In this document: one piece after another, positions 1-64,000 of the stretch
How positions within the stretch are numbered: the first letter of the stretch is position 1
Layout: each line of letters starts with the position of its first letter
Origin: Methanosarcinaceae archaeon
GTDB taxonomy: Archaea; Halobacteriota; Methanosarcinia; Methanosarcinales; Methanosarcinaceae
Assembly (NCBI GenBank): GCA_020055655.1
Contig: JAIPUR010000004.1
Location: 62,001-126,000, forward strand
Length of the DNA stretch: 64,000 bases
Direction of reading: 5' to 3'
Position numbers and translations under genes: made by a program
The notes under the pieces: generated by a model
The model's database searches: none
What the model was told of the DNA's origin: nothing
Seen by the model: the letters and a program-made list of their open reading frames with translations, nothing else

Positions 1-115
1 ATAACATCCACTAAAGCTACAATCATAGTTTAAGTAGTCATTGCATATCAGCGTTAGATTATAATAGAACCATCATTAATGATTATTATGAATCTATGTA
101 TTGAGGTGATGCAGT

Positions 116-904
116 ATGCCGGTAATAAGTTTTGTCTCATGTAAGATATTTGAAGATGAGATCATCCACGTCATAAAAAATGATTCTATAATAGAACGGT
201 TAATATTAATAGAAAACGATGACTATCACAGGATAGCTGAAAAACTTGATAATGTAGGTATACCCTATGAGTTGCTTCCGATCGGGTCCATCCCAAACAA
301 TATGGATTCTGGTACTTCTGGCAAGGTCACACTAATCGTAGATATGCTGGAACTTGCACTGCATGCATACCCCGATGATTTGCGTAAAGCTGTTTATGGG
401 GTTAGTGAGGAATTGTCTTCATATTCTGATGGGATTCTTCTTTTCTATGGACTTTGTGGAAATGTGCTTGCAAATGCAGAGGAGGACCTGCAATATTTGC
501 CATGTCCAGTTTGTATATTGAAAGAAGAAAATGGTCAGATTATAGATGATTGTATAGGTGCAGTTCTTGGAAGTAGGGATGCGTACCTTGAAAAATTAAA
601 AGGTTGCAATGGGGCCGGGACTTTTTTCATGACTCCTATGTGGGCAGCCAATTGGCGTAAGATGCTGGTTTCTGCAGGTATGACTCCTAATCCTGATAAT
701 ATAGAAGAATCCAAATTTGTTTTTAAGGAAGTTGGATACAAAATAGTAGCTAAAATAAATACTGGTCTCCTCTATGAAGAAAACTTCGATACCATGGTTG
801 AGGAATTCGCCCGCCTCTTTGAGTTTGACATTATAGAAATGGATGCCAGCCCTGCATTGCTCGAACGCTGCTATACTGATCTAGTTAAGAAAATTGCAGC
901 TTAG
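116..904 (+). CDS. DUF1638 domain protein
   Basis: The 262-residue protein matches the DUF1638 family as I remember it: a GLCGN segment near residue 120, then PCPVC, then a lysine/glycine-rich stretch ending in FFMTPMWAANW. There is no signal peptide or membrane segment, so it should be cytoplasmic. Family members are common in methanogens and in corrinoid-using anaerobes; their biochemical role is unknown to me. The cysteines in the GLCGN and PCPVC motifs could bind a metal or cofactor (inference). The ATG is preceded by GAGGTGAT seven to eight bases upstream, which supports the start. The gene stands alone, convergent with the histidine kinase gene. Confidence 0.8.
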   Translation: MPVISFVSCKIFEDEIIHVIKNDSIIERLILIENDDYHRIAEKLDNVGIPYELLPIGSIPNNMDSGTSGKVTLIVDMLELALHAYPDDLRKAVYGVSEELSSYSDGILLFYGLCGNVLANAEEDLQYLPCPVCILKEENGQIIDDCIGAVLGSRDAYLEKLKGCNGAGTFFMTPMWAANWRKMLVSAGMTPNPDNIEESKFVFKEVGYKIVAKINTGLLYEENFDTMVEEFARLFEFDIIEMDASPALLERCYTDLVKKIAA

Positions 905-944
905 TGAATAAAAGGTGGTACATCCGCCTGATATTTTTTATTCA
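905..944. terminator. bidirectional hairpin terminator between convergent genes
   Basis: Outer arms TGAATAAAA (905-913) and TTTTATTCA (936-944) are perfectly complementary. An inner stem AGGTGG/CCGCCT has one wobble pair. It begins right after the stop of the DUF1638 gene and lies before the stop of the opposing kinase gene, with A and T runs suited to both directions. Confidence 0.7.
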
Positions 945-990
945 GCAAAGTAAAAACATCTACATACGTCTTAATTCTTAATTCTAGTAA

Positions 991-3045
991 TTATATGGGT
1001 ATAGTAAATGTAAAAGTACTTCCTTTGCCATATTCACTATCGACCCTGATTTTTCCTCCGTGTAGTTCCACGTAGTTTTTAACAAGTGCAAGTCCAAGCC
1101 CTGTTCCTGCATATTTTCTGGAATCGGATGAGTCTACCTGGTAGAAAGGAGTGAATAAATTTTCTTGCATTTCTTTTTCAATACCAATACCATTATCTGC
1201 AACTGATATTTCAATCATATCATTCTTTTTAGATGCATTAATTTTGATAGTTCCACCATTTTGTGTAAATTTAACTGCATTACTTCCAAGATTATATAAA
1301 ATTTGTTTGAACTTGATACTATCTCCGGTAATTGATAATGTTTCGGGCTTAACTTCAAGTTCCAATGTGATAGACTTTTTCTTTGCAAGTGGTGATATCA
1401 TGGTCAATAAATTTTTCATTACTTCTTTTACCGTGAAAACTTCATAGTAAAGGTCCATTTTTCCTGCTTCTATCTTTGACAGGTCAAGAATATCATTTAT
1501 GAGTTCCAGAAGGTGTTTACCGCTTGTGGATATATGGTTTGCAAATCTATCCTGTTTATCGTTCAATTCACCAAAGTCACCATCTATGAGCATATCTGAA
1601 TATCCAATAATGGCATTTAGGGGAGTTCTTAGCTCATGACTCATCGTTGCAAGGAACTCACTTTTGGTTCTACTTGCAGCTTCTGCAGCAAGTTTAGCTT
1701 CCAGAAGATTCATTTGAGTGCGTTTGATGTCAGTAATGTCGTTATTTACCACTATGCCACCAAGCATTTCTCCGTCATCATCGATAACCGGAGCTGTGTA
1801 ATTATGAATTATCCTTTTAACTCCATCAAATGCATCGATTTCAAGAAGCTCTTTTTCAACGGTAATGCCTTCCTTGATGGTATGACCAAGTGCCCAATCC
1901 TCTGCTTGAAGTTCTTTCATGGATGGGAAATAACGTGCCTTGAATACCCCATATTCTTCAATTCCAACATGTGGTTCTGCTCCCCATATCTTTTGACCTG
2001 CAGGATTTCCGCTGAGTATATTTCCACTTTTATCGGTTAGCCACAGACCAATTGGAAGTATCTCGAAAATTTTACTTAGGAACTTTTCACGCTTTCTTAG
2101 TTCTTGTTCAGCTTTCTTTTGTCCCAGTACTTTCCATACTGAATCCATCAAGAGTGTTAGCTGGAGAACATCTGTTTGTTTATAATCTGATCTCTTGTTG
2201 GCTACACCTACAACACCAACAATTGTATCTTTTTCAAAAACAGGTACTGTCAGATATTTGAATATTTGGACATGCCCTTTTGGATATCCTTTTTTTAGTG
2301 GATTTGGGACCTGAAAATCATTTACAATTATGTGCTTGCGTTGTCTTACTGCCTCTCCCCAGATACCTGTCTCATTTAGGTGGTATACTTTTGGCGGTGC
2401 AACGACTGAACAGTTATCTATTACTTTGGAAGACCATGTGTTTAAGGTAAATTCTTCTTTTGATTCGTCATAGAGATAAATATATCCAAATTTACTATCT
2501 GTCAATTTAGTAGCTTCATTTAGTGTATGGTTAAGCATTTCCTGAACAGAATCGGCGCGATACTGCAGAACATTAACAAGACTCTGAAGCCTTTCCTCAT
2601 TGAATTTGTTCTGTTCATCCTTGGCTTTCTGTTTAGTAATATCTTCTACCAGGCAGTTAAAATATTGAACTCTTCCACCTACTGTATTAGTAGTAATAAG
2701 TGAGATTTTTAACTTTCCCCAAAAATGCTTTCCATCTTTCTTTATATATCGTTTCTCGATATTGGCATGATAGTAGCCACTGTTTTTGATAGTTGTTAGA
2801 ACAAGTTGTTCTTTAGCGATATCATCTGGATATGTAATATCGACGTATGTCTTGTTTTGTAATTCGGATTGTGTATATCCGATGAGTGCAGAAAATTGTT
2901 TATTTGCCCGAAGTATCTTCCCATCCAGTGTTGATTGGTACATGCCTATGGCTGACTGCTCAAAAGAATCTTTGAATATGTACTCTGTATCATTAATTTT
3001 ATTTTCAGGTTTGCTGTCAGTGGTATGGAAATCTATCAGTGACAC
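991..3045 (-). CDS. soluble PAS-GAF-PAS sensor histidine kinase
   Basis: Order in the 684-residue protein: PAS (about 20-140), GAF (about 155-315), PAS (about 320-445), HisKA with the H-box MSHELRTPLNAIIGYSD (His near residue 469), then HATPase with N-box NLGSNAVKF, G1 DNGIGI and G2 GTGLGLALVK. No transmembrane segment is present, so it senses a cytoplasmic signal or binds a partner. It should autophosphorylate on the H-box histidine and pass phosphate to a response regulator, but none is adjacent, so it is an orphan kinase here. The start is GTG; a GAGGTG sequence overlaps this codon and no in-frame ATG lies upstream before a stop, so the exact N-terminus is uncertain by a few residues. Confidence 0.92.
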   Translation of the reverse strand: MSLIDFHTTDSKPENKINDTEYIFKDSFEQSAIGMYQSTLDGKILRANKQFSALIGYTQSELQNKTYVDITYPDDIAKEQLVLTTIKNSGYYHANIEKRYIKKDGKHFWGKLKISLITTNTVGGRVQYFNCLVEDITKQKAKDEQNKFNEERLQSLVNVLQYRADSVQEMLNHTLNEATKLTDSKFGYIYLYDESKEEFTLNTWSSKVIDNCSVVAPPKVYHLNETGIWGEAVRQRKHIIVNDFQVPNPLKKGYPKGHVQIFKYLTVPVFEKDTIVGVVGVANKRSDYKQTDVLQLTLLMDSVWKVLGQKKAEQELRKREKFLSKIFEILPIGLWLTDKSGNILSGNPAGQKIWGAEPHVGIEEYGVFKARYFPSMKELQAEDWALGHTIKEGITVEKELLEIDAFDGVKRIIHNYTAPVIDDDGEMLGGIVVNNDITDIKRTQMNLLEAKLAAEAASRTKSEFLATMSHELRTPLNAIIGYSDMLIDGDFGELNDKQDRFANHISTSGKHLLELINDILDLSKIEAGKMDLYYEVFTVKEVMKNLLTMISPLAKKKSITLELEVKPETLSITGDSIKFKQILYNLGSNAVKFTQNGGTIKINASKKNDMIEISVADNGIGIEKEMQENLFTPFYQVDSSDSRKYAGTGLGLALVKNYVELHGGKIRVDSEYGKGSTFTFTIPI

Positions 3046-3213
3046 CTCGTATGATAATATTTGTTTGCTTCGTGATTCGTATAACTAATTGATGGTCTTA
3101 TGGATCCTATCATTATTATGTATATCTACGATTCTAGATTATCTTTGTAGATCAATTGTTAAGGATACAAAAAGAAATAATCAATTTATGTACAAAATAA
3201 AAGAAAAAAGAAA

Positions 3214-3483
3214 TTATACAGGTCTTCCAACTTCTGTGACCTGCACACTCTCAACGCCTTCAACTGCAGCAAAAGCCTCTTCGACTTTTTCTGTGCCGCC
3301 TTCAAGGTCGCCAACAATAACAACCATCATAATAGCTTTCAAACCAAAAGCAATTGGCTGTTCTTCGTGTGTTCCGTACTCTGCACCTTCTGGTAATGCT
3401 GCCACAAGCCTGTCTTTAAGGGCTGCAAGGTCAACTTCTACGTCGACAGGCATGATCTTAATTGTTGCTGCTACTTCTCCCAT
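3214..3483 (-). CDS. ef1b: translation elongation factor aEF-1beta
   Basis: A protein of 89 residues beginning MGEVAATIKIMP and ending VEGVESVQVTEVGRPV, with FGLKAIMMVVIVGDLEGGTEKVEEAF in two overlapping parts near the centre; these are hallmarks of archaeal EF-1beta. It is the guanine nucleotide exchange factor for EF-1alpha and so supports each round of translation elongation. I chose the ATG at 3483 because AGGTGA lies five bases upstream; a GTG three codons earlier falls inside that binding site. It follows the zinc-ribbon gene by ten bases and is surely cotranscribed with it. Confidence 0.93.
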   Translation of the reverse strand: MGEVAATIKIMPVDVEVDLAALKDRLVAALPEGAEYGTHEEQPIAFGLKAIMMVVIVGDLEGGTEKVEEAFAAVEGVESVQVTEVGRPV

Positions 3484-3493
3484 CTTAGTCACC

Positions 3494-3661
3494 TTATGGG
3501 CCTACAAATCCGCATTTATCGCAGGTATATGGATTACTCTGCTGTCTGCAGCTTATACATCTTCCAAGTTCTCCGCCACATGTTGGACATGGGAAACGGA
3601 CATATCCGGTCTCAACCAGTCTAATGCCGCATGCGACACACTGTTCGACTTTATTTGTCAT
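3494..3661 (-). CDS. small zinc-ribbon protein paired with EF-1beta
   Basis: A 55-residue protein with four paired cysteine motifs: CVAC, CPTC, CISC and CDKC. It ends in GFVGP. This is the HVO_2753-like zinc finger family that sits directly upstream of aEF-1beta in many Euryarchaeota; its position suggests a translation-linked role, but the function is not established here. AAGGAG lies seven bases before the ATG. The eight cysteines could hold two zinc ions. It heads a two-gene operon with ef1b. Confidence 0.9.
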
Positions 3662-3748
3662 TTGAATTCTCCTTAAAATGTGATATTTGATTAATGTAAT
3701 ACTGATTGCTCAGCATGTGATGATTTCAGTACATACTCAGTATAGAAT

Positions 3749-4396
3749 TTAAATATTCCCCTTGATGTACGTGCCAATTGCATCTTTTCCGATAACAGCA
3801 TCTACTATCCTTTCCGGTTCCTTTCCATTTATTACAATGCAGTCCATTTTATTATTTTTCAGAAAAGTCGCCAGTGAGCTATCAATACAAGTCCTTCCCA
3901 TAGATTCGAGTTCATCAGCAGTCATTTGTCTTTGCAACACTTCATTATTGAACACTCCATCAACATCTGTGAGTTTTATTAAAGTAGCATCTGTTTTTTT
4001 TGCTATCCATGCTGCTATACTATCTGAAGTAATATTCCATGAGTGTTCCAGCTCATCAGTTCTTTTCAGAATATTATATGGAAAAAGTAGTGATAATCCT
4101 GGATTGATGTTGTCTAGGGAATCTACTGATGTGACATTACTTTTGTCTGCTATGTAGTATGCGTATTGCTCCATGGAAAGAATTGCCATCCAGTGAGTAG
4201 CATCATTGCTGAGTGCATATTTTTTATCTATGGACCTTATTGCATTAGCAAAATCTCCTCCACCTGGTACTATCAGTATGGAATGTTTGTTTTCAGATTC
4301 CTGCAAAGATAATAGGAGGGTATTTACTATAGCATTTGAGTGCTTCATCAGACTTCCTCCAAGTTTAATAACGACTCTGATGGTGATCCCTCTCAA
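3749..4396 (-). CDS. mfnE: MfnE, 5-(aminomethyl)-3-furanmethanol phosphate kinase
   Basis: An amino-acid-kinase-fold protein: the N-terminal VVIKLGGSL motif binds phosphate, IVPGGGDFANAIR follows, and KLTDVDGVF lies in the nucleotide-binding half. In methanogens this family member phosphorylates 5-(aminomethyl)-3-furanmethanol phosphate to the diphosphate used by MfnF. The call rests on being directly downstream of mfnF and mfnD in one operon. The only available start is TTG, immediately after the mfnF stop, giving a seven-residue leader before VVIKLGG; no ATG or GTG exists near the expected N-terminus, so the start is uncertain. Generic amino acid kinases look similar, but the context favours MfnE. 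Confidence 0.84.
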   Translation of the reverse strand: MRGITIRVVIKLGGSLMKHSNAIVNTLLLSLQESENKHSILIVPGGGDFANAIRSIDKKYALSNDATHWMAILSMEQYAYYIADKSNVTSVDSLDNINPGLSLLFPYNILKRTDELEHSWNITSDSIAAWIAKKTDATLIKLTDVDGVFNNEVLQRQMTADELESMGRTCIDSSLATFLKNNKMDCIVINGKEPERIVDAVIGKDAIGTYIKGNI

Positions 4397-5380
4397 TTAT
4401 TTTATATCCAGAATATTGTCTTCGAAAATTCTGGCAGCTGCATATGCAGGAAATACCTTTGATATATCGGATCCCCATTTGCCGGAAACAGATGTACATT
4501 CGAATCCAAGTCTTTCTGCTGCAGCGTGTATAATGAATTCTCCAATGCCTGCACAAACTATTCTGTTCAGTCCGTTTCTTTCTGATACCTCGGATATTGC
4601 TTCAGAAAGTAGTTCTACTTGTGTTTCCTTTACTTGTTCAGCAATATGGTAGATTTCTTCAGGGGATATTTCATCAAGATCGGCACATACAACACGTGCC
4701 AGCCTTCTCATTGAATCAGTTTTAGTTTTTCCTGCACCGTCAGCTGTTTCACATGTGTATATTTCTTCATCGATATCTCCTAGTAAGAGATATGCATCCG
4801 CAGTATTGGCAAAAAGTTCTGATGCTATGCGACATTTTCCTTTTGCTAAATCAAGGTCTTTAAGTAAGTAGGCAAGGTTTGTTCTAAGGCTTCCTGCGTA
4901 TACTAGTTCACTACGAACAAGCCTTGAAAAATCTGTAATTCCTGCCCTGTGTATTCCATCTTTGATGGGAATTATGTCACTTGTAGTACTACCCACATCA
5001 ACAAAAATGCAATCTCCCATTTCAGTACCAATGAGATTGGCTGAAGCTGCCCAATTTGCTGCAGCAAGTTCGCGTAGACTTTCTGATCCATCATAAAATA
5101 ATCCGCGATTATCAATGTAGCGTATCTCTCCATCAAACGCATTATCAACTGATCTCATAATGAAATTGATACCTGCATTTTTATCAGCAAAACAATCTGC
5201 AAGCTCTCCTGTCATCACTACACTTACTTTATCTGGTCCGAGTCTATCTGATATTTCCTCAAGAGCTTCTGGAAGTGTTGTATCCTTCCAGAGGGGTATA
5301 TAGTGTAACTCAATAATGTCGCCATTGGATGATGCTATTTTAGTATTTGCTCCTCCAATGTCTATTCCGATAATCTTCAT
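4397..5380 (-). CDS. mfnF: MfnF, methanofuran aryl-ether-forming synthase
   Basis: A 327-residue protein of the hydantoinase/oxoprolinase-like, actin-fold group. It starts MKIIGIDIGGANTKIA (phosphate-1 loop) and carries DVGSTTSDIIPI near residues 130-140 (phosphate-2 loop). The family joins the furan diphosphate made by MfnE to tyramine or its glutamylated form, creating the ether bond of the methanofuran core. The ATG overlaps the mfnD stop in ATGA, so translation is coupled. The downstream mfnE begins right at this gene's stop. The order D-F-E makes the assignment strong. Confidence 0.87.
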   Translation of the reverse strand: MKIIGIDIGGANTKIASSNGDIIELHYIPLWKDTTLPEALEEISDRLGPDKVSVVMTGELADCFADKNAGINFIMRSVDNAFDGEIRYIDNRGLFYDGSESLRELAAANWAASANLIGTEMGDCIFVDVGSTTSDIIPIKDGIHRAGITDFSRLVRSELVYAGSLRTNLAYLLKDLDLAKGKCRIASELFANTADAYLLLGDIDEEIYTCETADGAGKTKTDSMRRLARVVCADLDEISPEEIYHIAEQVKETQVELLSEAISEVSERNGLNRIVCAGIGEFIIHAAAERLGFECTSVSGKWGSDISKVFPAYAAARIFEDNILDIK

Positions 5381-6297
5381 GTCATGTCCTCAATCTCATA
5401 TTTTGTGAATGAACACTCACCTTCTATACATATGTTATCAGGTAAGTTGCCTGAGATATTTTCAAGCAAAAGCTTTCCAATCTCATATTTCATAGTTTTA
5501 TCCAGTCCGAAAATAGCAGTAGTAGGTCTGGGATTTACATCTACGACATATGCTTTTTTTCCGTAGACGATGTCTATTCCGGTGTATCCATTGCACTTGA
5601 GTGCTTTGACCGTATCAATTGCTATGTTGAATAGCTCTTTTTCAAAGTCTGTTTTGTATGGTACTATATTTCCCTTGTAATCAATAGTTGATCCTGGGTT
5701 CGTACCGTCAATATCAATAAACTGCTTGTTGACGCTTAATGGAAGTGGATCATTTCCTGCTATGATGCTAATGCTCAAATGCTCGCCTTCTACATATTCT
5801 GTAGCTATTGATCCTTCATTATGATCTGAGCTGGATGAAATTATAATATCTTCGGCAGCGCAACCATATCTTGGTTTGATGACAAAGTTACCCTCTTCTT
5901 TTTCATCAGATATTTTAGGTACAGATATCTTGTTTTCGCGAAGTCTCTTTGTACATTCTACTTTATCCGCACACATTCTGACAGATTCGGGGGAGCAACC
6001 AAGATTTATCGTATTGTCTTCTATTATATGTGATAGTTCTTCTAATAGTTCATCAGGTCCTATTGCAAGTGCTGCATCAGATTCAGACGCTGCTTTTTCG
6101 AGTATATTTTCAAAATTATCCATGTCTGATTCTATCAGCTTTCCAACTTCAAGTAATGGTCCTGCAGAAAGGTAATCGACTTCATGGCCAAGTCTGTGGA
6201 AGCTATTGGCAAGCGTTTTAAGCATGGCTTTGCCTTCTACTAATAGTGTGCCATCCATTCCCGTCCCTACGGCATATTCCGCAAGCAGTATTTTCAT
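5377..6297 (-). CDS. mfnD: MfnD, tyramine--L-glutamate ligase (ATP-grasp)
   Basis: A 306-residue ATP-grasp protein. Visible features are FVIKPRYGCAAEDIII (the ATP-binding lysine strand), GSIATEYVEGEHLSISII (adenine hinge and acidic residues) and VVDVNPRPTT (metal-binding Glu/Asn region). MfnD attaches the first glutamate to tyramine in methanofuran synthesis. It is the first gene of the mfnD-mfnF-mfnE operon and shares a 115-bp AT-rich divergent promoter region with the small membrane protein gene on the other strand. MfnA (tyrosine decarboxylase) and MfnB are not in the window. Confidence 0.87.
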   Translation of the reverse strand: MKILLAEYAVGTGMDGTLLVEGKAMLKTLANSFHRLGHEVDYLSAGPLLEVGKLIESDMDNFENILEKAASESDAALAIGPDELLEELSHIIEDNTINLGCSPESVRMCADKVECTKRLRENKISVPKISDEKEEGNFVIKPRYGCAAEDIIISSSSDHNEGSIATEYVEGEHLSISIIAGNDPLPLSVNKQFIDIDGTNPGSTIDYKGNIVPYKTDFEKELFNIAIDTVKALKCNGYTGIDIVYGKKAYVVDVNPRPTTAIFGLDKTMKYEIGKLLLENISGNLPDNICIEGECSFTKYEIEDMT

Positions 6298-6412
6298 GTT
6301 GTTTGCAAGTGCATTATTTAATATATCATTTGCTATTATTACATCATCTGAATTTTGAATTTATATATTTCAAAAATAAATATATACTATCAAGTGAATT
6401 AGAGGACGAGGG
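6298..6412. promoter_or_regulatory. divergent promoter region of mfnD and a membrane protein gene
   Basis: A 115-bp, very AT-rich gap between divergent genes. TTTATATATTT near 6360 and AATATATACT near 6380 are TATA-box candidates. The second lies about 30 bp before the rightward ATG, which would give a very short or absent leader. TATA-like sequences near 6320-6345 could serve mfnD. Confidence 0.5.
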
Positions 6413-6826
6413 ATGAATATGGAACTTAATGCTGAAAATCCGTTTGTACAGGCACTGGCAGTTTCTACTACAATGGCAATTTTTATGATCGGTGTAGCGC
6501 TGGGGCTCATGCAGATATTTAAAACCGGTTCTCCATCAGTTCCTTTTCCTATAACTTTGCTTATATTCGCTGTTATATTCATTACCGGCTCTGTCTATTT
6601 TGAAGGTCGTGGGGCTGACTATGTGGGTTCGTTAGTGGGTGGTTCAATAGCTGCTTTTGTTGCAACTTTTTCTACAATCGCCTTTTTCACTGGTATAAAG
6701 TATTCTTTAAGTGGTGGAATCTCTGAAATGGGTCCGGATGCTGTAGTTTCAGCACTTGCTGTGTGTATGGTTTTTAGTATGTTGATCATACGCTTTCTTC
6801 AGCATAAACTTCAATCTGTTTACTGA
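6413..6826 (+). CDS. four-helix membrane protein, unknown function
   Basis: A 137-residue hydrophobic protein with four predicted membrane segments, roughly residues 10-35, 43-65, 70-100 and 108-130, with short polar links such as EGRGAD and SLSGGISEMGPDA. I do not recognise a named family and see no catalytic motif. A second ATG two codons downstream (6419) has GAGGG at good spacing and may be the true start. The gene is monocistronic: a divergent promoter precedes it and a T-rich stretch (about 6848-6867) follows it before the grpE promoter. Confidence 0.75.
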   Translation: MNMELNAENPFVQALAVSTTMAIFMIGVALGLMQIFKTGSPSVPFPITLLIFAVIFITGSVYFEGRGADYVGSLVGGSIAAFVATFSTIAFFTGIKYSLSGGISEMGPDAVVSALAVCMVFSMLIIRFLQHKLQSVY

Positions 6827-6877
6827 ATGTATGTTCGTTTTGTTCTTTGCTTGTTTTTCCCTTTTTAACTGGCACAA

Positions 6878-6900
6878 AATTATTTTTAAATAGAAAGCTT
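6878..6900 (+). promoter_or_regulatory. grpE-dnaK promoter TATA element
   Basis: AAATTATTTTTAAATAG just upstream of the chaperone operon resembles an archaeal BRE plus TATA box. It lies about 80 bp before the chosen grpE ATG, leaving a leader of roughly 50 nt. Inferred from sequence only. Confidence 0.45.
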
Positions 6901-6971
6901 TTTATAGAACATCATACAATCACATGGTTGAATGCATATTATTGTGCACCAATATAGTGGAGATGTTGAGT

Positions 6972-7484
6972 ATGGCCAAAGAATCCAAGAAATGTGATGA
7001 TGTAGAAACTGCTGAAGAGGCTCAGGCTACGGAAGTTCCTGTGGAAGATGAGGCTGCACAACTTCGAGATAAACTTCTGCGCTTAACTGCAGAGTTTGAC
7101 AATTACAGAAAAAGAAGTGCTCGTGAAAAAGAAGAATACCGTAAGTTTGCAGTTGAGAACTTGATATTAGATCTATTAGAAGTACATGACAACTTTGAAA
7201 GGGCGTTGGATTCTGCTAAAAATAGTGACAATATTGAATCTATAATTAAGGGCGTTGATATGGTCTTTAAACAGTTCAGCTCAATTCTTGAGAAGGAAGG
7301 TTTGAAGAAAATAGAATGTGATGGTGCCGAATTCGATCCGCATCTTCACGAGGCGATGTTACATATCGAAGACCCTGAACATGGCGATAACACTGTGATC
7401 GATGTATGCAAGCCCGGCTATTATTTGAATTCAAAGGTAATCAGGCCTGCAATGGTCACAGTTTCAAAAAAACCAGAGAAATAA
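6972..7484 (+). CDS. grpE: GrpE, nucleotide exchange factor for DnaK
   Basis: About 170 residues from the chosen start. An acidic N-terminus is followed by a long coiled coil (RDKLLRLTAEFDNYRKRSAREKE in part), then the C-terminal beta domain with FDPHLHEAML and PAMVTVSK. It dimerises and releases ADP from DnaK. I chose ATG 6972, with GGAG nine bases upstream, over ATG 6924, which would add a hydrophobic cysteine-containing extension unlike GrpE. It is first in grpE-dnaK-dnaJ, the bacterial-type Hsp70 set that mesophilic methanogens are thought to have acquired from bacteria. Confidence 0.93.
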   Translation: MAKESKKCDDVETAEEAQATEVPVEDEAAQLRDKLLRLTAEFDNYRKRSAREKEEYRKFAVENLILDLLEVHDNFERALDSAKNSDNIESIIKGVDMVFKQFSSILEKEGLKKIECDGAEFDPHLHEAMLHIEDPEHGDNTVIDVCKPGYYLNSKVIRPAMVTVSKKPEK

Positions 7485-7577
7485 TCCTCCGGTTAACTAG
7501 ATGTATGTATAAAAACATACTATAATTCACAGTAGAAACTTCATATTTAATTAATAAATTTATAAAGAGGTAATAAT

Positions 7578-9428
7578 ATGGGAAAGATCTTAGGAATTGA
7601 CCTTGGAACTACTAACTCATGTATGGCAGTGATCGAAGGTGGGGAACCTACAATTATCCCTAATGCTGAAGGTGGTAGAACAACTCCTTCTGTGGTTGGC
7701 TTTTCAAAGAAAGGTGACAAACTTGTCGGTCAGGTCGCTAAAAGACAGATAATAACTAACGCAGAGAACAGTGTAAGCTCAATAAAGAGACATATTGGCG
7801 AAGCTGATTACACTGTAAATCTTAATGCTAAAGATTATACTCCTCAGGAAGTCTCTGCAATGATCCTTCGTAAATTGAAGGAAGATGCTGAAGCTTACCT
7901 TGGTGAAACCATTACACAGACCGTTATCACAGTTCCTGCTTACTTTAATGATTCTCAGAGGCAGGCTACAAAGGATGCAGGTACAATTGCTGGTCTTGAA
8001 GTTCTCAGAATTATCAATGAGCCTACCGCAGCTTCCCTTGCATACGGCCTTGATCAGGATGAAGGCGACCATAAGATCATGATCTACGATCTTGGTGGCG
8101 GAACATTTGATGTATCTATTCTGGAACTCGGAGATGGTATCTTTGAAGTTCTTTCCACAAGCGGTGACACTCATCTTGGTGGAGATGACTTTGACCAGAG
8201 GATCGTTGATTTCCTAGCAGATGAGTTCAACAAAGCAGAAGGAATTGATATTTCAAAGGACAAGGCAGCTTTGCAGCGTCTTAAGGATGCAGCTGAAAAA
8301 GCAAAGATCGAACTTTCCGGTGTTGCTTCCACTAATGTCAACCTTCCGTTCATAACAGCTGATGCGAACGGTCAGCCAAAACATATTGATATTGATCTTA
8401 CAAGAGCACAGTTCGATAAGATGACAGCAGACCTTGTTGACAAGACCATGGTGTCCGTCAAGAGGGCAATGGACGATGCAAAACTCAAGGCAGATGACAT
8501 CGATAAGGTACTTCTGATAGGCGGTTCCACAAGGATACCTGCAGTAACTGATGCTGTTAAGAAGGCAACTGGCAAAACACCATTTAAGAACATCAACCCT
8601 GATGAAGCTGTGGCAGTTGGTGCAGCAGTGCAGGCTGGTGTACTCAGCGGTGAAGTTCACGATGTTCTTTTGCTTGATGTATCTCCTTTGACTCTTGGTA
8701 TTGAGACTATGGGTGGGGTTGCAACACCTCTTATCGAGAGGAACACAACCATTCCTACAAAGAAGAGCCAGATATTCTCAACAGCAGCTGACAGCCAACC
8801 ATCTGTAGAGATCCATGTCCTTCAGGGTGAAAGAGGAATTGCTTCCGCTAACAAGACTCTTGGAAGATTCATACTCGATGGTATACCACCTGCACCAAGG
8901 GGAACACCACAGATTGAAGTTACCTTTGACATTGATGCAAATGGTATTCTTCATGTAACTGCAAAGGATCTTGGAACTGGTAAAGAACAATCCATATCCA
9001 TCCAGAAGCCCGGTGGACTTACCGATGATGAGATCGACCAGATGGTCAAGGACGCTGAACTTCACGCAGAAGAAGATCAGAAGCGTAAGGAAGAGGTCGA
9101 GATCAAGAACACGGCCGAATCTCTTGTGAATGCAGCTGAAAAGGCTATCGAAGAAGCTGGTGACATTGCAACCGATGAGCAGAAATCAAAGGTCGAAGAA
9201 ACAACCGCTGCGCTCAAGACCGCTCTTGAAGGTGAAGACCTTGAAGATATCAAAGCAAAGACCGATGAACTTCAGTCCGCAGTCTACGAAATCTCCGCAG
9301 CAATGTACCAGAAGGCCCAGGAAGAAGCAGCTGCTGCAGCAGATTCTGAAGCTCCGGAAGGCAGTGGCTCAGGTGATGATGAGAACATTGTTGATGCAGA
9401 CTATGAAGTAGTCGACGACGAAAAGTGA
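7578..9428 (+). CDS. dnaK: DnaK, Hsp70 chaperone
   Basis: A 616-residue Hsp70. The ATPase domain shows [10 protein letters not shown], the [11 protein letters not shown] loop and [11 protein letters not shown]. The substrate domain and a lid ending in an acidic tail ([11 protein letters not shown]) follow. It binds unfolded peptides in an ATP cycle driven by DnaJ and GrpE. Near residue 75-90 the sequence passes from [16 protein letters not shown] straight to the APQ-like region, without the roughly 24-residue insertion of Gram-negative DnaKs, so it is of the Gram-positive type. AAGAGGTAATAAT provides the ribosome binding site. A hairpin terminator follows, which should lower read-through into dnaJ. 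Confidence 0.97.
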
Positions 9429-9452
9429 TCTGGATATAAGAAAAGTTCAAGT

Positions 9453-9496
9453 AAGATACTGTAATCTCTACGGTATCTTAATCTTTTAATTTTATC
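9453..9496 (+). terminator. hairpin plus T-rich tail after dnaK
   Basis: Arms AAGATACTGTA (9453-9463) and TACGGTATCTT (9469-9479) pair over 11 bp with one G-U wobble and a five-base loop. They are followed by AATCTTTTAATTTT. It lies between dnaK and dnaJ and may attenuate read-through. Confidence 0.65.
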
Positions 9497-9536
9497 TAAT
9501 CTGAATATTAAATTCAACCTATTACAGGAATCACTC

Positions 9537-10703
9537 ATGTCTACCCAACGCGATTATTACGAGATACTTGGAATTTCTAAGGATGCAACAGAGTCTGAGA
9601 TCAAAAAAGCATACCGAAAGCTTGCTATGAAGTATCATCCTGATAAGAACAAAGAGGATGATGCTGAGGGAAAGTTCAAGGAAATATCGGAAGCTTATGC
9701 TGTCCTTTCTGATGAGGAAAAGAGGGAGCAATATGACCGCTTTGGACATGCAGGTATTGATGGTCGCTATTCTCAGGAAGATATATTCAGGAATGCAGAC
9801 TTTGGTGGTTTTGACGACCTCGGTGATATTCTTGGAAGTATTTTCGGAAGAGGCGGTGGCTTTGGCGGCTTCGGTGGCTTTGGCGGACAACCTCGCAATG
9901 GGCCACAAAGGGGCTCAGACCTTCGTTATGATCTAAAGATCACACTGGAAGATGCTGCAAACGGGCTAGATACCACGATCAATGTTCCCCGGGCAGAAAG
10001 CTGTGAAACATGTAATGGTACTGGTGCAAAGGCTGGAACAAGTCCGAAACAGTGCAGTGCATGCCATGGATCCGGTCAGATGACCCGTGCACGCGATACA
10101 CCATTCGGACGCTTCATGTCAACCAGTACCTGTAGTGCATGTGGTGGAATGGGTGAGATTATTGATGATCCCTGTCCTGCATGTAAGGGTACAGGTAAGA
10201 CCAAGAAGGTCAAGAAGATATCCGTGAAGATCCCAAAAGGTGCTGATAATGGCCTGCGCCTGAAAGTGAGGGGTGAAGGTGAGGGCGGTACCCGTGGCGG
10301 TCCTGCAGGTGATCTTTATGTTGTTGTCCATGTTGAACCCCACGAGCTCTTTGAACGTGGCGGTGACGATATCCTGTATGAGCTTCCGATTACATTCTCA
10401 CAGGCAGCACTGGGTGATGATGTGATGGTGCCAACACTTCATGGTAAGGTCAAGATGAGCATCAAGGCTGGAACTCAGACTCACTCCATACTCAGACTTA
10501 AAGGCAAAGGGATGCCACATCTGCATGGACGTGGTCAGGGTGATCAGCTTGTAAGGGTGATCGTGGAGACCCCTGTGAACTTGTCAAGTGAGCAAAAAGA
10601 CTTATTCAAGAAGTTTGCTGAGCTTGAAAAAGGAGTTCATGGCAATCATACAAAGGGTGGCAAAGGAATTTTTGAGAAGGTCAAGGATGCATTTGATTCC
10701 TGA
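9537..10703 (+). CDS. dnaJ: DnaJ, Hsp40 co-chaperone
   Basis: A 388-residue class I DnaJ. The J domain (1-70) contains the HPD tripeptide in [12 protein letters not shown] Gly/Phe-rich linker (about 100-122) repeats GGFGGF. Four zinc-binding CxxCxGxG motifs follow: [24 protein letters not shown] and CPACKGTG. Then come the two C-terminal client-binding domains. It delivers clients to DnaK and stimulates its ATPase. The 108-bp gap after dnaK contains a hairpin, so dnaJ may also have its own promoter. Confidence 0.97.
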
Positions 10704-10710
10704 TTTGCTT

Positions 10711-10735
10711 ACTTTTCTATTTTTTATTTTTTGAT
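10711..10735 (+). terminator. poly-T type terminator after dnaJ
   Basis: Runs of T broken by single A or C bases start eight bases after the dnaJ stop, which is the usual form of intrinsic termination in archaea. No strong hairpin is visible. Confidence 0.45.
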
Positions 10736-10907
10736 GCATTTATTTGGTAACATTCATATTTTAAGCATTTTTGTCGATGCATTGCCAGTTCAATCTTTTC
10801 TGGATTTTGAAGCTTGCTCAGATGGTAAGATATAAAAGGCAGTAATATCATTATGCGTGTTTATTCTTAATCATATATGGTTTGTACTACTCTTATGAAG
10901 GGATACC

Positions 10908-12242
10908 ATGAAAGCTGTAATAATTGGTGCCGGTGAAGTCGGTTACCACATTGCTAAGGCCCTGTATAATACGCACGATGTTGTAGTTATCGATATCGAT
11001 GAGAAGGCATGTGAACGCGTTGACGAATTGGATGTGCAGGTGATACAGGGTAATGGTGCCAACGTTTCCATTCTCAGTGGAGTGCTTGTAGGTACAGATA
11101 TTCTTGTAGCTACGACAGGCTCGGATGAAGTTAACATTGTTGCATGCATGGCATCAAAATTGATCGCTGAAGACAATGCCGATTTCAGTACTGTTGCAAA
11201 GGTAAGTAATCCTGATTATATTGATAAACCAGTGACAAAACGTACCAAGATCGGTATTGACCTTATGATTTGTCCTGAGTTATCCCTTGCATCAGAAGTT
11301 GCAGATATCCTTGCAATTCCTTCTGCTATTGACTTCAATTTTTTTGCAGAAGGTAAAGTTGAGATGATGGAGTTTGTGGTTTCTGAGGATAATTATCTTG
11401 TCGGGAAGGACATGAAGGAACTAAACCTCGCAAATTGCTGTATTGTCAGCGCACTTTTTAGGGATTCCGATGTGATTATTCCTCATGGTGATGACACGAT
11501 AGAAGCAAATGATCACCTTGTTGTTATTGGAAAATCAGCATCAATGGATAGTGTGCGTGATAAGTTTGGTGGCAAAGGTGGAAAAAGAAGCAAAGTTATG
11601 ATCATCGGTGGTGGTATTGTTGGTTTCTATCTTGCAAAATTAGTGGCAAAAAGTGAATTTGATCTCATAATCATAGAAGCCGATCCTCAAAGATCAGTTC
11701 AGATAGCTGAAGAATTGCCAGATGTACTTGTTTTGAATGGTGATGGTACTGACATCAATCTTCTAAAAGAAGAGGGTGTTGAGGAAATGGACGTGGCTAT
11801 AGCTGTTACTAACAGTGATGAAAAGAACCTGCTCTGTGCTTTGATAGCTAAACAACTGGGGGCCAAAAAGGTAATTGCAAGAGCTGACCGTTCTGATTAT
11901 GTACCACTATTTGAGATGGTTGGTGTGGACAGTGCAGTAAGTCCAAGACAAGCTACAGTTAAAGAAGTAATGAAATTAACAATGGGTTCGGCTATTGAAT
12001 CTATTGCAACTATCGAAGGTGAGAAAGCTGGTATCATTGAATACACTGCTTCAAAGAAATCCAAGATAACAGGGAAACCACTGAAAAATATCAAATTCCC
12101 TGCAGGCGCAATAGTTAGTATTGTTGTTCACAAAGGGAATACAGTTGTACCTCGGGGCAATTATGTGATTCAGGAAGGCGACCGCGTGGTTGTCTTCTCA
12201 CTTCAATCTGCAAATTCGGAAGTTGAAAAACTTTTTAAATAA
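10908..12242 (+). CDS. trkA: TrkA, potassium uptake regulatory protein
   Basis: A 444-residue protein made of two RCK modules in tandem. Each has a Rossmann NAD-binding start (MKAVIIGAGEVGYHIAK near residue 1 and MIIGGGIVGFYLAK near residue 231) followed by a TrkA_C domain, for example residues 140-220 and 360-444. It sits on the cytoplasmic face of TrkH and gates K+ transport in response to nucleotides. The ATG has GAAGGGA five bases upstream. It lies 21 bp before trkH in the same operon. K+ uptake matters for osmotic balance in marine methanogens (inference). Confidence 0.95.
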   Translation: MKAVIIGAGEVGYHIAKALYNTHDVVVIDIDEKACERVDELDVQVIQGNGANVSILSGVLVGTDILVATTGSDEVNIVACMASKLIAEDNADFSTVAKVSNPDYIDKPVTKRTKIGIDLMICPELSLASEVADILAIPSAIDFNFFAEGKVEMMEFVVSEDNYLVGKDMKELNLANCCIVSALFRDSDVIIPHGDDTIEANDHLVVIGKSASMDSVRDKFGGKGGKRSKVMIIGGGIVGFYLAKLVAKSEFDLIIIEADPQRSVQIAEELPDVLVLNGDGTDINLLKEEGVEEMDVAIAVTNSDEKNLLCALIAKQLGAKKVIARADRSDYVPLFEMVGVDSAVSPRQATVKEVMKLTMGSAIESIATIEGEKAGIIEYTASKKSKITGKPLKNIKFPAGAIVSIVVHKGNTVVPRGNYVIQEGDRVVVFSLQSANSEVEKLFK

Positions 12243-12263
12243 TCTATTAATGGGGTATTGAAG

Positions 12264-13697
12264 ATGAATCTTGGAATTATCTTTAATGTTCTGGGTGGCC
12301 TCCTTCGATTTCTCGGATTAATTATGGCAATACCTCTTTTTGTTGCTATTTATTATGGTGAATCTCCACAACCATTTGTATTTGCAGTTGTTATCACCGG
12401 GGTCACCGGTTTCCTTCTTTCTTATAAATATCATGCTGAAGGTGACTGGAAGAAAAGAGAGGGATTTGCGATTGTGGCATTTGGATGGCTTGCTGCTGCT
12501 CTATTTGGCTCCATTCCTTTCATGCTGGATGGCATCGCACCTATTAATGCAATATTTGAATCGATGTCAGGTTTTACAACAACGGGGGCAACTGTTCTTA
12601 TAGATTTAGAGAGTCATTCAAGGAGTATACTTTTCTGGCGCAGTATGACTCAATGGATTGGCGGCATGGGTATTATCATGCTTTTTATCGCTATTCTTCC
12701 AAAGTTAGGTGTTGCCGGAAGGCAGTTGTTCCGTGCTGAAGCACCAGGTCCCACCGAGGATAAAATAAGGCCTCGTATCAGGGAAACTGCCAAGATATTA
12801 TGGATGGTCTACGTAATTATATCAGCTATTGAAGTTGCGGTGTTAATGCTTGCTGGAATGAATGGTTATGATGCTGTGACCCATACATTCACAACCATGG
12901 CATGTGGTGGTTTTTCACCCTATGCTGCTAGTGTCGCAGAATTTCAGAGCCCTTTAATAGAAGGTATAATTACTCTTTTTATGTTCATTGCTGGTGCAAA
13001 CTTTGCCTTGCACTATAAAACATTATATTCTAATCACAAAAGTCTTTTAGAGGACAATGAATTCAAGTTCTATTTATTAATAGTTACTCTGGCCACATTT
13101 CTACTGACGCTGTCCTTGTGGCGAAATATGGGTGATACTCTGGCAACTTCTTTCAGATATGCCATATTTCAGGTGGTTTCAATTGTGACAACAACCGGAT
13201 ATGCAACAGTCGATTTCGATCTATGGGCCGATTCATCTAAGATGGTCCTGCTCTCGGTCATGTTCATCGGGGGCTGTGCAGGTTCAACGGCAGGTGGCAT
13301 AAAAGTGGTACGTTTTCTACTTCTCTTGAAGTATGCCCAACGTGCATTGTTCAAATCCGTTCATCCGCGTGCTGTAAAAACAGTAAAATTCAACGATAAG
13401 TCTGTGCCGGAAGATGTTTTACAGGCCATAATCTCTTTTGTAGTCATTTATTTTATGATATTTGCAATTTCCACTGGTCTGCTTGCACTTATGGGTATTG
13501 ATCTTGTCAGTTCCATAACTGCATCAATAGCAACTCTTGGAAATATAGGCCCTGGTTTTAATATGGTGGGTCCAATGGCAAGCTTTGATTCGATACCTTT
13601 TATTGGAAAGCTTTTACTCATTGGTAATATGTGGGTAGGAAGGCTTGAGGTTTTCACAGTAATAGTAATGCTGACTCCTGAATTCTGGAAACGATAA
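12264..13697 (+). CDS. trkH: TrkH, potassium transporter membrane subunit
   Basis: About 477 residues with many membrane helices and the repeated selectivity-filter-like loops of the Trk/Ktr superfamily: SGFTTTGATVL, TTMACGGFSP, TTTGYATVDFD and TLGNIGPGFN. It forms the membrane pore for K+ uptake with TrkA. The ATG at 12264 is chosen over an in-frame TTG two codons upstream because GGGGT lies seven bases before it. It is convergent with the geranylgeranyl reductase gene across a shared hairpin terminator. Confidence 0.95.
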   Translation: MNLGIIFNVLGGLLRFLGLIMAIPLFVAIYYGESPQPFVFAVVITGVTGFLLSYKYHAEGDWKKREGFAIVAFGWLAAALFGSIPFMLDGIAPINAIFESMSGFTTTGATVLIDLESHSRSILFWRSMTQWIGGMGIIMLFIAILPKLGVAGRQLFRAEAPGPTEDKIRPRIRETAKILWMVYVIISAIEVAVLMLAGMNGYDAVTHTFTTMACGGFSPYAASVAEFQSPLIEGIITLFMFIAGANFALHYKTLYSNHKSLLEDNEFKFYLLIVTLATFLLTLSLWRNMGDTLATSFRYAIFQVVSIVTTTGYATVDFDLWADSSKMVLLSVMFIGGCAGSTAGGIKVVRFLLLLKYAQRALFKSVHPRAVKTVKFNDKSVPEDVLQAIISFVVIYFMIFAISTGLLALMGIDLVSSITASIATLGNIGPGFNMVGPMASFDSIPFIGKLLLIGNMWVGRLEVFTVIVMLTPEFWKR

Positions 13698-13785
13698 ATA
13701 CTTTTTACAACTATTGTTTAGAATACAAATTAAACTAAATCAGTAGGCAATGCTTATGGTTTAATAGAAAATTAAAAAAAATCAG

Positions 13786-13813
13786 AATAAAGTGACATTT
13801 CAATCACTTTATT
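13786..13813. terminator. bidirectional hairpin terminator
   Basis: Perfect 10-bp arms AATAAAGTGA (13786-13795) and TCACTTTATT (13804-13813) surround an eight-base loop. An A-rich run lies on one side. The element ends at the stop of the leftward reductase gene and serves the convergent trkH transcript as well. Confidence 0.7.
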
Positions 13814-15026
13814 AGCGCTCAAAATCCAATTCGTACTTAACGATATTTTTAAAAAGAACTCTCATATCCCATAGCAACTTCTTGTTTGCCTTGAATAGCG
13901 CATACAATAGGTCAAGTAGGCTCATGCTTGTAAAGTTCACACCTTTCAGTGAATGTGCAAGTGAGTCAAATTCCTTGTCAGTGAATTTCACAAAAATATC
14001 TTTGGCTATGAGACTATTATCAATATCAATGCCAATTGTTGATCTCCATCTATCTTCATATTCCTGAAGAGCTTCTACGGATACATCATTTTTGGAGATC
14101 GCATTATATGCTACTTCACCTGCAATCTTTCCTGCTTCCATTGCATTGATAATGCCGCCACCGGTAATCGGGTCAGACTGTCTTGCAGCATCGCCGACAA
14201 GCATCAATCCATTTTTGGTGGTTCTTTCGATGCTACCGCATACGGGTACTCCACCTACGTCGATCTCAAGTATATTTGCGTCAGGATAATTTTTCTCGAG
14301 GAAATCATTTAGATAATCAACGGCATGCTTCTCTCCAGATCGGCTTCCAAGGATACCAATCCCGACATTTGCCATATCATTGCCCTTTGGGAATATCCAT
14401 ATGTATCCGGAAGGTGCTACCTCATTGCCTGTGTAGAAATTACAGAAGTTCTGGTCTATACCAGTTCCACTAACCAGATATTGGGCACATGTCTCTATAT
14501 CTTTTGGCTTCAGGGAAGTATCAATTCCTGCCCATCTTCCCACTTTTGATTCCACTCCGTCTGCACCGATAACGATCTTAGCACGAATTTCGCGTTCAAT
14601 GCCCATGTGCATGATCTTTGCACCGCGTACAAAGCCATCTTCAATGATAAGGTCCGTTGCCCTGGTCTTTACAAAAACATCTGCACCTGCTTTTGCACTT
14701 TCGTAGGCCAATGCTCTGTCAAAAATCTTACGCTCGAGAACGTAACCAACTTCTCCTCCTGATATCTCTTCGGACATTTCGATAACTGTTCCGTTAGGTG
14801 AGAATATGCGTGAACCTTTTACATCAGCGCTGATCCAGCGGTGATCCGGTTCTATATGTTTGTGAAGCCATAATTTGCTTACACCTTCAGCACACCTTAT
14901 TGGATCGCCAATTTCCTGTCTTTTCTCTATGAGGAGGACGCTAAGACCTTTTTCAGCAGCTGTTTTGGCTGTAGTTGAACCTCCAGGGCCTGCACCAATG
15001 ACAATTACATCGTAGCTATCTTTCAT
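13812..15026 (-). CDS. digeranylgeranylglycerophospholipid (geranylgeranyl) reductase
   Basis: A 404-residue FAD enzyme. The N-terminal [18 protein letters not shown] dinucleotide motif is followed by [19 protein letters not shown], and a second FAD motif, [20 protein letters not shown], lies near residues 275-295. The family saturates the isoprenoid chains of archaeal membrane lipids. In Methanosarcina acetivorans the homologous enzyme needs the ferredoxin encoded beside it for full reduction (known from the literature). Here the ATG overlaps the ferredoxin stop in ATGA, so the two are translationally coupled. It probably works at the cytoplasmic membrane face. Confidence 0.93.
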
Positions 15027-15196
15027 AGGTCTACCTCAAAAGCTGATACTGGGCAGATAGTTGCACATATTTTACACTCTGTGCATGTGTCATCAACTTC
15101 AATCCATGTTTCGACTAACTCCAGCGCACCAACCGGGCATACGCTAACACATGCACCACAATATCCGCACTTGAATTTGTTCACTTTAATGGTCAC
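15023..15196 (-). CDS. 2[4Fe-4S] ferredoxin partner of the reductase
   Basis: A 57-residue protein with two cluster motifs: [12 protein letters not shown] and [12 protein letters not shown]. The start is GTG, with AGGTGAT six bases upstream; the GTG directly before it is a less well spaced alternative. It should carry low-potential electrons to the geranylgeranyl reductase encoded immediately downstream, with which it overlaps by four bases. It is missed by gene callers with a length cutoff of about 60 residues. Confidence 0.92.
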
Positions 15197-15334
15197 CACT
15201 TATCACCTGTATAAACATAATCATTTTAATAATCTTGAAGAAGGATATACCTTTTTTCCTTAATGTGTACGCTGGAATAGTTATCAGAGTAACTCATATT
15301 GGTAAAAGGACTATAAGTGAATTATGCATGTGTG

Positions 15335-15958
15335 TTAAATGCACAGTTTAACTCTTGCTTTTCCCGTTTTGACATCGAATTTCTCAGTAACGTATTCTCT
15401 TGAAGCTCCATGTCCATGAAGCATGATCTCCACAAGGTCATGTGGTTCATCTATGTCTGTACTGAGAAGGAATGAATCGTAAACGTGAATTGATTGCTGC
15501 ATTTCTTTTGCAATGTTGCAGTGATTCAGGAAACTGGAACCATAATATTTAACATGGAATTTATCTGGATTTTTGATGAATAGTATATTGGTTCCGCCAC
15601 CTTTACCCGGTACTATCACCAGGTCTTCATCAGCACTAGATATCTCTTTCAGGTGCTTTGGGCTAACCATGGGCAGATCCGCCATTATCACTAATACGGG
15701 GTCCTGCATCTTTTCCAGATAATCGTTTATGGCCTCATTTAGGTCATGCTCGCTGGAATGGATATTCACTTCAAGGTCCTGGGGTACGCCGTTGCTAGGT
15801 GTGGTAAGTATATCTATGTTTTTTATATCTGCCTCTTTCAGACTTTTGACCACATCTCTAAGCATCAACTCTACGAAGTGCTCCCTTTCTTCCAGGCTTA
15901 ATACAGGAGATAGTCTTGATTTAGCGTTCTGTTTTTTGTATGGAATAACGGCTCTCAT
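15335..15958 (-). CDS. cofC: CofC, 2-phospho-L-lactate guanylyltransferase
   Basis: A 207-residue nucleotidyltransferase. It begins MRAVIPYKKQNAKSRLSPVL, the GTP-binding loop with a KSRL signature, and has VLVIMADLPMVSPKHL with the metal-binding aspartate and VPGKGGGTNILF in the substrate region. It activates 2-phospholactate (or phosphoenolpyruvate) with GTP for transfer to Fo by CofD in F420 synthesis. Its ATG overlaps the cofH stop by four bases, and it is last in cofG-cofH-cofH-cofC. CofD and CofE are not in the window. Confidence 0.93.
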   Translation of the reverse strand: MRAVIPYKKQNAKSRLSPVLSLEEREHFVELMLRDVVKSLKEADIKNIDILTTPSNGVPQDLEVNIHSSEHDLNEAINDYLEKMQDPVLVIMADLPMVSPKHLKEISSADEDLVIVPGKGGGTNILFIKNPDKFHVKYYGSSFLNHCNIAKEMQQSIHVYDSFLLSTDIDEPHDLVEIMLHGHGASREYVTEKFDVKTGKARVKLCI

Positions 15959-17025
15959 TGTACTGCCTCGTAAAGAGCATTTCTCTTTTTTGGAGTTCTG
16001 CCAGTTTCATTGATTATCCACTCAATTTCTTCTGCAGACAGGTGCTCTCCGTTTGTTCCGCCTGATGCAGCTGTGATCTGATCTTCCATTAATGTTCCGC
16101 CAAGGTCATTTGCACCGCAATGCAATGCTACTTGTGCCAGTTTCTTGCCAAGTTTCACCCAGGGTGCCTGTATATTGCCGATGTGCTTGTGAAGTATGAT
16201 TCTTGCAATCGCCTGCATTTGGAGGTCATCAATGCCGCTTGTCATGAACTTGCCTTGCTGCATCATAGCTTCGCCAATTTTGTTATTGTAGGGCATAAAT
16301 GCCATAGGTATAAACTCGGTGAAACCACCGGTTTTCTTTTGTATATCACGAATAATGAACATGTGCTCCAATCTTTCTTCTATGGTTTCCACATGGCCAT
16401 ACATCATAGTTGAGTTCGTTCGAAGTCCAACTTCGTGAGATGCTGTAATTGTGTCGATCCATTCCTGGGTGCTTACTTTACTTGAGCAGATAATCTTCCT
16501 CACTCTGTCTGAAAGTATTTCGGCGGATGTTCCTGTCAGGGTGGCAACCCCACAATCTTTCACCCGCTTACAGGCTTCATGTGGTGAAATACCTTCCATG
16601 CCTGAAGCGTGGTATATTTCCATGGGTGAAAGGGCATGTATGGTCATTTTAGGATAATTGGAACTTATAGCTTCGAATATGTCTGTATAATAATCCATAT
16701 TCATTTGTTTTAGGTAGCCTCCCTGTACGCAAACCTCTGTGGCTCCCAATTCGTCTGCCTTTCCAACCTCTGCTACTACTTCTTCCTTTGAAAGTATGTA
16801 TCCTTTCTCTGTTTTAAATGCACAGAATCCACAATCTCCTGCACACAGGTTGGTGAGGTAAATATTGCGATTCACGACGTAGCTGACTTCATTCCCGGCT
16901 GCGCTTTGGCGGAGTTCGTCAGCAAGAGTAAATAATTCAAAAGGATTAACATTCAGTAGTTCTATGGCATCTTCTTTGCCAACATTACCACTGTGTGCTT
17001 TTTCCATAATATTATCAGAAATCAT
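15955..17025 (-). CDS. cofH: CofH, Fo synthase subunit 2 (copy 1)
   Basis: A 356-residue radical SAM enzyme with the CX3CX2C cluster motif in LCAGDCGFCAFK near residues 56-67, followed by the TIM-barrel half with EVCVQGGYL and HALSPMEIYH. CofH joins tyrosine-derived 4-hydroxybenzyl radical to 5-amino-6-ribitylaminouracil; CofG then closes the deazaflavin ring to give Fo. The ATG has only a weak binding site. It follows the second cofH by 15 bp and overlaps cofC. The C-terminus keeps HCGANDLGGTLMED, shared by CofG and CofH. Confidence 0.93.
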   Translation of the reverse strand: MISDNIMEKAHSGNVGKEDAIELLNVNPFELFTLADELRQSAAGNEVSYVVNRNIYLTNLCAGDCGFCAFKTEKGYILSKEEVVAEVGKADELGATEVCVQGGYLKQMNMDYYTDIFEAISSNYPKMTIHALSPMEIYHASGMEGISPHEACKRVKDCGVATLTGTSAEILSDRVRKIICSSKVSTQEWIDTITASHEVGLRTNSTMMYGHVETIEERLEHMFIIRDIQKKTGGFTEFIPMAFMPYNNKIGEAMMQQGKFMTSGIDDLQMQAIARIILHKHIGNIQAPWVKLGKKLAQVALHCGANDLGGTLMEDQITAASGGTNGEHLSAEEIEWIINETGRTPKKRNALYEAVQ

Positions 17026-17040
17026 GTTATCAGTGATCTG

Positions 17041-18159
17041 TTAAAGTATTTCAACTTCGATCTGTTTCATACTATCTGAGCTAATAATGGGGTTGTAAAT
17101 GGTATTCCTTTGGACTGCTTGTCTTCCCGAAGATATAATAAACCATTCAAGCTCTTCCGCTGACATGATCTCTCCATTCTTTCCGCCTGCTGAACTTGAT
17201 ATCTTTTCTTCCATTAGCGTTCCACCAAGGTCATTAGCACCGCAATGAAGGGCAACCTGAGCTAGCTTTTTACCGAGTTTCACCCAACTTGCCTGTATGT
17301 TGTCCACATGAGTGTGAAGTATAATGCGTGCAAGAGCATGAATCTGAAGGTCATCGATGCCGTTTGTTGCATACCTGCCGGATTCAATAATCTCCTGCCC
17401 TATTTTATTATTATATGGCATGAAAGGAAGAGGTACGAATTCAGTAATTCCTCCTGTCTTCATTTGTATGTCTCTGACATGCATGATGTGATCGATTCTC
17501 TCTTCGACCGTCTCAATATGTCCATACATTATAGTTGCTGTTGTATTTATGCCTGTGGTATGTGCTTTACTTATGACCTCGATCCACTGGGCTGTATTTA
17601 GTTTGCCTGGACATATTTTCTCCCTGACCCTGTCAGAGAGTATTTCTGCTGCAGTACCTGGCATGGTATCAAGTCCTGCATTTTTAAGCTCAAGGAGTGC
17701 TTCTTCAATACTAATACCGCTCTGTTTCGCTGCATGATAAATTTCCATGGGTGAAAATGCATGTATGCTGATATGTGGAAATTCTGATTTTACGGATCTG
17801 ATTATATTGGTGTAGAAACTCAGGTCAACATCCGGTAATAATCCACCCTGTATGCACACTTCTGTAGCATTATTTTCAACCGCATCCTCCACCTTATCAA
17901 GAATATCTTCTATGTTGAGCAAGTATCCTGAACTGTCTTTGAATGCACAAAATCCGCACTTCCCAATGCATCGGTCAGTAAAGTTAATGTTTCTATTAAT
18001 GACGTAAGTAACAGTATCTCCCACAGTTTCCTGCCGGAGTCTGTCAGCAAGTTCAAAAAGTTCAAAAGGGGGTGCTTGAAGTAGTGCAAGGGCATCGTCT
18101 TTGGTCGTCTTCCCTTTATAGGCATTATCAATTATATGGTCAGGGATAGTGGATATCAT
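17041..18159 (-). CDS. cofH: CofH paralogue, Fo synthase subunit 2 (copy 2)
   Basis: About 372 residues, closely related to the next gene along its whole length. It keeps the radical SAM motif (DRCIGKCGFCAFK), EVCIQGGLL, HAFSPMEIYHAA and HCGANDLGGTLMEE. I prefer ATG 18159 to ATG 18174 because GGAG lies six bases before it and it aligns with the start of copy 1. Two CofH copies in tandem are known in Methanosarcina. Whether both make Fo or one has a shifted substrate cannot be told here. It lies between cofG and cofH copy 1. Confidence 0.92.
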   Translation of the reverse strand: MISTIPDHIIDNAYKGKTTKDDALALLQAPPFELFELADRLRQETVGDTVTYVINRNINFTDRCIGKCGFCAFKDSSGYLLNIEDILDKVEDAVENNATEVCIQGGLLPDVDLSFYTNIIRSVKSEFPHISIHAFSPMEIYHAAKQSGISIEEALLELKNAGLDTMPGTAAEILSDRVREKICPGKLNTAQWIEVISKAHTTGINTTATIMYGHIETVEERIDHIMHVRDIQMKTGGITEFVPLPFMPYNNKIGQEIIESGRYATNGIDDLQIHALARIILHTHVDNIQASWVKLGKKLAQVALHCGANDLGGTLMEEKISSSAGGKNGEIMSAEELEWFIISSGRQAVQRNTIYNPIISSDSMKQIEVEIL

Positions 18160-18226
18160 GTTGTTCTCCAGCATGTGTTTACAGGTTCGTAATGTAAAAC
18201 TAAGTCCTGTATAGGGTATGCCCTAT

Positions 18227-19213
18227 TCAAACCTTTCTATATCCTTCTTCGTTAGCCAGTCTTGCGATCAGGTCTGATATTTCCTGGCTATACCAGCCTT
18301 TCTTTATATATTGAGGGTAGATGGGCAGTCTTTCTCGAAGTGTCATTTCCCGTATGCTTTCTTTTAGCTTATCTATTTCAGGCCAGTCAGCTTCGGGATT
18401 GACCCAGTCTATAGTTGTGGGGGATATTCCTCCAAGATCGCTTGCTCCACACTCTATGAGAATATATGGGTCAATAAGATTTGGAGCTACCTGGATTGCA
18501 ATATCTTCTGAAAGTACCTCACTGGCAATTAGAACAGTTTGCATCATTTCTTCATCACTGGGTGCAGGCCAGTCTTCCATTAATGTGCCAGCTTTTGGTT
18601 TAAAGTTCTGGATAATGACTTCTTGTATATGGCCATATTCCTGATGCAATTCTTCAATGAGCTGAAGTGAATTTATTCTATCGTCCAGTGTTTCCCCAAT
18701 TCCCACGAGAATGCCAGTGGTGAAAGGGATCTTCAGTTGACCTGCATATCTTATGGTCTTTATCCTGTTTTCCAATACTTTTCCTGGAGAGTCTGTGTGT
18801 GCTATGAGGTCTGCAGTAGTTTCCAGCATTAAACCCATGCTTGCATTTAGTGGTTTTAGTTCCTCAAGCTCTATGTAATTAAGTATACCTGCATTGGTGT
18901 GTGGTAAAATCCCTATATCTATCGCTTTTTCACACAGCACTTTTACATAATCGACAGTAGATGGGTAACCTGCCTCATTCAGCCATTCTTTATATTCCTG
19001 CAGCTCTTCGGCATATTCTCCAAAAGTAAAAAGAACTTCTGTGCATTCTGCTTTTGCACCTTCTTCTAAAATGGGTATTATTTCTTCCAGGCTCATAAGC
19101 TTCGCTTCTGGATGCTCCGGGCTACGCTTAAAAGTACAATATCCGCAGTTGTTCCTGCAGATATTTGTGACTGGTATGAATACATTCCGGCAAAATGTAA
19201 TAAATTCAGACAT
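18227..19213 (-). CDS. cofG: CofG, Fo synthase subunit 1
   Basis: About 328 residues from ATG 19213. The radical SAM motif is in ITNICRNNCGYCTF near residues 17-30, and ECGASDLGGISPTTIDWVNP lies near the C-terminus. CofG catalyses the ring closure that yields 7,8-didemethyl-8-hydroxy-5-deazariboflavin. No good ribosome binding site precedes the ATG; TTATGTAT about 30 bp upstream may be a TATA box for a leaderless transcript (inference). An in-frame GTG further upstream (19237) is less likely. It heads the F420 gene group. Confidence 0.93.
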   Translation of the reverse strand: MSEFITFCRNVFIPVTNICRNNCGYCTFKRSPEHPEAKLMSLEEIIPILEEGAKAECTEVLFTFGEYAEELQEYKEWLNEAGYPSTVDYVKVLCEKAIDIGILPHTNAGILNYIELEELKPLNASMGLMLETTADLIAHTDSPGKVLENRIKTIRYAGQLKIPFTTGILVGIGETLDDRINSLQLIEELHQEYGHIQEVIIQNFKPKAGTLMEDWPAPSDEEMMQTVLIASEVLSEDIAIQVAPNLIDPYILIECGASDLGGISPTTIDWVNPEADWPEIDKLKESIREMTLRERLPIYPQYIKKGWYSQEISDLIARLANEEGYRKV

Positions 19214-19298
19214 CGTTAATTCAAAGAATACAAGCACACATACATAAGTTTAATTGAAGAGAAATTTTTATGCCCTTGGATGTGCTCTTCGATCACTA

Positions 19299-20579
19299 TT
19301 ATTTCAGAATATCTTGGAGTGCATCCTTTACGCCAAGTGCCACTCCCTCTACTTCTATTCCACCTTTTCCTTTTGCTCCATCTCCTACAACATAGAGGCC
19401 TTTTATTGGTGTAATGTTTTTAAGGTCAGTACCGGAAGCTGATCTGTTAACTGGCCATCCGTCTGAATATGATTGTACAAGAAGCACTTCATATTCTTTT
19501 CCTGAAAATATCTCTTCGAGGTCTTTTAGTCCAAGGTCGATCTCTTCCTCAAGATGATCTATATTTTTCCATTCAACACACTGATGTGCCATTGTCAGGT
19601 GTTTTCCAGGAGGTGCAAGGCTTGGATCAATATTTGTCACTTCATTGATACCGTTCACTCTTCTAGCATAGGGTGTCAGCAATACGCCTCCATGTCCTAT
19701 TAGTGGTTTATCCGATGTCAGGCATATTTTCACGCCGGCAGAAGGTTTCAGCTTTTTTGCAATATTGCTATATCTGTCAATTTCTGTTTTTGCAGTGTCA
19801 TCATCAAGCATCATTGCTGTGAATGGGTGTCCTATGTCGCTGATGATCAGGTCTGCTTTATGTTCCATATCATCAACAAGTACGCCTGTAGCTTTCCCAT
19901 TATCGCTTAGTATCTTTGTTACTTCTGATGATGTGTGGATACTTCCGCCATTTCTCACAACGACATCTATCAGAGCATCTATGACTCCTTTACAGCCACC
20001 CATGGGCACACCTGATCCGCCGTGGCGGTAAAGTTTCTCGATGATCTCAAAACCTTCTTCCACAGGTACATCTGCTGCACGAAGGCTGAGTGCCCATCCA
20101 AAAAATGAATCTGCAATTCGGTTTGTCCAGTCCTGATCAATGTGCTTTGTACACCAGTCTGCAAAAGAACCTTCATTTGGTTGATTCTTTCTGGTACTGA
20201 TCGCGTAAAAAATAAGCTTTAAACGATTTATCAATGAAAATTGTGTCTTAAAATCCTCAAATAGGATGTCCTTGTGGCCAAAGCTATAATTTGTATCGCC
20301 TTTTTTGCGTGGTATTCTAATAACTGCACTAGGCTTAATGCGCACGATCTCGACGTCTGCACCAATCTCTTCAAGCAGGTTTGCAAGGGGCCCTGTTGGT
20401 CCATGGGGTATCATGTGCAGTGCACCGGTACTAAGCTGGAATCCATGATATGGTATATTGGTAAACCTTCCTCCATTTATGGGGAGCCGTTCAAAGACTT
20501 CTACTTCATATCCTGAATTTGAGAGACTGGCTGCACTCAGCAATCCTCCAAGGCCTGAACCAATTATTATTGCTTTCAT
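19299..20579 (-). CDS. phytoene-desaturase-like FAD oxidoreductase
   Basis: A 426-residue flavoprotein of the phytoene desaturase/amine oxidase superfamily. It starts MKAIIIGSGLGGLLSAASLS followed by VEVFERLPINGGRF (FAD motif) and ends with GLYVVGDGAKGKGGIEVEGV, the C-terminal FAD motif. The substrate is unknown. The neighbouring ferredoxin and the nearby geranylgeranyl reductase suggest an isoprenoid such as a polyprenyl lipid or quinone side chain (inference). It ends two bases... upstream of it the ferredoxin stop lies one base before its ATG, so they form one unit. No carotenoid synthase gene is present nearby. Confidence 0.85.
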   Translation of the reverse strand: MKAIIIGSGLGGLLSAASLSNSGYEVEVFERLPINGGRFTNIPYHGFQLSTGALHMIPHGPTGPLANLLEEIGADVEIVRIKPSAVIRIPRKKGDTNYSFGHKDILFEDFKTQFSLINRLKLIFYAISTRKNQPNEGSFADWCTKHIDQDWTNRIADSFFGWALSLRAADVPVEEGFEIIEKLYRHGGSGVPMGGCKGVIDALIDVVVRNGGSIHTSSEVTKILSDNGKATGVLVDDMEHKADLIISDIGHPFTAMMLDDDTAKTEIDRYSNIAKKLKPSAGVKICLTSDKPLIGHGGVLLTPYARRVNGINEVTNIDPSLAPPGKHLTMAHQCVEWKNIDHLEEEIDLGLKDLEEIFSGKEYEVLLVQSYSDGWPVNRSASGTDLKNITPIKGLYVVGDGAKGKGGIEVEGVALGVKDALQDILK

Positions 20580-20580
20580 G

Positions 20581-20736
20581 TTATCCCTCTATTGCTTTAA
20601 CAGGGCAGTAAGCAATGCAAATGCCACATTCAATACATTTTTCGCTCATTTTTGCCTTTGCATTTACAACAATGGCATCCAGTTTACAAAATGTTGCGCA
20701 CTGACCGCACCCTACACAATTATCGTTCACTTTCAT
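20581..20736 (-). CDS. 2[4Fe-4S] ferredoxin beside the phytoene-desaturase-like gene
   Basis: A 51-residue protein with CVGCGQCATFCK and CIECGICIAYCP. The first motif ends in CK rather than CP. The ATG has GGTGA six bases upstream. Its stop is one base before the flavoprotein start, so it is almost certainly the electron partner of that enzyme. It is the second ferredoxin/flavoprotein pair in the region. Confidence 0.9.
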   Translation of the reverse strand: MKVNDNCVGCGQCATFCKLDAIVVNAKAKMSEKCIECGICIAYCPVKAIEG

Positions 20737-20910
20737 TGAATGTCACCGAATCTGGATGTATTAAGTACTCAACAATAAAAAGTGTTATTGTCAATGATTT
20801 GAAAATATCGGGGTCCATTAATTTTAAGGTTGTATTTTTATTTCATTCTTATTTTTGGATGTTATAATTACTGCTGTTGTTATATATTGTTCTTCGGTCT
20901 TAATTAATAG

Positions 20911-20920
20911 AAAAATATAT
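20911..20920 (+). promoter_or_regulatory. TATA element of the Lrp-type regulator
   Basis: AAAAATATAT begins 36 bp before the ATG and ends 27 bp before it, and no ribosome binding site is present, which points to a leaderless transcript. The rest of the 210-bp divergent gap is AT-rich. Confidence 0.5.
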
Positions 20921-20946
20921 TATTATTCAAGTGCATTTATAATATA

Positions 20947-21396
20947 ATGGATAAGATCGATCTTGAAATATTGGGGTATCTTTCACGTAATTCCAGGATG
21001 CATAGCACTGAAATTGCGAGTGGGATCGGGGTAGCTACCTCTACTGTGCATAAAAGAATCGAAAAGATGCGTGAATCGGGGGTCATTAAAGAATTCACAA
21101 TAAAAATAGACCCTTCTATCGTAGGACTTAATGCTACAAGTTTTGTTGGTTTGAATATAGATTCCAGTAAAAGGATCAATGTACTGAATAAACTAAAACA
21201 GATCGATGATATTCTTGAGATATACGAGCTTCTGGAACCATATGACATTCTGTTAAAGGTGCAGACACTCGATGTGCATTCTTTAAAGCAAAATGTTTTG
21301 CAGGCACTTTGTGGAATGGATGGTGTGGCTGAAGCTACCAGTTTGCTAACTACAAAATGTCACAAGGATAAACCTTCAACGATACCGATTGAATGA
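20947..21396 (+). CDS. Lrp/AsnC family transcriptional regulator
   Basis: A 149-residue protein: an N-terminal winged helix-turn-helix (LEILGYLSRNSRMHSTEIA, then VATSTVHKRIEKMRE as recognition helix) and a C-terminal RAM/AsnC ligand domain (INVLNKLKQIDDILEIYELL onward). The DNA target and effector are unknown. It is divergent from the ferredoxin/phytoene-desaturase-like pair and lies upstream of fpo, so either could be a target (inference). The RAM domain lacks the usual long C-terminal strand motif and ends with a basic DKPSTIPIE tail. Confidence 0.85.
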   Translation: MDKIDLEILGYLSRNSRMHSTEIASGIGVATSTVHKRIEKMRESGVIKEFTIKIDPSIVGLNATSFVGLNIDSSKRINVLNKLKQIDDILEIYELLEPYDILLKVQTLDVHSLKQNVLQALCGMDGVAEATSLLTTKCHKDKPSTIPIE

Positions 21397-21537
21397 ATGC
21401 TCAGTAAATTTGCTAGTGCTGAACCATTAGCAGCGAACGTACCATTAAGTATGCCTATGTAATGGGCCAGGAAAATGGTAAGATTAAAGAAGGCGATATT
21501 GTTTCGGTTTTGGGACTATTCCCGATAATGTTCATCT

Positions 21538-21735
21538 GTGAACTATTTACTACACAGAGAATATAATTTTAATGGTTTAGGGGATTTGATAGATACCCTG
21601 CTTTATATCTGCCCAACATGCCATACTTGAAGTTTTGAGAAGTATAGTACACACAATGTAGGTGAATGGCTGGTATTCTCATGCTCGGAATGTGGCTGTG
21701 CTATTAAAAAGTATTATTCTTTGAAACAAGTATAG
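21538..21735 (+). pseudogene. remnant of a small zinc-ribbon gene with an in-frame TGA
   Basis: From GTG 21538 one frame reads NYLLHREYNFNGLGDLIDT, then YICPTCHT, then TGA at 21628-21630, then SFEKYSTHNVGEWLVFSCSECGCAIKKYY and a TAG at 21733-21735. The CPTC and CSEC pairs make a typical zinc ribbon interrupted by one stop codon. No good ribosome binding site is visible. I treat it as a decayed gene; a sequencing error at the TGA is the alternative. Confidence 0.5.
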
Positions 21736-22197
21736 ATTTTGATTTCCATTTCTGCTTTTTTAGTATCATCTATATTATAAATCTCAAAATAATCAGGGAT
21801 CATCATATCTATTTATTATTAATTGCGTATATTTTTTGGAATTGTTTGCATCTGTTATTTTTATTTTGAACAAATCAATTTCCATAATGAAACTTTGGAA
21901 AATATATTTATCTGGTGGGATATTAATTTGGAGTTGCTCCTGGTGATAAAGTCAAAACATACTTCTTTTGCTCAGAAATCAAATCTTATTTACATTATAA
22001 TTAAATATAATTATATTCTAATGATTGTCATTATCGTCCTACTTTTTTCTTTCATAATCGGAATTGATATACTTTAAATAGAATGAATTATTATCAAATA
22101 GTAGTCAACACTATCTATTGAAATTTTCGTCAACAGATAAGGTTAAGTTCCCTTAATAAGTTGTGGATAATTTGGTACAAAAGTCTTATGTAGGCTG

Positions 22198-22244
22198 TTT
22201 AAATCAAATACTATATCTATGGTTATACTTTCAGGAGAGTTATT
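22198..22244 (+). promoter_or_regulatory. fpo operon promoter and ribosome binding site
   Basis: TTTAAATC at 22198-22205 is a reasonable TATA box about 40 bp before the fpoA ATG. AGGAGAG at 22233-22239, five bases before the ATG, is the ribosome binding site. The transcription start would fall near 22228-22230 (inference). Confidence 0.5.
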
Positions 22245-22637
22245 ATGTCAGGAATAATCGATACCAGTAACGTAATATATAGTTACATACCGGTTGCAAT
22301 CATCCTTGTTGTGGCATTAGTTATGCCTCCTATTACTATGTTTATTGTAAAAACATTAAGTCCTAGGAGTAGAGGTGTAGCAAAATATGAGACATACGAG
22401 TCCGGATCTGTCCCAATTGGGAACGCAAGGATCCAGTTCGATGTCGAATATTATCTTTATGCCATTGCTTTTGTTCTTTTTGATATTGAAGTCCTTTTCC
22501 TTTACCCATGGGCTACTATCTTCAAAGGACACGGTATTACAGGGATAGCAACCGTTGAAATGTTAGTCTTTATTTTTGTTGTATTGTTTGGTTATGTATA
22601 CCTGTTAAAGAAGGAGGCTCTAAAGTGGATGAAGTAG
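22245..22637 (+). CDS. fpoA: F420H2 dehydrogenase subunit FpoA
   Basis: A 130-residue NuoA-type subunit with three membrane helices and the conserved loop KYETYESGSVPIG, followed by LFDIEVLFLYPWA with the conserved acidic pair in helix 2. It is part of the membrane arm of the F420H2:methanophenazine oxidoreductase, which pumps protons during methylotrophic growth. It is first in the fpo operon. Its end overlaps the fpoB start by 13 bases. Confidence 0.95.
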   Translation: MSGIIDTSNVIYSYIPVAIILVVALVMPPITMFIVKTLSPRSRGVAKYETYESGSVPIGNARIQFDVEYYLYAIAFVLFDIEVLFLYPWATIFKGHGITGIATVEMLVFIFVVLFGYVYLLKKEALKWMK

Positions 22638-23155
22638 AGCAAGTTGAATATGAACAAGTCCCAGGCACTATGCTTACAGATAGTAATGCTATCTGTGACT
22701 TTCTGAAGAAAACAAAGGTTCAGGATGTTCTAAACTGGGGTAGGAAAAACTCATTGTGGTTTATGGTAAACGCTATGGGGTGCTGTGGTGTGGAGTTACT
22801 GGCTACCGGTATGGCACACTATGATACCGATCGTTTTGGTATCATTCCAAGGAACTCCCCAAGACATGCCGATGTAATGATCATCAGTGGTTATGTCACA
22901 AAGAAGTACCTTCCAGCACTGCAGACTGTATGGGATCAGATGCCTTCACCAAAGTGGGTAATATGCTTCGGTGACTGCGCTATTAGCGGTGGACCATTCT
23001 ATGAATCTTACAGTACTCATCAGAATATAGATGAGATATTCCCTGTGGATGTTTTCGTACCAGGGTGTCCTCCAAGATGTGAAGCACTTATCCAGGGATT
23101 TGTCGAACTGCAGAAGAAGATTATCGCAAAGAAAGACAAAGGTACGGAGTACTAA
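22625..23155 (+). CDS. fpoB: F420H2 dehydrogenase subunit FpoB
   Basis: A 176-residue NuoB-type subunit. The terminal cluster N2 ligands are visible in NAMGCCGVE, CFGDCAISGG and VFVPGCPPRCEA. It passes electrons to methanophenazine at the junction of the peripheral and membrane arms. The start is GTG, with GGAGG seven bases upstream inside fpoA, so translation is coupled. Confidence 0.96.
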   Translation: MDEVEQVEYEQVPGTMLTDSNAICDFLKKTKVQDVLNWGRKNSLWFMVNAMGCCGVELLATGMAHYDTDRFGIIPRNSPRHADVMIISGYVTKKYLPALQTVWDQMPSPKWVICFGDCAISGGPFYESYSTHQNIDEIFPVDVFVPGCPPRCEALIQGFVELQKKIIAKKDKGTEY

Positions 23156-23164
23156 GGTGAGAAA

Positions 23165-23638
23165 ATGGATTCAAAATCAGTTATGAATGCAATAACTTCC
23201 AAGTTTCCCGATATCCACTTCGTATTCCGAGAATCCGATATCAGGATAACTGGTAGGGTTAGAGCTGCAAAAGTTGTGGAGGTATGCCAGTACCTTAAAG
23301 AAGAGGTGGAATTTGGTCACCTTTGCTGTGAGTTTGGTGTAGACTATCCTGAAAGAAATGAGATCGAGGTTGTGTATGTAATAGGCTCTTATGAGCACCC
23401 TGTGATTCTCACAATGAAGGCGATCCTTCCAAGGGACAACCCGGAAATCGAATCAGTGGTTCCAGTATACTGGAATGCAAATTGGTACGAAAGAGAGACA
23501 CACGAACTGTTTGGTGTACAATACCTGAATCACCCTGACCTTAGACCACTTGTCCTGACAGAGGAATTGTATGGAGAGTGGCCACTCAGGAAAGATTACG
23601 AAGGTTTCCCGAACAAAACAGCTAGGAACTTGGTGTGA
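23165..23638 (+). CDS. fpoC: F420H2 dehydrogenase subunit FpoC
   Basis: A 157-residue NuoC-type (30 kDa) subunit of the connecting module. The family signature is seen in WYERETHELFGVQY and LRPLVLTEELYGEWPLRKDY near the C-terminus. It carries no cofactor and holds FpoB and FpoD in place. AAGGTGAGAAA precedes the ATG. Confidence 0.95.
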   Translation: MDSKSVMNAITSKFPDIHFVFRESDIRITGRVRAAKVVEVCQYLKEEVEFGHLCCEFGVDYPERNEIEVVYVIGSYEHPVILTMKAILPRDNPEIESVVPVYWNANWYERETHELFGVQYLNHPDLRPLVLTEELYGEWPLRKDYEGFPNKTARNLV

Positions 23639-23647
23639 GGTAAAATT

Positions 23648-24772
23648 ATGGATGAAACAGTTAAACCATCTGAAATGATAGTACACCTTGGCCCTCAACA
23701 CCCAATGATGCCAGGCCCTTTCAGATTGAACGCAAAACTGAAAGGAGAGACTGTAGTAGACTCTGAGGTAGATATTGGATGGATCCACAAAGGGATCGAA
23801 AAGATCCTGGAAAACAAAACATATCTCCAGGGTATTACTATTGTGGACAGGATCTGCTATCTTGCTGCGATAACCAACGAAGAAGCATATGTTGGTTGCG
23901 TTGAGAAGCTTGCAGGAATTGAGGTGCCTGAGAGGTCACAGTACATACGTGTTATAGTAGAGGAACTATCCAGGATACAGAGTCACATACTGGGTATGGG
24001 TGAATATGCTTCTTTCCTTGGATTTGTGAGTATGTTCATGTACACCATCAGGGACAGAGAAGATCTAATGAGTCTTATTGACTCTATTACAGGAGCACGT
24101 ATCACACATAGTTTCCTGCGTTTTGGTGGTGTCAAACAAGATTTGCCAGACAATTTTGCCAATGATGTAAAATACGTTTTTGGAAATATCAGAAAAGCAG
24201 TTGACCAATATGAGGAACTGTATGCTACAGATAGGATCTATAAGGCAAGAACTGTAGGTATTGGTGTAGTCGATGCAGATACTGCTAAAGACCTTGGTGT
24301 ATCAGGTCCACCATTAAGGGCAACAGGTGTTGCTTTTGATATCCGTAAGGATGAGCCATATCTGGTTTATAACGATCTTGATTTCAAGGTATGTACTCAT
24401 ACTGATGGTGATGTATACGCAAGGATACAAGTACGTCTTGATGAGATCCGCGAGAGTATGTACATAATAGAACAGTGTCTTGACCAAATTCCATCAGGTC
24501 CACTCTTCCCAGAGGGTACTGCATATGGACGCAGGACTCCTATCATGAGAGTTCCTGCAGGAGAGGTTTTCCACCGCGTTGAGGACCCAAGAGGAGAAAT
24601 GGGATTCTACATGGTTTCTGATGGCTCAGATAAGCCTTATCGTGTGAAGGTAAGAGGGCCGGTATATCCAACATTGCAGACATTACCTGGGCTTCTTAAG
24701 GGAGTTCCTGTTGCGGATATCGTGGCAATTGCAGGTAGTATGGACACATGTACCAGTGAAGTTGACAGGTGA
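23648..24772 (+). CDS. fpoD: F420H2 dehydrogenase subunit FpoD
   Basis: A 374-residue NuoD-type subunit with the N-terminal HLGPQHPMMPGPFRL, the RICYLAAITNEEAY and LSRIQSHILGMGEY segments, and a C-terminal VADIVAIAGSMDTCTSEVDR. It forms the methanophenazine-binding site with FpoB and FpoH. GAGGTAAAATT precedes the ATG. It overlaps or abuts fpoH. Confidence 0.96.
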   Translation: MDETVKPSEMIVHLGPQHPMMPGPFRLNAKLKGETVVDSEVDIGWIHKGIEKILENKTYLQGITIVDRICYLAAITNEEAYVGCVEKLAGIEVPERSQYIRVIVEELSRIQSHILGMGEYASFLGFVSMFMYTIRDREDLMSLIDSITGARITHSFLRFGGVKQDLPDNFANDVKYVFGNIRKAVDQYEELYATDRIYKARTVGIGVVDADTAKDLGVSGPPLRATGVAFDIRKDEPYLVYNDLDFKVCTHTDGDVYARIQVRLDEIRESMYIIEQCLDQIPSGPLFPEGTAYGRRTPIMRVPAGEVFHRVEDPRGEMGFYMVSDGSDKPYRVKVRGPVYPTLQTLPGLLKGVPVADIVAIAGSMDTCTSEVDR

Positions 24773-24777
24773 TCATG

Positions 24778-25806
24778 ATGATGCATTTAGAAGATATATT
24801 AATCAATCCGCTTTTAAGAGCAATTCTTGGTCTGTGTCTTATGGGTGTTGTTTTTGGAGGCGCCTGTGTAGTTATATGGTTTGAGCGCAAACTCTCTGCT
24901 GATATCCAGCAGAGATACGGTCCAATGAGAGTAGGTCCTCATGGTTTACTCCAATTGGTTGCCGATGCTATCAAATTATTTACCAAAGAAGATATCATTC
25001 CAAAAAATGCTGATAAGCTCTTATTCGTTTCAGCACCGATACTTCTTCTGGGATCAGTTTTCCTGATGCTCGTTGCAATGCCATTCGGTGCAATTATCAT
25101 AAATGGAGAAACATATGTAATTGCAGCAACTGAGATGGATATAAGTGTTCTTTACATTGAAGCCATGTCTGCAATTTCTATCATTGGTATTTTCATGGTT
25201 GCATACAGTGCAAACAACAAATATTCTGTTCTTGGTGCTTTCAGGAACTTTGCCCGTATGATCGGGTACGAAGTCCCACTCGGTATATGCATTGTGTCTG
25301 TAGCTATAATGGCCGGTTCGCTGAATATTGTAGAGATCGCAGAAGCACAGAGTCCACTATGGTTTGCTATCAAGCAGCCAATAGGATTTGCTGTGTTCTT
25401 TATAGCTCTCATGGCTGACATGGGACGCCTTCCGTTCGATCAGAACGAATCAGAAGAAGAACTCATTGCAGGAGTTATTACCGAATACTCCAGTATGAGA
25501 TTTGGTTACGTTTTCTTTGCAGAATACATTCACCTTATTCTTGGTTCAATGCTTGCTGTTCTGTTGTTCCTTGGAGGATGGAACCTGCCTGCAGCACTGA
25601 CTTCAAACACGATCCTTGGTATTATCCTTCCAACTGCCTTCTTCTTAGGTAAGGTCGTCCTGGTAATTCTTGCAGTTATCATGGTCAGATGGGCAATTCC
25701 AAGGTATAGGATCGATCAGGTAGTAGACCTGAGCTGGAAGAGACTTCTGCCTTTAGCTCTTCTCAACCTTGGTTGGGTAATTGCACTGGGCCTGCTGGGA
25801 GTGTAA
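24778..25806 (+). CDS. fpoH: F420H2 dehydrogenase subunit FpoH
   Basis: A NuoH-type membrane subunit of about 342 residues with eight helices. Conserved loops are ERKLSADIQQRYGPMRVGP, EMDISVLYIEAMSA and LPFDQNESEEELIAG. It links the quinone-like site to the proton-pumping arm. The start is ambiguous: three ATG codons in a row (24775, 24778 and 24781) follow AGGTGATC at 24767-24774, which overlaps the fpoD stop. I use the middle one. Confidence 0.94.
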   Translation: MMHLEDILINPLLRAILGLCLMGVVFGGACVVIWFERKLSADIQQRYGPMRVGPHGLLQLVADAIKLFTKEDIIPKNADKLLFVSAPILLLGSVFLMLVAMPFGAIIINGETYVIAATEMDISVLYIEAMSAISIIGIFMVAYSANNKYSVLGAFRNFARMIGYEVPLGICIVSVAIMAGSLNIVEIAEAQSPLWFAIKQPIGFAVFFIALMADMGRLPFDQNESEEELIAGVITEYSSMRFGYVFFAEYIHLILGSMLAVLLFLGGWNLPAALTSNTILGIILPTAFFLGKVVLVILAVIMVRWAIPRYRIDQVVDLSWKRLLPLALLNLGWVIALGLLGV

Positions 25807-25810
25807 AAAG

Positions 25811-26254
25811 ATGGTTATTAAAAATATGATACAAGCTGTCAAGAATATCTACTTCGGTCCCCCTGTAACAAGGAAATGTCCGGAAGATCCCACAAAACTT
25901 TCTGACAGGTTCAGGGGCTTGCAGAAGCTTGACAAAAGTAAATGTATAGGTTGTGGAATATGCGCTAATACCTGTCCAAACAATGCGATCAAGATCGTAA
26001 GGGACAATATTAATCCACAAAGCGATAAAAAAAGATGGTTCCCATCAATTGATATCGGACACTGTTTATTCTGTGGTCTTTGTATTGACCAATGTCCAAA
26101 AGAAGCACTTTCAACCACTAAGGTGTATCTGACAGGTATCATTCGCTGGAACCACGAGGATCTTCTCTTTACACCAGCTATGCTTGCAAGAGAAGTTGAC
26201 ATTCATGCTGAAGAAGAAGCAGGTGAGGAGGTTAGCAGATGGACCCCACAATAG
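25811..26254 (+). CDS. fpoI: F420H2 dehydrogenase subunit FpoI
   Basis: A 147-residue NuoI-type ferredoxin subunit with two [4Fe-4S] motifs, CIGCGICANTCPNN and CLFCGLCIDQCPKE. It receives electrons from FpoF, which is not in this window and is usually encoded elsewhere. ATG 25811 is chosen because GGGAGTG lies seven bases upstream; a longer TTG-started frame runs into fpoH and is unlikely. Confidence 0.95.
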   Translation: MVIKNMIQAVKNIYFGPPVTRKCPEDPTKLSDRFRGLQKLDKSKCIGCGICANTCPNNAIKIVRDNINPQSDKKRWFPSIDIGHCLFCGLCIDQCPKEALSTTKVYLTGIIRWNHEDLLFTPAMLAREVDIHAEEEAGEEVSRWTPQ

Positions 26255-26517
26255 GTAATATTACTGAACTAATCATATTTGCGATATTAGCAGTTACTGC
26301 AATAGTATCTGCAGTCACCGTGGTTACCGCTAAAGAAGTAGTAAGGGCAGCAATAGGGTTGGTTGTTACCATGTTCCTGATTGCAGCATTTTACATTATG
26401 TTAAACGCCCAGTTCCTTGGTGTAGTCCAGATACTGGTATACGTCGGTGCAATAGGTGTATTGATACTATTCGCAGTTATGCTTACAAAGAAGGAGTTTG
26501 GTGACGATGTTGAATAA
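26239..26517 (+). CDS. fpoJ1: F420H2 dehydrogenase subunit FpoJ, N-terminal part
   Basis: A 92-residue membrane protein with three helices, equivalent to the N-terminal half of NuoJ (MFLIAAFYIMLNAQFLGVVQ is the conserved helix). As in Methanosarcina, NuoJ is split into two genes. It overlaps fpoI by 16 bases with a GTGAGGAGG binding site inside fpoI. Confidence 0.92.
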   Translation: MDPTIGNITELIIFAILAVTAIVSAVTVVTAKEVVRAAIGLVVTMFLIAAFYIMLNAQFLGVVQILVYVGAIGVLILFAVMLTKKEFGDDVE

Positions 26518-26815
26518 AGAATTTTCATTTACTCTAATGGGAGTATTGACAACATTATACAAATTCTTCAAGCCTCGTATTCTCGGAATAGTGCTTGCAT
26601 TATTGTTCTTGTCTGTGATACTTGTGTCAGTTGTATTCACAAGTTGGCCTGCTGTTGATCAGCTTCCACAGAATCTGGATGATCCAAGTAACATAGAAGG
26701 CATTGGTTTACTGATCTTTACTGATCTTGTAGTACCATTCGAGATTCTTTCCATTGTATTGTTATCTTCATTGATGGGTGCGATATATATGGCAAAAGGA
26801 GATGGTGACGAATGA
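26507..26815 (+). CDS. fpoJ2: F420H2 dehydrogenase subunit FpoJ, C-terminal part
   Basis: About 102 residues with two membrane helices. The second, [20 protein letters not shown], corresponds to the last helix of NuoJ. ATG 26507 overlaps the end of fpoJ1 and is preceded by AAGGAG and GGTGA. TTG 26498 and GTG 26501 in the same frame are less likely starts. Confidence 0.9.
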
Positions 26816-27114
26816 TTCCCATAGAGCTTTATATCGGACTTTCTGCGATTATTTTCTCCATAGGTCTCTATGGTCTAATGACGCAGCGCAATGGTATCCG
26901 TATATTGATGAGTGTTGAGTTGATGCTTAACGCAGCAAATATCAACCTTGTTGCATTCTCAAGCTACAATGCTGATCTTACAGGACAGGTATTTGCCCTG
27001 TACTCAATAGCATTAGCAGCATGTGAGGCAGCTATAGGATTCGCTATATTGATGGCCATCTTCAAGATGAAGGGCACGATCAACCTTGATAGCATTAATA
27101 TTTTGAGGTGGTAA
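26812..27114 (+). CDS. fpoK: F420H2 dehydrogenase subunit FpoK
   Basis: A 100-residue NuoK-type subunit with three helices and the two conserved membrane glutamates ([16 protein letters not shown] and [15 protein letters not shown]). It overlaps fpoJ2 by four bases (ATGA). It belongs to the proton-translocating arm. Confidence 0.95.
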
Positions 27115-27116
27115 AA

Positions 27117-29126
27117 ATGGCAGTTGAAAATTATGCATTCTTAATACCACTCTTACCTGCATTGGCTTTTGTACTTACTTTCTTCTTTGGGAAGAAATTG
27201 CCAAACGGCGGTGCAATTATACCAATAGCAGCAATTGCCACATCATTTGTAATTTCATTATTGATCACATTAAATTTACTTGCCAACCCTGAAGAGGTTG
27301 TAAGCCAGTCATTTAGCTGGTTCGCTATGTTGAATATTGGTATCCTTGTTGATCCATTAGCAGCTGTAATGCTTACAATGGTAACATTTGTCAGTTTGCT
27401 TATCCACATATATTCATTAGGATACATGTCACACGACAAGGCACAGTCCAGATACTTCGCAGAAACTGCATTGTTCACAGCATCAATGCTTGGTCTGATC
27501 CTTTCAGATAACATTCTGCAGCTCTTTATCTGCTGGGAACTTGTAGGTGTCTGTTCATTCCTGCTTATAGGATTCTGGTTCCAAAAGCCATCCGCTGCAA
27601 CAGCAGCAAAGAAAGCTTTCCTTACAACCAGAATTGGTGATGTAATGTTCCTTTCAGGAATAGTACTTTTATTCACAGACCTTTTCAAGATATATAATGG
27701 CGCAATTCCTGACGGTGTCTACATCCTCAGGTTCGATGTAATATTCTCTCACATTCCTGAAATCGCTGCAATGAATGCAACTATCTTTGGAATGGAAGTA
27801 AGTCACATCACAATTATCACACTGCTCTTCTTCGGTGGTGCAGTTGGTAAATCAGGTCAGTTCCCACTTCATGTATGGCTTCCGGATGCAATGGAAGGTC
27901 CAACAACGGTTTCTGCTCTAATTCACGCAGCAACAATGGTTACAGCCGGTGTCTATCTGGTTGCAAGGACATTCCCAATGTTTATAGCAGCTCCAAGCTC
28001 ACTTCTAGTAGTTGCATACCTCGGTGCATTCACAGCGATCTTCGCAGCAACCATGGGTATTGTAATGAATGATATCAAGCGTGTACTGGCATACTCAACT
28101 ATCAGTCAGCTTGGTTACATGATGCTCGGACTTGGTATCGGTGCAACCATCGGTGCAGAAGCAGTTGGGATCTCACTTTTCCACCTTATCAACCACGCAT
28201 TCTTCAAAGCACTCCTTTTCCTGTGCGCTGGTAGTGTTATTCACGCAGTAGGTACTCAGGATATGAGGCAGATGGGCGGTGTAGCTAAGGTAATGCCAAT
28301 AACAGCAGCTACAATGATCATTGCAGCTCTCGCACTTGGAGGATTCGGTATACCAGGTACTATAATAGGTACAAGTGGATTCTTCAGTAAGGACGCGATC
28401 ATCGAAAGCGCATATGTATTCGGTGCAAGCAGTGGAATGTGGATCCCATACGTGCTTTCAATCGTTGCAGCACTTCTTACATCACTTTACATCTTCAGGT
28501 TGATATTCATGACATTCTTCGGCAAAGCACGTACTGACTACGGAGGACATGAATCACCTGCAACAATGACAATTCCACTTTCAATACTTGCACTGTTCGC
28601 ACTCTTCTTCGGTGGTTTGGCCACTGAGAGATTCAACACATTCGTGAGTGATACATTCATGAACGATTTCGTGCATGTGAACATTGCTGAGCTTGCAGAG
28701 ATTGGCGGCTATCACCTTGGACATCACGGTCATGAGCCACTTATCATTCTCTGGTTGCCACTCATTGTAGCAGCAGCAGGTCTTTTGATCGCAGCTCTTG
28801 TTTATGGTATGAAAGTTGTCAACATGGACCGTCTTGTTTCAAGGAACAACCCGATCTACAAGCTTCTTTACAACAGGTATTATCAGAACGAACTGTTTAC
28901 CAACTTCTTTTCAGTCAAAGTTGTCTATGAAGGTCTTTCTTATGCAGGCCGTGCAATAGACACAGGATTTGACTGGCTTGTCGGCTGGTTAAGCGATCTG
29001 GTACTTGAAACCGGAGAGTCCCTGCGCCAGTTCCAGACTGGGGCTGTACAGAATTACGCAACCGCTGTGATAACAGGAGTAAGTCTTCTGATTATTCTTA
29101 TCAAAGTGGTCATGGAGGTACTCTAA
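27117..29126 (+). CDS. fpoL: F420H2 dehydrogenase subunit FpoL
   Basis: A 669-residue NuoL-type antiporter-like subunit with about 16 helices. It has the conserved CWELVGVCSFLLIGFW and the channel lysine region GKSGQFPLHVWLPDAMEGP, plus the long C-terminal lateral helix expected of NuoL. ATG 27117 follows GAGGTGGTAAAA; the GTG at 27108 lies inside that site. It is one of three large proton-pumping subunits. Confidence 0.96.
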   Translation: MAVENYAFLIPLLPALAFVLTFFFGKKLPNGGAIIPIAAIATSFVISLLITLNLLANPEEVVSQSFSWFAMLNIGILVDPLAAVMLTMVTFVSLLIHIYSLGYMSHDKAQSRYFAETALFTASMLGLILSDNILQLFICWELVGVCSFLLIGFWFQKPSAATAAKKAFLTTRIGDVMFLSGIVLLFTDLFKIYNGAIPDGVYILRFDVIFSHIPEIAAMNATIFGMEVSHITIITLLFFGGAVGKSGQFPLHVWLPDAMEGPTTVSALIHAATMVTAGVYLVARTFPMFIAAPSSLLVVAYLGAFTAIFAATMGIVMNDIKRVLAYSTISQLGYMMLGLGIGATIGAEAVGISLFHLINHAFFKALLFLCAGSVIHAVGTQDMRQMGGVAKVMPITAATMIIAALALGGFGIPGTIIGTSGFFSKDAIIESAYVFGASSGMWIPYVLSIVAALLTSLYIFRLIFMTFFGKARTDYGGHESPATMTIPLSILALFALFFGGLATERFNTFVSDTFMNDFVHVNIAELAEIGGYHLGHHGHEPLIILWLPLIVAAAGLLIAALVYGMKVVNMDRLVSRNNPIYKLLYNRYYQNELFTNFFSVKVVYEGLSYAGRAIDTGFDWLVGWLSDLVLETGESLRQFQTGAVQNYATAVITGVSLLIILIKVVMEVL

Positions 29127-30613
29127 TGTTGCCGATATTATCTTTGATCGTGCTAATACCTCTAGTATTTGCAGCACTTACATTATTAACAAAAACAAAA
29201 GAACAGGCAAGGTTAATGGCTCTTGTAGCCACAGTTTCCGTGTTGATACTTACACTTTACATGTACCTCAACTTCGATAGCACTACGGCTGCTCATCAAT
29301 TTGAAGAATTGTACCAGTGGGTACCTTCACTTGGAATAACCTACCACGTTGGTGTTGACGGAATAGCAATGCCATTGATACTTCTCAATGCCATTGTACT
29401 TCCATTCCTCGTACTCTTCACATGGAACGACGAGAGAAAATCACCAAACAAATTCTACGCACTTATATTGGGAACAGAAGCAGCTGTCATTGGTGTATTC
29501 ACAGCACTTGACTTCTTCCTGTTCTATGTATTCTGGGAACTTACCCTCATTCCGCTCTTCTTCATGGTGAGCATATGGGGTGGCCCGAACAAACATCATG
29601 CGTCAATCAAGTTCTTCATCTACACCCATGTGGCATCTCTTGTAATGCTTCTTGGAATCTTCGGACTCTACTTTGCAGCATGGGATATGACCGGAACTCC
29701 AACTCTGGATATACCAACCCTGCTTGCTCAGTTCCAGTTAATTGAATCCGCTTTATTGAAGGATATGATATTTCTCGCATTATTGTTCGGTTTCATTGTC
29801 AAGATCCCTTCCTTCCCATTCCATTCCTGGCAACCTGATGCATACACTGAAGCACCTACCGCAGGCAGCGTGCTCTTTGTAATGCTCAAGATCGGTGGAT
29901 ATGGATTGTTCAAGATAATGCTTCCAATGTTGCCTTTCACAGGATCACCAAACATGATGATCACAATAATGGCAGTACTTGGTTCAGTAAGTATTATCTA
30001 CGGTGCATTTCTCGCACTATCACAGAAAGACCTCAAGAGAATGGTCGCATATTCCAGTGTCAGTCACATGGGATACGTCCTTCTCGGTGCAGCAGGTCTT
30101 GTGTCACTCTCGGTATCAGGTGCAATGTTCCAGCAGTTCTCACACGGACTTATCATGAGTGTCATGTTCATGTCCTGTGGAATAATCAACAATAAGACCG
30201 GTACAAGAATAATGAACGACCTTGGAGGCCTTGCACAGAAGATGCCAAAACTGGCTGTTATCATGGTGCTGACTTTCATGGCATCCCTTGGACTTCCTGG
30301 ACTCAGTGGTTTCATCGCTGAAGTTTCAGTCCTTGCAGGATCATTTGGAAACCTTCCGGCATATGTGATAATTGCATTGGTGGCTATCGTTATAACAGGA
30401 GCATATCATCTCTGGGCTCTCCAGAGGACGATGTTTGGTGTATTCGATAAGAAACTTGGCACAATAACCGATATCAATAGATATCAGACATTGTCCATGG
30501 GTGTCATTGCAATACTCATATTGTATTTCGGATTGAACCCAAGTGCTGTGCTTGACATGATGTTAACAAATTCAGAACAAATAGCCAGTATGATGGCTGT
30601 TATGGGGGTCTAA
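29126..30613 (+). CDS. fpoM: F420H2 dehydrogenase subunit FpoM
   Basis: A 495-residue NuoM-type antiporter-like subunit with about 14 helices. Conserved are FFLFYVFWELTLIPLFFMV and KIPSFPFHSWQPDAYTEAP. The ATG overlaps the fpoL stop (TAATG), so the two are translationally coupled. Confidence 0.96.
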   Translation: MLPILSLIVLIPLVFAALTLLTKTKEQARLMALVATVSVLILTLYMYLNFDSTTAAHQFEELYQWVPSLGITYHVGVDGIAMPLILLNAIVLPFLVLFTWNDERKSPNKFYALILGTEAAVIGVFTALDFFLFYVFWELTLIPLFFMVSIWGGPNKHHASIKFFIYTHVASLVMLLGIFGLYFAAWDMTGTPTLDIPTLLAQFQLIESALLKDMIFLALLFGFIVKIPSFPFHSWQPDAYTEAPTAGSVLFVMLKIGGYGLFKIMLPMLPFTGSPNMMITIMAVLGSVSIIYGAFLALSQKDLKRMVAYSSVSHMGYVLLGAAGLVSLSVSGAMFQQFSHGLIMSVMFMSCGIINNKTGTRIMNDLGGLAQKMPKLAVIMVLTFMASLGLPGLSGFIAEVSVLAGSFGNLPAYVIIALVAIVITGAYHLWALQRTMFGVFDKKLGTITDINRYQTLSMGVIAILILYFGLNPSAVLDMMLTNSEQIASMMAVMGV

Positions 30614-30617
30614 TAAA

Positions 30618-32075
30618 ATGGCAGAAAATCTTATGTTATTCGCGCCTGAGTTAACTCTCGTACTAACCGGGCTGTTTGTACTAATGGTGGGACTTTTCCT
30701 GCCAACCGGTGCAAAGAAAGTACTCGGATACCTTGCAAGTATCGGTATCCTTGTGGCTTTGTCACTTACAGTTTCAAGCCTTGGAACTGAAGGGATGGCA
30801 TTCAATGACACATTGTCAGTAGATGCTCTTTCCCAGTTCTTCAAGATAGTGTTCCTTGTGGTCGCATTGATAGTTTCGATCGCATCCATAAAGTACACTG
30901 AAGGCAACAGCCACACTGAGGAATTTTACGCACTTTCAATATTCGCGACCATCGGAATGATGTTCGTAGCATCTGCAAATGATATCATGGTATTGTTTGT
31001 AGCATTCGAACTTGCAAGTCTGGCAACATATGCCCTGGCAGGATTCGAGAAGAAGAACCAAAAGTCACTTGAAGCTGCATTGAAGTACTTCATCATAGGT
31101 TCACTTTCAGCAGCAATGTTGCTATTTGGTATAAGCTTCATTTACGGCCTTACAGGAACAACAAGTATTCCAGGAATTGCAGCGAACATTACAGCTCTGT
31201 CCACAAGCCCAATGGGTATTGTTGCAGTAGTTCTCATGCTTGCCGGATTTGGTTTCAAGATCGCACTTGTACCGTTCCACATGTGGGCACCTGACACATA
31301 TCAGGGTGCACCATCTGTAGTATCTGCATTGCTTGCAGCAGGCTCAAAGAAGATGGGTATCGTTGCAGCATTCAAGATATTCATAGTTGCTCTGATAGCA
31401 CTTCAGGCAGAATGGCAGATCGCATTTGCAATTCTTGCAGTCGTAACAATGACATACGGAAATGTTGTAGCACTCAAGCAGACAAGTGTGAAGAGAATGC
31501 TTGCATACTCCTCACTTGCACAGGCAGGTTACATCTCAATGGCATTTGTGGTACTCACACCACTGGCATTGGGTGGTGGAATACTCTACGCACTTTCCCA
31601 CGGTTTCATGAAAGCAGGAGCTTTCATTGTAACTGCTGCAGTAGCTTACATGGTATTGTCTGATAACAAGGATTCTGAAGACACAGACCACATTGACAAC
31701 TTCAAGGGTCTTGGTGTAAGAATGCCAATTACGGCACTCTCTATGACCATCTTCGTATTCGCACTTGCAGGTATACCACTCACAGCAGGTTACATGAGTA
31801 AGTTCGTACTGTTCTCATCAACCATCCAGTCAGGATTCGCATGGCTTGCAGTCATTGCAATACTTAACAGTGCAATTTCCCTGTATTACTATGCAAAGAT
31901 CGTGAAATACATGTACTTCCTTCCAACAGATCTGGAAAAGGTTTCAGAACCACTCCCATACGTAGCTGCTCTTCTTATTGCAGTAGCTGGTGTATTTGCG
32001 ATCGGTTTCTGGCCAGAACCATTTATCCACTGGGCAATGGAAGCAGCAATGGTATTGATCCCTGGAGGTATGTAA
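30618..32075 (+). CDS. fpoN: F420H2 dehydrogenase subunit FpoN
   Basis: A 485-residue NuoN-type antiporter-like subunit with about 14 helices. The conserved region KIALVPFHMWAPDTYQGAP holds the channel lysine and histidine, and LFVAFELASLATYALAGF holds the conserved helix-5 glutamate. It starts four bases after fpoM. Confidence 0.96.
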   Translation: MAENLMLFAPELTLVLTGLFVLMVGLFLPTGAKKVLGYLASIGILVALSLTVSSLGTEGMAFNDTLSVDALSQFFKIVFLVVALIVSIASIKYTEGNSHTEEFYALSIFATIGMMFVASANDIMVLFVAFELASLATYALAGFEKKNQKSLEAALKYFIIGSLSAAMLLFGISFIYGLTGTTSIPGIAANITALSTSPMGIVAVVLMLAGFGFKIALVPFHMWAPDTYQGAPSVVSALLAAGSKKMGIVAAFKIFIVALIALQAEWQIAFAILAVVTMTYGNVVALKQTSVKRMLAYSSLAQAGYISMAFVVLTPLALGGGILYALSHGFMKAGAFIVTAAVAYMVLSDNKDSEDTDHIDNFKGLGVRMPITALSMTIFVFALAGIPLTAGYMSKFVLFSSTIQSGFAWLAVIAILNSAISLYYYAKIVKYMYFLPTDLEKVSEPLPYVAALLIAVAGVFAIGFWPEPFIHWAMEAAMVLIPGGM

Positions 32076-32076
32076 T

Positions 32077-32433
32077 ATGACAGATTGTGATCTATGTGGA
32101 GTTGGAATTCCAACAGTAGCTCCAGTAAGAGTATTTAAACCAAAATATGCTCATTCATATCCAAATGGAATGTGGCAAGGTCTTTGTGAACCTTGCCTGG
32201 ATTCCGCTAACAAAGTGAACGAAGAGATCGCAGGAGCTAGCTGTGGAACAGCTGGCAAATGTGTTCTTTGCGGTGCAATTGCACAGCTTTTTGATGTTGA
32301 TATCAAAAGGCCTTCATTTTCTAAAGGAGAGGATGAGGATACAGTTCAGCTCTGTAAGCAATGCCTGTCTTCCATTGGCGAAGCTCATGAAAGATGGGAA
32401 GATGAAAAAGCTGAAGAAGAAGCACATCATTAA
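32077..32433 (+). CDS. fpoO: FpoO, methanogen-specific subunit of the Fpo operon
   Basis: A 118-residue soluble protein with four CxxC motifs: CDLC, CEPC, CVLC and CKQC. It ends in a charged tail (EDEKAEEEAHH region). FpoO is the last fpo gene in Methanosarcinaceae and has no NADH dehydrogenase counterpart; an iron-sulfur role has been suggested for it. The cysteine spacing would suit a zinc ribbon or a rubredoxin-like metal site. It follows fpoN by one base and is followed by the operon terminator. Confidence 0.9.
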   Translation: MTDCDLCGVGIPTVAPVRVFKPKYAHSYPNGMWQGLCEPCLDSANKVNEEIAGASCGTAGKCVLCGAIAQLFDVDIKRPSFSKGEDEDTVQLCKQCLSSIGEAHERWEDEKAEEEAHH

Positions 32434-32437
32434 AAGA

Positions 32438-32475
32438 GGTCGGTAATAACCGATCTACTCTTTTCTTTTTTTTTA
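32438..32475 (+). terminator. fpo operon terminator
   Basis: Arms GGTCGGT and ACCGATC (32438-32455) form a seven-pair stem with one G-U, closed by an AATA loop and followed within four bases by a long T run. It starts four bases after the fpoO stop. Confidence 0.8.
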
Positions 32476-32760
32476 TTAGATTTTGGCATTATATATTCTT
32501 ATTTAAACACTTTTTTGTTACTGAATAGGGTGTATAGAAATCATTCCTGCAAATATTGCCAATGATATGGATATGAAATAGGATAATTACAAATAAAACA
32601 CTTTGTCCATCAAATTTATATCAATACAAATCCAATAAATATTGGGTTAGTGGGTACTGTTTATTCAAGACAATTAGAATTCACTGAGATATGTTCGATT
32701 TTACTTACGCAAATATGTAATTAATATCTGGCAATAATAGCTGCAAGGGGTGGACTTGCT
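32476..32760 (+). other. AT-rich intergenic region before the P-type ATPase
   Basis: About 285 bp of AT-rich sequence without a credible reading frame or RNA gene. It contains several TATA-like stretches, for example TTATATATTC near 32490 and TTTATATC near 32610. The ribosome binding site AAGGGGTGGA for the ATPase lies at its right end. Confidence 0.55.
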
Positions 32761-35208
32761 GTGGACCAAACTCTCATAAGCATGGAAGAAGCAAAGAACG
32801 CAAGCATCAATGAATTGTTAGAGAAATTCTCATCGAGTGAAATAGGTATTTCTGCTTCAGAAGCAAAAGAACGACTTCAGCGATACGGGCCTAATGAGAT
32901 CACTGAAAAGAAAACCAACTCAATTGTCAAATTCTTAAGCTATTTTTGGGGACCCATTCCATGGATGATCGAGATCGCAGCAATCCTATCTGCAATCCTC
33001 CATCGGTGGGAGGACTTTTCGATTATATTTTCGCTGCTGATGTTAAATGCCATAGTCGGATTCTGGCAGGAACACAAAGCAGACAATGCTATTGAATTGT
33101 TAAAACAGAAATTAGCCGTGAAAGCGCGGGTGCTTCGCGATAAGAAATGGCTTGAAGTCGCTGCTCGCGAAATAGTGCCAGGGGATGTTATTCGCCTACG
33201 CTTAGGTGATATTTTACCCGCGGATGTTAAACTTATAGATGGGGATTATCTGCTGATAGATGAATCTGCATTAACCGGAGAGTCCCTCCCTGTGGAAAAG
33301 CATGTTCTTGATGTTGCATACTCCGGCTCCGTTATCCGCCAGGGTGAAATGGATGCATTGGTAGTTGCTACTGGAATGGGCACATATTTCGGTAAGACCG
33401 CTAAGCTGGTTGAAGAAGCCAAAACCCAAAGCCACTTCCAAAAAGCTGTCATCAAGATCGGTGATTACCTGATCGTTTTTGCTCTTGTACTTGTAGTCCT
33501 GATATTTTTTGTGGTGCTTTATCGTCATGAAAGTCTACTGGATTTTTTCCAATTTGCGCTGGTACTAATTGTAGCAGCGATACCGGCAGCCCTTCCGGCA
33601 GTTCTTTCGGTGACCATGGCTGTAGGCGCGATATCTCTGGCTAAAGAGGGAGCTATCGTTACTAAACTTGCTGCTATCGAGGAGCTGGCTGGAATGGATA
33701 TTTTGTGTTCAGATAAGACGGGCACAATTACTAAAAATGAGCTGGTCCTGTCCGAAATACAGCCCTTCAATGGTTTTTCAGAAAAAGATGTACTTCTATT
33801 TGCCATTTTGGCATCTAGAGAGGAGAATCAGGATCCCATTGATAATGCAATTGTCATGAAAACCAAAACTATACAGGATCTTGACGGGATAAATTCTAGC
33901 TACAAGGTAATTGCGTTCAAACCTTTTGACCCCGTTTCAAAAATGACAGAAGCTACAATAGAACATACCAATGGAAATCGGTTCAGGGTAACTAAGGGTG
34001 CACCCCAAGTAATTCTATCTCTTGTAGACAGCAAAGATACATCCAGTGCACAAGTTGATGAAGATGTTAACAATTTTGCTTCCAAAGGATATCGGGCATT
34101 AGGTGTTGCCAGAACCGATGCTCAAGGAAGCTGGCATTTTGCAGGCCTTATTGCCCTTTACGACCCACCCCGCGAAGATTCCAAAGAAACCATCAAAAAA
34201 GCAAAATCCATGGGTGTGAATGTCAAAATGGTTACCGGTGATCACCTCGCTATTGCTAAGGAGATTTCCAAACAAGTAAACCTAAACCCAGAAATCGCGC
34301 TTGCTACTTCCTTTCTGGATATGCCCGACAGGAAAGCACAAGATATTGTTGAAACCGCAAATGGTTTTGCCCAAGTTTTCCCGGAGCATAAGTATCATAT
34401 TGTTGAACTATTGCAGCGTAAGGGTCATATTATAGGTATGACGGGAGACGGGGTCAATGATGCACCAGCCCTAAAAAAGGCCGATGCAGGTATTGCTGTT
34501 GCCGGTGCTACGAACGCAGCCAAATCCGCAGCTGATATCGTGCTAACAAATCTTGGGCTTTCCGTCATTATCGATGCGATCAAAGAGAGTCGTAAAATAT
34601 TCCAGCGGATGAACAATTATTCCATCTATCGTATTGCTGAAACAATTCGCATACTGCTTTTCATAACTCTTTCCATCATCGTATTTCAGTTCTATCCCGT
34701 TACTGCATTAATGATAGTTTTGTTAGCACTTCTAAATGACGCACCGATCATGACCATTGCTTATGATAATGTCAAATATTCAGATATGCCGGAAAAATGG
34801 GATATGCGAACTTTATTAAGTATGGCTACCATACTTGGAGTTATTGGAGTTACTACATCATTTGGAATTCTTTATATTGGCTTACATATTTTTCATTTAG
34901 ATCATGAAGTTCTCCAGTCTTTTATCTATCTAAAGCTTTCTGTAGCTGGCCATTTAACATTGTTTGTAGCAAGAACAAAAGGTCCATTTTGGTCAGTAAA
35001 ACCAGCAATACCTTTATTTATAGCGGTTATAGCTACACAACTTATTGCCACCATTATTACGGTTTATGGAATTTTACTTCCTGCAATGGGTTGGGATCTA
35101 GCACTTTTTGTTTGGGTATATGCATTGGCAGCATTTTTTATAACAGATTTTATAAAAGTCTACGCATATAACTTACTTGATCATACAGGAATTAGATTTC
35201 ATAAATAA
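32761..35208 (+). CDS. plasma-membrane type P-type H+-ATPase (P3A)
   Basis: An 815-residue P-type ATPase. It has the actuator motif LTGESLPVEK, the phosphorylation motif CSDKTGTITKN (Asp near residue 318), KGAPQ in the nucleotide domain and GDGVNDAPALKKADAG in the hinge. About ten membrane helices are visible, and the helix-4 PAALPAV motif fits the proton-pumping P3A class rather than Ca2+ or heavy-metal pumps. It would export protons or raise membrane potential at ATP cost. The start is GTG with AAGGGGTGGA upstream. It stands alone. Arginine codons such as CGG and CGC look more frequent than in the neighbouring fpo genes, so lateral acquisition is possible. Confidence 0.92.
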   Translation: MDQTLISMEEAKNASINELLEKFSSSEIGISASEAKERLQRYGPNEITEKKTNSIVKFLSYFWGPIPWMIEIAAILSAILHRWEDFSIIFSLLMLNAIVGFWQEHKADNAIELLKQKLAVKARVLRDKKWLEVAAREIVPGDVIRLRLGDILPADVKLIDGDYLLIDESALTGESLPVEKHVLDVAYSGSVIRQGEMDALVVATGMGTYFGKTAKLVEEAKTQSHFQKAVIKIGDYLIVFALVLVVLIFFVVLYRHESLLDFFQFALVLIVAAIPAALPAVLSVTMAVGAISLAKEGAIVTKLAAIEELAGMDILCSDKTGTITKNELVLSEIQPFNGFSEKDVLLFAILASREENQDPIDNAIVMKTKTIQDLDGINSSYKVIAFKPFDPVSKMTEATIEHTNGNRFRVTKGAPQVILSLVDSKDTSSAQVDEDVNNFASKGYRALGVARTDAQGSWHFAGLIALYDPPREDSKETIKKAKSMGVNVKMVTGDHLAIAKEISKQVNLNPEIALATSFLDMPDRKAQDIVETANGFAQVFPEHKYHIVELLQRKGHIIGMTGDGVNDAPALKKADAGIAVAGATNAAKSAADIVLTNLGLSVIIDAIKESRKIFQRMNNYSIYRIAETIRILLFITLSIIVFQFYPVTALMIVLLALLNDAPIMTIAYDNVKYSDMPEKWDMRTLLSMATILGVIGVTTSFGILYIGLHIFHLDHEVLQSFIYLKLSVAGHLTLFVARTKGPFWSVKPAIPLFIAVIATQLIATIITVYGILLPAMGWDLALFVWVYALAAFFITDFIKVYAYNLLDHTGIRFHK

Positions 35209-35369
35209 AATAATATGTTTATAGTAAACTTGTGATATTTGTATAATATACGACTAACGAATGATATTCAAAACCATCTATTCCCATGAGTAATAATCAT
35301 AATGGATATGAATAGATCATGACAACATATTTGGTGCTATAATCCTATTTAATATGGGTGTGATAGTTA

Positions 35370-36278
35370 ATGGTAGGGAGATATAATATAATCCGTTTTG
35401 TAATGGTATTCATTTTTCTGACAATAATTGCAGGTGCTGCATCAGCTGCTACGATTACTGTAGGTAATGATATAGGGGCAAATTATGCCAATATACAGGA
35501 TGCTATAGACAATGCAAACTCAGGAGATACAATTCTTGTTAACCCAGGCACCTATAGGGAGAATGTCAACGTAAACAAACCATTAACAATAATCTCAAGA
35601 TCCGAAAACCCCGATCATACTGTTGTTCAAGCTAGTAAAAATAATCATGTTTTCCATGTAACATCAAATAATGTAACAGTCATAGGTTTTAAGATAACGG
35701 GTACCCATGGTCCTACAAAAGCGGGATTTTATCTAGATGGAGTTCAAGAATGCACAATTGCCAACAATATCTTATCAAACAATGAGAATGGTATTGGCCT
35801 TGTTTCTTCCATTAACAATACTATAATCAATAACACTATAAACTCGAATAGTTTTGAGCGCATCGATCTTGAGCGCTCAAGTAATAATGAGTTGAGCAAT
35901 AACACTATAATTTCAAATATGTGGGATGGAATGATTCTAGAGGCTTCCAATAACAACAGATTTAGCAATAACATCATAAATTCAAACCGCATGGACGGAA
36001 TTTCCTTTATTAATTCCAACAACAACAGGGTCAACAATAATACTATTAATTCAAATGGCCAGAATGGGATATCCCTGGATATATCTAACAACAACACACT
36101 AAACGATAATTTTCTATTAAACAATAGCAAAGGAATCAAGGCAGATTATACTGAAAACCATATTTACGATAACCACATCAATGATAGAGAACTCTCTAGG
36201 GTACCATTTGTTAGCACTTTCATAACTGTGATAATACTCGGAATTGGTTACATCTTCATAAGAAAAAAACAAAAATAA
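35370..36278 (+). CDS. secreted parallel beta-helix (NosD/PbH1-like) surface protein
   Basis: A 302-residue protein. A signal peptide ends near ...GAASA (residue 27), followed by TITVGNDIGANYANIQDAID, the usual entry to NosD-like right-handed beta-helices. Residues about 125-255 are 23-residue PbH1 repeats of the type NNTIxSNxxxGIxLxxSNNN. A hydrophobic C-terminal segment (VSTFITVIILGIGYIFI) and RKKQK anchor it to the membrane. It is probably a cell-surface carbohydrate-binding or structural protein (inference). The short repeat number compared with other archaeal members suggests a small version of the family. Confidence 0.82.
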   Translation: MVGRYNIIRFVMVFIFLTIIAGAASAATITVGNDIGANYANIQDAIDNANSGDTILVNPGTYRENVNVNKPLTIISRSENPDHTVVQASKNNHVFHVTSNNVTVIGFKITGTHGPTKAGFYLDGVQECTIANNILSNNENGIGLVSSINNTIINNTINSNSFERIDLERSSNNELSNNTIISNMWDGMILEASNNNRFSNNIINSNRMDGISFINSNNNRVNNNTINSNGQNGISLDISNNNTLNDNFLLNNSKGIKADYTENHIYDNHINDRELSRVPFVSTFITVIILGIGYIFIRKKQK

Positions 36279-36407
36279 CCAATCTGCCCACAGTCCCTAA
36301 AATCTCAAATGTATGATAAATAGGGGCTATGTAGATATCTTATTTTCTCTAATTAACAAGAGAATCTATACATTGCCTTTTATTCCTTTTTCTGCTAAAT
36401 CTCTTCT

Positions 36408-37691
36408 TTAATAGAACGCAATGTAAAAAGCTGTAGTAAGTGTAATACTTACTATTCCCATAATTACTCCCCCGAAAGTATATGATCTTAATACTTCTAT
36501 AGGCTTCATTTCAGCCAGGTCACCGAATATCCAGAAGAATGGATCATTAAAGTGTGATATCAAAAATGTTCCTGAAGCCATTGAGAATAAAACTATGAAA
36601 GCAGGCAGGCCCAACTGTGGCAGAATAGGTATCACAAGGGAAGGGGCTACAAGCATTGTGACCACTCTGGAACCCTGCACACTCTGGATTGCCACAGCTA
36701 TCAGGAAAGGCACAAGGATGGATGGTATGCTAATTCCAAGCATCATATTTCCAAGCTCTTCCCCAGCTCCGACCATGAGAAGTGTTGCACCCAAAGCTCC
36801 TCCTCCGCACATATCAAGCAGAACAACTCCGCTTCTTCTAATTGCCTTCTCTATCCATGCGCGTACATCGGAAAAATCAAAATGTCTTCCTGGAAGTATT
36901 GCTGACAACGCAACGCCGACTAGTAATGCAATATTAGGATTTCCAAGAAAATCCAGGACTGTAATGTTGGTAAAAACCTCAGCAAGTATCAGGATAATGG
37001 GTATCATTAGTGGTGAATATGAATCAATTCTTCCAGGCTTGTTAATATTCTCCAAATTCAATTTGTTTTCATCCTCAAAGTAATCACTCATATCCGTAAA
37101 ATTACAGACTTTGCTTGCGTATAAGTATCCGGTAAATGAAACAATAAGTGCAATTATAATGCCCGGAAGCATAATCTCCCGGCTTGTGATTCCAAGCTCA
37201 CCTGCCGCTGAAAAAATAACCGGAGAAGGGTATATTAGGTTATATGATGCAAGAGTTCCCAGTACAAGAACAGTAGCTGCAAATCCCTTTGGGAGCTGGA
37301 GCTTTGTTTTTATTTCCTTTGCCAGAGGAATAAAGACCACATATGCGAGTATGCAACACATGAGGGGCACAGCAAAAACAAACCCAAGTAAATTAAGCGA
37401 TAACAATGGCTTTTTTGATAGGGTTATAACATCTTCTGCAATTACTGAGGTCGCTCCACTTCGGTGAAGTACTGTGCCTATTATGCTTCCTGCTGCAATC
37501 ACAATAGCAAAATGTGAAAATACTTTTCCCATGCCGGAGGAAATAGAAGCAATTGCATCAATCGGCTCACCTGCAAGTATGCCTACAAAAATAGAAGCTG
37601 TAATAAGACTTAAGAATGGATGTATTTTGAATTTAGCAGTTAGTAAAAGAATAACTAGCAGTGTGAATGAAATGATTAGCAGAGAGTTCAT
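36408..37691 (-). CDS. GntP family permease (gluconate/organic acid type)
   Basis: A 427-residue membrane protein with about 12 helices, built like GntP family carriers: NSLLIISFTLLVILLLTAKF at the start, a GTVLHRSGATSVIAEDV loop near residue 72, and SHFNDPFFWIFGDL near residue 375, the conserved family signature. Family members import gluconate, glycerate or related hydroxy acids with protons. The true substrate in a methanogen is unknown, and no sugar-acid enzyme gene is adjacent. A strong inverted repeat lies just upstream of the ATG. Confidence 0.88.
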   Translation of the reverse strand: MNSLLIISFTLLVILLLTAKFKIHPFLSLITASIFVGILAGEPIDAIASISSGMGKVFSHFAIVIAAGSIIGTVLHRSGATSVIAEDVITLSKKPLLSLNLLGFVFAVPLMCCILAYVVFIPLAKEIKTKLQLPKGFAATVLVLGTLASYNLIYPSPVIFSAAGELGITSREIMLPGIIIALIVSFTGYLYASKVCNFTDMSDYFEDENKLNLENINKPGRIDSYSPLMIPIILILAEVFTNITVLDFLGNPNIALLVGVALSAILPGRHFDFSDVRAWIEKAIRRSGVVLLDMCGGGALGATLLMVGAGEELGNMMLGISIPSILVPFLIAVAIQSVQGSRVVTMLVAPSLVIPILPQLGLPAFIVLFSMASGTFLISHFNDPFFWIFGDLAEMKPIEVLRSYTFGGVIMGIVSITLTTAFYIAFY

Positions 37692-37701
37692 TAAAAATAT
37701 T

Positions 37702-37737
37702 AGGTTTGCGAGTCATATAACTTTAACTCGAAAACCT
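37702..37737 (-). repeat. inverted repeat upstream of the GntP-type gene
   Basis: Arms of 12 bases, AGGTTTGCGAGT (37702-37713) and ACTCGAAAACCT (37726-37737), pair with one mismatch around a 12-base loop. It ends 10 bp before the permease ATG, which places it in the leader or promoter. It could be an operator, a leader hairpin, or the terminator of the preceding gene, although no T run follows in the leftward direction. Confidence 0.6.
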
Positions 37738-37751
37738 TTATACTAAATATT

Positions 37752-38360
37752 TTATTCATCAACGTACAATAAATACAGACAGCTATTTTCTCTCATCTCC
37801 ATGAATCCCTGGGTTTCTGAAATTCCTGCTTTGTCAAGCAATACTTTCTTCCATGATTCAGGTGGGAGTGCAATTTGTCCTGTATGTGCTTTAGCACCAA
37901 TCTGTGCATATTGTAAAGGCTTGCCACCAACCTTTATTCTCTTTGCAACTTCCTTTCTGTATGTCTGGTGCATCATACATGCACTATGAGCTGCTGACGG
38001 CTGAATAGTGTGGTTGTAGTGATCTGTAGCTTCCATGTGTACAGGGTTGAAATTTCCGATACGTTTGATGTACTCGCGTATAGCTTTTGAGAATGGACAG
38101 TTCTTTGTCACAAAACCAAACTTGCTGATTTGTTCTATATTCTCAAAAGATGAAAATACAGATTCTCCACTTGCAACTGCACTTGCAAAGTCATCCCATG
38201 TTTCATACTCTTCAGAGGGAACTGATTTTGCAAGAGATTCTGCCTGACCTACCATATAATTGGTAAACCCTTCAACACCCTGTTTATCAGATATATCTTC
38301 AAAGAAAAGGAAAACTGACACATCAACAAAAGGATTTGATTCAATATTTTTCTGGCTCAT
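37752..38360 (-). CDS. unknown protein, paralogue of the upstream gene (CP / CxxHQ motifs)
   Basis: A 202-residue soluble protein that I do not recognise. It aligns by eye along its length with the next gene upstream. Shared features include TKNCPFSKAIREYIKRIG, a DHYNH segment, SAAHSACMMHQTYRKEVA, TGQIALPPESW and a C-terminal cysteine (NSCLYLLYV). The conserved CP and CxxHQ could bind a metal or cofactor (inference). I chose ATG 38360 because AAGGTGATC lies just before it; an earlier in-frame TTG is unlikely. It is second in a two-gene operon, ten bases after its paralogue. Confidence 0.8.
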   Translation of the reverse strand: MSQKNIESNPFVDVSVFLFFEDISDKQGVEGFTNYMVGQAESLAKSVPSEEYETWDDFASAVASGESVFSSFENIEQISKFGFVTKNCPFSKAIREYIKRIGNFNPVHMEATDHYNHTIQPSAAHSACMMHQTYRKEVAKRIKVGGKPLQYAQIGAKAHTGQIALPPESWKKVLLDKAGISETQGFMEMRENSCLYLLYVDE

Positions 38361-38370
38361 ATGATCACCT

Positions 38371-38997
38371 TCATTCAATTATTTCCTCTCCAGCAGTTTT
38401 TCCTTTTATAATAATGGCAAAAACACAGGATGCACTTCTTAGTATGCTTTTAATATGACGTTCGTCAACATTTATACGCTCAAGGCTCTCAGGTACCATC
38501 TTGACCTCACCGGTCATACCTTTATTAGCAAGCTGAAGGCATTCAAGGGCTTGCTTTGCAACTGTAATGTTATTAGCTGCAACTTCCCTGAATTTCTGGT
38601 GTGTAATACAATAATTTGATACCGCAGAATCTCTTACGCGGTTATTGTAACTGTCAGCAACATCGGTATCGGAATCAGGTATTGGTCCAATTCGTAATAT
38701 GTATCTCCCCATTGTAGGTGCCATTGGGCAGGTCTTCAGTGCATATACATATCCAATAACATCTCCATCCCTGTCAGTAATAGCAAGATCTGTTAATACA
38801 TTCACCTGTCCTTCAACGGTAAGGGATGTTCTACCTTCTTTCATTGCTACATTAAAAGCGGGCCAACCGACGTATGCTTCTTTTCCCATTCTTTCGGCGT
38901 AGCTTTCCCCTACACGGAGCCAGTATTCTACAACACCTTCCGTTCCTGCCTTGCTGACCATATCATCAACAAGTGAGTATATTGCAATATCCATCAT
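38371..38997 (-). CDS. unknown protein, paralogue of the downstream gene (CP / CxxHQ motifs)
   Basis: A 208-residue soluble protein with no named domain that I can recognise. It shares with its downstream neighbour the pattern LKTCPMAPTMGRYILRIG, a DSYNN segment, RDSAVSNYCITHQKFREVA, TGEVKMVPES and a late cysteine (SASCVFAIII). The tandem pair probably arose by duplication and may form a heterodimer (inference). AGGAGAA lies upstream of two adjacent ATG codons. An AT-rich 118-bp gap with TATA-like sequences separates it from the chemotaxis region. Confidence 0.8.
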   Translation of the reverse strand: MMDIAIYSLVDDMVSKAGTEGVVEYWLRVGESYAERMGKEAYVGWPAFNVAMKEGRTSLTVEGQVNVLTDLAITDRDGDVIGYVYALKTCPMAPTMGRYILRIGPIPDSDTDVADSYNNRVRDSAVSNYCITHQKFREVAANNITVAKQALECLQLANKGMTGEVKMVPESLERINVDERHIKSILRSASCVFAIIIKGKTAGEEIIE

Positions 38998-39115
38998 GAT
39001 TGTGTTTCTCCTTGTACTTCATTGAAGGTTTAATATCATTATTATTTATATATTAATACCAAGTTATACTTATTAATCTTTACCATTGAATTCAGCAATT
39101 TATATTAAAGTAAGT

Positions 39116-39607
39116 TTATTTTTTAGACCATTGCAGTTCAGGCCTACCAGGATACAATTGTGAAGTTGTTGTATTATCTTCTGCTATTATACTCAGTGCT
39201 TCTTCCTCAGACTGTATCTGTATCTCAAAATCATCTTCGCCGGTCACATAGTATTTCATTGACAAGTGACCATCCGGATATTTCAAAAGCTGAACATAGT
39301 CATCGTCATATTCATTGCTGTTCAGTTCATATCCCCGCTGGCTTTTTGCGGTCCATCTGGATAGTTCAATGGGCTCACTCGAGTTTGGCATGATTTCCTG
39401 AATACTGCTAGTACAAAAGTAGTCGGTGTCGGCATTAATGGACATTATGGAATCTGACCTATCGGAGTGTACATTCTCATTGCTTGATAGTTTATCAGAA
39501 GTATTCTTTTCCTTTACAAGGGTATGCAACATCCTGGTAAACGAAGCATGCCGTTTATGGCAATGTGATGCTGGTCTTTTAAGATGCTGTGTCCATATAT
39601 TGTTCAT
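39116..39607 (-). CDS. small hypothetical protein at the end of the chemotaxis operon
   Basis: A protein of about 163 residues without a family I recognise. The N-terminal third is basic and histidine-rich (HLKRPASHCHKRHASF). The middle is low-complexity and serine-rich. The C-terminal part (GYELNSNEYDDDYVQLLKYP onward, then MKYYVTGEDDFEIQIQSEEEA) looks like a small folded acidic domain. ATG 39607 follows GGTTGATC; a TTG nine bases upstream is less likely. It lies 48 bp after the last cheC in the same direction and may be cotranscribed. Confidence 0.55.
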   Translation of the reverse strand: MNNIWTQHLKRPASHCHKRHASFTRMLHTLVKEKNTSDKLSSNENVHSDRSDSIMSINADTDYFCTSSIQEIMPNSSEPIELSRWTAKSQRGYELNSNEYDDDYVQLLKYPDGHLSMKYYVTGEDDFEIQIQSEEEALSIIAEDNTTTSQLYPGRPELQWSKK

Positions 39608-39655
39608 ACTGATCAACCATTATTACTTCGCTTTTCAATTCAGATGTAGCAAGAT

Positions 39656-40279
39656 TCAGGAGAACATTTGCATAATTGAATCCTGTATATCTGACAGTGA
39701 ATCAGGTGTAAGGAGCAGAAACATGTCTCCATAAATTGTGTCGAGTCCACTTGTAGCACCTGCTCCATGGACCATGAACATTGTTTCAATATTCAACAAA
39801 TCATTTATAGCTGAACCTGAAACATGTGCCGTATTTTCCAATATTTTCAAAATAGATCCTACAATTACATTTGGTGGGGACAGGTGTACCTCAAGCCCGA
39901 GGAATGAATGAACGGAACTCATATACGAACCCGCAAGAATATTACCAAGCTCCGAAAGTGCTGATTCGTGCATGTCAGGGTCACTTATTGTTTGGCTTCC
40001 GTGCAACAATAGGCTGCTAAGTGAAGTGGCATTGTTGAATTCAAATAGTAATAGTGCAACACCTTCGAGTCCACCTTCCATTTTCTGCATAACACCAATC
40101 ATGGTTATTGACTCGGGTATTGATTGTGCAATGTGTCTTGGATCAAGTAATCTTGCATCTGTCAGATTCAAACGGACATCTTTATGGATCAATTCTGAAA
40201 GGGAAGTTGTTGCATTTCCCATTCCAATGCTTCCAATTTCTTTTAAGGCATCAACTTCAAAGCTGCTTAAAGGTTCCAT
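39656..40279 (-). CDS. cheC: CheC-family phosphatase (copy C)
   Basis: A 207-residue CheC-type protein with the usual two half-sites. The first, DALKEIGSIGMGNATTSL, has serine where the catalytic asparagine is expected. The second, SALSELGNILAGSYMSSV, keeps S-x3-E-x2-N and a downstream PP. CheC proteins remove phosphate from CheY and in archaea also bind CheD. Only the second site looks competent here. It starts two bases after the end of the DUF835-like gene and is the last recognised che gene. Confidence 0.9.
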   Translation of the reverse strand: MEPLSSFEVDALKEIGSIGMGNATTSLSELIHKDVRLNLTDARLLDPRHIAQSIPESITMIGVMQKMEGGLEGVALLLFEFNNATSLSSLLLHGSQTISDPDMHESALSELGNILAGSYMSSVHSFLGLEVHLSPPNVIVGSILKILENTAHVSGSAINDLLNIETMFMVHGAGATSGLDTIYGDMFLLLTPDSLSDIQDSIMQMFS

Positions 40280-40281
40280 AA

Positions 40282-41493
40282 CTAGATCTCCTCCTCAGTT
40301 TGTTCCATAAAGAATTTATCTCCAAGATAAAAGCGGACATAATGTTCTTTTCCACCCTTCAATACTCTTATTCGGGCCTTGATAACTTCTGCGAGGTTTA
40401 GGAAAAGCCCTTCAATTCTTGCAAGATCCTTTTCATCGTGAGCATTCCTGTTGATCATACCTATGAGCAGCAATTGCTTCTTGTTGAATTCTTCAACCAT
40501 TCTGGAAATGAAGTTGTAGGTTTTATCTTCACCTTCTGTTATCATCAATTGTGTAATTGGTTCAAAAACAACAGCACAATTTTCCGGTAGTTTGCTTGTA
40601 AGGTCAAAGAATTTGTCAATCTCTGATGCAGGTAATCTGATAATGCCATTTTCTTCAGTAACAGTGTCGATGCTTGTTGATATTTCTACAAATTTCATGG
40701 CACCGATATCCATAAGGTCACCAAGCTTATCCATGTATAATGCGGTTCTTGGTTGTGTCGATACCAGTACAGTGTTGACCATTTCGCCATAAAGACGCAG
40801 ACATATCTCAATTACGGAATCTTCATATCTTGTATATGGGGTATATTCAAGGAGTGTGGAGCGCGTGAACAAGTTGCTGACCTCCTCAACTTCAGGAAGT
40901 TCCTTGATATCTTCAATTAATGGGCAATTTTTAATTTCATCATTATATGTGTTGCAGGCTTCTATAGCTTCACAGTCCTTACAGGATGTGAATCCCTTTT
41001 CAACAACACAAATATATATTGGACATTTATCTTCTGAACTCTTGTTCTTATTAATGCATCCTTCACATTCGTTATTAGTATGGAGTTTACACTGCAAGCA
41101 ATTCTTTCCACAAGCAGATTTAAGGATTTGGCTGGGCTGGAATACCATTCCTTCAATTAAAAAATCACCAAGTTTTTCCCTTGGGATCATTCTGAATGCG
41201 TTGAACATCATAAGACCTGCACCGGCAAAAACACTGGTATAAACTGCTCCCCAGAATCCCAGAAATAGTAACATTGTCTCAGTAATTACCGGATCGGGAT
41301 TACTGACTGCGACAGATTGGAATATTGATGTGGATATTAAAAAAACAGCCGTAAGTGCAAGTAGCAGCCAGGCAATAGAGCCTTTTTGTGTTTCAAGATA
41401 TATTCTCACCCAGAAATAAATAGCTGCTATTCCGGCTGAAAGTGAAATGGATATGAAAATTATGTGTATTAATATTATATCTGGGGGTAACAT
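40282..41493 (-). CDS. membrane protein with cysteine-rich and DUF835-like domains
   Basis: A 403-residue protein with three parts. Residues 1-105 hold three membrane helices. Residues about 120-195 are cysteine-rich (CGKNCLQCKLH, CEGC, CPIYIC, CKDC), recalling a DUF3795-type or metal-cluster module. Residues about 205-395 resemble DUF835: RLYGEMVNTVLVSTQPRTAL, then NCAVVFEPITQLMI and LLLIGMINRNAHDEKDLARI, a RecA-like fold without a Walker A loop. It may be a membrane partner or sensor for the chemotaxis proteins (inference). AAAGGTG lies upstream of the ATG. It sits between cheD and cheC. Confidence 0.75.
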   Translation of the reverse strand: MLPPDIILIHIIFISISLSAGIAAIYFWVRIYLETQKGSIAWLLLALTAVFLISTSIFQSVAVSNPDPVITETMLLFLGFWGAVYTSVFAGAGLMMFNAFRMIPREKLGDFLIEGMVFQPSQILKSACGKNCLQCKLHTNNECEGCINKNKSSEDKCPIYICVVEKGFTSCKDCEAIEACNTYNDEIKNCPLIEDIKELPEVEEVSNLFTRSTLLEYTPYTRYEDSVIEICLRLYGEMVNTVLVSTQPRTALYMDKLGDLMDIGAMKFVEISTSIDTVTEENGIIRLPASEIDKFFDLTSKLPENCAVVFEPITQLMITEGEDKTYNFISRMVEEFNKKQLLLIGMINRNAHDEKDLARIEGLFLNLAEVIKARIRVLKGGKEHYVRFYLGDKFFMEQTEEEI

Positions 41494-41551
41494 CTATGGC
41501 ACCTTTGTTGAATATATCTTATGTCTTTATATAACTTTAATTATATATATT

Positions 41552-42025
41552 TTAATACCGTTTCTCGCCTTTCTGTGCACTCTTAACAGTAAGCTGACCT
41601 GTTTCAGTGTCTAGAATAATCGTTCGTCCGTAGGTATCTCCCGTATCATCAGCAATTGTTTTTATTCTAAGTTTATCTAGTACTTCTTTGGTTGCAGCCA
41701 AATTTCGCTCGCCAATGTTCAAATTGCTGTTAGAGCTAAAAGAGAACATTCGTGCACCACCTGCTATTTTTGCAGTAAGGTGGTGTTTAGCAGCTCCTTG
41801 TTTTACCATTGAATCCACAAGGTCAGGAATGCCAGTGTCTGCAAATTTTGCACGATTGTCTTTTGCTCTTGCATTTTCAACACTCGGCAACATTATATGC
41901 ACCATTCCTCCAATGCAGTTTCTATTATCGTATAGGGAAATTCCTATACATGAACCCAAACCCAAGGTTGTAAGCTTTTCAGGTTTTTTTGCCACTGCAC
42001 TGTCAGCCATTCCTACAATGATCAT
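41552..42025 (-). CDS. cheD: CheD, receptor glutamine deamidase
   Basis: A 157-residue CheD with the catalytic cysteine in TTLGLGSCIGISLYD, the histidine in GGMVHIMLPS, and KIAGGARMF with the family GGA motif. It deamidates receptor glutamines and is controlled by binding CheC. I chose ATG 42025 (MIIVGMADSAV), not the upstream TTG, because the frame-corrected half-cheC ends four bases before it at 42030. No strong ribosome binding site is visible, which fits translational coupling. Confidence 0.92.
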   Translation of the reverse strand: MIIVGMADSAVAKKPEKLTTLGLGSCIGISLYDNRNCIGGMVHIMLPSVENARAKDNRAKFADTGIPDLVDSMVKQGAAKHHLTAKIAGGARMFSFSSNSNLNIGERNLAATKEVLDKLRIKTIADDTGDTYGRTIILDTETGQLTVKSAQKGEKRY

Positions 42026-42029
42026 GGTA

Positions 42030-42340
42030 TCATGTTCGCATATTTTCAATTTTATCAAGCAGAACTTTCATTGATCTCGAATCGAGAATCATATACATGT
42101 CACCATTAATGCTTCGATTTCAAATAACGTATTCAGGCCAAAAACATGTTCCATTTTTCTTTTTAAACTCTTGTTGCATTTTTCCATCAGATCACTGGAA
42201 TGGCCTTCTGACATTGTTGGGGTCGATGGAATAATATTCAGGTTCAAGAATTTAGAAAGCGCATTGTAATAGGCATCTGCAAGAATATTTCCAACCTCAT
42301 CAAGCGCATCATAGTAGAATTTGTCAAGTTTTATATTCAT
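42030..42340 (-). pseudogene. cheC: half-length cheC with a frameshift
   Basis: The frame from ATG 42340 reads as the C-terminal half of CheC only: YYDALDEVGNILADAYYNAL with an intact D-x3-E-x2-N and following P, then VFGLNTLFEIEAL near 42110, and stops early at 42089. Adding one base near 42104 continues GDMYMILDSRSMKVLLDKI to a TGA at 42030-42032, exactly the C-terminus expected of CheC, and it ends four bases before cheD. So the gene has lost one base or the assembly has an error. Uncorrected, the product is 83 residues; corrected it is about 101. Confidence 0.75.
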
Positions 42341-42355
42341 GATAATTCCCCGTGT

Positions 42356-42970
42356 TTACGTCATCTCATCGATCCTTCCCAGTAACTTGTCCATTCCCAT
42401 TGGATCAAATAAAGTAAGGAGTATTCCTTCCATTTGTTTTCCTTCCAGAACAAAAACGGTGTCAAAAAAGAGAGTGCATTCTACATTTTGGCTCATTTCA
42501 ATAAGGATCTGGTCCATGATGGCTCCAAGCATATCAAAAGTTTGCATCGGAGGTGATATTTTCACGTCTAGTGTTAAGAATTCAGCTAAAGAACTAATGT
42601 AAGATCCTGCAAGTATATGTCCGATCTCTTCCAGCATAGATTGGTTCATGGGAGTATGTATGTCTGTATCTTCCTCTTCATTGATGGCTTTGCAAATAGT
42701 TGCAGCACTATCTTCTGAAAGTAACATCATAATGTATCCATTAATGTCTCCATCAACGTGCATTATCACACCAGATACTACTTTATCAGCACCACCTGCA
42801 GCCTCAGGAACTTTTTCTATTATCTCAACCCTGAGTTCCGGGATATCGATCGATATCTGGTGTTTGATCATTTTAGATAGAGATGTAGCAGCATTACCTA
42901 CTCCGATATTGATAATTTCTTTTAGGGCACTGTTTTGCATATCTGTTAATTCTCTTACTTTGTACCTCAT
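42356..42970 (-). CDS. cheC: CheC-family phosphatase (copy B)
   Basis: A 204-residue CheC-type protein. The first site, SALKEIINIGVGNAATSL, keeps S-x3-E-x2-N and the downstream P in IDIPEL. The second, SMLEEIGHILAGSYISSL, has histidine in place of asparagine. The C-terminus, MDKLLGRIDEM, matches the frame-restored end of the half-cheC next to it. It lies 55 bp after cheR and 15 bp before the half-cheC. Confidence 0.92.
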   Translation of the reverse strand: MRYKVRELTDMQNSALKEIINIGVGNAATSLSKMIKHQISIDIPELRVEIIEKVPEAAGGADKVVSGVIMHVDGDINGYIMMLLSEDSAATICKAINEEEDTDIHTPMNQSMLEEIGHILAGSYISSLAEFLTLDVKISPPMQTFDMLGAIMDQILIEMSQNVECTLFFDTVFVLEGKQMEGILLTLFDPMGMDKLLGRIDEMT

Positions 42971-43025
42971 CTTCTTTCCCTGCCGATATTATTATGATTG
43001 CTTTTTTGTGAACTGAAATTATCTA

Positions 43026-43850
43026 TTATTTGGAGTATATCCTTTCCTTGGCATTGTATGGTGCAAAAAGATCCTTAGCTGGCCCTATCAATGTCTCTGT
43101 TTTACCCATGATAAAAAATCCATCATTGTTCAGACCATCATAAAATGCATTGTAGAGCATTTCCTGTAAATCCTTTTCAAAATAGATGGTGACATTTCTA
43201 CAGAAAATAATGTCAAAACCTTTCATTTTTGGTCCGGATATCATGTCGTGGGATTTGAAACGTGTCATCTTTTTCAGTTCATCAATGACATGATATTCGT
43301 TCCCCTCTTTGACAAAATATTTTTTTAAAAAAGCAGGCTTAACGTCTTTGACTTCTGCTGCAGTGTAAACGCCTTTTTCAGCTTTTAAAAGGCTGGCTTT
43401 ATCAATATCTGTGCCAGTTATATTAATTGTATAATTTTTGAAATTCCTTCCAAGAAGATGCTGCATGAGCATGGCAATAGAATAAGCTTCTACGCCTATC
43501 GAGCACCCTGCACTCCAGATCTTTATATTTTTCATTCTGGAACTGTCTTTAGACTTAATAACTGATGGAATTACTTCTTTTCCAACAACATCATATACTT
43601 CGCCATTTCTGAAAAAATTTGTTACATTTACAGTCAGGGCCTCAAGAAGCATTGGATACTCATCCCGATCATTTTTAAGAATATCTAGGTACTCTTTATA
43701 TGACTTTGATCTTGTAGCTCTGAGTCTGACATCAATTCTCCTTTTGAAGTGTGAATCTTTATAGTACTCACAGTTAAAGTTGAGTTTCGTTTTGATCTGA
43801 CTTTTCAGGAGATTATAATCTTTATCTTCGCTGGCTGCATTTTTGAGCAT
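43026..43850 (-). CDS. cheR: CheR, chemotaxis protein methyltransferase
   Basis: A 274-residue CheR. It has an N-terminal helical domain with RIDVRLRATRSKSYKEYL, the S-adenosylmethionine loop IWSAGCSIGVEAYSIAML (the usual GEEPYS is GVEAYS here) and FDIIFCRNVTIYFEKD. It methylates glutamates of chemoreceptors. ATG 43850 is used because GAGGTG lies five bases upstream; the GTG two codons earlier overlaps the binding site. It starts at the very end of the FtsA-like gene. Confidence 0.95.
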   Translation of the reverse strand: MLKNAASEDKDYNLLKSQIKTKLNFNCEYYKDSHFKRRIDVRLRATRSKSYKEYLDILKNDRDEYPMLLEALTVNVTNFFRNGEVYDVVGKEVIPSVIKSKDSSRMKNIKIWSAGCSIGVEAYSIAMLMQHLLGRNFKNYTINITGTDIDKASLLKAEKGVYTAAEVKDVKPAFLKKYFVKEGNEYHVIDELKKMTRFKSHDMISGPKMKGFDIIFCRNVTIYFEKDLQEMLYNAFYDGLNNDGFFIMGKTETLIGPAKDLFAPYNAKERIYSK

Positions 43851-43852
43851 GT

Positions 43853-45973
43853 TCACACCTCAATAAATTTGATCGTAACTTTGTTTCCATTTTTTAATGG
43901 TGTTGTAAAACGTGCTGGAATATCATTGACTAATAGCCTGATGTTTTTTCCGACAAGTTCTTCTCTATTAATATTCATGAATTCGAACAGGTCTGAAAGT
44001 ATAGGATTGATCTCAGCTCCACTTTTTACAGTTACATTGTCGCCGTCAAACAAGCTATCTGAAAGACCTGATTTATGCCCATTGATCAAAATGACCTTTT
44101 CAGTGTCTGGAAAAACTACATTCTGTCCGTTCAGGATAACACTGAATTGGCGACTGTCTATTGGTTTATCAATGATCTCTTCCAATGTCCATTCCTTATC
44201 TTTCGTTTCAATATTGATATGGTCAGCATCTTTGACAATTAATTTAGACCATTCTTCAGGAATGACTTTGTCGCCATTTAAATATACAGAGTACTCAACT
44301 CTGTCAAATGTATGAAGTTGATTATTGATTGTAATATTTATTTTGTCTGCAGATCTTCTGCTTTTCAGATCATTCAGAACATCTAACAGTGAGGCCGGAT
44401 TGATAATAACTGAACTTCTATCTGGAACATTTATATCGGAGCTTGCCTTTTTTCCATTAAGCATTACAGATGGGAACTGTTTGATTATCTCACCGTTTAG
44501 AATTATTTCAGTTTCAGGCTTGATCCCCTGTTTTAATATGAGTTCACTTACAGTCAAGCTGGCATCCTTACCATTAACAGGTACATTGAATTCTATTGCA
44601 GAACCGTTTGTTATGGTATCTCCAAGTGCGGCTTTTTCCCCATTTAGGAATACACTTGCGTGCTCTCCAAATTCTCCTTCAATGGTCATAAATTTTGAAT
44701 TGACATTAAGGGAAATAGCCATTCCAGGTCGGGAATATATATGTTCGATACGAGCAGCAACAAGTGCATCCATAATGGAAAGTCCATTAATATCAAGAAG
44801 ATGAACTACAGTATCATTTACAGTCACTTCTGCAAATTCGATACCTGTATTCTGGACTGCTGTCAAAGCAATCCCAAGAGGTGTAATCATCTCGGGACCA
44901 GTTACTTTTTCTGTGTGGTCATCAAGTCCATCTAACATGTCTGGCAATCTTGAACCTACACGCTGCACAGGTATGTCGAGATGTTTTGCAAGATGTTCTT
45001 TAAGTGATGCGGTTTGTGACCCTCCTCCTACAAGAACAACTGCACGAGGGGCACTTCCATTAATATCAATAATCTGTTTTGCAATATGGCTGCTTAACTT
45101 ATTGATCTCTTCAGCAATAACAGAGATTATCTCAGATGTATCAACTTCAGAAACTACAGAAAAAATATCTTGTATTTCCAATTTGTCAGATGAAGACAAC
45201 TTTTGTTTTATATCCTCTCCTTTATTAAAGTCCACTAAATAATGGTCGCAAATAAAATCAGTAATTTCATCTCCTGCTTCTGGAACCATGCCATATCCAA
45301 CAACTGTTCCATTATTGGTTATTGCAATATCAGATGTGCCTGCTCCAATATCAACTAGCGCAAGATTGAGTTTACGCATATTGTGTGGGATGGCAATATT
45401 TAGTGCGGCTATGGGTTCCAATGTTACACTGGATGCTTCGAGTCTACATTTTTCAAGAACAGCAAACATGCTACTCACAACTGAATCTGGCAAAAAGGTC
45501 GCAAGTAGTTCCACAGTCGCAGAACTTCCGGTATGTCCTGATATATTGGACATCTTTTCCCCGTCAAGTTCATAGCTTGTTATGGAATAGCCTACACAAT
45601 TAAATCTTTCATTTTTTGAGAATTGACTACTGGCTTTAGTAATAGCCTCAAATTCAAGTTCTTTGAGGTCCTTATCATTTATTTTTTTGTAAGGGATCTC
45701 AACGGAAACTTTAGATTTTACAGTTTTAAGAGCACGGCCTGCAACTGCAACTGAGGCTTTTGTTAGCTTGTATCCAGTCTCTTGTTCAAGTGCTTTTTTT
45801 ACTTTTAGAACGACCTCTGCAACCTTATCAACATCATGTACCTGTCCATCATGCATGCTTCGCTCCTGATGTTCACATACATGTATTGATTTGATTTCCA
45901 GAGGCTCTCCTTCTACGATGAGCCCAACAACAGTTCTGGTTCCAATATCCAGAGCAAAATGGGCTTCTGTCAT
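43853..45973 (-). CDS. FtsA-like actin-fold ATPase with a C-terminal repeat tail
   Basis: A 706-residue protein. Residues 1-380 have the FtsA/PilM/MreB nucleotide-binding motifs: phosphate-1 ALDIGTRTV (7-15), phosphate-2 VDIGAGTSDIAI (207-218) and adenosine motif VLVGGGSQT (313-321), plus VAVAGRALKTV (75-85) in the position of the FtsA-specific subdomain. Residues about 380-706 contain repeated VxLNG units (441, 490, 503, 563, 612, 628). From memory it resembles the roughly 700-residue FtsA-domain proteins of Clostridia rather than archaeal actins. No membrane helix or clear amphipathic C-terminal tag is seen. It lies in the che operon between cheC and cheR with one-base and two-base spacing. 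Function unknown; a scaffold for receptor or motor arrays is a guess. Confidence 0.85.
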   Translation of the reverse strand: MTEAHFALDIGTRTVVGLIVEGEPLEIKSIHVCEHQERSMHDGQVHDVDKVAEVVLKVKKALEQETGYKLTKASVAVAGRALKTVKSKVSVEIPYKKINDKDLKELEFEAITKASSQFSKNERFNCVGYSITSYELDGEKMSNISGHTGSSATVELLATFLPDSVVSSMFAVLEKCRLEASSVTLEPIAALNIAIPHNMRKLNLALVDIGAGTSDIAITNNGTVVGYGMVPEAGDEITDFICDHYLVDFNKGEDIKQKLSSSDKLEIQDIFSVVSEVDTSEIISVIAEEINKLSSHIAKQIIDINGSAPRAVVLVGGGSQTASLKEHLAKHLDIPVQRVGSRLPDMLDGLDDHTEKVTGPEMITPLGIALTAVQNTGIEFAEVTVNDTVVHLLDINGLSIMDALVAARIEHIYSRPGMAISLNVNSKFMTIEGEFGEHASVFLNGEKAALGDTITNGSAIEFNVPVNGKDASLTVSELILKQGIKPETEIILNGEIIKQFPSVMLNGKKASSDINVPDRSSVIINPASLLDVLNDLKSRRSADKINITINNQLHTFDRVEYSVYLNGDKVIPEEWSKLIVKDADHINIETKDKEWTLEEIIDKPIDSRQFSVILNGQNVVFPDTEKVILINGHKSGLSDSLFDGDNVTVKSGAEINPILSDLFEFMNINREELVGKNIRLLVNDIPARFTTPLKNGNKVTIKFIEV

Positions 45974-45974
45974 A

Positions 45975-46589
45975 TTATCCCATCATCTTTTTCATAATGG
46001 CTGCCATTATCACATCGCTAGATCCAGGTTCAAAAAGCATATTGAATTCATTCTTTGAATTTGTAGATGGAATTTTAGCTTCACCTTTGACTACGATGAA
46101 ATCATCTGCCATTTCACCAATTTCTGTCTCGATGAACTCTGAAACTCCTTCCATATTCACTTCTATAGATGGATCTCCCACTTTGAGGGTGATACCTAGG
46201 AAATCATTGACCACACGCATATAGGCGCTACAGAGGTTAACCCCCATTTCACGAAGTTTTCTTATTTGTAGTTCTTCTATTTTTGCTGTAGTTCCAATGG
46301 GTTTTTTCATCAGAAGATCGGAAAATGATAGTGCAGAGAATTTTGGAAGTAGAACAAGAGTTCCTCCACTAACATCACCTGATAATTTAAGATGTATTCC
46401 AACGACACTTTTATTTTTTCCATCAGATGCCCGAGTTATTATCTCTTCCAGTGATAGCATTTCAACTGTAGGGATATCTATCTTGACATCTCTATTCACC
46501 ATTTTTGATAGTGAAGTTGCCAAGTGTCCCATGCCTATGTTTCCAGCTTCCTGAAATGCGCCTCTTGTCATTTCATCCATTTCAGCCAT
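45975..46589 (-). CDS. cheC: CheC-family protein (copy A)
   Basis: A 204-residue CheC-type protein. The first site is GAFQEAGNIGMGHLATSLSKM with glycine where D or S is usual but with E, N and IDIPT kept. The second, RKLREMGVNLCSAYMRVV, lacks the asparagine. Its phosphatase activity is therefore doubtful. It lies between cheA (30 bp) and the FtsA-like gene (one base), which could suggest that it serves as an adaptor rather than a phosphatase (inference). Confidence 0.88.
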   Translation of the reverse strand: MAEMDEMTRGAFQEAGNIGMGHLATSLSKMVNRDVKIDIPTVEMLSLEEIITRASDGKNKSVVGIHLKLSGDVSGGTLVLLPKFSALSFSDLLMKKPIGTTAKIEELQIRKLREMGVNLCSAYMRVVNDFLGITLKVGDPSIEVNMEGVSEFIETEIGEMADDFIVVKGEAKIPSTNSKNEFNMLFEPGSSDVIMAAIMKKMMG

Positions 46590-46619
46590 ATTTTAACCCT
46601 CATTTTTTTAATATAATAA

Positions 46620-48659
46620 TTATATAAGTGTTCCTATATCAAGGATCAATGCAACACTTCCATCTCCCAGAATGGTAGCACCTGCAAATCCCTTTGTATT
46701 CTTTAAAAGTTTATTATCAAGTGTTTTGATAATTACTTCTTGTTGTCCAAGAAGCTCATCAACTATGAATCCAATATTGTTGCCCATTTTTTCGACAACT
46801 ACAACTATTAGATTTTCTTTCTCTTCCATGTCGTGTGGTGATTCCAGTACACTGTGCAATCTCAGAAGAGGTAAAACTTCTCCCCGTAACATAGTAACTT
46901 CCTTGCCCTCTATCGTTTTGATGTCACTGGTCTTTATGCCAACATCCCTAACTACATTTGTAAGGGGTATTGCATATGTCTCATTGGAAACAGTAACCAT
47001 TAAGGACTGTATGATCGCAACAGTTAGAGGTAATTGAAGTTTCATTGAACTTCCCTGTCCTAGTACTGAACTTATCTTAACAGTGCCTCCAAGAGCCTCG
47101 ATCTTGTTTTTGACTGCATCCATTCCAACTCCACGACCGGATACGTCTGTCACGGTTTTTGCACCGCTAAAACCAGGTATGAATATAATATTCAAAGCAT
47201 CTGCGTCAGATAACTTGTCTACCTCATCCTGTGTCATAATTCCTTTCTTGATAGCGACTTTTCTAAGATGATCAGGGTCCATACCTTTTCCATCATCTTC
47301 AACCTCAATGAGGATGCTATTTCTTTGCCTTGCAGCGGAAAGTTTTACAAAACCTGCATCTGGTTTACCAAGTGCTCGCCTCTCTTCCAGTGATTCAATA
47401 CCATGGTCAACAGCATTTCTCAACAGATGAACAAGTGGGTCACCAATTTCATCTAGAACAGTTCTGTCAAGTTCGATCTCTTTTCCTTCAATAACAAGAT
47501 TGATCTCCTTCCCTTCTGACTTGGCAAGGTCTCTTACCATTCGTGGGAAACGACTGAATATCTGATTGATCGGAACCATTCTGGATTCCATAACTTCATT
47601 CTGTATTTCATTGGTCAGGCGGTCCAGATTAGTCAAAGATTCATCAAGGCTTTTTGCGTTAAGATCTGATGCAAGCTGGTTAATTCTAATCTTATTGATC
47701 GTCAATTCCCCAACAAGGTTCATAAGTTTGTCAAGTCTTTCAATATTGACTCTGACACTCTGAATGCTTTTAACGGAATCAGATCTTTTGACAGCTGATT
47801 CATTCTGTGTAGTGGCAGCAACTTTTGTTTCTTCTTGTTTTTCGATGGTTTCAAGTAATTCCTCATTTTCTTCTTTTTTGCTTAAAGATATGAGCTTAAC
47901 ACTTTTAACCTCAGAAATTTTAGAAACCTTATCCATTATGTTTTCATCAGTTTCCTTAGTTGCAAAAACAAGTGTAAAATCAAGTTCAAAATTCTCATCT
48001 TCGAGTTCATTCTCACTTGGTTCACAACGAATTATTTCTCCCATTTTTGAGATAGTTATTATGACCAGAGTGGATCTGGCGGATTTAAGCACACATGAAT
48101 CATCAAGAGTTACATTCACTGCTAAGATTCTGTATCCATCTTGTTCTGCATATTGCATAGAAGCTTTTTCTTCTTCTGATAATTCAAAAGTCAGATCCTG
48201 TTCTTTGCTTGTATCCACAGTTGTGTTATCGCAACTTCTAGGTTCCTCAGATTCTGTGGATCTTGGAGATCCAGGTGCATCAAATGTACCTTCCATTGCG
48301 TTTTTGAGTCTTGCCTGCAAGTGTGTGATATTTACTTCTTCAGGATTCTCAATACTCGCAACAAGAGCTTCTAATGTATCAAGACATTCAAAAAGAATAT
48401 CTATTAATGCATCATTGACGCTGATCTGACATTTACGAACCATATCCATGAGGTTTTCCATTTCATGGGTCAATTCGGCTATTGTGCTAAATCCCATGGT
48501 TGCAGACATACCTTTTAGAGTATGCGCAGAACGGAACATCGTATTAATATACTCCATATCTGCAGGATTTTGTTCAAGTCCGAGCAATGATTCATTTAAT
48601 TGTTGTAGGTGTTCTTCAGATTCTGCTTTGAACACATCTGTATAATCTGACATATCCAT
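46620..48659 (-). CDS. cheA: CheA, chemotaxis histidine kinase
   Basis: A 679-residue CheA. P1 has the phosphorylated His46 in FRSAHTLKGMSATMGF. A P2-like region follows (about 160-260), then dimerisation helices (SVKSIQSVRVNIERLDKLM onward). The kinase domain has HLLRNAVDHGIE, EDDGKGMDPDHL and VSGRGVGMDAVKNKI. A C-terminal CheW-like P5 domain ends in GDGSVALILDIGTLI. It phosphorylates CheY and CheB. No separate cheW gene is in the window, so coupling to receptors must use a CheW encoded elsewhere or P5 itself. GGTGTGA lies six bases before the ATG. Confidence 0.97.
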   Translation of the reverse strand: MDMSDYTDVFKAESEEHLQQLNESLLGLEQNPADMEYINTMFRSAHTLKGMSATMGFSTIAELTHEMENLMDMVRKCQISVNDALIDILFECLDTLEALVASIENPEEVNITHLQARLKNAMEGTFDAPGSPRSTESEEPRSCDNTTVDTSKEQDLTFELSEEEKASMQYAEQDGYRILAVNVTLDDSCVLKSARSTLVIITISKMGEIIRCEPSENELEDENFELDFTLVFATKETDENIMDKVSKISEVKSVKLISLSKKEENEELLETIEKQEETKVAATTQNESAVKRSDSVKSIQSVRVNIERLDKLMNLVGELTINKIRINQLASDLNAKSLDESLTNLDRLTNEIQNEVMESRMVPINQIFSRFPRMVRDLAKSEGKEINLVIEGKEIELDRTVLDEIGDPLVHLLRNAVDHGIESLEERRALGKPDAGFVKLSAARQRNSILIEVEDDGKGMDPDHLRKVAIKKGIMTQDEVDKLSDADALNIIFIPGFSGAKTVTDVSGRGVGMDAVKNKIEALGGTVKISSVLGQGSSMKLQLPLTVAIIQSLMVTVSNETYAIPLTNVVRDVGIKTSDIKTIEGKEVTMLRGEVLPLLRLHSVLESPHDMEEKENLIVVVVEKMGNNIGFIVDELLGQQEVIIKTLDNKLLKNTKGFAGATILGDGSVALILDIGTLI

Positions 48660-48721
48660 TGCATTTCACACCCATGTTAACATGCTTGCATTTTCATTAT
48701 TCGTCATTTTCGTGCCCCTGC

Positions 48722-49825
48722 TCATTTCAGCATATGTAGGATCTCGGCAGATATTTTTTCAAGCACTACTACGCTATCGGATAGCTTGCGCTTTTCAACT
48801 GCCTTAGGCATACCATAGACCACACATGAGCTTTCAGCTTCGGTAATTGCTTTACCGGCCACTTTCTTAATCTCTTCAACTCCATCAGCACCGTCAGCAC
48901 CCATTCCAGTAAGCACTACTGCCAGGATATTTTTGCCGTAAATGTCCACTAATGAGTTGAAAAGGACATTTGCGCAGGGTCTCACCCCCTGTTCGCGTGG
49001 TTTCTGATTTAAGGCGACGACTTCACTAACTTTATCACCTATTGTTCTCTGGACTATTTCCATGTGATAATTTCCAGGAGCCAAATACACTATGCCGTTG
49101 TGTAGTACATCTCCTTCCTCTGCCTCTTTAACTGTCAATTCTGACTGATTGTCAAGTCTTTGAGCTAATGATGCCGTAAATCCTGCCGGCATATGTTGCA
49201 CGATAACTACTGGAGCTTTTAAATCTCCAGGAAGCTTCGGAATAATTTGCTCCAGTGCTCTTGGTCCTCCAGTGGAAGAAGCAATCGCCAATATTCTCTT
49301 GTTTCCAAAATATCGGTTAGCAACATTGGTTTTAGGTTTAGGGATAGAAGGTGTGTTTTTTACTTTATTTTCAGTTCGTTCTCTGGTATTTTTGACATGC
49401 TCTTCCATAAATTTGAGTTTCTTAACATCTACTTTTGACGCGGTTTTAACTTTTGTTCTAATATCATTGGCCATATCTGAAATATTCTGGCTAATATTGC
49501 CTGAAGGTTTATGGATAAAGTCCACTGCACCATATTCAAAAGCATTCAACGTTGTTTCAGCAGACTTAGGATCAACTGCTGTAAGCATTACTACCGGAGT
49601 TGGGCATTCACTCATAATATATCCTAAAGCATGCAACCCATCTAATTTCGGCATTTCAACATCAAGGGTGACCACATCTGGTTGAAGTCTTTCTACTTTT
49701 TCTAAAGCATCAAGCCCATTTCTTGCTGTTGCAACTACAGTTATCTCCTCATCTTCATTGAGAATGTCTGAGATCACTTTGCGCATTAATGCAGAGTCAT
49801 CTACCACAAGAACTTTTTTAGTCAT
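48722..49825 (-). CDS. cheB: CheB, receptor methylesterase/response regulator
   Basis: A 367-residue CheB. The receiver domain has VVDDSALMR and the phosphoacceptor Asp55 in VVTLDVEMPKLDG. The linker, about 125-175, is basic. The esterase domain has the catalytic serine in IASSTGGPRAL, histidine in VIVQHMPAGFT and aspartate in GMGADGADG. It removes methyl groups from receptors or deamidates glutamines. It starts one base after the cheY stop. Confidence 0.96.
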   Translation of the reverse strand: MTKKVLVVDDSALMRKVISDILNEDEEITVVATARNGLDALEKVERLQPDVVTLDVEMPKLDGLHALGYIMSECPTPVVMLTAVDPKSAETTLNAFEYGAVDFIHKPSGNISQNISDMANDIRTKVKTASKVDVKKLKFMEEHVKNTRERTENKVKNTPSIPKPKTNVANRYFGNKRILAIASSTGGPRALEQIIPKLPGDLKAPVVIVQHMPAGFTASLAQRLDNQSELTVKEAEEGDVLHNGIVYLAPGNYHMEIVQRTIGDKVSEVVALNQKPREQGVRPCANVLFNSLVDIYGKNILAVVLTGMGADGADGVEEIKKVAGKAITEAESSCVVYGMPKAVEKRKLSDSVVVLEKISAEILHMLK

Positions 49826-49826
49826 A

Positions 49827-50183
49827 TTACATTACTTTTCCAATTACTTCCAGCACCTTTGCAGCATCAAAAGGCTTCACAATGAAGTCTAATGCTCCAC
49901 TTTTAATTGCATCAGTAACTACTGATTGCTGTCCTATGGATGAACACATTACTACCTTTGCTTCAGGATCGATCTCCATTATTTTCTTGAGAGCATCAAT
50001 ACCTTCCATGTTTGGCATGACAATGTCCATAAATACTAATTCAGGGTTTACCTGTGGGTATTTTTGTACAGCATCGAGTCCGTCAACACATTCAGCTACA
50101 ACTTCGTGACCATTTTTGCTCAAGATATCCTTGATGACCATGCGCATAAATGCGGCATCGTCCACAATCATAATTCTTGCCAT
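49827..50183 (-). CDS. cheY: CheY, chemotaxis response regulator
   Basis: A 118-residue receiver domain with the acidic pair Asp8-Asp9, the phosphoacceptor Asp53 in VFMDIVMPNMEG, Ser81 in the Thr position, and Lys103 in FIVKPFD. It carries the CheA signal to the motor, normally through CheF in archaea, although no cheF is in the window. It is first in the che operon, preceded by a 276-bp AT-rich region with a perfect palindrome. Confidence 0.95.
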   Translation of the reverse strand: MARIMIVDDAAFMRMVIKDILSKNGHEVVAECVDGLDAVQKYPQVNPELVFMDIVMPNMEGIDALKKIMEIDPEAKVVMCSSIGQQSVVTDAIKSGALDFIVKPFDAAKVLEVIGKVM

Positions 50184-50459
50184 TTTCTATGTATCTCCCT
50201 TCATATTGTGTTAATTATGCACACTTAGTGAATATGATGGCGCATTCTATACGCGCCTTATTATATAGAAGTTAATATAATATATTAACTTATTGTTTGT
50301 ATATTTATAAATGCTAAGCTAGATGCTGTTTTAATAAATTATGCATTTTGTATATAATTTAAAAATATTGTATGTACACTAGAATTATTTATTCGCAGAT
50401 CAATTAATACTGTATACAAATTTACTTATTTTAAGTCAGGAGCACACAGGGCAGTATTT
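50184..50459 (-). promoter_or_regulatory. AT-rich leader and promoter region of the che operon
   Basis: The gap between the Gate-domain gene and cheY, both leftward, is very AT-rich. TATA-like sequences occur near 50310 (TATATTTATAAA) and 50260. It contains the palindrome described separately and a GGCGC/GCGCC inverted pair at about 50239-50257. Confidence 0.5.
50269..50291. promoter_or_regulatory. perfect 11-bp palindrome upstream of cheY
   Basis: Arms AAGTTAATATA (50269-50279) and TATATTAACTT (50281-50291) are exactly complementary around a single central A. It lies about 86-108 bp before the cheY start, close to TATA-like sequence, so it is a candidate operator for a dimeric regulator. 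Confidence 0.55.
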
Positions 50460-51395
50460 CTATGTGAGGCTCAAAAGCACAATCAACACGGAGAATCTAA
50501 CCAGCATAGTAATACCTGTGGATAAAGTGACAATTCTGACTCCGATGCGTGGTCCGAATATTGATATATATCTTGGCAGGATCGTCCGAATTGCTAAAAT
50601 TGGTATCATGAACATACTTCCAAGCATGAGTACTATCATTGCCTGAATATTTGATATGCCATTGTTACTGATCATCGGTCCAAGTAATGACATTCCAAGT
50701 ATGGGACTTGCAATATAGCTTGTTAGTGGAACTATGCTTTCAGGTGGGATTCCAAATAGATCAGCAAGTGGCAATACACTGAATATCTCAAAAGCACCCT
50801 GTTCTCTCAAATAGAATACCAATGTGGTCATAGACAAATATATCACAGCAATTTTTGTGAATATCCTTCTATTACGTTTTAGTGATTTCTTAATAGCTTC
50901 TTTGATACTTGGCTTTTTATCAGCAACACTATCATCCAACTTGCATTTGTTCTTTTTCAGGAATATCTTGCTAAGTATAATGACTACGCTAGCCTTTACA
51001 ATAGCGGTGAGTATGAACACCATAACATAGAAACCACCTACTATTGGTCCAAGTGCCGGGATAACTATCGGGATTTGATAAGTAAGTATTTCGCGAACAT
51101 AAGCTGGTGTACTATTGAGCATAGCACAAAGCATTGTTTCTCTATCATTGATGCACCCACTATCTCTGAAATTGAGTACCATCGTATTTGCGGCAACTGT
51201 TGATCCCATTGCAACTACAAAAGCAGATGCACAAGTGTCAGGAAGATTCGTGTACTTAAAAAGAGGACTTAAAAAGCGGGAAAATTTCTGCATGACACCA
51301 AGCTCTATCAAAACTCCGGTTCCAAATAGGCCTACAAATATCATTATCAATATAGGTATGGCAAAATCCAGAGCTTTGATTAAGACGGAGAACAT
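50460..51395 (-). CDS. nucleoside-recognition (Gate) domain membrane protein
   Basis: A 311-residue protein with about eight membrane helices and two Gate/nucleoside-recognition repeats: FVGLFGTGVLIELGVMQKF with FVVAMGSTVAANTMV in the first half and YIASPILGMSLLGPMISNNG in the second. Relatives include SpoIIM-like and nucleoside-transporter domains; the substrate is unknown. It stands alone, divergent from the Trm112-like gene. Confidence 0.78.
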   Translation of the reverse strand: MFSVLIKALDFAIPILIMIFVGLFGTGVLIELGVMQKFSRFLSPLFKYTNLPDTCASAFVVAMGSTVAANTMVLNFRDSGCINDRETMLCAMLNSTPAYVREILTYQIPIVIPALGPIVGGFYVMVFILTAIVKASVVIILSKIFLKKNKCKLDDSVADKKPSIKEAIKKSLKRNRRIFTKIAVIYLSMTTLVFYLREQGAFEIFSVLPLADLFGIPPESIVPLTSYIASPILGMSLLGPMISNNGISNIQAMIVLMLGSMFMIPILAIRTILPRYISIFGPRIGVRIVTLSTGITMLVRFSVLIVLLSLT

Positions 51396-51538
51396 ATGAA
51401 TGTTATTTACACTAAAGTAATAAATTAAGCTATCTGTCTATTTTACTTCTCTGATTCAGAAAATCCGATAAACTACATTCTTCTTTTTGAATTGAAAAAC
51501 CTTATATTAATTGTATTCTATTGGTAGAGAAGATTTAA

Positions 51539-51721
51539 ATGAAGAAAGATCTGATGGATATTCTGGCATGTCCCATATGTAAAGGTGACCTTGTACTGAA
51601 CATTGAGAAAGAGGATTCACAGGAAATTACTTCCGGTACTCTTTATTGTTCAAAGTGCAATGAGTATTATCCTATTGAAGATGGTATTCCTAACATGCTT
51701 CCACCTGAACTTAGGGAATAA
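51539..51721 (+). CDS. Trm112-like zinc protein
   Basis: A 60-residue protein starting MKKDLMDILACPICKGDLVL with a second pair CSKC and PIEDGIPNMLPPE at the C-terminus, the classical Trm112/UPF0434 pattern. In archaea, Trm112 is the activating partner of several tRNA, rRNA and protein methyltransferases. The gene overlaps the leader of the next gene and is probably cotranscribed with it. TTATATTAA near 51503 is a likely TATA box. Confidence 0.88.
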   Translation: MKKDLMDILACPICKGDLVLNIEKEDSQEITSGTLYCSKCNEYYPIEDGIPNMLPPELRE

Positions 51722-51739
51722 AATAGCGGAGATATTTAT

Positions 51740-52423
51740 TTGCAACAAGTGCATATCAACAGACTTGGAGTTAATTCAATTGAATTTGATGTCGATACCG
51801 TTGAAATGCCTTTATCTCCAGGTGAAGAGCGTAGCTTTGAACTGGTTATGATTAATTACGGTGCTCCCACTCATGTAAATATATCTGTTAGTGAGTCAAT
51901 TTCTGAAAATGTGACTATTCTCGAAGATAATCCATATGTAAGGCATGAAGAATATGTACCTTTGATATTCCGTATCCCATATGATGGAAGGATATACAAT
52001 AAAGGAGCTGTTGTTATTACAGTTGGATATGGTTCTCATAAAGAGAGTTTCGATATCCATATCGGTCTCCCCAGTCCAAATGATGCCAGTTTTTCAGTAG
52101 ACGTCGATCAATCTCTATCTTCCCCTAAAGTTGATACAAATGAGCCCTATACTTATAGTGATTCCTACAAGAAAGACAGCTGGAGTACTCAGCTTCCTGA
52201 TATATCTCTTCATGCTATGGTTTCAGCTCTTGAAGCAGCAGCCTCACGTTCAGGTCATCTCATAGTTGCTGCTCTTATATTACTGGCAGTTCTCATTTTT
52301 GGCCTATTTCTGAGTTCATTAGATATTACTCTTATATTCGGTTTTTATCATGCTGTATTTATTGCTATTTTATTAACAGCTTTTATGGCATATTTGTTGA
52401 TCAAACTTCCAATATTCAAGTAA
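51740..52423 (+). CDS. DUF7524-like membrane-anchored protein
   Basis: A 227-residue protein. An N-terminal beta-rich, immunoglobulin-like domain (residues 1-115, FELVMINYGAPTHVNISVSE) is followed by a polar linker and two C-terminal membrane helices (HLIVAALILLAVLIFGLFL and HAVFIAILLTAFMAYLLI). It is probably membrane-bound with its sandwich domain exposed. It recalls an archaeal family known to me only as a DUF. The start is TTG, with GGAG eight bases upstream; GTG 51749 is an alternative. It lies 18 bp after the Trm112-like gene. Confidence 0.72.
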   Translation: MQQVHINRLGVNSIEFDVDTVEMPLSPGEERSFELVMINYGAPTHVNISVSESISENVTILEDNPYVRHEEYVPLIFRIPYDGRIYNKGAVVITVGYGSHKESFDIHIGLPSPNDASFSVDVDQSLSSPKVDTNEPYTYSDSYKKDSWSTQLPDISLHAMVSALEAAASRSGHLIVAALILLAVLIFGLFLSSLDITLIFGFYHAVFIAILLTAFMAYLLIKLPIFK

Positions 52424-52451
52424 ATATTAAATATCAAGGTAGATGCTTCAC

Positions 52452-54035
52452 ATGAAATATATTATAGTAACAGGCGGTGTAATGAGCGGACTTGGTAAGG
52501 GAATTACCACCGCTTCCATAGGACGTAACCTTAAGAACAGGGGATATAAGGTAACCGCCATAAAAATTGATCCTTATATAAACATAGATGCAGGTACCAT
52601 GAGTCCTTTCCAGCATGGTGAGGTATATGTGCTAAAAGACGGTGGTGAGGTAGACCTTGATCTTGGAAATTATGAGCGTTTCCTTGATACGGAACTCACA
52701 AGAGAACACAACCTGACAACCGGAAAAGTGTATCAGGCTGTGATCTCAAAGGAACGTCGTGGTGAGTACCTCGGAAAGACTGTGCAGATCATCCCACATA
52801 TCACCAATGAGATCAAAGCTCGAATACGAAAGATAGCTGCAAAGAGTGGTGCCGATTTCTGTCTTATTGAAGTCGGTGGTACTGTTGGTGATATAGAGAG
52901 TATGCCATTTTTAGAAGCTGTAAGACAGATGTACCGGGAAGAATCCAAGGAAGATCTTGCTTTTGTTCATGTTACTCTGGTTCCAATAGATGCACAGGGT
53001 GACCAGAAAACAAAACCAACGCAACACTCTGCAAAAGAGCTAAGAGAACTTGGTCTTACTCCTCACGTTATTGTGACAAGATGCAAGGAACATCTGCTTG
53101 ATAGTACCATATCAAAAATAGCCCTTTTCTGTGATGTGCCAGAAGAAGCTGTTATCAGTGCTAACGATGCCAATGATATCTATGAAGTTCCTCTGATGAT
53201 GGAAAAGGAAGGCCTTACCAGCTATCTTATGAAGCGTCTGAATATTCATTCTGATAAAACAGATGATTCCTGGTCTAAAATGGTTGAGAGAATGCACAAC
53301 CTTAAAGGTGAGGTCAAGATAGGTATTGTAGGAAAGTACACTAATCTTGAAGATTCATATCTCAGTATTAGTGCTTCTATAAAGCATGCTGCTATTGAAT
53401 GTGGTGTAAATTTTTCCACCTATTGGATCAATGCTGAAGATATTGAGGAGGATCTGTCAAAGATAGAACATTTGTCTCAGTACGATGGTATACTCGTGCC
53501 AGGTGGTTTTGGTGAAAGGGGTACCGAAGGGAAGATAATGGCTATCCAGTATGCAAGGGAAAATGACATCCCATTTTTGGGACTTTGCCTTGGAATGCAA
53601 CTCTCAGTTGTGGAATTTGCAAGAAACGTTGCAGGCCTTGAAAATGCTAATAGCACGGAATTCGATGAGGATACTCCATATCCGGTGATCGATCTCTTAC
53701 CGGAACAGGATGATGTTGTAGATATGGGTGCAACCATGCGTCTTGGTGACTATGATGCGGATCTTAAAGAAGGCTCACTTGCAGAAAAGATATATGGTGC
53801 ATCAAAAATAGTCGAGCGTCACAGGCACAGGTATGAAGTGAATCCTAATTATGTTGACAGGATCGAAGAAAAGGGAATGGTATTTTCCGGAAAGAACAGA
53901 AACAGAATGGAGATCAATGAGATTCCTGGCAAGAAATTCTTCTTTGCATCACAGTTCCATCCTGAATTCAAGTCCAGGCCTGGTAGACCTTCACCACCAT
54001 TTAAGGCATTCGTTCAGGCAATGAAATCCGAATAA
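52452..54035 (+). CDS. pyrG: PyrG, CTP synthase
   Basis: A 527-residue enzyme. The synthetase domain starts [20 protein letters not shown] (P-loop) and has [16 protein letters not shown] and [11 protein letters not shown]. The glutaminase domain has the catalytic cysteine in [18 protein letters not shown] and the His/Glu pair in [10 protein letters not shown]. It converts UTP to CTP using glutamine. ATG 52452 is better spaced from the AAGGTAG site than ATG 52443, though both give the same frame. Confidence 0.97.
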
Positions 54036-54073
54036 TCCTGTAGTTAGATTTTAAATAAAAGTAGATGATAAGT

Positions 54074-54106
54074 TTGAATATCTAAAAGATATTCAACTCA
54101 TTTTTA
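54074..54106. terminator. bidirectional terminator between pyrG and truD
   Basis: Perfect 10-bp arms TTGAATATCT (54074-54083) and AGATATTCAA (54087-54096) with a three-base loop are followed by TTTTT rightwards. The hairpin lies 38 bp after the pyrG stop and overlaps the truD stop. Confidence 0.65.
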
Positions 54107-55409
54107 AGGGCTCTACCTTCATATATTCTCGAAGTACAGTTGTTGCATAGCTTCCCTTTGGTAATGCGAAATTCAGGGTCACTTTATTTTTCTCATGATT
54201 TAGCTCATCGTCTTCGATTTCAAAGACTGGTTCACATTGAAGCAATATCTCTCTTCTCAGTCCTTTGGATGATAGCTCTGGCACTGCTTTAATCTTGAAA
54301 TTTTCCACCGGAATATCTACACTTTCAAAGATATTTGCTTCAATTGTTCCAGGTATTCCTGATGCAAAATCACTCTTGTACCCTACAAGGGGTGCAGTCA
54401 CAAAAGCTCTTTTCCTTTTGACAAGATTGTTCATTCCATCAACATTCTCATCGTCTACCATTTGTAGTTTTTTAGTGTCTGGCAGACCTTCTTTATTCTT
54501 GAAACAAACGATATCTCCAGGTACTGCACTGCTAAGTGGAATATTATCCCTTATACGCTGGCAGATTATTTTGTTAAATATATATGACTGATAGGCATGA
54601 ACGAACATTTTGCTGATATTTTTAGATAATACACCAAAAGAGCCTGCAAAATCTCCCGGGTGCTCTACAAGATGGTGCATCATTGCTCTTTCATATCGCA
54701 ACCTTAAGGGGAATATTTTCAATCCTTCTACGAAGTCTCTTGTTTCCCATACGTGATTCCGGGCATTTTTTGTTTCCTCATGTTCATCGGGGAATGATTT
54801 AGCAATATAAAGAAGAGCAGCATTTTCAAAATCCCCTTTCAATATCTGTTCTCCAATAAGGTGGGTGATGGGCCTGACCGCTCCAAAGCGCTGTATTCCA
54901 AAAAAGTTAGGTACTCCACCAAAGTCGTTAATGTCCTTGGTAACATCGGCAAGGATCCTCTCAAGGTTCTGGGCACTATGGTCTATATTTCGAATAGTAA
55001 TTGTAAACTCATTACCATAAAGATCACCTAATTCCACTGCTTTGTTCGATCTTCCTATTACCTTAAGTTCCACATCTTTCATGTAAAAGCTATCAATAGC
55101 TTCTTTTGTCATGTCATAGATGCTGATCTTTTGTGTTGTGACTGCTCTTTTATCCTTTGTACCAGCAAAACTTATTCTTTTCTGGCTAATTCCAAGTTTT
55201 CTTGAGATGTCTCTCATAAGGTGGTTAGTGTCCCAATTCTTTTTCGTAACTTCAACTATCAGATATTTGCCAGTTTCATTTTCTTCACGATTTGTGATCT
55301 CTTTGACAATAAAATCTTCAGGCTTCTGCCTGAGCTCGCCACCAATACCGGCAACGGAACTGCAGTAAAGTTCTATTCCCATTTGTTTTTCTGTATCTGG
55401 TACGTTCAT
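54093..55409 (-). CDS. truD: TruD, tRNA pseudouridine-13 synthase
   Basis: A 438-residue TruD with the catalytic aspartate in SFAGTKDKRAVTTQ near residue 88, FIVKEITNREENETGKYLIV at the N-terminus, GVPNFFGIQRFG, and the archaeal insertion domain (KFENNIPL-like region to FVTAPLVGYKSD). It makes pseudouridine 13 in tRNAs. It is first in a leftward group with the transglutaminase gene upstream by 15 bp. Confidence 0.95.
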   Translation of the reverse strand: MNVPDTEKQMGIELYCSSVAGIGGELRQKPEDFIVKEITNREENETGKYLIVEVTKKNWDTNHLMRDISRKLGISQKRISFAGTKDKRAVTTQKISIYDMTKEAIDSFYMKDVELKVIGRSNKAVELGDLYGNEFTITIRNIDHSAQNLERILADVTKDINDFGGVPNFFGIQRFGAVRPITHLIGEQILKGDFENAALLYIAKSFPDEHEETKNARNHVWETRDFVEGLKIFPLRLRYERAMMHHLVEHPGDFAGSFGVLSKNISKMFVHAYQSYIFNKIICQRIRDNIPLSSAVPGDIVCFKNKEGLPDTKKLQMVDDENVDGMNNLVKRKRAFVTAPLVGYKSDFASGIPGTIEANIFESVDIPVENFKIKAVPELSSKGLRREILLQCEPVFEIEDDELNHEKNKVTLNFALPKGSYATTVLREYMKVEPLKMS

Positions 55410-55424
55410 TTGTATTCTCCGTAA

Positions 55425-56597
55425 TCATGGGGCGATATCAATAACTGTCACCTGTGTAGTATTCGTAAAGGTCCACCCATTATCAATGGGTGCTGTTCCT
55501 CCGGGAAGTCCTCCTGGATAGACATTGGATGTAGGGTCAAGCATAAGCCATGAACCATATTCGTCTGTTGTATAGTAAACTGGAACTGATCCGTAATAAT
55601 TTCCAATAGCTTCTACTATTTGATCAGTGTTCTCCTCATCTCCAATATACACTGCTGCAAAAGCGTGTGTATCGGTAAGGTATACTCGTGTGGTTCCGCC
55701 GATGGATTCTATCAGTGAAGCAAGCAAAATAGCATAGTCATCACAATCTCCTGCTTCAACTTCTAATGTATCACAAGGAGGTGACCAGACATCTGTTCCC
55801 CTTGGATCACTTATGTATTGTATGTTATTCTTTGTATCATCGAACAGCGAGCATATCTGGTATATGTTATATGCACCTGGGTAGCATTTTGCAGATGTAG
55901 CTGCCATCTTTCTGACTTCGATATCATGTGGGTCTACTTTTTCATTTAATATTTCAAAAGTTCCTTCTGGGTTAGATACAAATTCAGGATCTTGTTTTTC
56001 AGGTTTCTGAATTACATCTGCAGTAAACTCATCAAACAATTGATAATCATAATCATGCCATTTATTGTCAGGTGTTTCTGCAAGTATTGAGAGACCAAGT
56101 TTCAATTTGACTTCTTTAGTATTATCTGGAATATCCACTGATATCAGTCCAAGATCCTTCTCTTCACCCGGAAGGAGTTTGATGCCGGATTGTATCCCAT
56201 ACCATTCATCTGTATTTATGTCAAAGAGGCCGAATTTGTAGATAAAAACTCTCTCTTCACCAAGATTTTTAATCCTGACACCTACAATTCCATTACTATT
56301 CTCATAGAACTGGGTGTAATAATAAGCGCTTGACACTTCAAATCCGGGGGAATAAGTAGACATATCCCATGGTCGCTCTTCATTAGAAAAAGGTTCTTGT
56401 ATTGGTACGGTTGGAAATGTTAACTCTGAAATGTCTATACTGTATGGTTCAGGATTAGTTTTGATTCCTTCTGCAAATGATCCTAATAGTTCTCCAATTA
56501 TATTTTCAGAATTTGAAATACAACCGGATGTCAGGAATAGGCTCAGTATAATAATAAATACTGCCAATCTAACAAACTGTTTTTCCTTGCTTCTCAT
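55425..56597 (-). CDS. lipoprotein with a transglutaminase-like domain
   Basis: A 390-residue protein with a lipoprotein signal (hydrophobic helix then LTSGCIS, Cys near residue 27). The middle is a beta-rich domain. The C-terminal transglutaminase-like domain has a Cys-His-Asp triad: EAGDCDDYAILLASLI, TDTHAFAAVYI and SWLMLDPTSNVYPGG. It is probably a surface-anchored peptidase or peptide-processing enzyme; substrate unknown. It shares its direction with truD and is 26 bp from pth2. Confidence 0.82.
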   Translation of the reverse strand: MRSKEKQFVRLAVFIIILSLFLTSGCISNSENIIGELLGSFAEGIKTNPEPYSIDISELTFPTVPIQEPFSNEERPWDMSTYSPGFEVSSAYYYTQFYENSNGIVGVRIKNLGEERVFIYKFGLFDINTDEWYGIQSGIKLLPGEEKDLGLISVDIPDNTKEVKLKLGLSILAETPDNKWHDYDYQLFDEFTADVIQKPEKQDPEFVSNPEGTFEILNEKVDPHDIEVRKMAATSAKCYPGAYNIYQICSLFDDTKNNIQYISDPRGTDVWSPPCDTLEVEAGDCDDYAILLASLIESIGGTTRVYLTDTHAFAAVYIGDEENTDQIVEAIGNYYGSVPVYYTTDEYGSWLMLDPTSNVYPGGLPGGTAPIDNGWTFTNTTQVTVIDIAP

Positions 56598-56623
56598 AAT
56601 CTTTCCAGAGTAATGTTTTGATA

Positions 56624-56971
56624 TCAGAGAAGTTTCAGGTTACCTGTTATTTTATTAAGCTCTTCTTCTTTTGCAGGTCCGATTCCAAGTACTGTTACTG
56701 TCCCGGGCTTTATCTCAGTAAGTCCAGCATCCTGGATAAGTGCTGTTGGGAGGTCATGCCTTCTTGCCAGTTCCTTCAATTCAAAAAGCTCTCTGGTATT
56801 GGCTACGCGTAAAACCACTTTCTTTTGCCCGCCTTCCTTCCATTTATCCAGAGTATTCCTGTCTGCCCACTCAGAAGCTGATACTGCTGCATGAGCTACC
56901 TGAACTGCAAGTTTTCCTTTGGATAATTTGAGGTCATCTCTAATTACAATGCACTGTTTATAATCACTCAT
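56624..56971 (-). CDS. pth2: Pth2, peptidyl-tRNA hydrolase
   Basis: A 115-residue archaeal/eukaryotic-type peptidyl-tRNA hydrolase. [24 protein letters not shown] includes the conserved KGKxxxQxxHA signature, and [20 protein letters not shown] closes the protein. It frees tRNA from prematurely released peptides. It lies between the transglutaminase lipoprotein and the glutamate ligase. Confidence 0.96.
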
Positions 56972-57010
56972 TGATATATCACCGTTTTTTCGGTATTTAA
57001 ACTTAATACT

Positions 57011-57919
57011 TCAAAACCTTTTCAAAATGGAATTTATGATCTTATCAGTTACATTGATGTTCCATGACCTATGAATGCCTGCACCAGATGGTGTAGCATT
57101 TATTTCAAGAACATAAGTGCCATCTTTTCCTTCTATTAGGTCTACTCCTGCAAAGAGGGTGCCAATAGTTTCTGCAGCTTTTATACATATTTCTTCCTGC
57201 TCCGGGGTGAGTATGCATCTTTGTGCACTACCGCCCTGGCTAAGATTATTCAACCATCCTCCCTTGGTGGCAGTGCGGTATATAGCTCCAACAACTTCTC
57301 CATCAACGATGAATGCTCTGATATCTCTTCCTGGATTTTCAATGAATTTTTGTATAAAAAGCATTCCTCTGGTTCTGATGCTGGAGTCAACTAGTTCGTC
57401 AACACCGGTATTATCATATGTACCATCAGTTTTGATGACCTTTCCATCTTTAACTCGTGATATTCCTACTCCTTTGTATCCAAATACAGGTTTGATTATA
57501 GAATCTTGAAAATCTTTTAGAATTTTTATCGCAGTATTTCTATCCTGAGTTACCTTAGTTTTGGGAATGGGAATATCTGCTTTTGAAAAAAGATAACTTG
57601 AATAGTACTTGTTTGCAGCATTCTGTATTGCTTCAGGTGAGTTTACTACATTTGTTCCTGAATTTTCAAGTTGTCTGAGTAGGTCAAAGCGAAAGGTTGT
57701 TGATTCATTTGCTCCGGCTCCCATATCACGAACAATAAACGCATCAAGTTCTGTTAGTTCTGTTTGCATGACTTTATATCTTTTATCTATGCCAATATCT
57801 GCCTCTGCATTCCTAAGGTCAATGATGACAGGTGCTATTCCCTTTTCCCTGGCACTTTGTATAAATGCTTTTGCGGTCCAGTCTTCTATATCAGTTACTG
57901 CAATTCCCAATTTGATCAT
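57011..57919 (-). CDS. RimK/MptN-family ATP-grasp alpha-L-glutamate ligase
   Basis: A 302-residue ATP-grasp enzyme with DSIIKPVFGYKGVGISRV (ATP lysine loop), MLFIQKFIENPGRDIRAFIV and GVDLIEGKDGTYVLEINATP (Glu-x-Asn metal ligands). In Methanosarcina the best-known relative, MptN, adds glutamate to tetrahydromethanopterin to make tetrahydrosarcinapterin; this gene is a good candidate. A CofF-type F420 gamma/alpha-glutamate ligase is the alternative. The gene stands alone at the edge of a divergent promoter region. Confidence 0.8.
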   Translation of the reverse strand: MIKLGIAVTDIEDWTAKAFIQSAREKGIAPVIIDLRNAEADIGIDKRYKVMQTELTELDAFIVRDMGAGANESTTFRFDLLRQLENSGTNVVNSPEAIQNAANKYYSSYLFSKADIPIPKTKVTQDRNTAIKILKDFQDSIIKPVFGYKGVGISRVKDGKVIKTDGTYDNTGVDELVDSSIRTRGMLFIQKFIENPGRDIRAFIVDGEVVGAIYRTATKGGWLNNLSQGGSAQRCILTPEQEEICIKAAETIGTLFAGVDLIEGKDGTYVLEINATPSGAGIHRSWNINVTDKIINSILKRF

Positions 57920-58113
57920 AAGGCATTTCCTATCTTTTTACGCGTTGTTGGAACCTCAAGGTTACAATGGCTGAAGAATTTTTCTTTACTTTCGCGCTAT
58001 TATGTAGCATGTTTATTATTTATATACTTTCAAAATGTACATACTTTTACTATACTATATTTTTTGACTATAAGATGAACAGTAATTGAATAATTCATTG
58101 ATTATAAGGTACC

Positions 58114-59757
58114 ATGACTGATATCAAAAAAGGAACCATACTTGTTGTTGACGATGAGATAATAAACATCACTCTACTTGAAGCCTACTTGGAAAGTGAT
58201 TATAATGTAGTATCAGCAACTGGGGGAATTGAAGCTCTCATTCGCGTAGAGGAATGTAATCCTGACGTCATACTACTTGATGTGATGATGTCTGATATGA
58301 CTGGTTATGAGGTATGTGAACAATTGAAGGGCTCCGAGGAAACAAAATACATACCAATTATCATGGTGACCTCTCTTTCTAATATCGAGGACCGCATTAA
58401 AGGAATTGAAGTAGGTGCAGATGATTTTCTGACAAAACCACTTGAAAGGTTCGAGATCAATACAAGAGTAAAATCTCTTTTTCGCATTAAAAAATTGCAT
58501 GATGACCTGGTCAAGGAAATGGTTCAGGCAAAACTCTATTTAGATCTAGCTGCAGTATTCCTTCTTGTGCTTGATGAGAATGATGATATTTCTCTAATAA
58601 GTAAGAAAGGAATAGAAATATTAGGTTATAATAGTGAAGAAGATGTGATTGGAGTTAATTGGTTTGCAAATCATGTCCCAGAATCTTCAAGATCACATAT
58701 TATCAAATTGTTCGGGGATTTTGCACAAGGCAATGTTACTTTTGATTCTTGTGCGGAATCTGCTGTTGTAACTCAGTCCGGTGAGGAAAAAATAATAAGC
58801 TGGAACAATTTTGTTCTTCTGGATGATGACCCTGCATCAAGGAAATTATTGATATCAGGCGTGGATATCACTGAAAGGAAAGAAGCAGAGGAAAAGATAA
58901 AAAAAGCCAATGGATACCTCGACAACCTTATCAAAGCTTCTCCAATTGCTATGTTGTCCCTGGATCATAATTACAACATTGTAACTGCTAATAATAATGC
59001 ATCTGAGTTACTTGGTTTTGATGCAAGTGAACTGGTTGCAAAGCCAATTTCTTCACTAATGGATAATACTCCTCTTCCTGATTTTGCTGATAGGGAAGAT
59101 TTTAAAATGAATTTCATAACATTTGGAGAAGTTAATACTCCAATGAATGTTTCAACTTCTGTGATAGAAAACTATGATGGCGGAACTGGTTTAATATTGG
59201 TCATGCAAAACATGTCAAAGTTACAGGGTCTTTTTGTCAATCCTTTAACGGAAGATGTTGGCGATATTCATAGTGTAAATGATGCTGAGATAGATCCTGG
59301 TTTTGTGTATCTGTGTGATGATTCTGATTCACTTGATGCTTATACTATTTTTGCAGATCTTACGAAACAGGGAAATCCAGGCCTTTGTATGACCAGGAAC
59401 AACCCTAAAAATATCCGTACTCAGTATGGCTTGCCTAAAACTCCTTTTATCTGGTTAACGAAGAACAAAGCTAGTGATCAACAGACTATAGATTCTACTG
59501 AACTGTTCAAGATCCATCCGACAATCTCGGATTTTGTGAAGAAGGTCGATAATGGTATTGTATTATTGGATGGTCTGGAATATCTTCTTTTAGAAAATGA
59601 TTTTATTTCTATTCTCAAATCGATAGAACAGATAAATGATACTGTAATGGGTTCGAATTCAAGGCTGATATTGCAGCTTGATCCTGCTACACTTGAGCAA
59701 AAAGAATTTCATCTCTTAAAAAGATGGATGAAGTATCTGCATGCAAACAATACCTGA
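58114..59757 (+). CDS. response regulator with PAS domains and a DUF835 domain
   Basis: A 547-residue protein: receiver (1-125, VVDDE, phosphoacceptor Asp56 in VILLDVMMSD, KPL near 110), PAS (about 145-260), PAS (about 270-375) and C-terminal DUF835 (about 395-545, VYLCDDSDSLDAYTIFADL to LILQLDPATLEQKEFHLLKR). It has no DNA-binding or histidine-kinase domain, so output likely goes through the DUF835 part. It is followed by the RAD55-like ATPase and a membrane protein gene in the same direction, which suggests a signalling unit (inference). Confidence 0.9.
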   Translation: MTDIKKGTILVVDDEIINITLLEAYLESDYNVVSATGGIEALIRVEECNPDVILLDVMMSDMTGYEVCEQLKGSEETKYIPIIMVTSLSNIEDRIKGIEVGADDFLTKPLERFEINTRVKSLFRIKKLHDDLVKEMVQAKLYLDLAAVFLLVLDENDDISLISKKGIEILGYNSEEDVIGVNWFANHVPESSRSHIIKLFGDFAQGNVTFDSCAESAVVTQSGEEKIISWNNFVLLDDDPASRKLLISGVDITERKEAEEKIKKANGYLDNLIKASPIAMLSLDHNYNIVTANNNASELLGFDASELVAKPISSLMDNTPLPDFADREDFKMNFITFGEVNTPMNVSTSVIENYDGGTGLILVMQNMSKLQGLFVNPLTEDVGDIHSVNDAEIDPGFVYLCDDSDSLDAYTIFADLTKQGNPGLCMTRNNPKNIRTQYGLPKTPFIWLTKNKASDQQTIDSTELFKIHPTISDFVKKVDNGIVLLDGLEYLLLENDFISILKSIEQINDTVMGSNSRLILQLDPATLEQKEFHLLKRWMKYLHANNT

Positions 59758-59902
59758 TATCTTCATTTCTGGCTTATTTCATATCATTTAGCCTGTCCTT
59801 AATCTCATTCATAATAGCAGAGTACAAAAAGGCTTTTATTACAAAATAGTACTAAATATAATGTGTTAATATTGTTGCATAGTTTGTTTGGTAGATGGAA
59901 AT

Positions 59903-60601
59903 ATGAAATTCAAAGATACCATTGATGGTTTGGAAGATGTATTTGAAACAGATATTCCACAATCGAGTGTTATTCTTATAACCGGGGTAGCAGGTACTCT
60001 CAAATCCGGATTTACTTTCCAGATGCTTTCTAATTATCTTGAAGGTGCAGCTGAATATGGTTTATATGTCACACTTGAACAAAGCAAGGAAAACCATTTA
60101 AAAAATATGGAAAGCATGGGCTTGTCCCTTTCAAAAAAGCTGCATATTTCTGACTTTAGTGATTATCGACTGACCTATGATGATATTTCTCACGACCTTC
60201 TCACGACTCTGGAGCAAAATATAATTGATTTTAGCCAAGAGGCAGGCAATAAATGTACATGTGTTGCAATAGATTCACTTGGTGCCCTTTATTCTTTACT
60301 TGATGTGGATAGAAAGAATCTGAGAAAAGGACTTTACCGGATGCTTGAGAACTTCAGGCGTGAAGGGCTTACTACATTTCTAATACTTGAAGAGGATGGC
60401 TCTTCTGATATTAATGAGTCTACAACTTCAATGGAAGGCTACCTTGTTGATGGTATCATTGAGCTTGGTCTGCACTTTAAAGGTAATGTTGCCAACCGAT
60501 ACATGCGTGTAAGAAAAATGCGTGCATCATCACACAGTATGGAGCCCTGGATCATAACAGTTTCTGATGTTGGTCTAAAAGTCTATAAGGGAAATTTCTG
60601 A
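59903..60601 (+). CDS. RAD55/KaiC-like ATPase
   Basis: A protein of about 232 residues with a RecA-like fold. Walker A reads ITGVAGTLKSGFTF (G-x4-KS), and Walker B reads CVAIDSLGALYSLL. The segment LYVTLEQSKENHLKNM follows the KaiC/RAD55 pattern. Related archaeal proteins bind signalling partners; here the upstream DUF835-type response regulator is the natural candidate. ATG 59903 is preceded by GGTAGATGG; a TTG at 59888 is in frame but poorer. Confidence 0.82.
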   Translation: MKFKDTIDGLEDVFETDIPQSSVILITGVAGTLKSGFTFQMLSNYLEGAAEYGLYVTLEQSKENHLKNMESMGLSLSKKLHISDFSDYRLTYDDISHDLLTTLEQNIIDFSQEAGNKCTCVAIDSLGALYSLLDVDRKNLRKGLYRMLENFRREGLTTFLILEEDGSSDINESTTSMEGYLVDGIIELGLHFKGNVANRYMRVRKMRASSHSMEPWIITVSDVGLKVYKGNF

Positions 60602-60619
60602 ACATTTATGTGAATAACT

Positions 60620-61042
60620 ATGTCCATAATAGAAACATCAAATATTCTAAGTCTTTTTGTTCAATTTATCGTAATTACACTTGTAATTGTTGCGGCTTTA
60701 CAGGTGTCTCGTGGAAAAACTGCTCTTCATTGTAAACTAATGAGCATTGCATTGATCATGCAGGTAGTTTCAATTTTAATATTCATGTCGCCTGTAATGT
60801 CTGACTTTTTGCAATATGGATTTGGTAGCCGTGCATTGATCACCCAGATATGGTTGCATCATCTGGGTGGAATTGCAGTTGTCCTGCTGGTTCTTTATAT
60901 CAATCTGTCCATGAAGGGCAAAATGAAGTTTTTGGGTAATAATTTTCGCTTAATGAAGATCACTTTCTGGCTGTGGCTCATACTATTTGCAGGTGGTATG
61001 CTCCTTTATTTGGCACTATGGCATGGAATATCCTTTTTCTGA
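60620..61042 (+). CDS. four-helix membrane protein, unknown function
   Basis: A 140-residue protein with four membrane helices, about residues 8-30, 40-62, 72-95 and 110-135. The third helix begins with a His pair (IWLHHLGGIAVV) and a further His lies at the C-terminus (LALWHGISFF), so heme or metal binding is conceivable, but no family was recognised. It starts 18 bp after the RAD55-like gene, so it likely belongs to that unit, and ends three bases before the opposing PaaK-like gene. Confidence 0.75.
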   Translation: MSIIETSNILSLFVQFIVITLVIVAALQVSRGKTALHCKLMSIALIMQVVSILIFMSPVMSDFLQYGFGSRALITQIWLHHLGGIAVVLLVLYINLSMKGKMKFLGNNFRLMKITFWLWLILFAGGMLLYLALWHGISFF

Positions 61043-61045
61043 GGA

Positions 61046-62419
61046 TTATCGCCTGTCTACAATGCGTTTTGGCCTTCCTTTAATATGGTAAAATTCCAGT
61101 TCTTTCGGACCGACATAATTAAAAATTATCTCAAGGCTGTCATTCAAATAGGCACTTTCCAGAGAGCTCTTGAATTTAAAAAACGAGTTCAGGAAATTTC
61201 CTTCAATTAATTTACTGTCGTATCGATTTGGATCAACACATTCCATGCTTATTCTTAAAGTGCTGGTGCCCTCATCGTCCCCTCCGTAAATGAATGCCTC
61301 GTATTCTCCAGTGAGATATTCCATATTTTCCCTCTGGAAAACTCCCTTTTCAATATCAACACGGTTAAAAGGATTCCCTGCAATCCAAAATGTCTCTGCT
61401 TCCCTTTGCGGATTCATGATCTTCATATGCGTTCTGCCACATGCACATTTATCCCTTGAGACTACAACTGTGGTATCTTCTGTGTCATAGTTTAGAAGGA
61501 GGTTTCCACATTTTTCTCCAACTGGCAGAAGCGTTGTAAGCACTATCCTTCCACATTCTCCATCATCAACAAATCTCTCCATATGTGGGTCATATACATC
61601 AAGATGCACAAAGTCTTCAGGCACATGCAAACCACTCAGGTCTGTGCACTCTCCACACATTGTTCCTTCAGTGCTTCCATAATTATTGAATACATCGCAT
61701 CCCCACAACTCAGAAACGTATTCGCGAGTCTCTTCTGCAAAGCTCTCTCCTCCGATAACAAGCCTTTGAATACTTGATTCTGTAGGCTCCATGCCTTCGG
61801 CTTTCATCCTGTTTGCTAATCGAATTAATTTGAAAGTACTTGCTACAATTGATGTTGGCTTATATGAATCCATTATTCTGGTGGGGAACGTGCATTTTCC
61901 TTCCGGGATGATTGCCATGCCAATATTTCTGGCAGCAAGGGTCATTGTATTTGCACCAACATTCATTCCATATGATGCACATACAATAGTTCTATCACCT
62001 TCTCCAAATCCCTGAGATACAAAGCTTCTGGAATATTTTTCAGCATATCTTTCCCAATCTTTCCATGTCAGGAAGAATGATTTTGGCGTACCACTCGTAC
62101 CACTGGTCTCATGGATGGTGAATACATCTTTCCATTCTGCGGTTTTGAAGCCAAATTGATCAGTCACAGGTGGCTGGTTTTCTCGAATGGTTTTGCCGGA
62201 TATGATGGGTAAGTGGAGAAGGTCTTCATGCGATTGGATCTCAGCCGGATCAATATTCTTCTCTTTGAACCATTTTTTGTAAAAAAGTGAGTTTTCTGCA
62301 GCATATTTGACAGTATATCTAATTCTTTCATCTATTAAGGCATCAAGTTCACTTCTATCCATACACTCTATTTCTTTATTGAAATAACTCAAAATTTCCC
62401 ACTCCTTATGATTTGTCAT
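61046..62419 (-). CDS. PaaK / coenzyme F390 synthetase family adenylate-forming enzyme
   Basis: A 457-residue adenylate-forming enzyme. The P-loop-like HETSGTSGTPKSFFLT lies near residue 105 and VFNNYGSTEGTMCGEC near 240. A cysteine set (CGECTD, CGNLLL, CACGRTH) may bind zinc as in PaaK. Methanogen homologues are annotated as phenylacetate-CoA ligase or coenzyme F390 synthetase, which adenylylates oxidised F420 as a stress signal; this is not proved here. It overlaps the upstream YyaL-type gene by one base. Confidence 0.82.
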   Translation of the reverse strand: MTNHKEWEILSYFNKEIECMDRSELDALIDERIRYTVKYAAENSLFYKKWFKEKNIDPAEIQSHEDLLHLPIISGKTIRENQPPVTDQFGFKTAEWKDVFTIHETSGTSGTPKSFFLTWKDWERYAEKYSRSFVSQGFGEGDRTIVCASYGMNVGANTMTLAARNIGMAIIPEGKCTFPTRIMDSYKPTSIVASTFKLIRLANRMKAEGMEPTESSIQRLVIGGESFAEETREYVSELWGCDVFNNYGSTEGTMCGECTDLSGLHVPEDFVHLDVYDPHMERFVDDGECGRIVLTTLLPVGEKCGNLLLNYDTEDTTVVVSRDKCACGRTHMKIMNPQREAETFWIAGNPFNRVDIEKGVFQRENMEYLTGEYEAFIYGGDDEGTSTLRISMECVDPNRYDSKLIEGNFLNSFFKFKSSLESAYLNDSLEIIFNYVGPKELEFYHIKGRPKRIVDRR

Positions 62420-64000
62420 TAAAGTTTTTCAAGTTGCACATGTATTTTTTCTTTATCATTTAGAGGAAGATCGCAATTATAATTCTGGCAGATATGTACA
62501 GTAGTTTTTCCATCTTTCATTTCCATGTCAGAAAAACCATCTGAAAATAGATCTGTATTTTCTTCTTCTACTGATTTGAAAATAACAACTTTATTTGGGA
62601 TGTAATGCTCGTTGATGCAGGAGATTATATCTTCTTTATCTTGTTGATCTCTCTTCCCTACAATAACTATTTCAGTTGATGGGCCAGTAGCAAAATCTAG
62701 TGCTGACATTAGCTGGGTGTATCCGATCCCCATTCCTGAGATCTCTCTGGAAAAACTGTTCATGGTCTTTCGCGCCATTTCTTCGAGCTTTGGATCAGAT
62801 GTGATCCTTCCAAGCTGCAGCAAATTCAATGCAGCGACTGAATTTCCAGATGGTGTGGCTCCGTCATAAACCTCTTTATTGCGGAAAATAAGTTTTTCAG
62901 AATCATCACGGGTATGGAAAAATCCATTGTTTTCTATGTCCCAGAAATGCTTAACAAGCTCATGATTAAGCTCCAGGGCAGTTTTGAGGTATTTATTGTC
63001 AAAATCTGTCTGGTAAAGTTCTATCAGTCCCCATATCAAAAACACATAATCTTCCAGAAAAGCCTTGAATGAGACTTCCTCTTCACGGAATCTATGATAA
63101 AGTATCCCGTCATCTTTTATCATTGTGGATACTATAAAATCAGCAGTTTCGCTTGCAACTTCTCTATAATAATCATTGTTGAAAGCTCTGGAAGCCTTAC
63201 TGAGTGCTGCTATCATAAGTCCGTTCCAGTCAGTCATTATTTTATCATCCTTTAATGGATGAATGCGCTTGTTACGAACTGCGAACAACTTCTCTCTGAT
63301 TCTTTCCAGTTCTTCTTTCAATGAAGGGGTATCTTTTCCATATTTTATTGCAAATTCTTCAATTGATAATTTTAGGTGCAATATATTAGTCCCAGTTATT
63401 CTCTGACTGCCCTCATCAAAAAAGTTACCTTCTGCTTTAGTATTGAATATATTTTTGATAAGCCTGAATTCATTTTGATCAAGTATTTGCGACAATTCGC
63501 TTTCTGTCCACGTATAGAATTTACCCTCCTCTCCCTCACTATCTGCATCTTCGGCTGAAAAGAACCCACCATTATCTGCTCGCATATCTCTTATTGCATA
63601 GGTAAATATTTCCTCTGCAATCTTTTTATATTCGGGTTTCTTTGTTGCATGATATGCTTCAGTATATGCGATAGCAAGTAATGCCTGATCATAGAGCATC
63701 TTTTCAAAATGAGGTGCCAACCAGTATTGATCAGTGGAATATCGATGGAATCCATGCCCTACATGATCGTAGATGCCACCTTTGCGCATAGCCTGGAGTG
63801 TTCTTTCCACCATTTCCAGTGCTTGCGGGTCTTTGTTTCTTTTCCAATATCGTAAAAGGAATGTAAGATAATGTGGGGTAGGAAATTTTGGTGCATTTCC
63901 AAATCCTGCATTATTACTGTCAAAATTCTCTTTTAGTTGCTGATATGTTCTCTCCAGTAGATCAATATCTAATTCGTCTTTTGCATTTTCATGCTTTTGA
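62419..64000 (-). CDS. YyaL/SSP411-type protein (thioredoxin-like, six-hairpin), partial
   Basis: The C-terminal 527 codons of a larger gene whose start lies beyond the right edge of the window; the frame stays open to 64000. Recognisable are NAGFGNAPKFPTPHYLTFL, GGIYDHVGHGFHRYSTDQYW and HFEKMLYDQALLAIAY, typical of the DUF255/YyaL family (thioredoxin-like N-terminus, here missing, plus an (alpha/alpha)6 barrel). The family role is unclear. The methionine at 63813 is internal, not the start. It overlaps the PaaK-like gene. Confidence 0.92.
   Translation of the reverse strand, partial: QKHENAKDELDIDLLERTYQQLKENFDSNNAGFGNAPKFPTPHYLTFLLRYWKRNKDPQALEMVERTLQAMRKGGIYDHVGHGFHRYSTDQYWLAPHFEKMLYDQALLAIAYTEAYHATKKPEYKKIAEEIFTYAIRDMRADNGGFFSAEDADSEGEEGKFYTWTESELSQILDQNEFRLIKNIFNTKAEGNFFDEGSQRITGTNILHLKLSIEEFAIKYGKDTPSLKEELERIREKLFAVRNKRIHPLKDDKIMTDWNGLMIAALSKASRAFNNDYYREVASETADFIVSTMIKDDGILYHRFREEEVSFKAFLEDYVFLIWGLIELYQTDFDNKYLKTALELNHELVKHFWDIENNGFFHTRDDSEKLIFRNKEVYDGATPSGNSVAALNLLQLGRITSDPKLEEMARKTMNSFSREISGMGIGYTQLMSALDFATGPSTEIVIVGKRDQQDKEDIISCINEHYIPNKVVIFKSVEEENTDLFSDGFSDMEMKDGKTTVHICQNYNCDLPLNDKEKIHVQLEKL

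Follow-up and report, generated by a model that had tools for sequence, protein, structure and literature searches.

A chemotaxis (che) operon of a Methanosarcinaceae archaeon was found to carry a gene whose product joins an actin-fold domain of the FtsA/PilM type to a tail of beta-grasp domains. Because the CheA-CheC-actin trio to which it belongs is also found in a bacterial phylum, this protein probably takes part in chemotaxis as a component not described before. Its gene lies in a window of 64,000 nucleotides (contig JAIPUR010000004.1, positions 62,001 to 126,000), which is the whole stretch of DNA analyzed here. Its sequence relationships place it in an undescribed bacterial family of actin-like proteins, as a branch that was acquired by lateral transfer and is dedicated to che operons. 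On balance, we consider it somewhat probable that the protein is a che-dedicated member of an actin-fold ATPase family, acquired from bacteria, that acts in the chemosensory complex as its scaffold or as an adaptor. To our knowledge, no actin-family protein has been established as a component of a chemosensory system, and no report linking such an actin-like protein to chemotaxis was found among the open-access papers searched. Whereas the fold is a known one, neither the architecture nor the association with chemotaxis appears to have been described. Conserved in both archaea and bacteria, the CheA-CheC-actin trio offers a concrete candidate for a chemotaxis scaffold or regulator powered by ATP, and this candidate sits in an archaeal genus with a single CheA system.

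The actin-like gene and its operon

In the direction of transcription, the operon reads cheY-cheB-cheA-cheC(a)-actin-like gene-cheR-cheC(b)-cheD-DUF3795 protein-cheC(c) (Table 1). Most of the che genes were identified by Pfam and NCBIfam, and cheY and cheB by translation together with their conserved order in relatives. The earlier note on this DNA had described a 706-residue protein with three actin-fold nucleotide motifs and gave no strand; both the protein and its motifs were recovered on the minus strand, and the opposite (plus-strand) reading of the same interval contains many stop codons. Its ORF matches the Pfam profiles FtsA (42.3 bits, cut-off 31.8), PilM_2 (37.5, cut-off 27), and MreB_Mbl (33.8, cut-off 27). 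Moreover, the 23 full-length orthologues in other Methanolobus genomes are 56-61% identical to it and free of internal stops, and their nucleotide motifs vary little or not at all. These scores, orthologues, and motifs indicate a real gene rather than a chance ORF. Many independent genomes, several of which are assembled as a single contig, contain intact copies, and an assembly artefact was thereby ruled out. An Rfam search of the region gave no matches.

The coordinates agree with the one-base gap to cheC and the overlap with cheR claimed in the earlier note: a single base separates the cheC stop (45975) from the ATG of the actin-like ORF (45973), and four bases are shared with cheR. Among 24 loci from other Methanolobus genomes, including a copy with an internal deletion in G017, the distance from cheC to the ORF is one base, up to an ATG, in 19 loci and two bases in one; in the remaining four, a distance of 4-5 bases to a GTG was scored, and an ATG one base past the cheC stop is present there as well. 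The distance to cheR is 0-3 bases in the same loci, save one in which cheR is cut at the contig end. As both spacing and order are conserved through the genus, the previously proposed cotranscription is supported, and the actin-like gene is likely cotranscribed and translationally coupled with cheC and cheR.

Of the 27 Methanolobus genomes, 26 encode a single CheA each; the remaining one (G011) has neither CheA nor the actin-like gene. Archaellins, many of them, are encoded in all 27 genomes. Thus, this operon represents the sole CheA system of the genus, presumably steering the archaella. The CheC encoded directly upstream of the actin-like gene keeps the first catalytic E..N site and has the Asn of the second site replaced (EMGV). 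Every archaeal copy examined has lost this Asn, even where the genome lacks the actin-like gene.

Two further features of the cluster were observed. In most Methanolobus genomes, cheC(b) and cheD are separated by an additional CheC gene, which is missing from the window (42059-42355), G017, and G020. At the end of the cluster (window 37752-38997), two 208-aa proteins are encoded in tandem, neither of which matches a Pfam profile significantly; their conservation across the genus is 85-95%, compared to about 66-75% for CheA.

Table 1. Che genes of the window and features of the actin-like protein, in the direction of transcription
Feature	Position in window	Strand	Basis
CheY	49827..50183	(-)	translation; conserved order
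CheB	48722..49825	(-)	translation (receiver + methylesterase); same order in relatives
CheA histidine kinase, sole CheA found in genome	46620..48659	(-)	profile match
CheC (a), directly upstream of actin-like ORF	45975..46589	(-)	Pfam, NCBIfam
Che-linked FtsA/PilM-type actin-like protein, 706 aa	43853..45973	(-)	ORF with ATG start
Actin (ASKHA) ATPase domain, FtsA/PilM type, residues 1-375	44849..45973	(-)	NCBIfam ftsA; AlphaFold model
Phosphate-1 motif ALDIGTRTV, residues 7-15	45929..45955	(-)	invariant in 24 members
Family signature EHxxRxMxDGQxHD, residues 34-47	45833..45874	(-)	family alignment
Phosphate-2 motif VDIGAGTSDIAI, residues 207-218	45320..45355	(-)	conserved family-wide
Adenosine motif VLVGGGSQT, residues 313-321	45011..45037	(-)	G316-G318 universal
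GSRLP, residues 340-344	44942..44956	(-)	alignment
Tandem beta-grasp (ubiquitin/ThiS-like) domains, about five repeats, residues 376-706	43856..44848	(-)	Pfam ThiS; AlphaFold model
CheR methyltransferase, 4-base ORF overlap	43026..43856	(-)	Pfam
CheC (b)	42356..42970	(-)	Pfam, NCBIfam
CheD	41552..42058	(-)	Pfam, NCBIfam
CheC (c)	39656..40279	(-)	Pfam, NCBIfam

Domain architecture and relation to known actin-like proteins

An AlphaFold model built from 24 orthologues has a mean pLDDT of 81, and a Foldseek search with this model placed the FtsA crystal structures 7q6i and 7q6d on top, followed by PilM, EutJ, and MreB, with Hsp70 also among the matches below FtsA and PilM. The C-terminal 334 residues (373-706), modeled separately from 51 relatives, form a chain of beta-grasp domains with a pLDDT of 87; the best solved matches of this tail are the bacterial multi-ubiquitin proteins 9cd2 and 9d5a, and ThiS and SAMP1 fit single domains. 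Across the family, 67 alignment columns are conserved, the nucleotide motifs among them. D9, G11, T12, and R13 of the phosphate-1 motif are universal, and E34, H35, R38, M40, G43, and H46 of the signature are conserved in archaeal, Thermotogota, Bacillota, and che-linked bacterial members. G340, R342, and P344 are common to the archaeal and bacterial che-linked members and are not found in other members of the family.

Among curated models, that of FtsA scores best for both the window protein and its relatives, and it is matched over nearly its full length (residues 7-368 to model positions 4-368). The likeness to this bacterial cell-division actin (7q6i, 7q6d, 1e4f) covers the actin fold of residues 1-375 and the nucleotide motifs, with a TM score of about 0.70 by target length for the top Foldseek matches. 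However, the equivalog cut-off of NCBIfam FtsA (TIGR01174) was not reached either by the window protein (112.2 vs 175.85 bits) or by its bacterial relatives (82-110 bits). The window protein is also nearly twice as long as FtsA, and its gene lies in a che operon rather than in a division cluster. The term FtsA-like used in the earlier note thus holds as a fold label, backed by Pfam, NCBIfam, and the fold search, and fails as a statement of FtsA membership. The suggestion that the protein might organize membrane attachment of the chemosensory array was not supported: the C-terminal amphipathic helix by which FtsA binds the membrane is absent from the models and is replaced by the beta-grasp tail, the chain ending in a beta-strand of a beta-grasp domain.

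PilM, the actin-like adaptor of type IV pili (2ych, 5eou), has the same fold; Pfam PilM_2 is matched above its cut-off, and the Anoxybacillus relative of the window protein carries a PilM annotation. However, the NCBIfam pilM model (TIGR01175) gave 67.9 bits against a cut-off of 133, the tail is an addition to the PilM fold, and neither pilN nor pilO was found beside the gene in the window, its neighbors being che genes. Similarly, NCBIfam mreB (TIGR00904) gave 23.7 against 365.75, although Pfam MreB_Mbl was passed. By the NCBIfam cut-offs, the protein qualifies as neither FtsA nor PilM in the strict sense.

Two archaeal actin-fold proteins were also considered. The available text of a survey describes an FtsA-like homologue of Methanopyri as the sole archaeal FtsA homologue, considers a bacterial origin likely, and reports no link to chemotaxis (PMC8178401); the likeness to the window protein is drawn here from this description. 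Volactin, a haloarchaeal actin (PF25216) described as a cell-shape determinant (PMC10869688), shows a weak profile match to the Thermotogota relative, and its profile gave no match to the window protein at the threshold applied.

Distribution and origin of the family

Intact orthologues, one per genome, are present in 24 of the 27 Methanolobus genomes, including that of the window. In the window and in all 23 intact loci of the other genomes, the gene lies between cheC and cheR. Across the class (238 genomes), the only further carrier is G115, from another genus of Methanosarcinaceae, whose copy (L141) is 49% identical and occupies the same operon position. The che operon of G020 lacks the gene. 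Empty sites, in which cheC is followed directly by cheR, were seen in G020, G030, and G031, including the corresponding operon of two other genera (L068 and L069). In still other relatives, this cheC is missing too. In G017 (L031:6770-7417), residues 1-103 and about 600-706 are joined in frame into a protein of 216 aa and residues 104-599 are deleted, which represents a natural internal deletion or possibly an assembly error. A concatenated CheA, CheB, and CheR tree nests G020 inside the genus, so the absence of the gene there reflects loss. The actin-like gene is dispensable, given that G020, G017 with its deletion (if not an assembly error), and the two other genera keep the operon without it. 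The CheA/CheB/CheR branch of G020 (L067) has a length of 0.35, compared to about 0.11 in its nearest relatives, as if change had been faster after the loss.

In bacteria, the family occurs in several contexts. One phylum (G403 and its relatives) has the gene in 23 of 45 genomes. The order CheA-CheC-actin-like gene was found at all 21 readable loci, often within a full che operon; the other two loci are cut by contig ends, leaving the upstream side unreadable. In five of the 21, the gene overlaps cheC by four bases. The outcome that the earlier note named as refuting, homologues never located beside che genes, thus did not arise. These proteins are the closest relatives found outside archaea, with about 32-37% identity, the same position behind CheA-CheC, and placement in the same clade. 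They differ in being followed by dprA-topA-xerC or other genes, compared to cheR in Methanolobus, and the partner CheC of the one bacterial copy checked (L145) keeps both active sites, unlike the archaeal CheC(a). The window protein displays the sequence and gene-order traits of this che-linked family: about 700 aa, an actin domain with a beta-grasp tail, the signature, and a location directly behind cheA-cheC. One sub-clade of the phylum retains the CheA-CheC-actin trio without the usual che neighbors. In two of its members (e.g. L181:9247-17809), the trio is located behind a secretin (pilQ-like)-aroC-aroK block, a placement hinting at pilus-linked signaling.

Thermotogota and Bacillota also encode long FtsA/PilM-like homologues, similar over their full length (about 700 aa, the two-part architecture, and EHxxRxMxDGQxH). 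In Thermotogota, homologues, mostly full length, are present in 79 of 103 genomes; a MutS2-like gene lies upstream at 17 of 20 loci and acpS often downstream, and che genes were found beside none of the 20. The two Bacillota cases, a thin sample drawn from a plasmid collection, come from Acetoanaerobium (33.6%) and Anoxybacillus (37.3%) and adjoin other genes, none of them che genes. The Thermotogota and Bacillota members also mostly lack the 13 residues specific to the che-linked clade. The non-che contexts suggest that the ancestral role of the family was something other, or more general, than chemotaxis. In a further bacterium, G386 (L146:7221-9311), a family member is encoded inside a flagellar cluster, flgG-flgA-flgH-flgI-HDOD-actin-like-flgN-flgK-flgL-fliW.

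In the protein tree, a 99/98 branch separates the archaeal and che-linked bacterial proteins from those of Thermotogota, Bacillota, and the flagellar cluster. The 13 che-clade columns compare with 2 and 6 in two control comparisons. A grouping of archaeal with Thermotogota proteins was rejected (AU p = 0.013, for a hypothesis framed after the tree was seen). Thermotogota, the first outside match and widely endowed with the gene, was compatible as donor with an earlier tree lacking the che-linked bacteria; it was discarded on account of this rejection and of its loci, none of which adjoins che genes. Acquisition from Clostridia, as proposed in the earlier note, was not borne out: long Bacillota homologues do exist, but the two seen in this thin sampling have no che neighbors and fall on the opposite side of the split. 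Horizontal transfer from bacteria as such is supported by the tree and by the distribution, which is wide in bacteria and narrow in archaea; this contrast points to a direction from bacteria to archaea. Transfer of the whole CheA-CheC-actin block is not supported by the trees of its partners: archaeal CheC(a) is not placed with the bacterial partner CheC, and CheA separates by domain.

Proposed role and competing explanations

FtsA and PilM act as adaptors. Together with the coupling to CheA-CheC across two domains and the conserved nucleotide motifs, this makes an ATP-switched scaffold the most likely role. In the proposed scenario, a bacterium would have passed the gene to a common ancestor of Methanolobus and a second, related genus, and the gene would then have been retained between cheC and cheR of the sole chemotaxis operon. 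Within the chemosensory complex, the protein would serve as scaffold or adaptor: its actin domain would bind ATP and self-associate or switch with the nucleotide, the beta-grasp arms and the actin surface would hold CheC at the CheA-receptor array, and CheY-P turnover would thereby be held at the array, through CheC. ATP binding and assembly, the partnership with CheC/CheA, and the scaffold role are all predictions from sequence. A bolder version, in which a core nucleotide-switched array component with a poly-ubiquitin-like tail is common to the bacterial phylum and the archaeal genus and constitutes a cytoskeletal element in chemotaxis signaling, is put forward tentatively.

The strongest alternative is a localization factor, that is, actin-like positioning of the chemosensory array, or of array and archaellum, rather than CheC signaling. 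Such a role would suit the actin fold, the many archaellins throughout the genus, and the G386 member between flgI-HDOD and flgN-flgK. However, it appears unlikely, because the immediate neighbor is CheC and no receptor or polar-organizer gene, the membrane helix is absent, and FlhA was not matched in some carriers of the bacterial phylum, whose genomes are incomplete. A second alternative is that the protein is an ASKHA chaperone or reactivase in the style of EutJ or diol-dehydratase reactivase (DDR), using ATP to remodel CheC, CheD, or CheR instead of forming a structural scaffold. The EutJ and DDR profiles do match the actin domain, and EutJ and Hsp70 appear in the fold search; yet FtsA leads both that search and the curated models, and the tail is unlike the Hsp70 substrate-binding domain, which leaves this explanation rather improbable. 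A cell-division FtsA placed in the che operon by chance is rejected as very improbable: although FtsA is the best-scoring known family, its cut-off is not reached, its membrane helix is absent, and the gene is always in the che operon and missing from most relatives, which must divide.

Equally hard to credit is a role in signal output, with the actin-like protein substituting for CheF, through which archaeal CheY-P acts (PMC9126983), in passing the signal on to the archaellum motor. CheF (PF04283) was detected above cut-off in only four of the 27 Methanolobus genomes, and there only as fragments, which counts in favor of such a role. However, the bacterial carriers have no archaellum, and relatives without the actin-like gene retain the operon. 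This explanation was set aside given a short CheF-like protein encoded near archaellins (L195:3389-3976), which matches CheF weakly and in part (18 bits). Both this protein and another short one near archaellins (L198:7018-7608) have a weak wHTH match, and the latter lies beside genes of the histone-deacetylase family.
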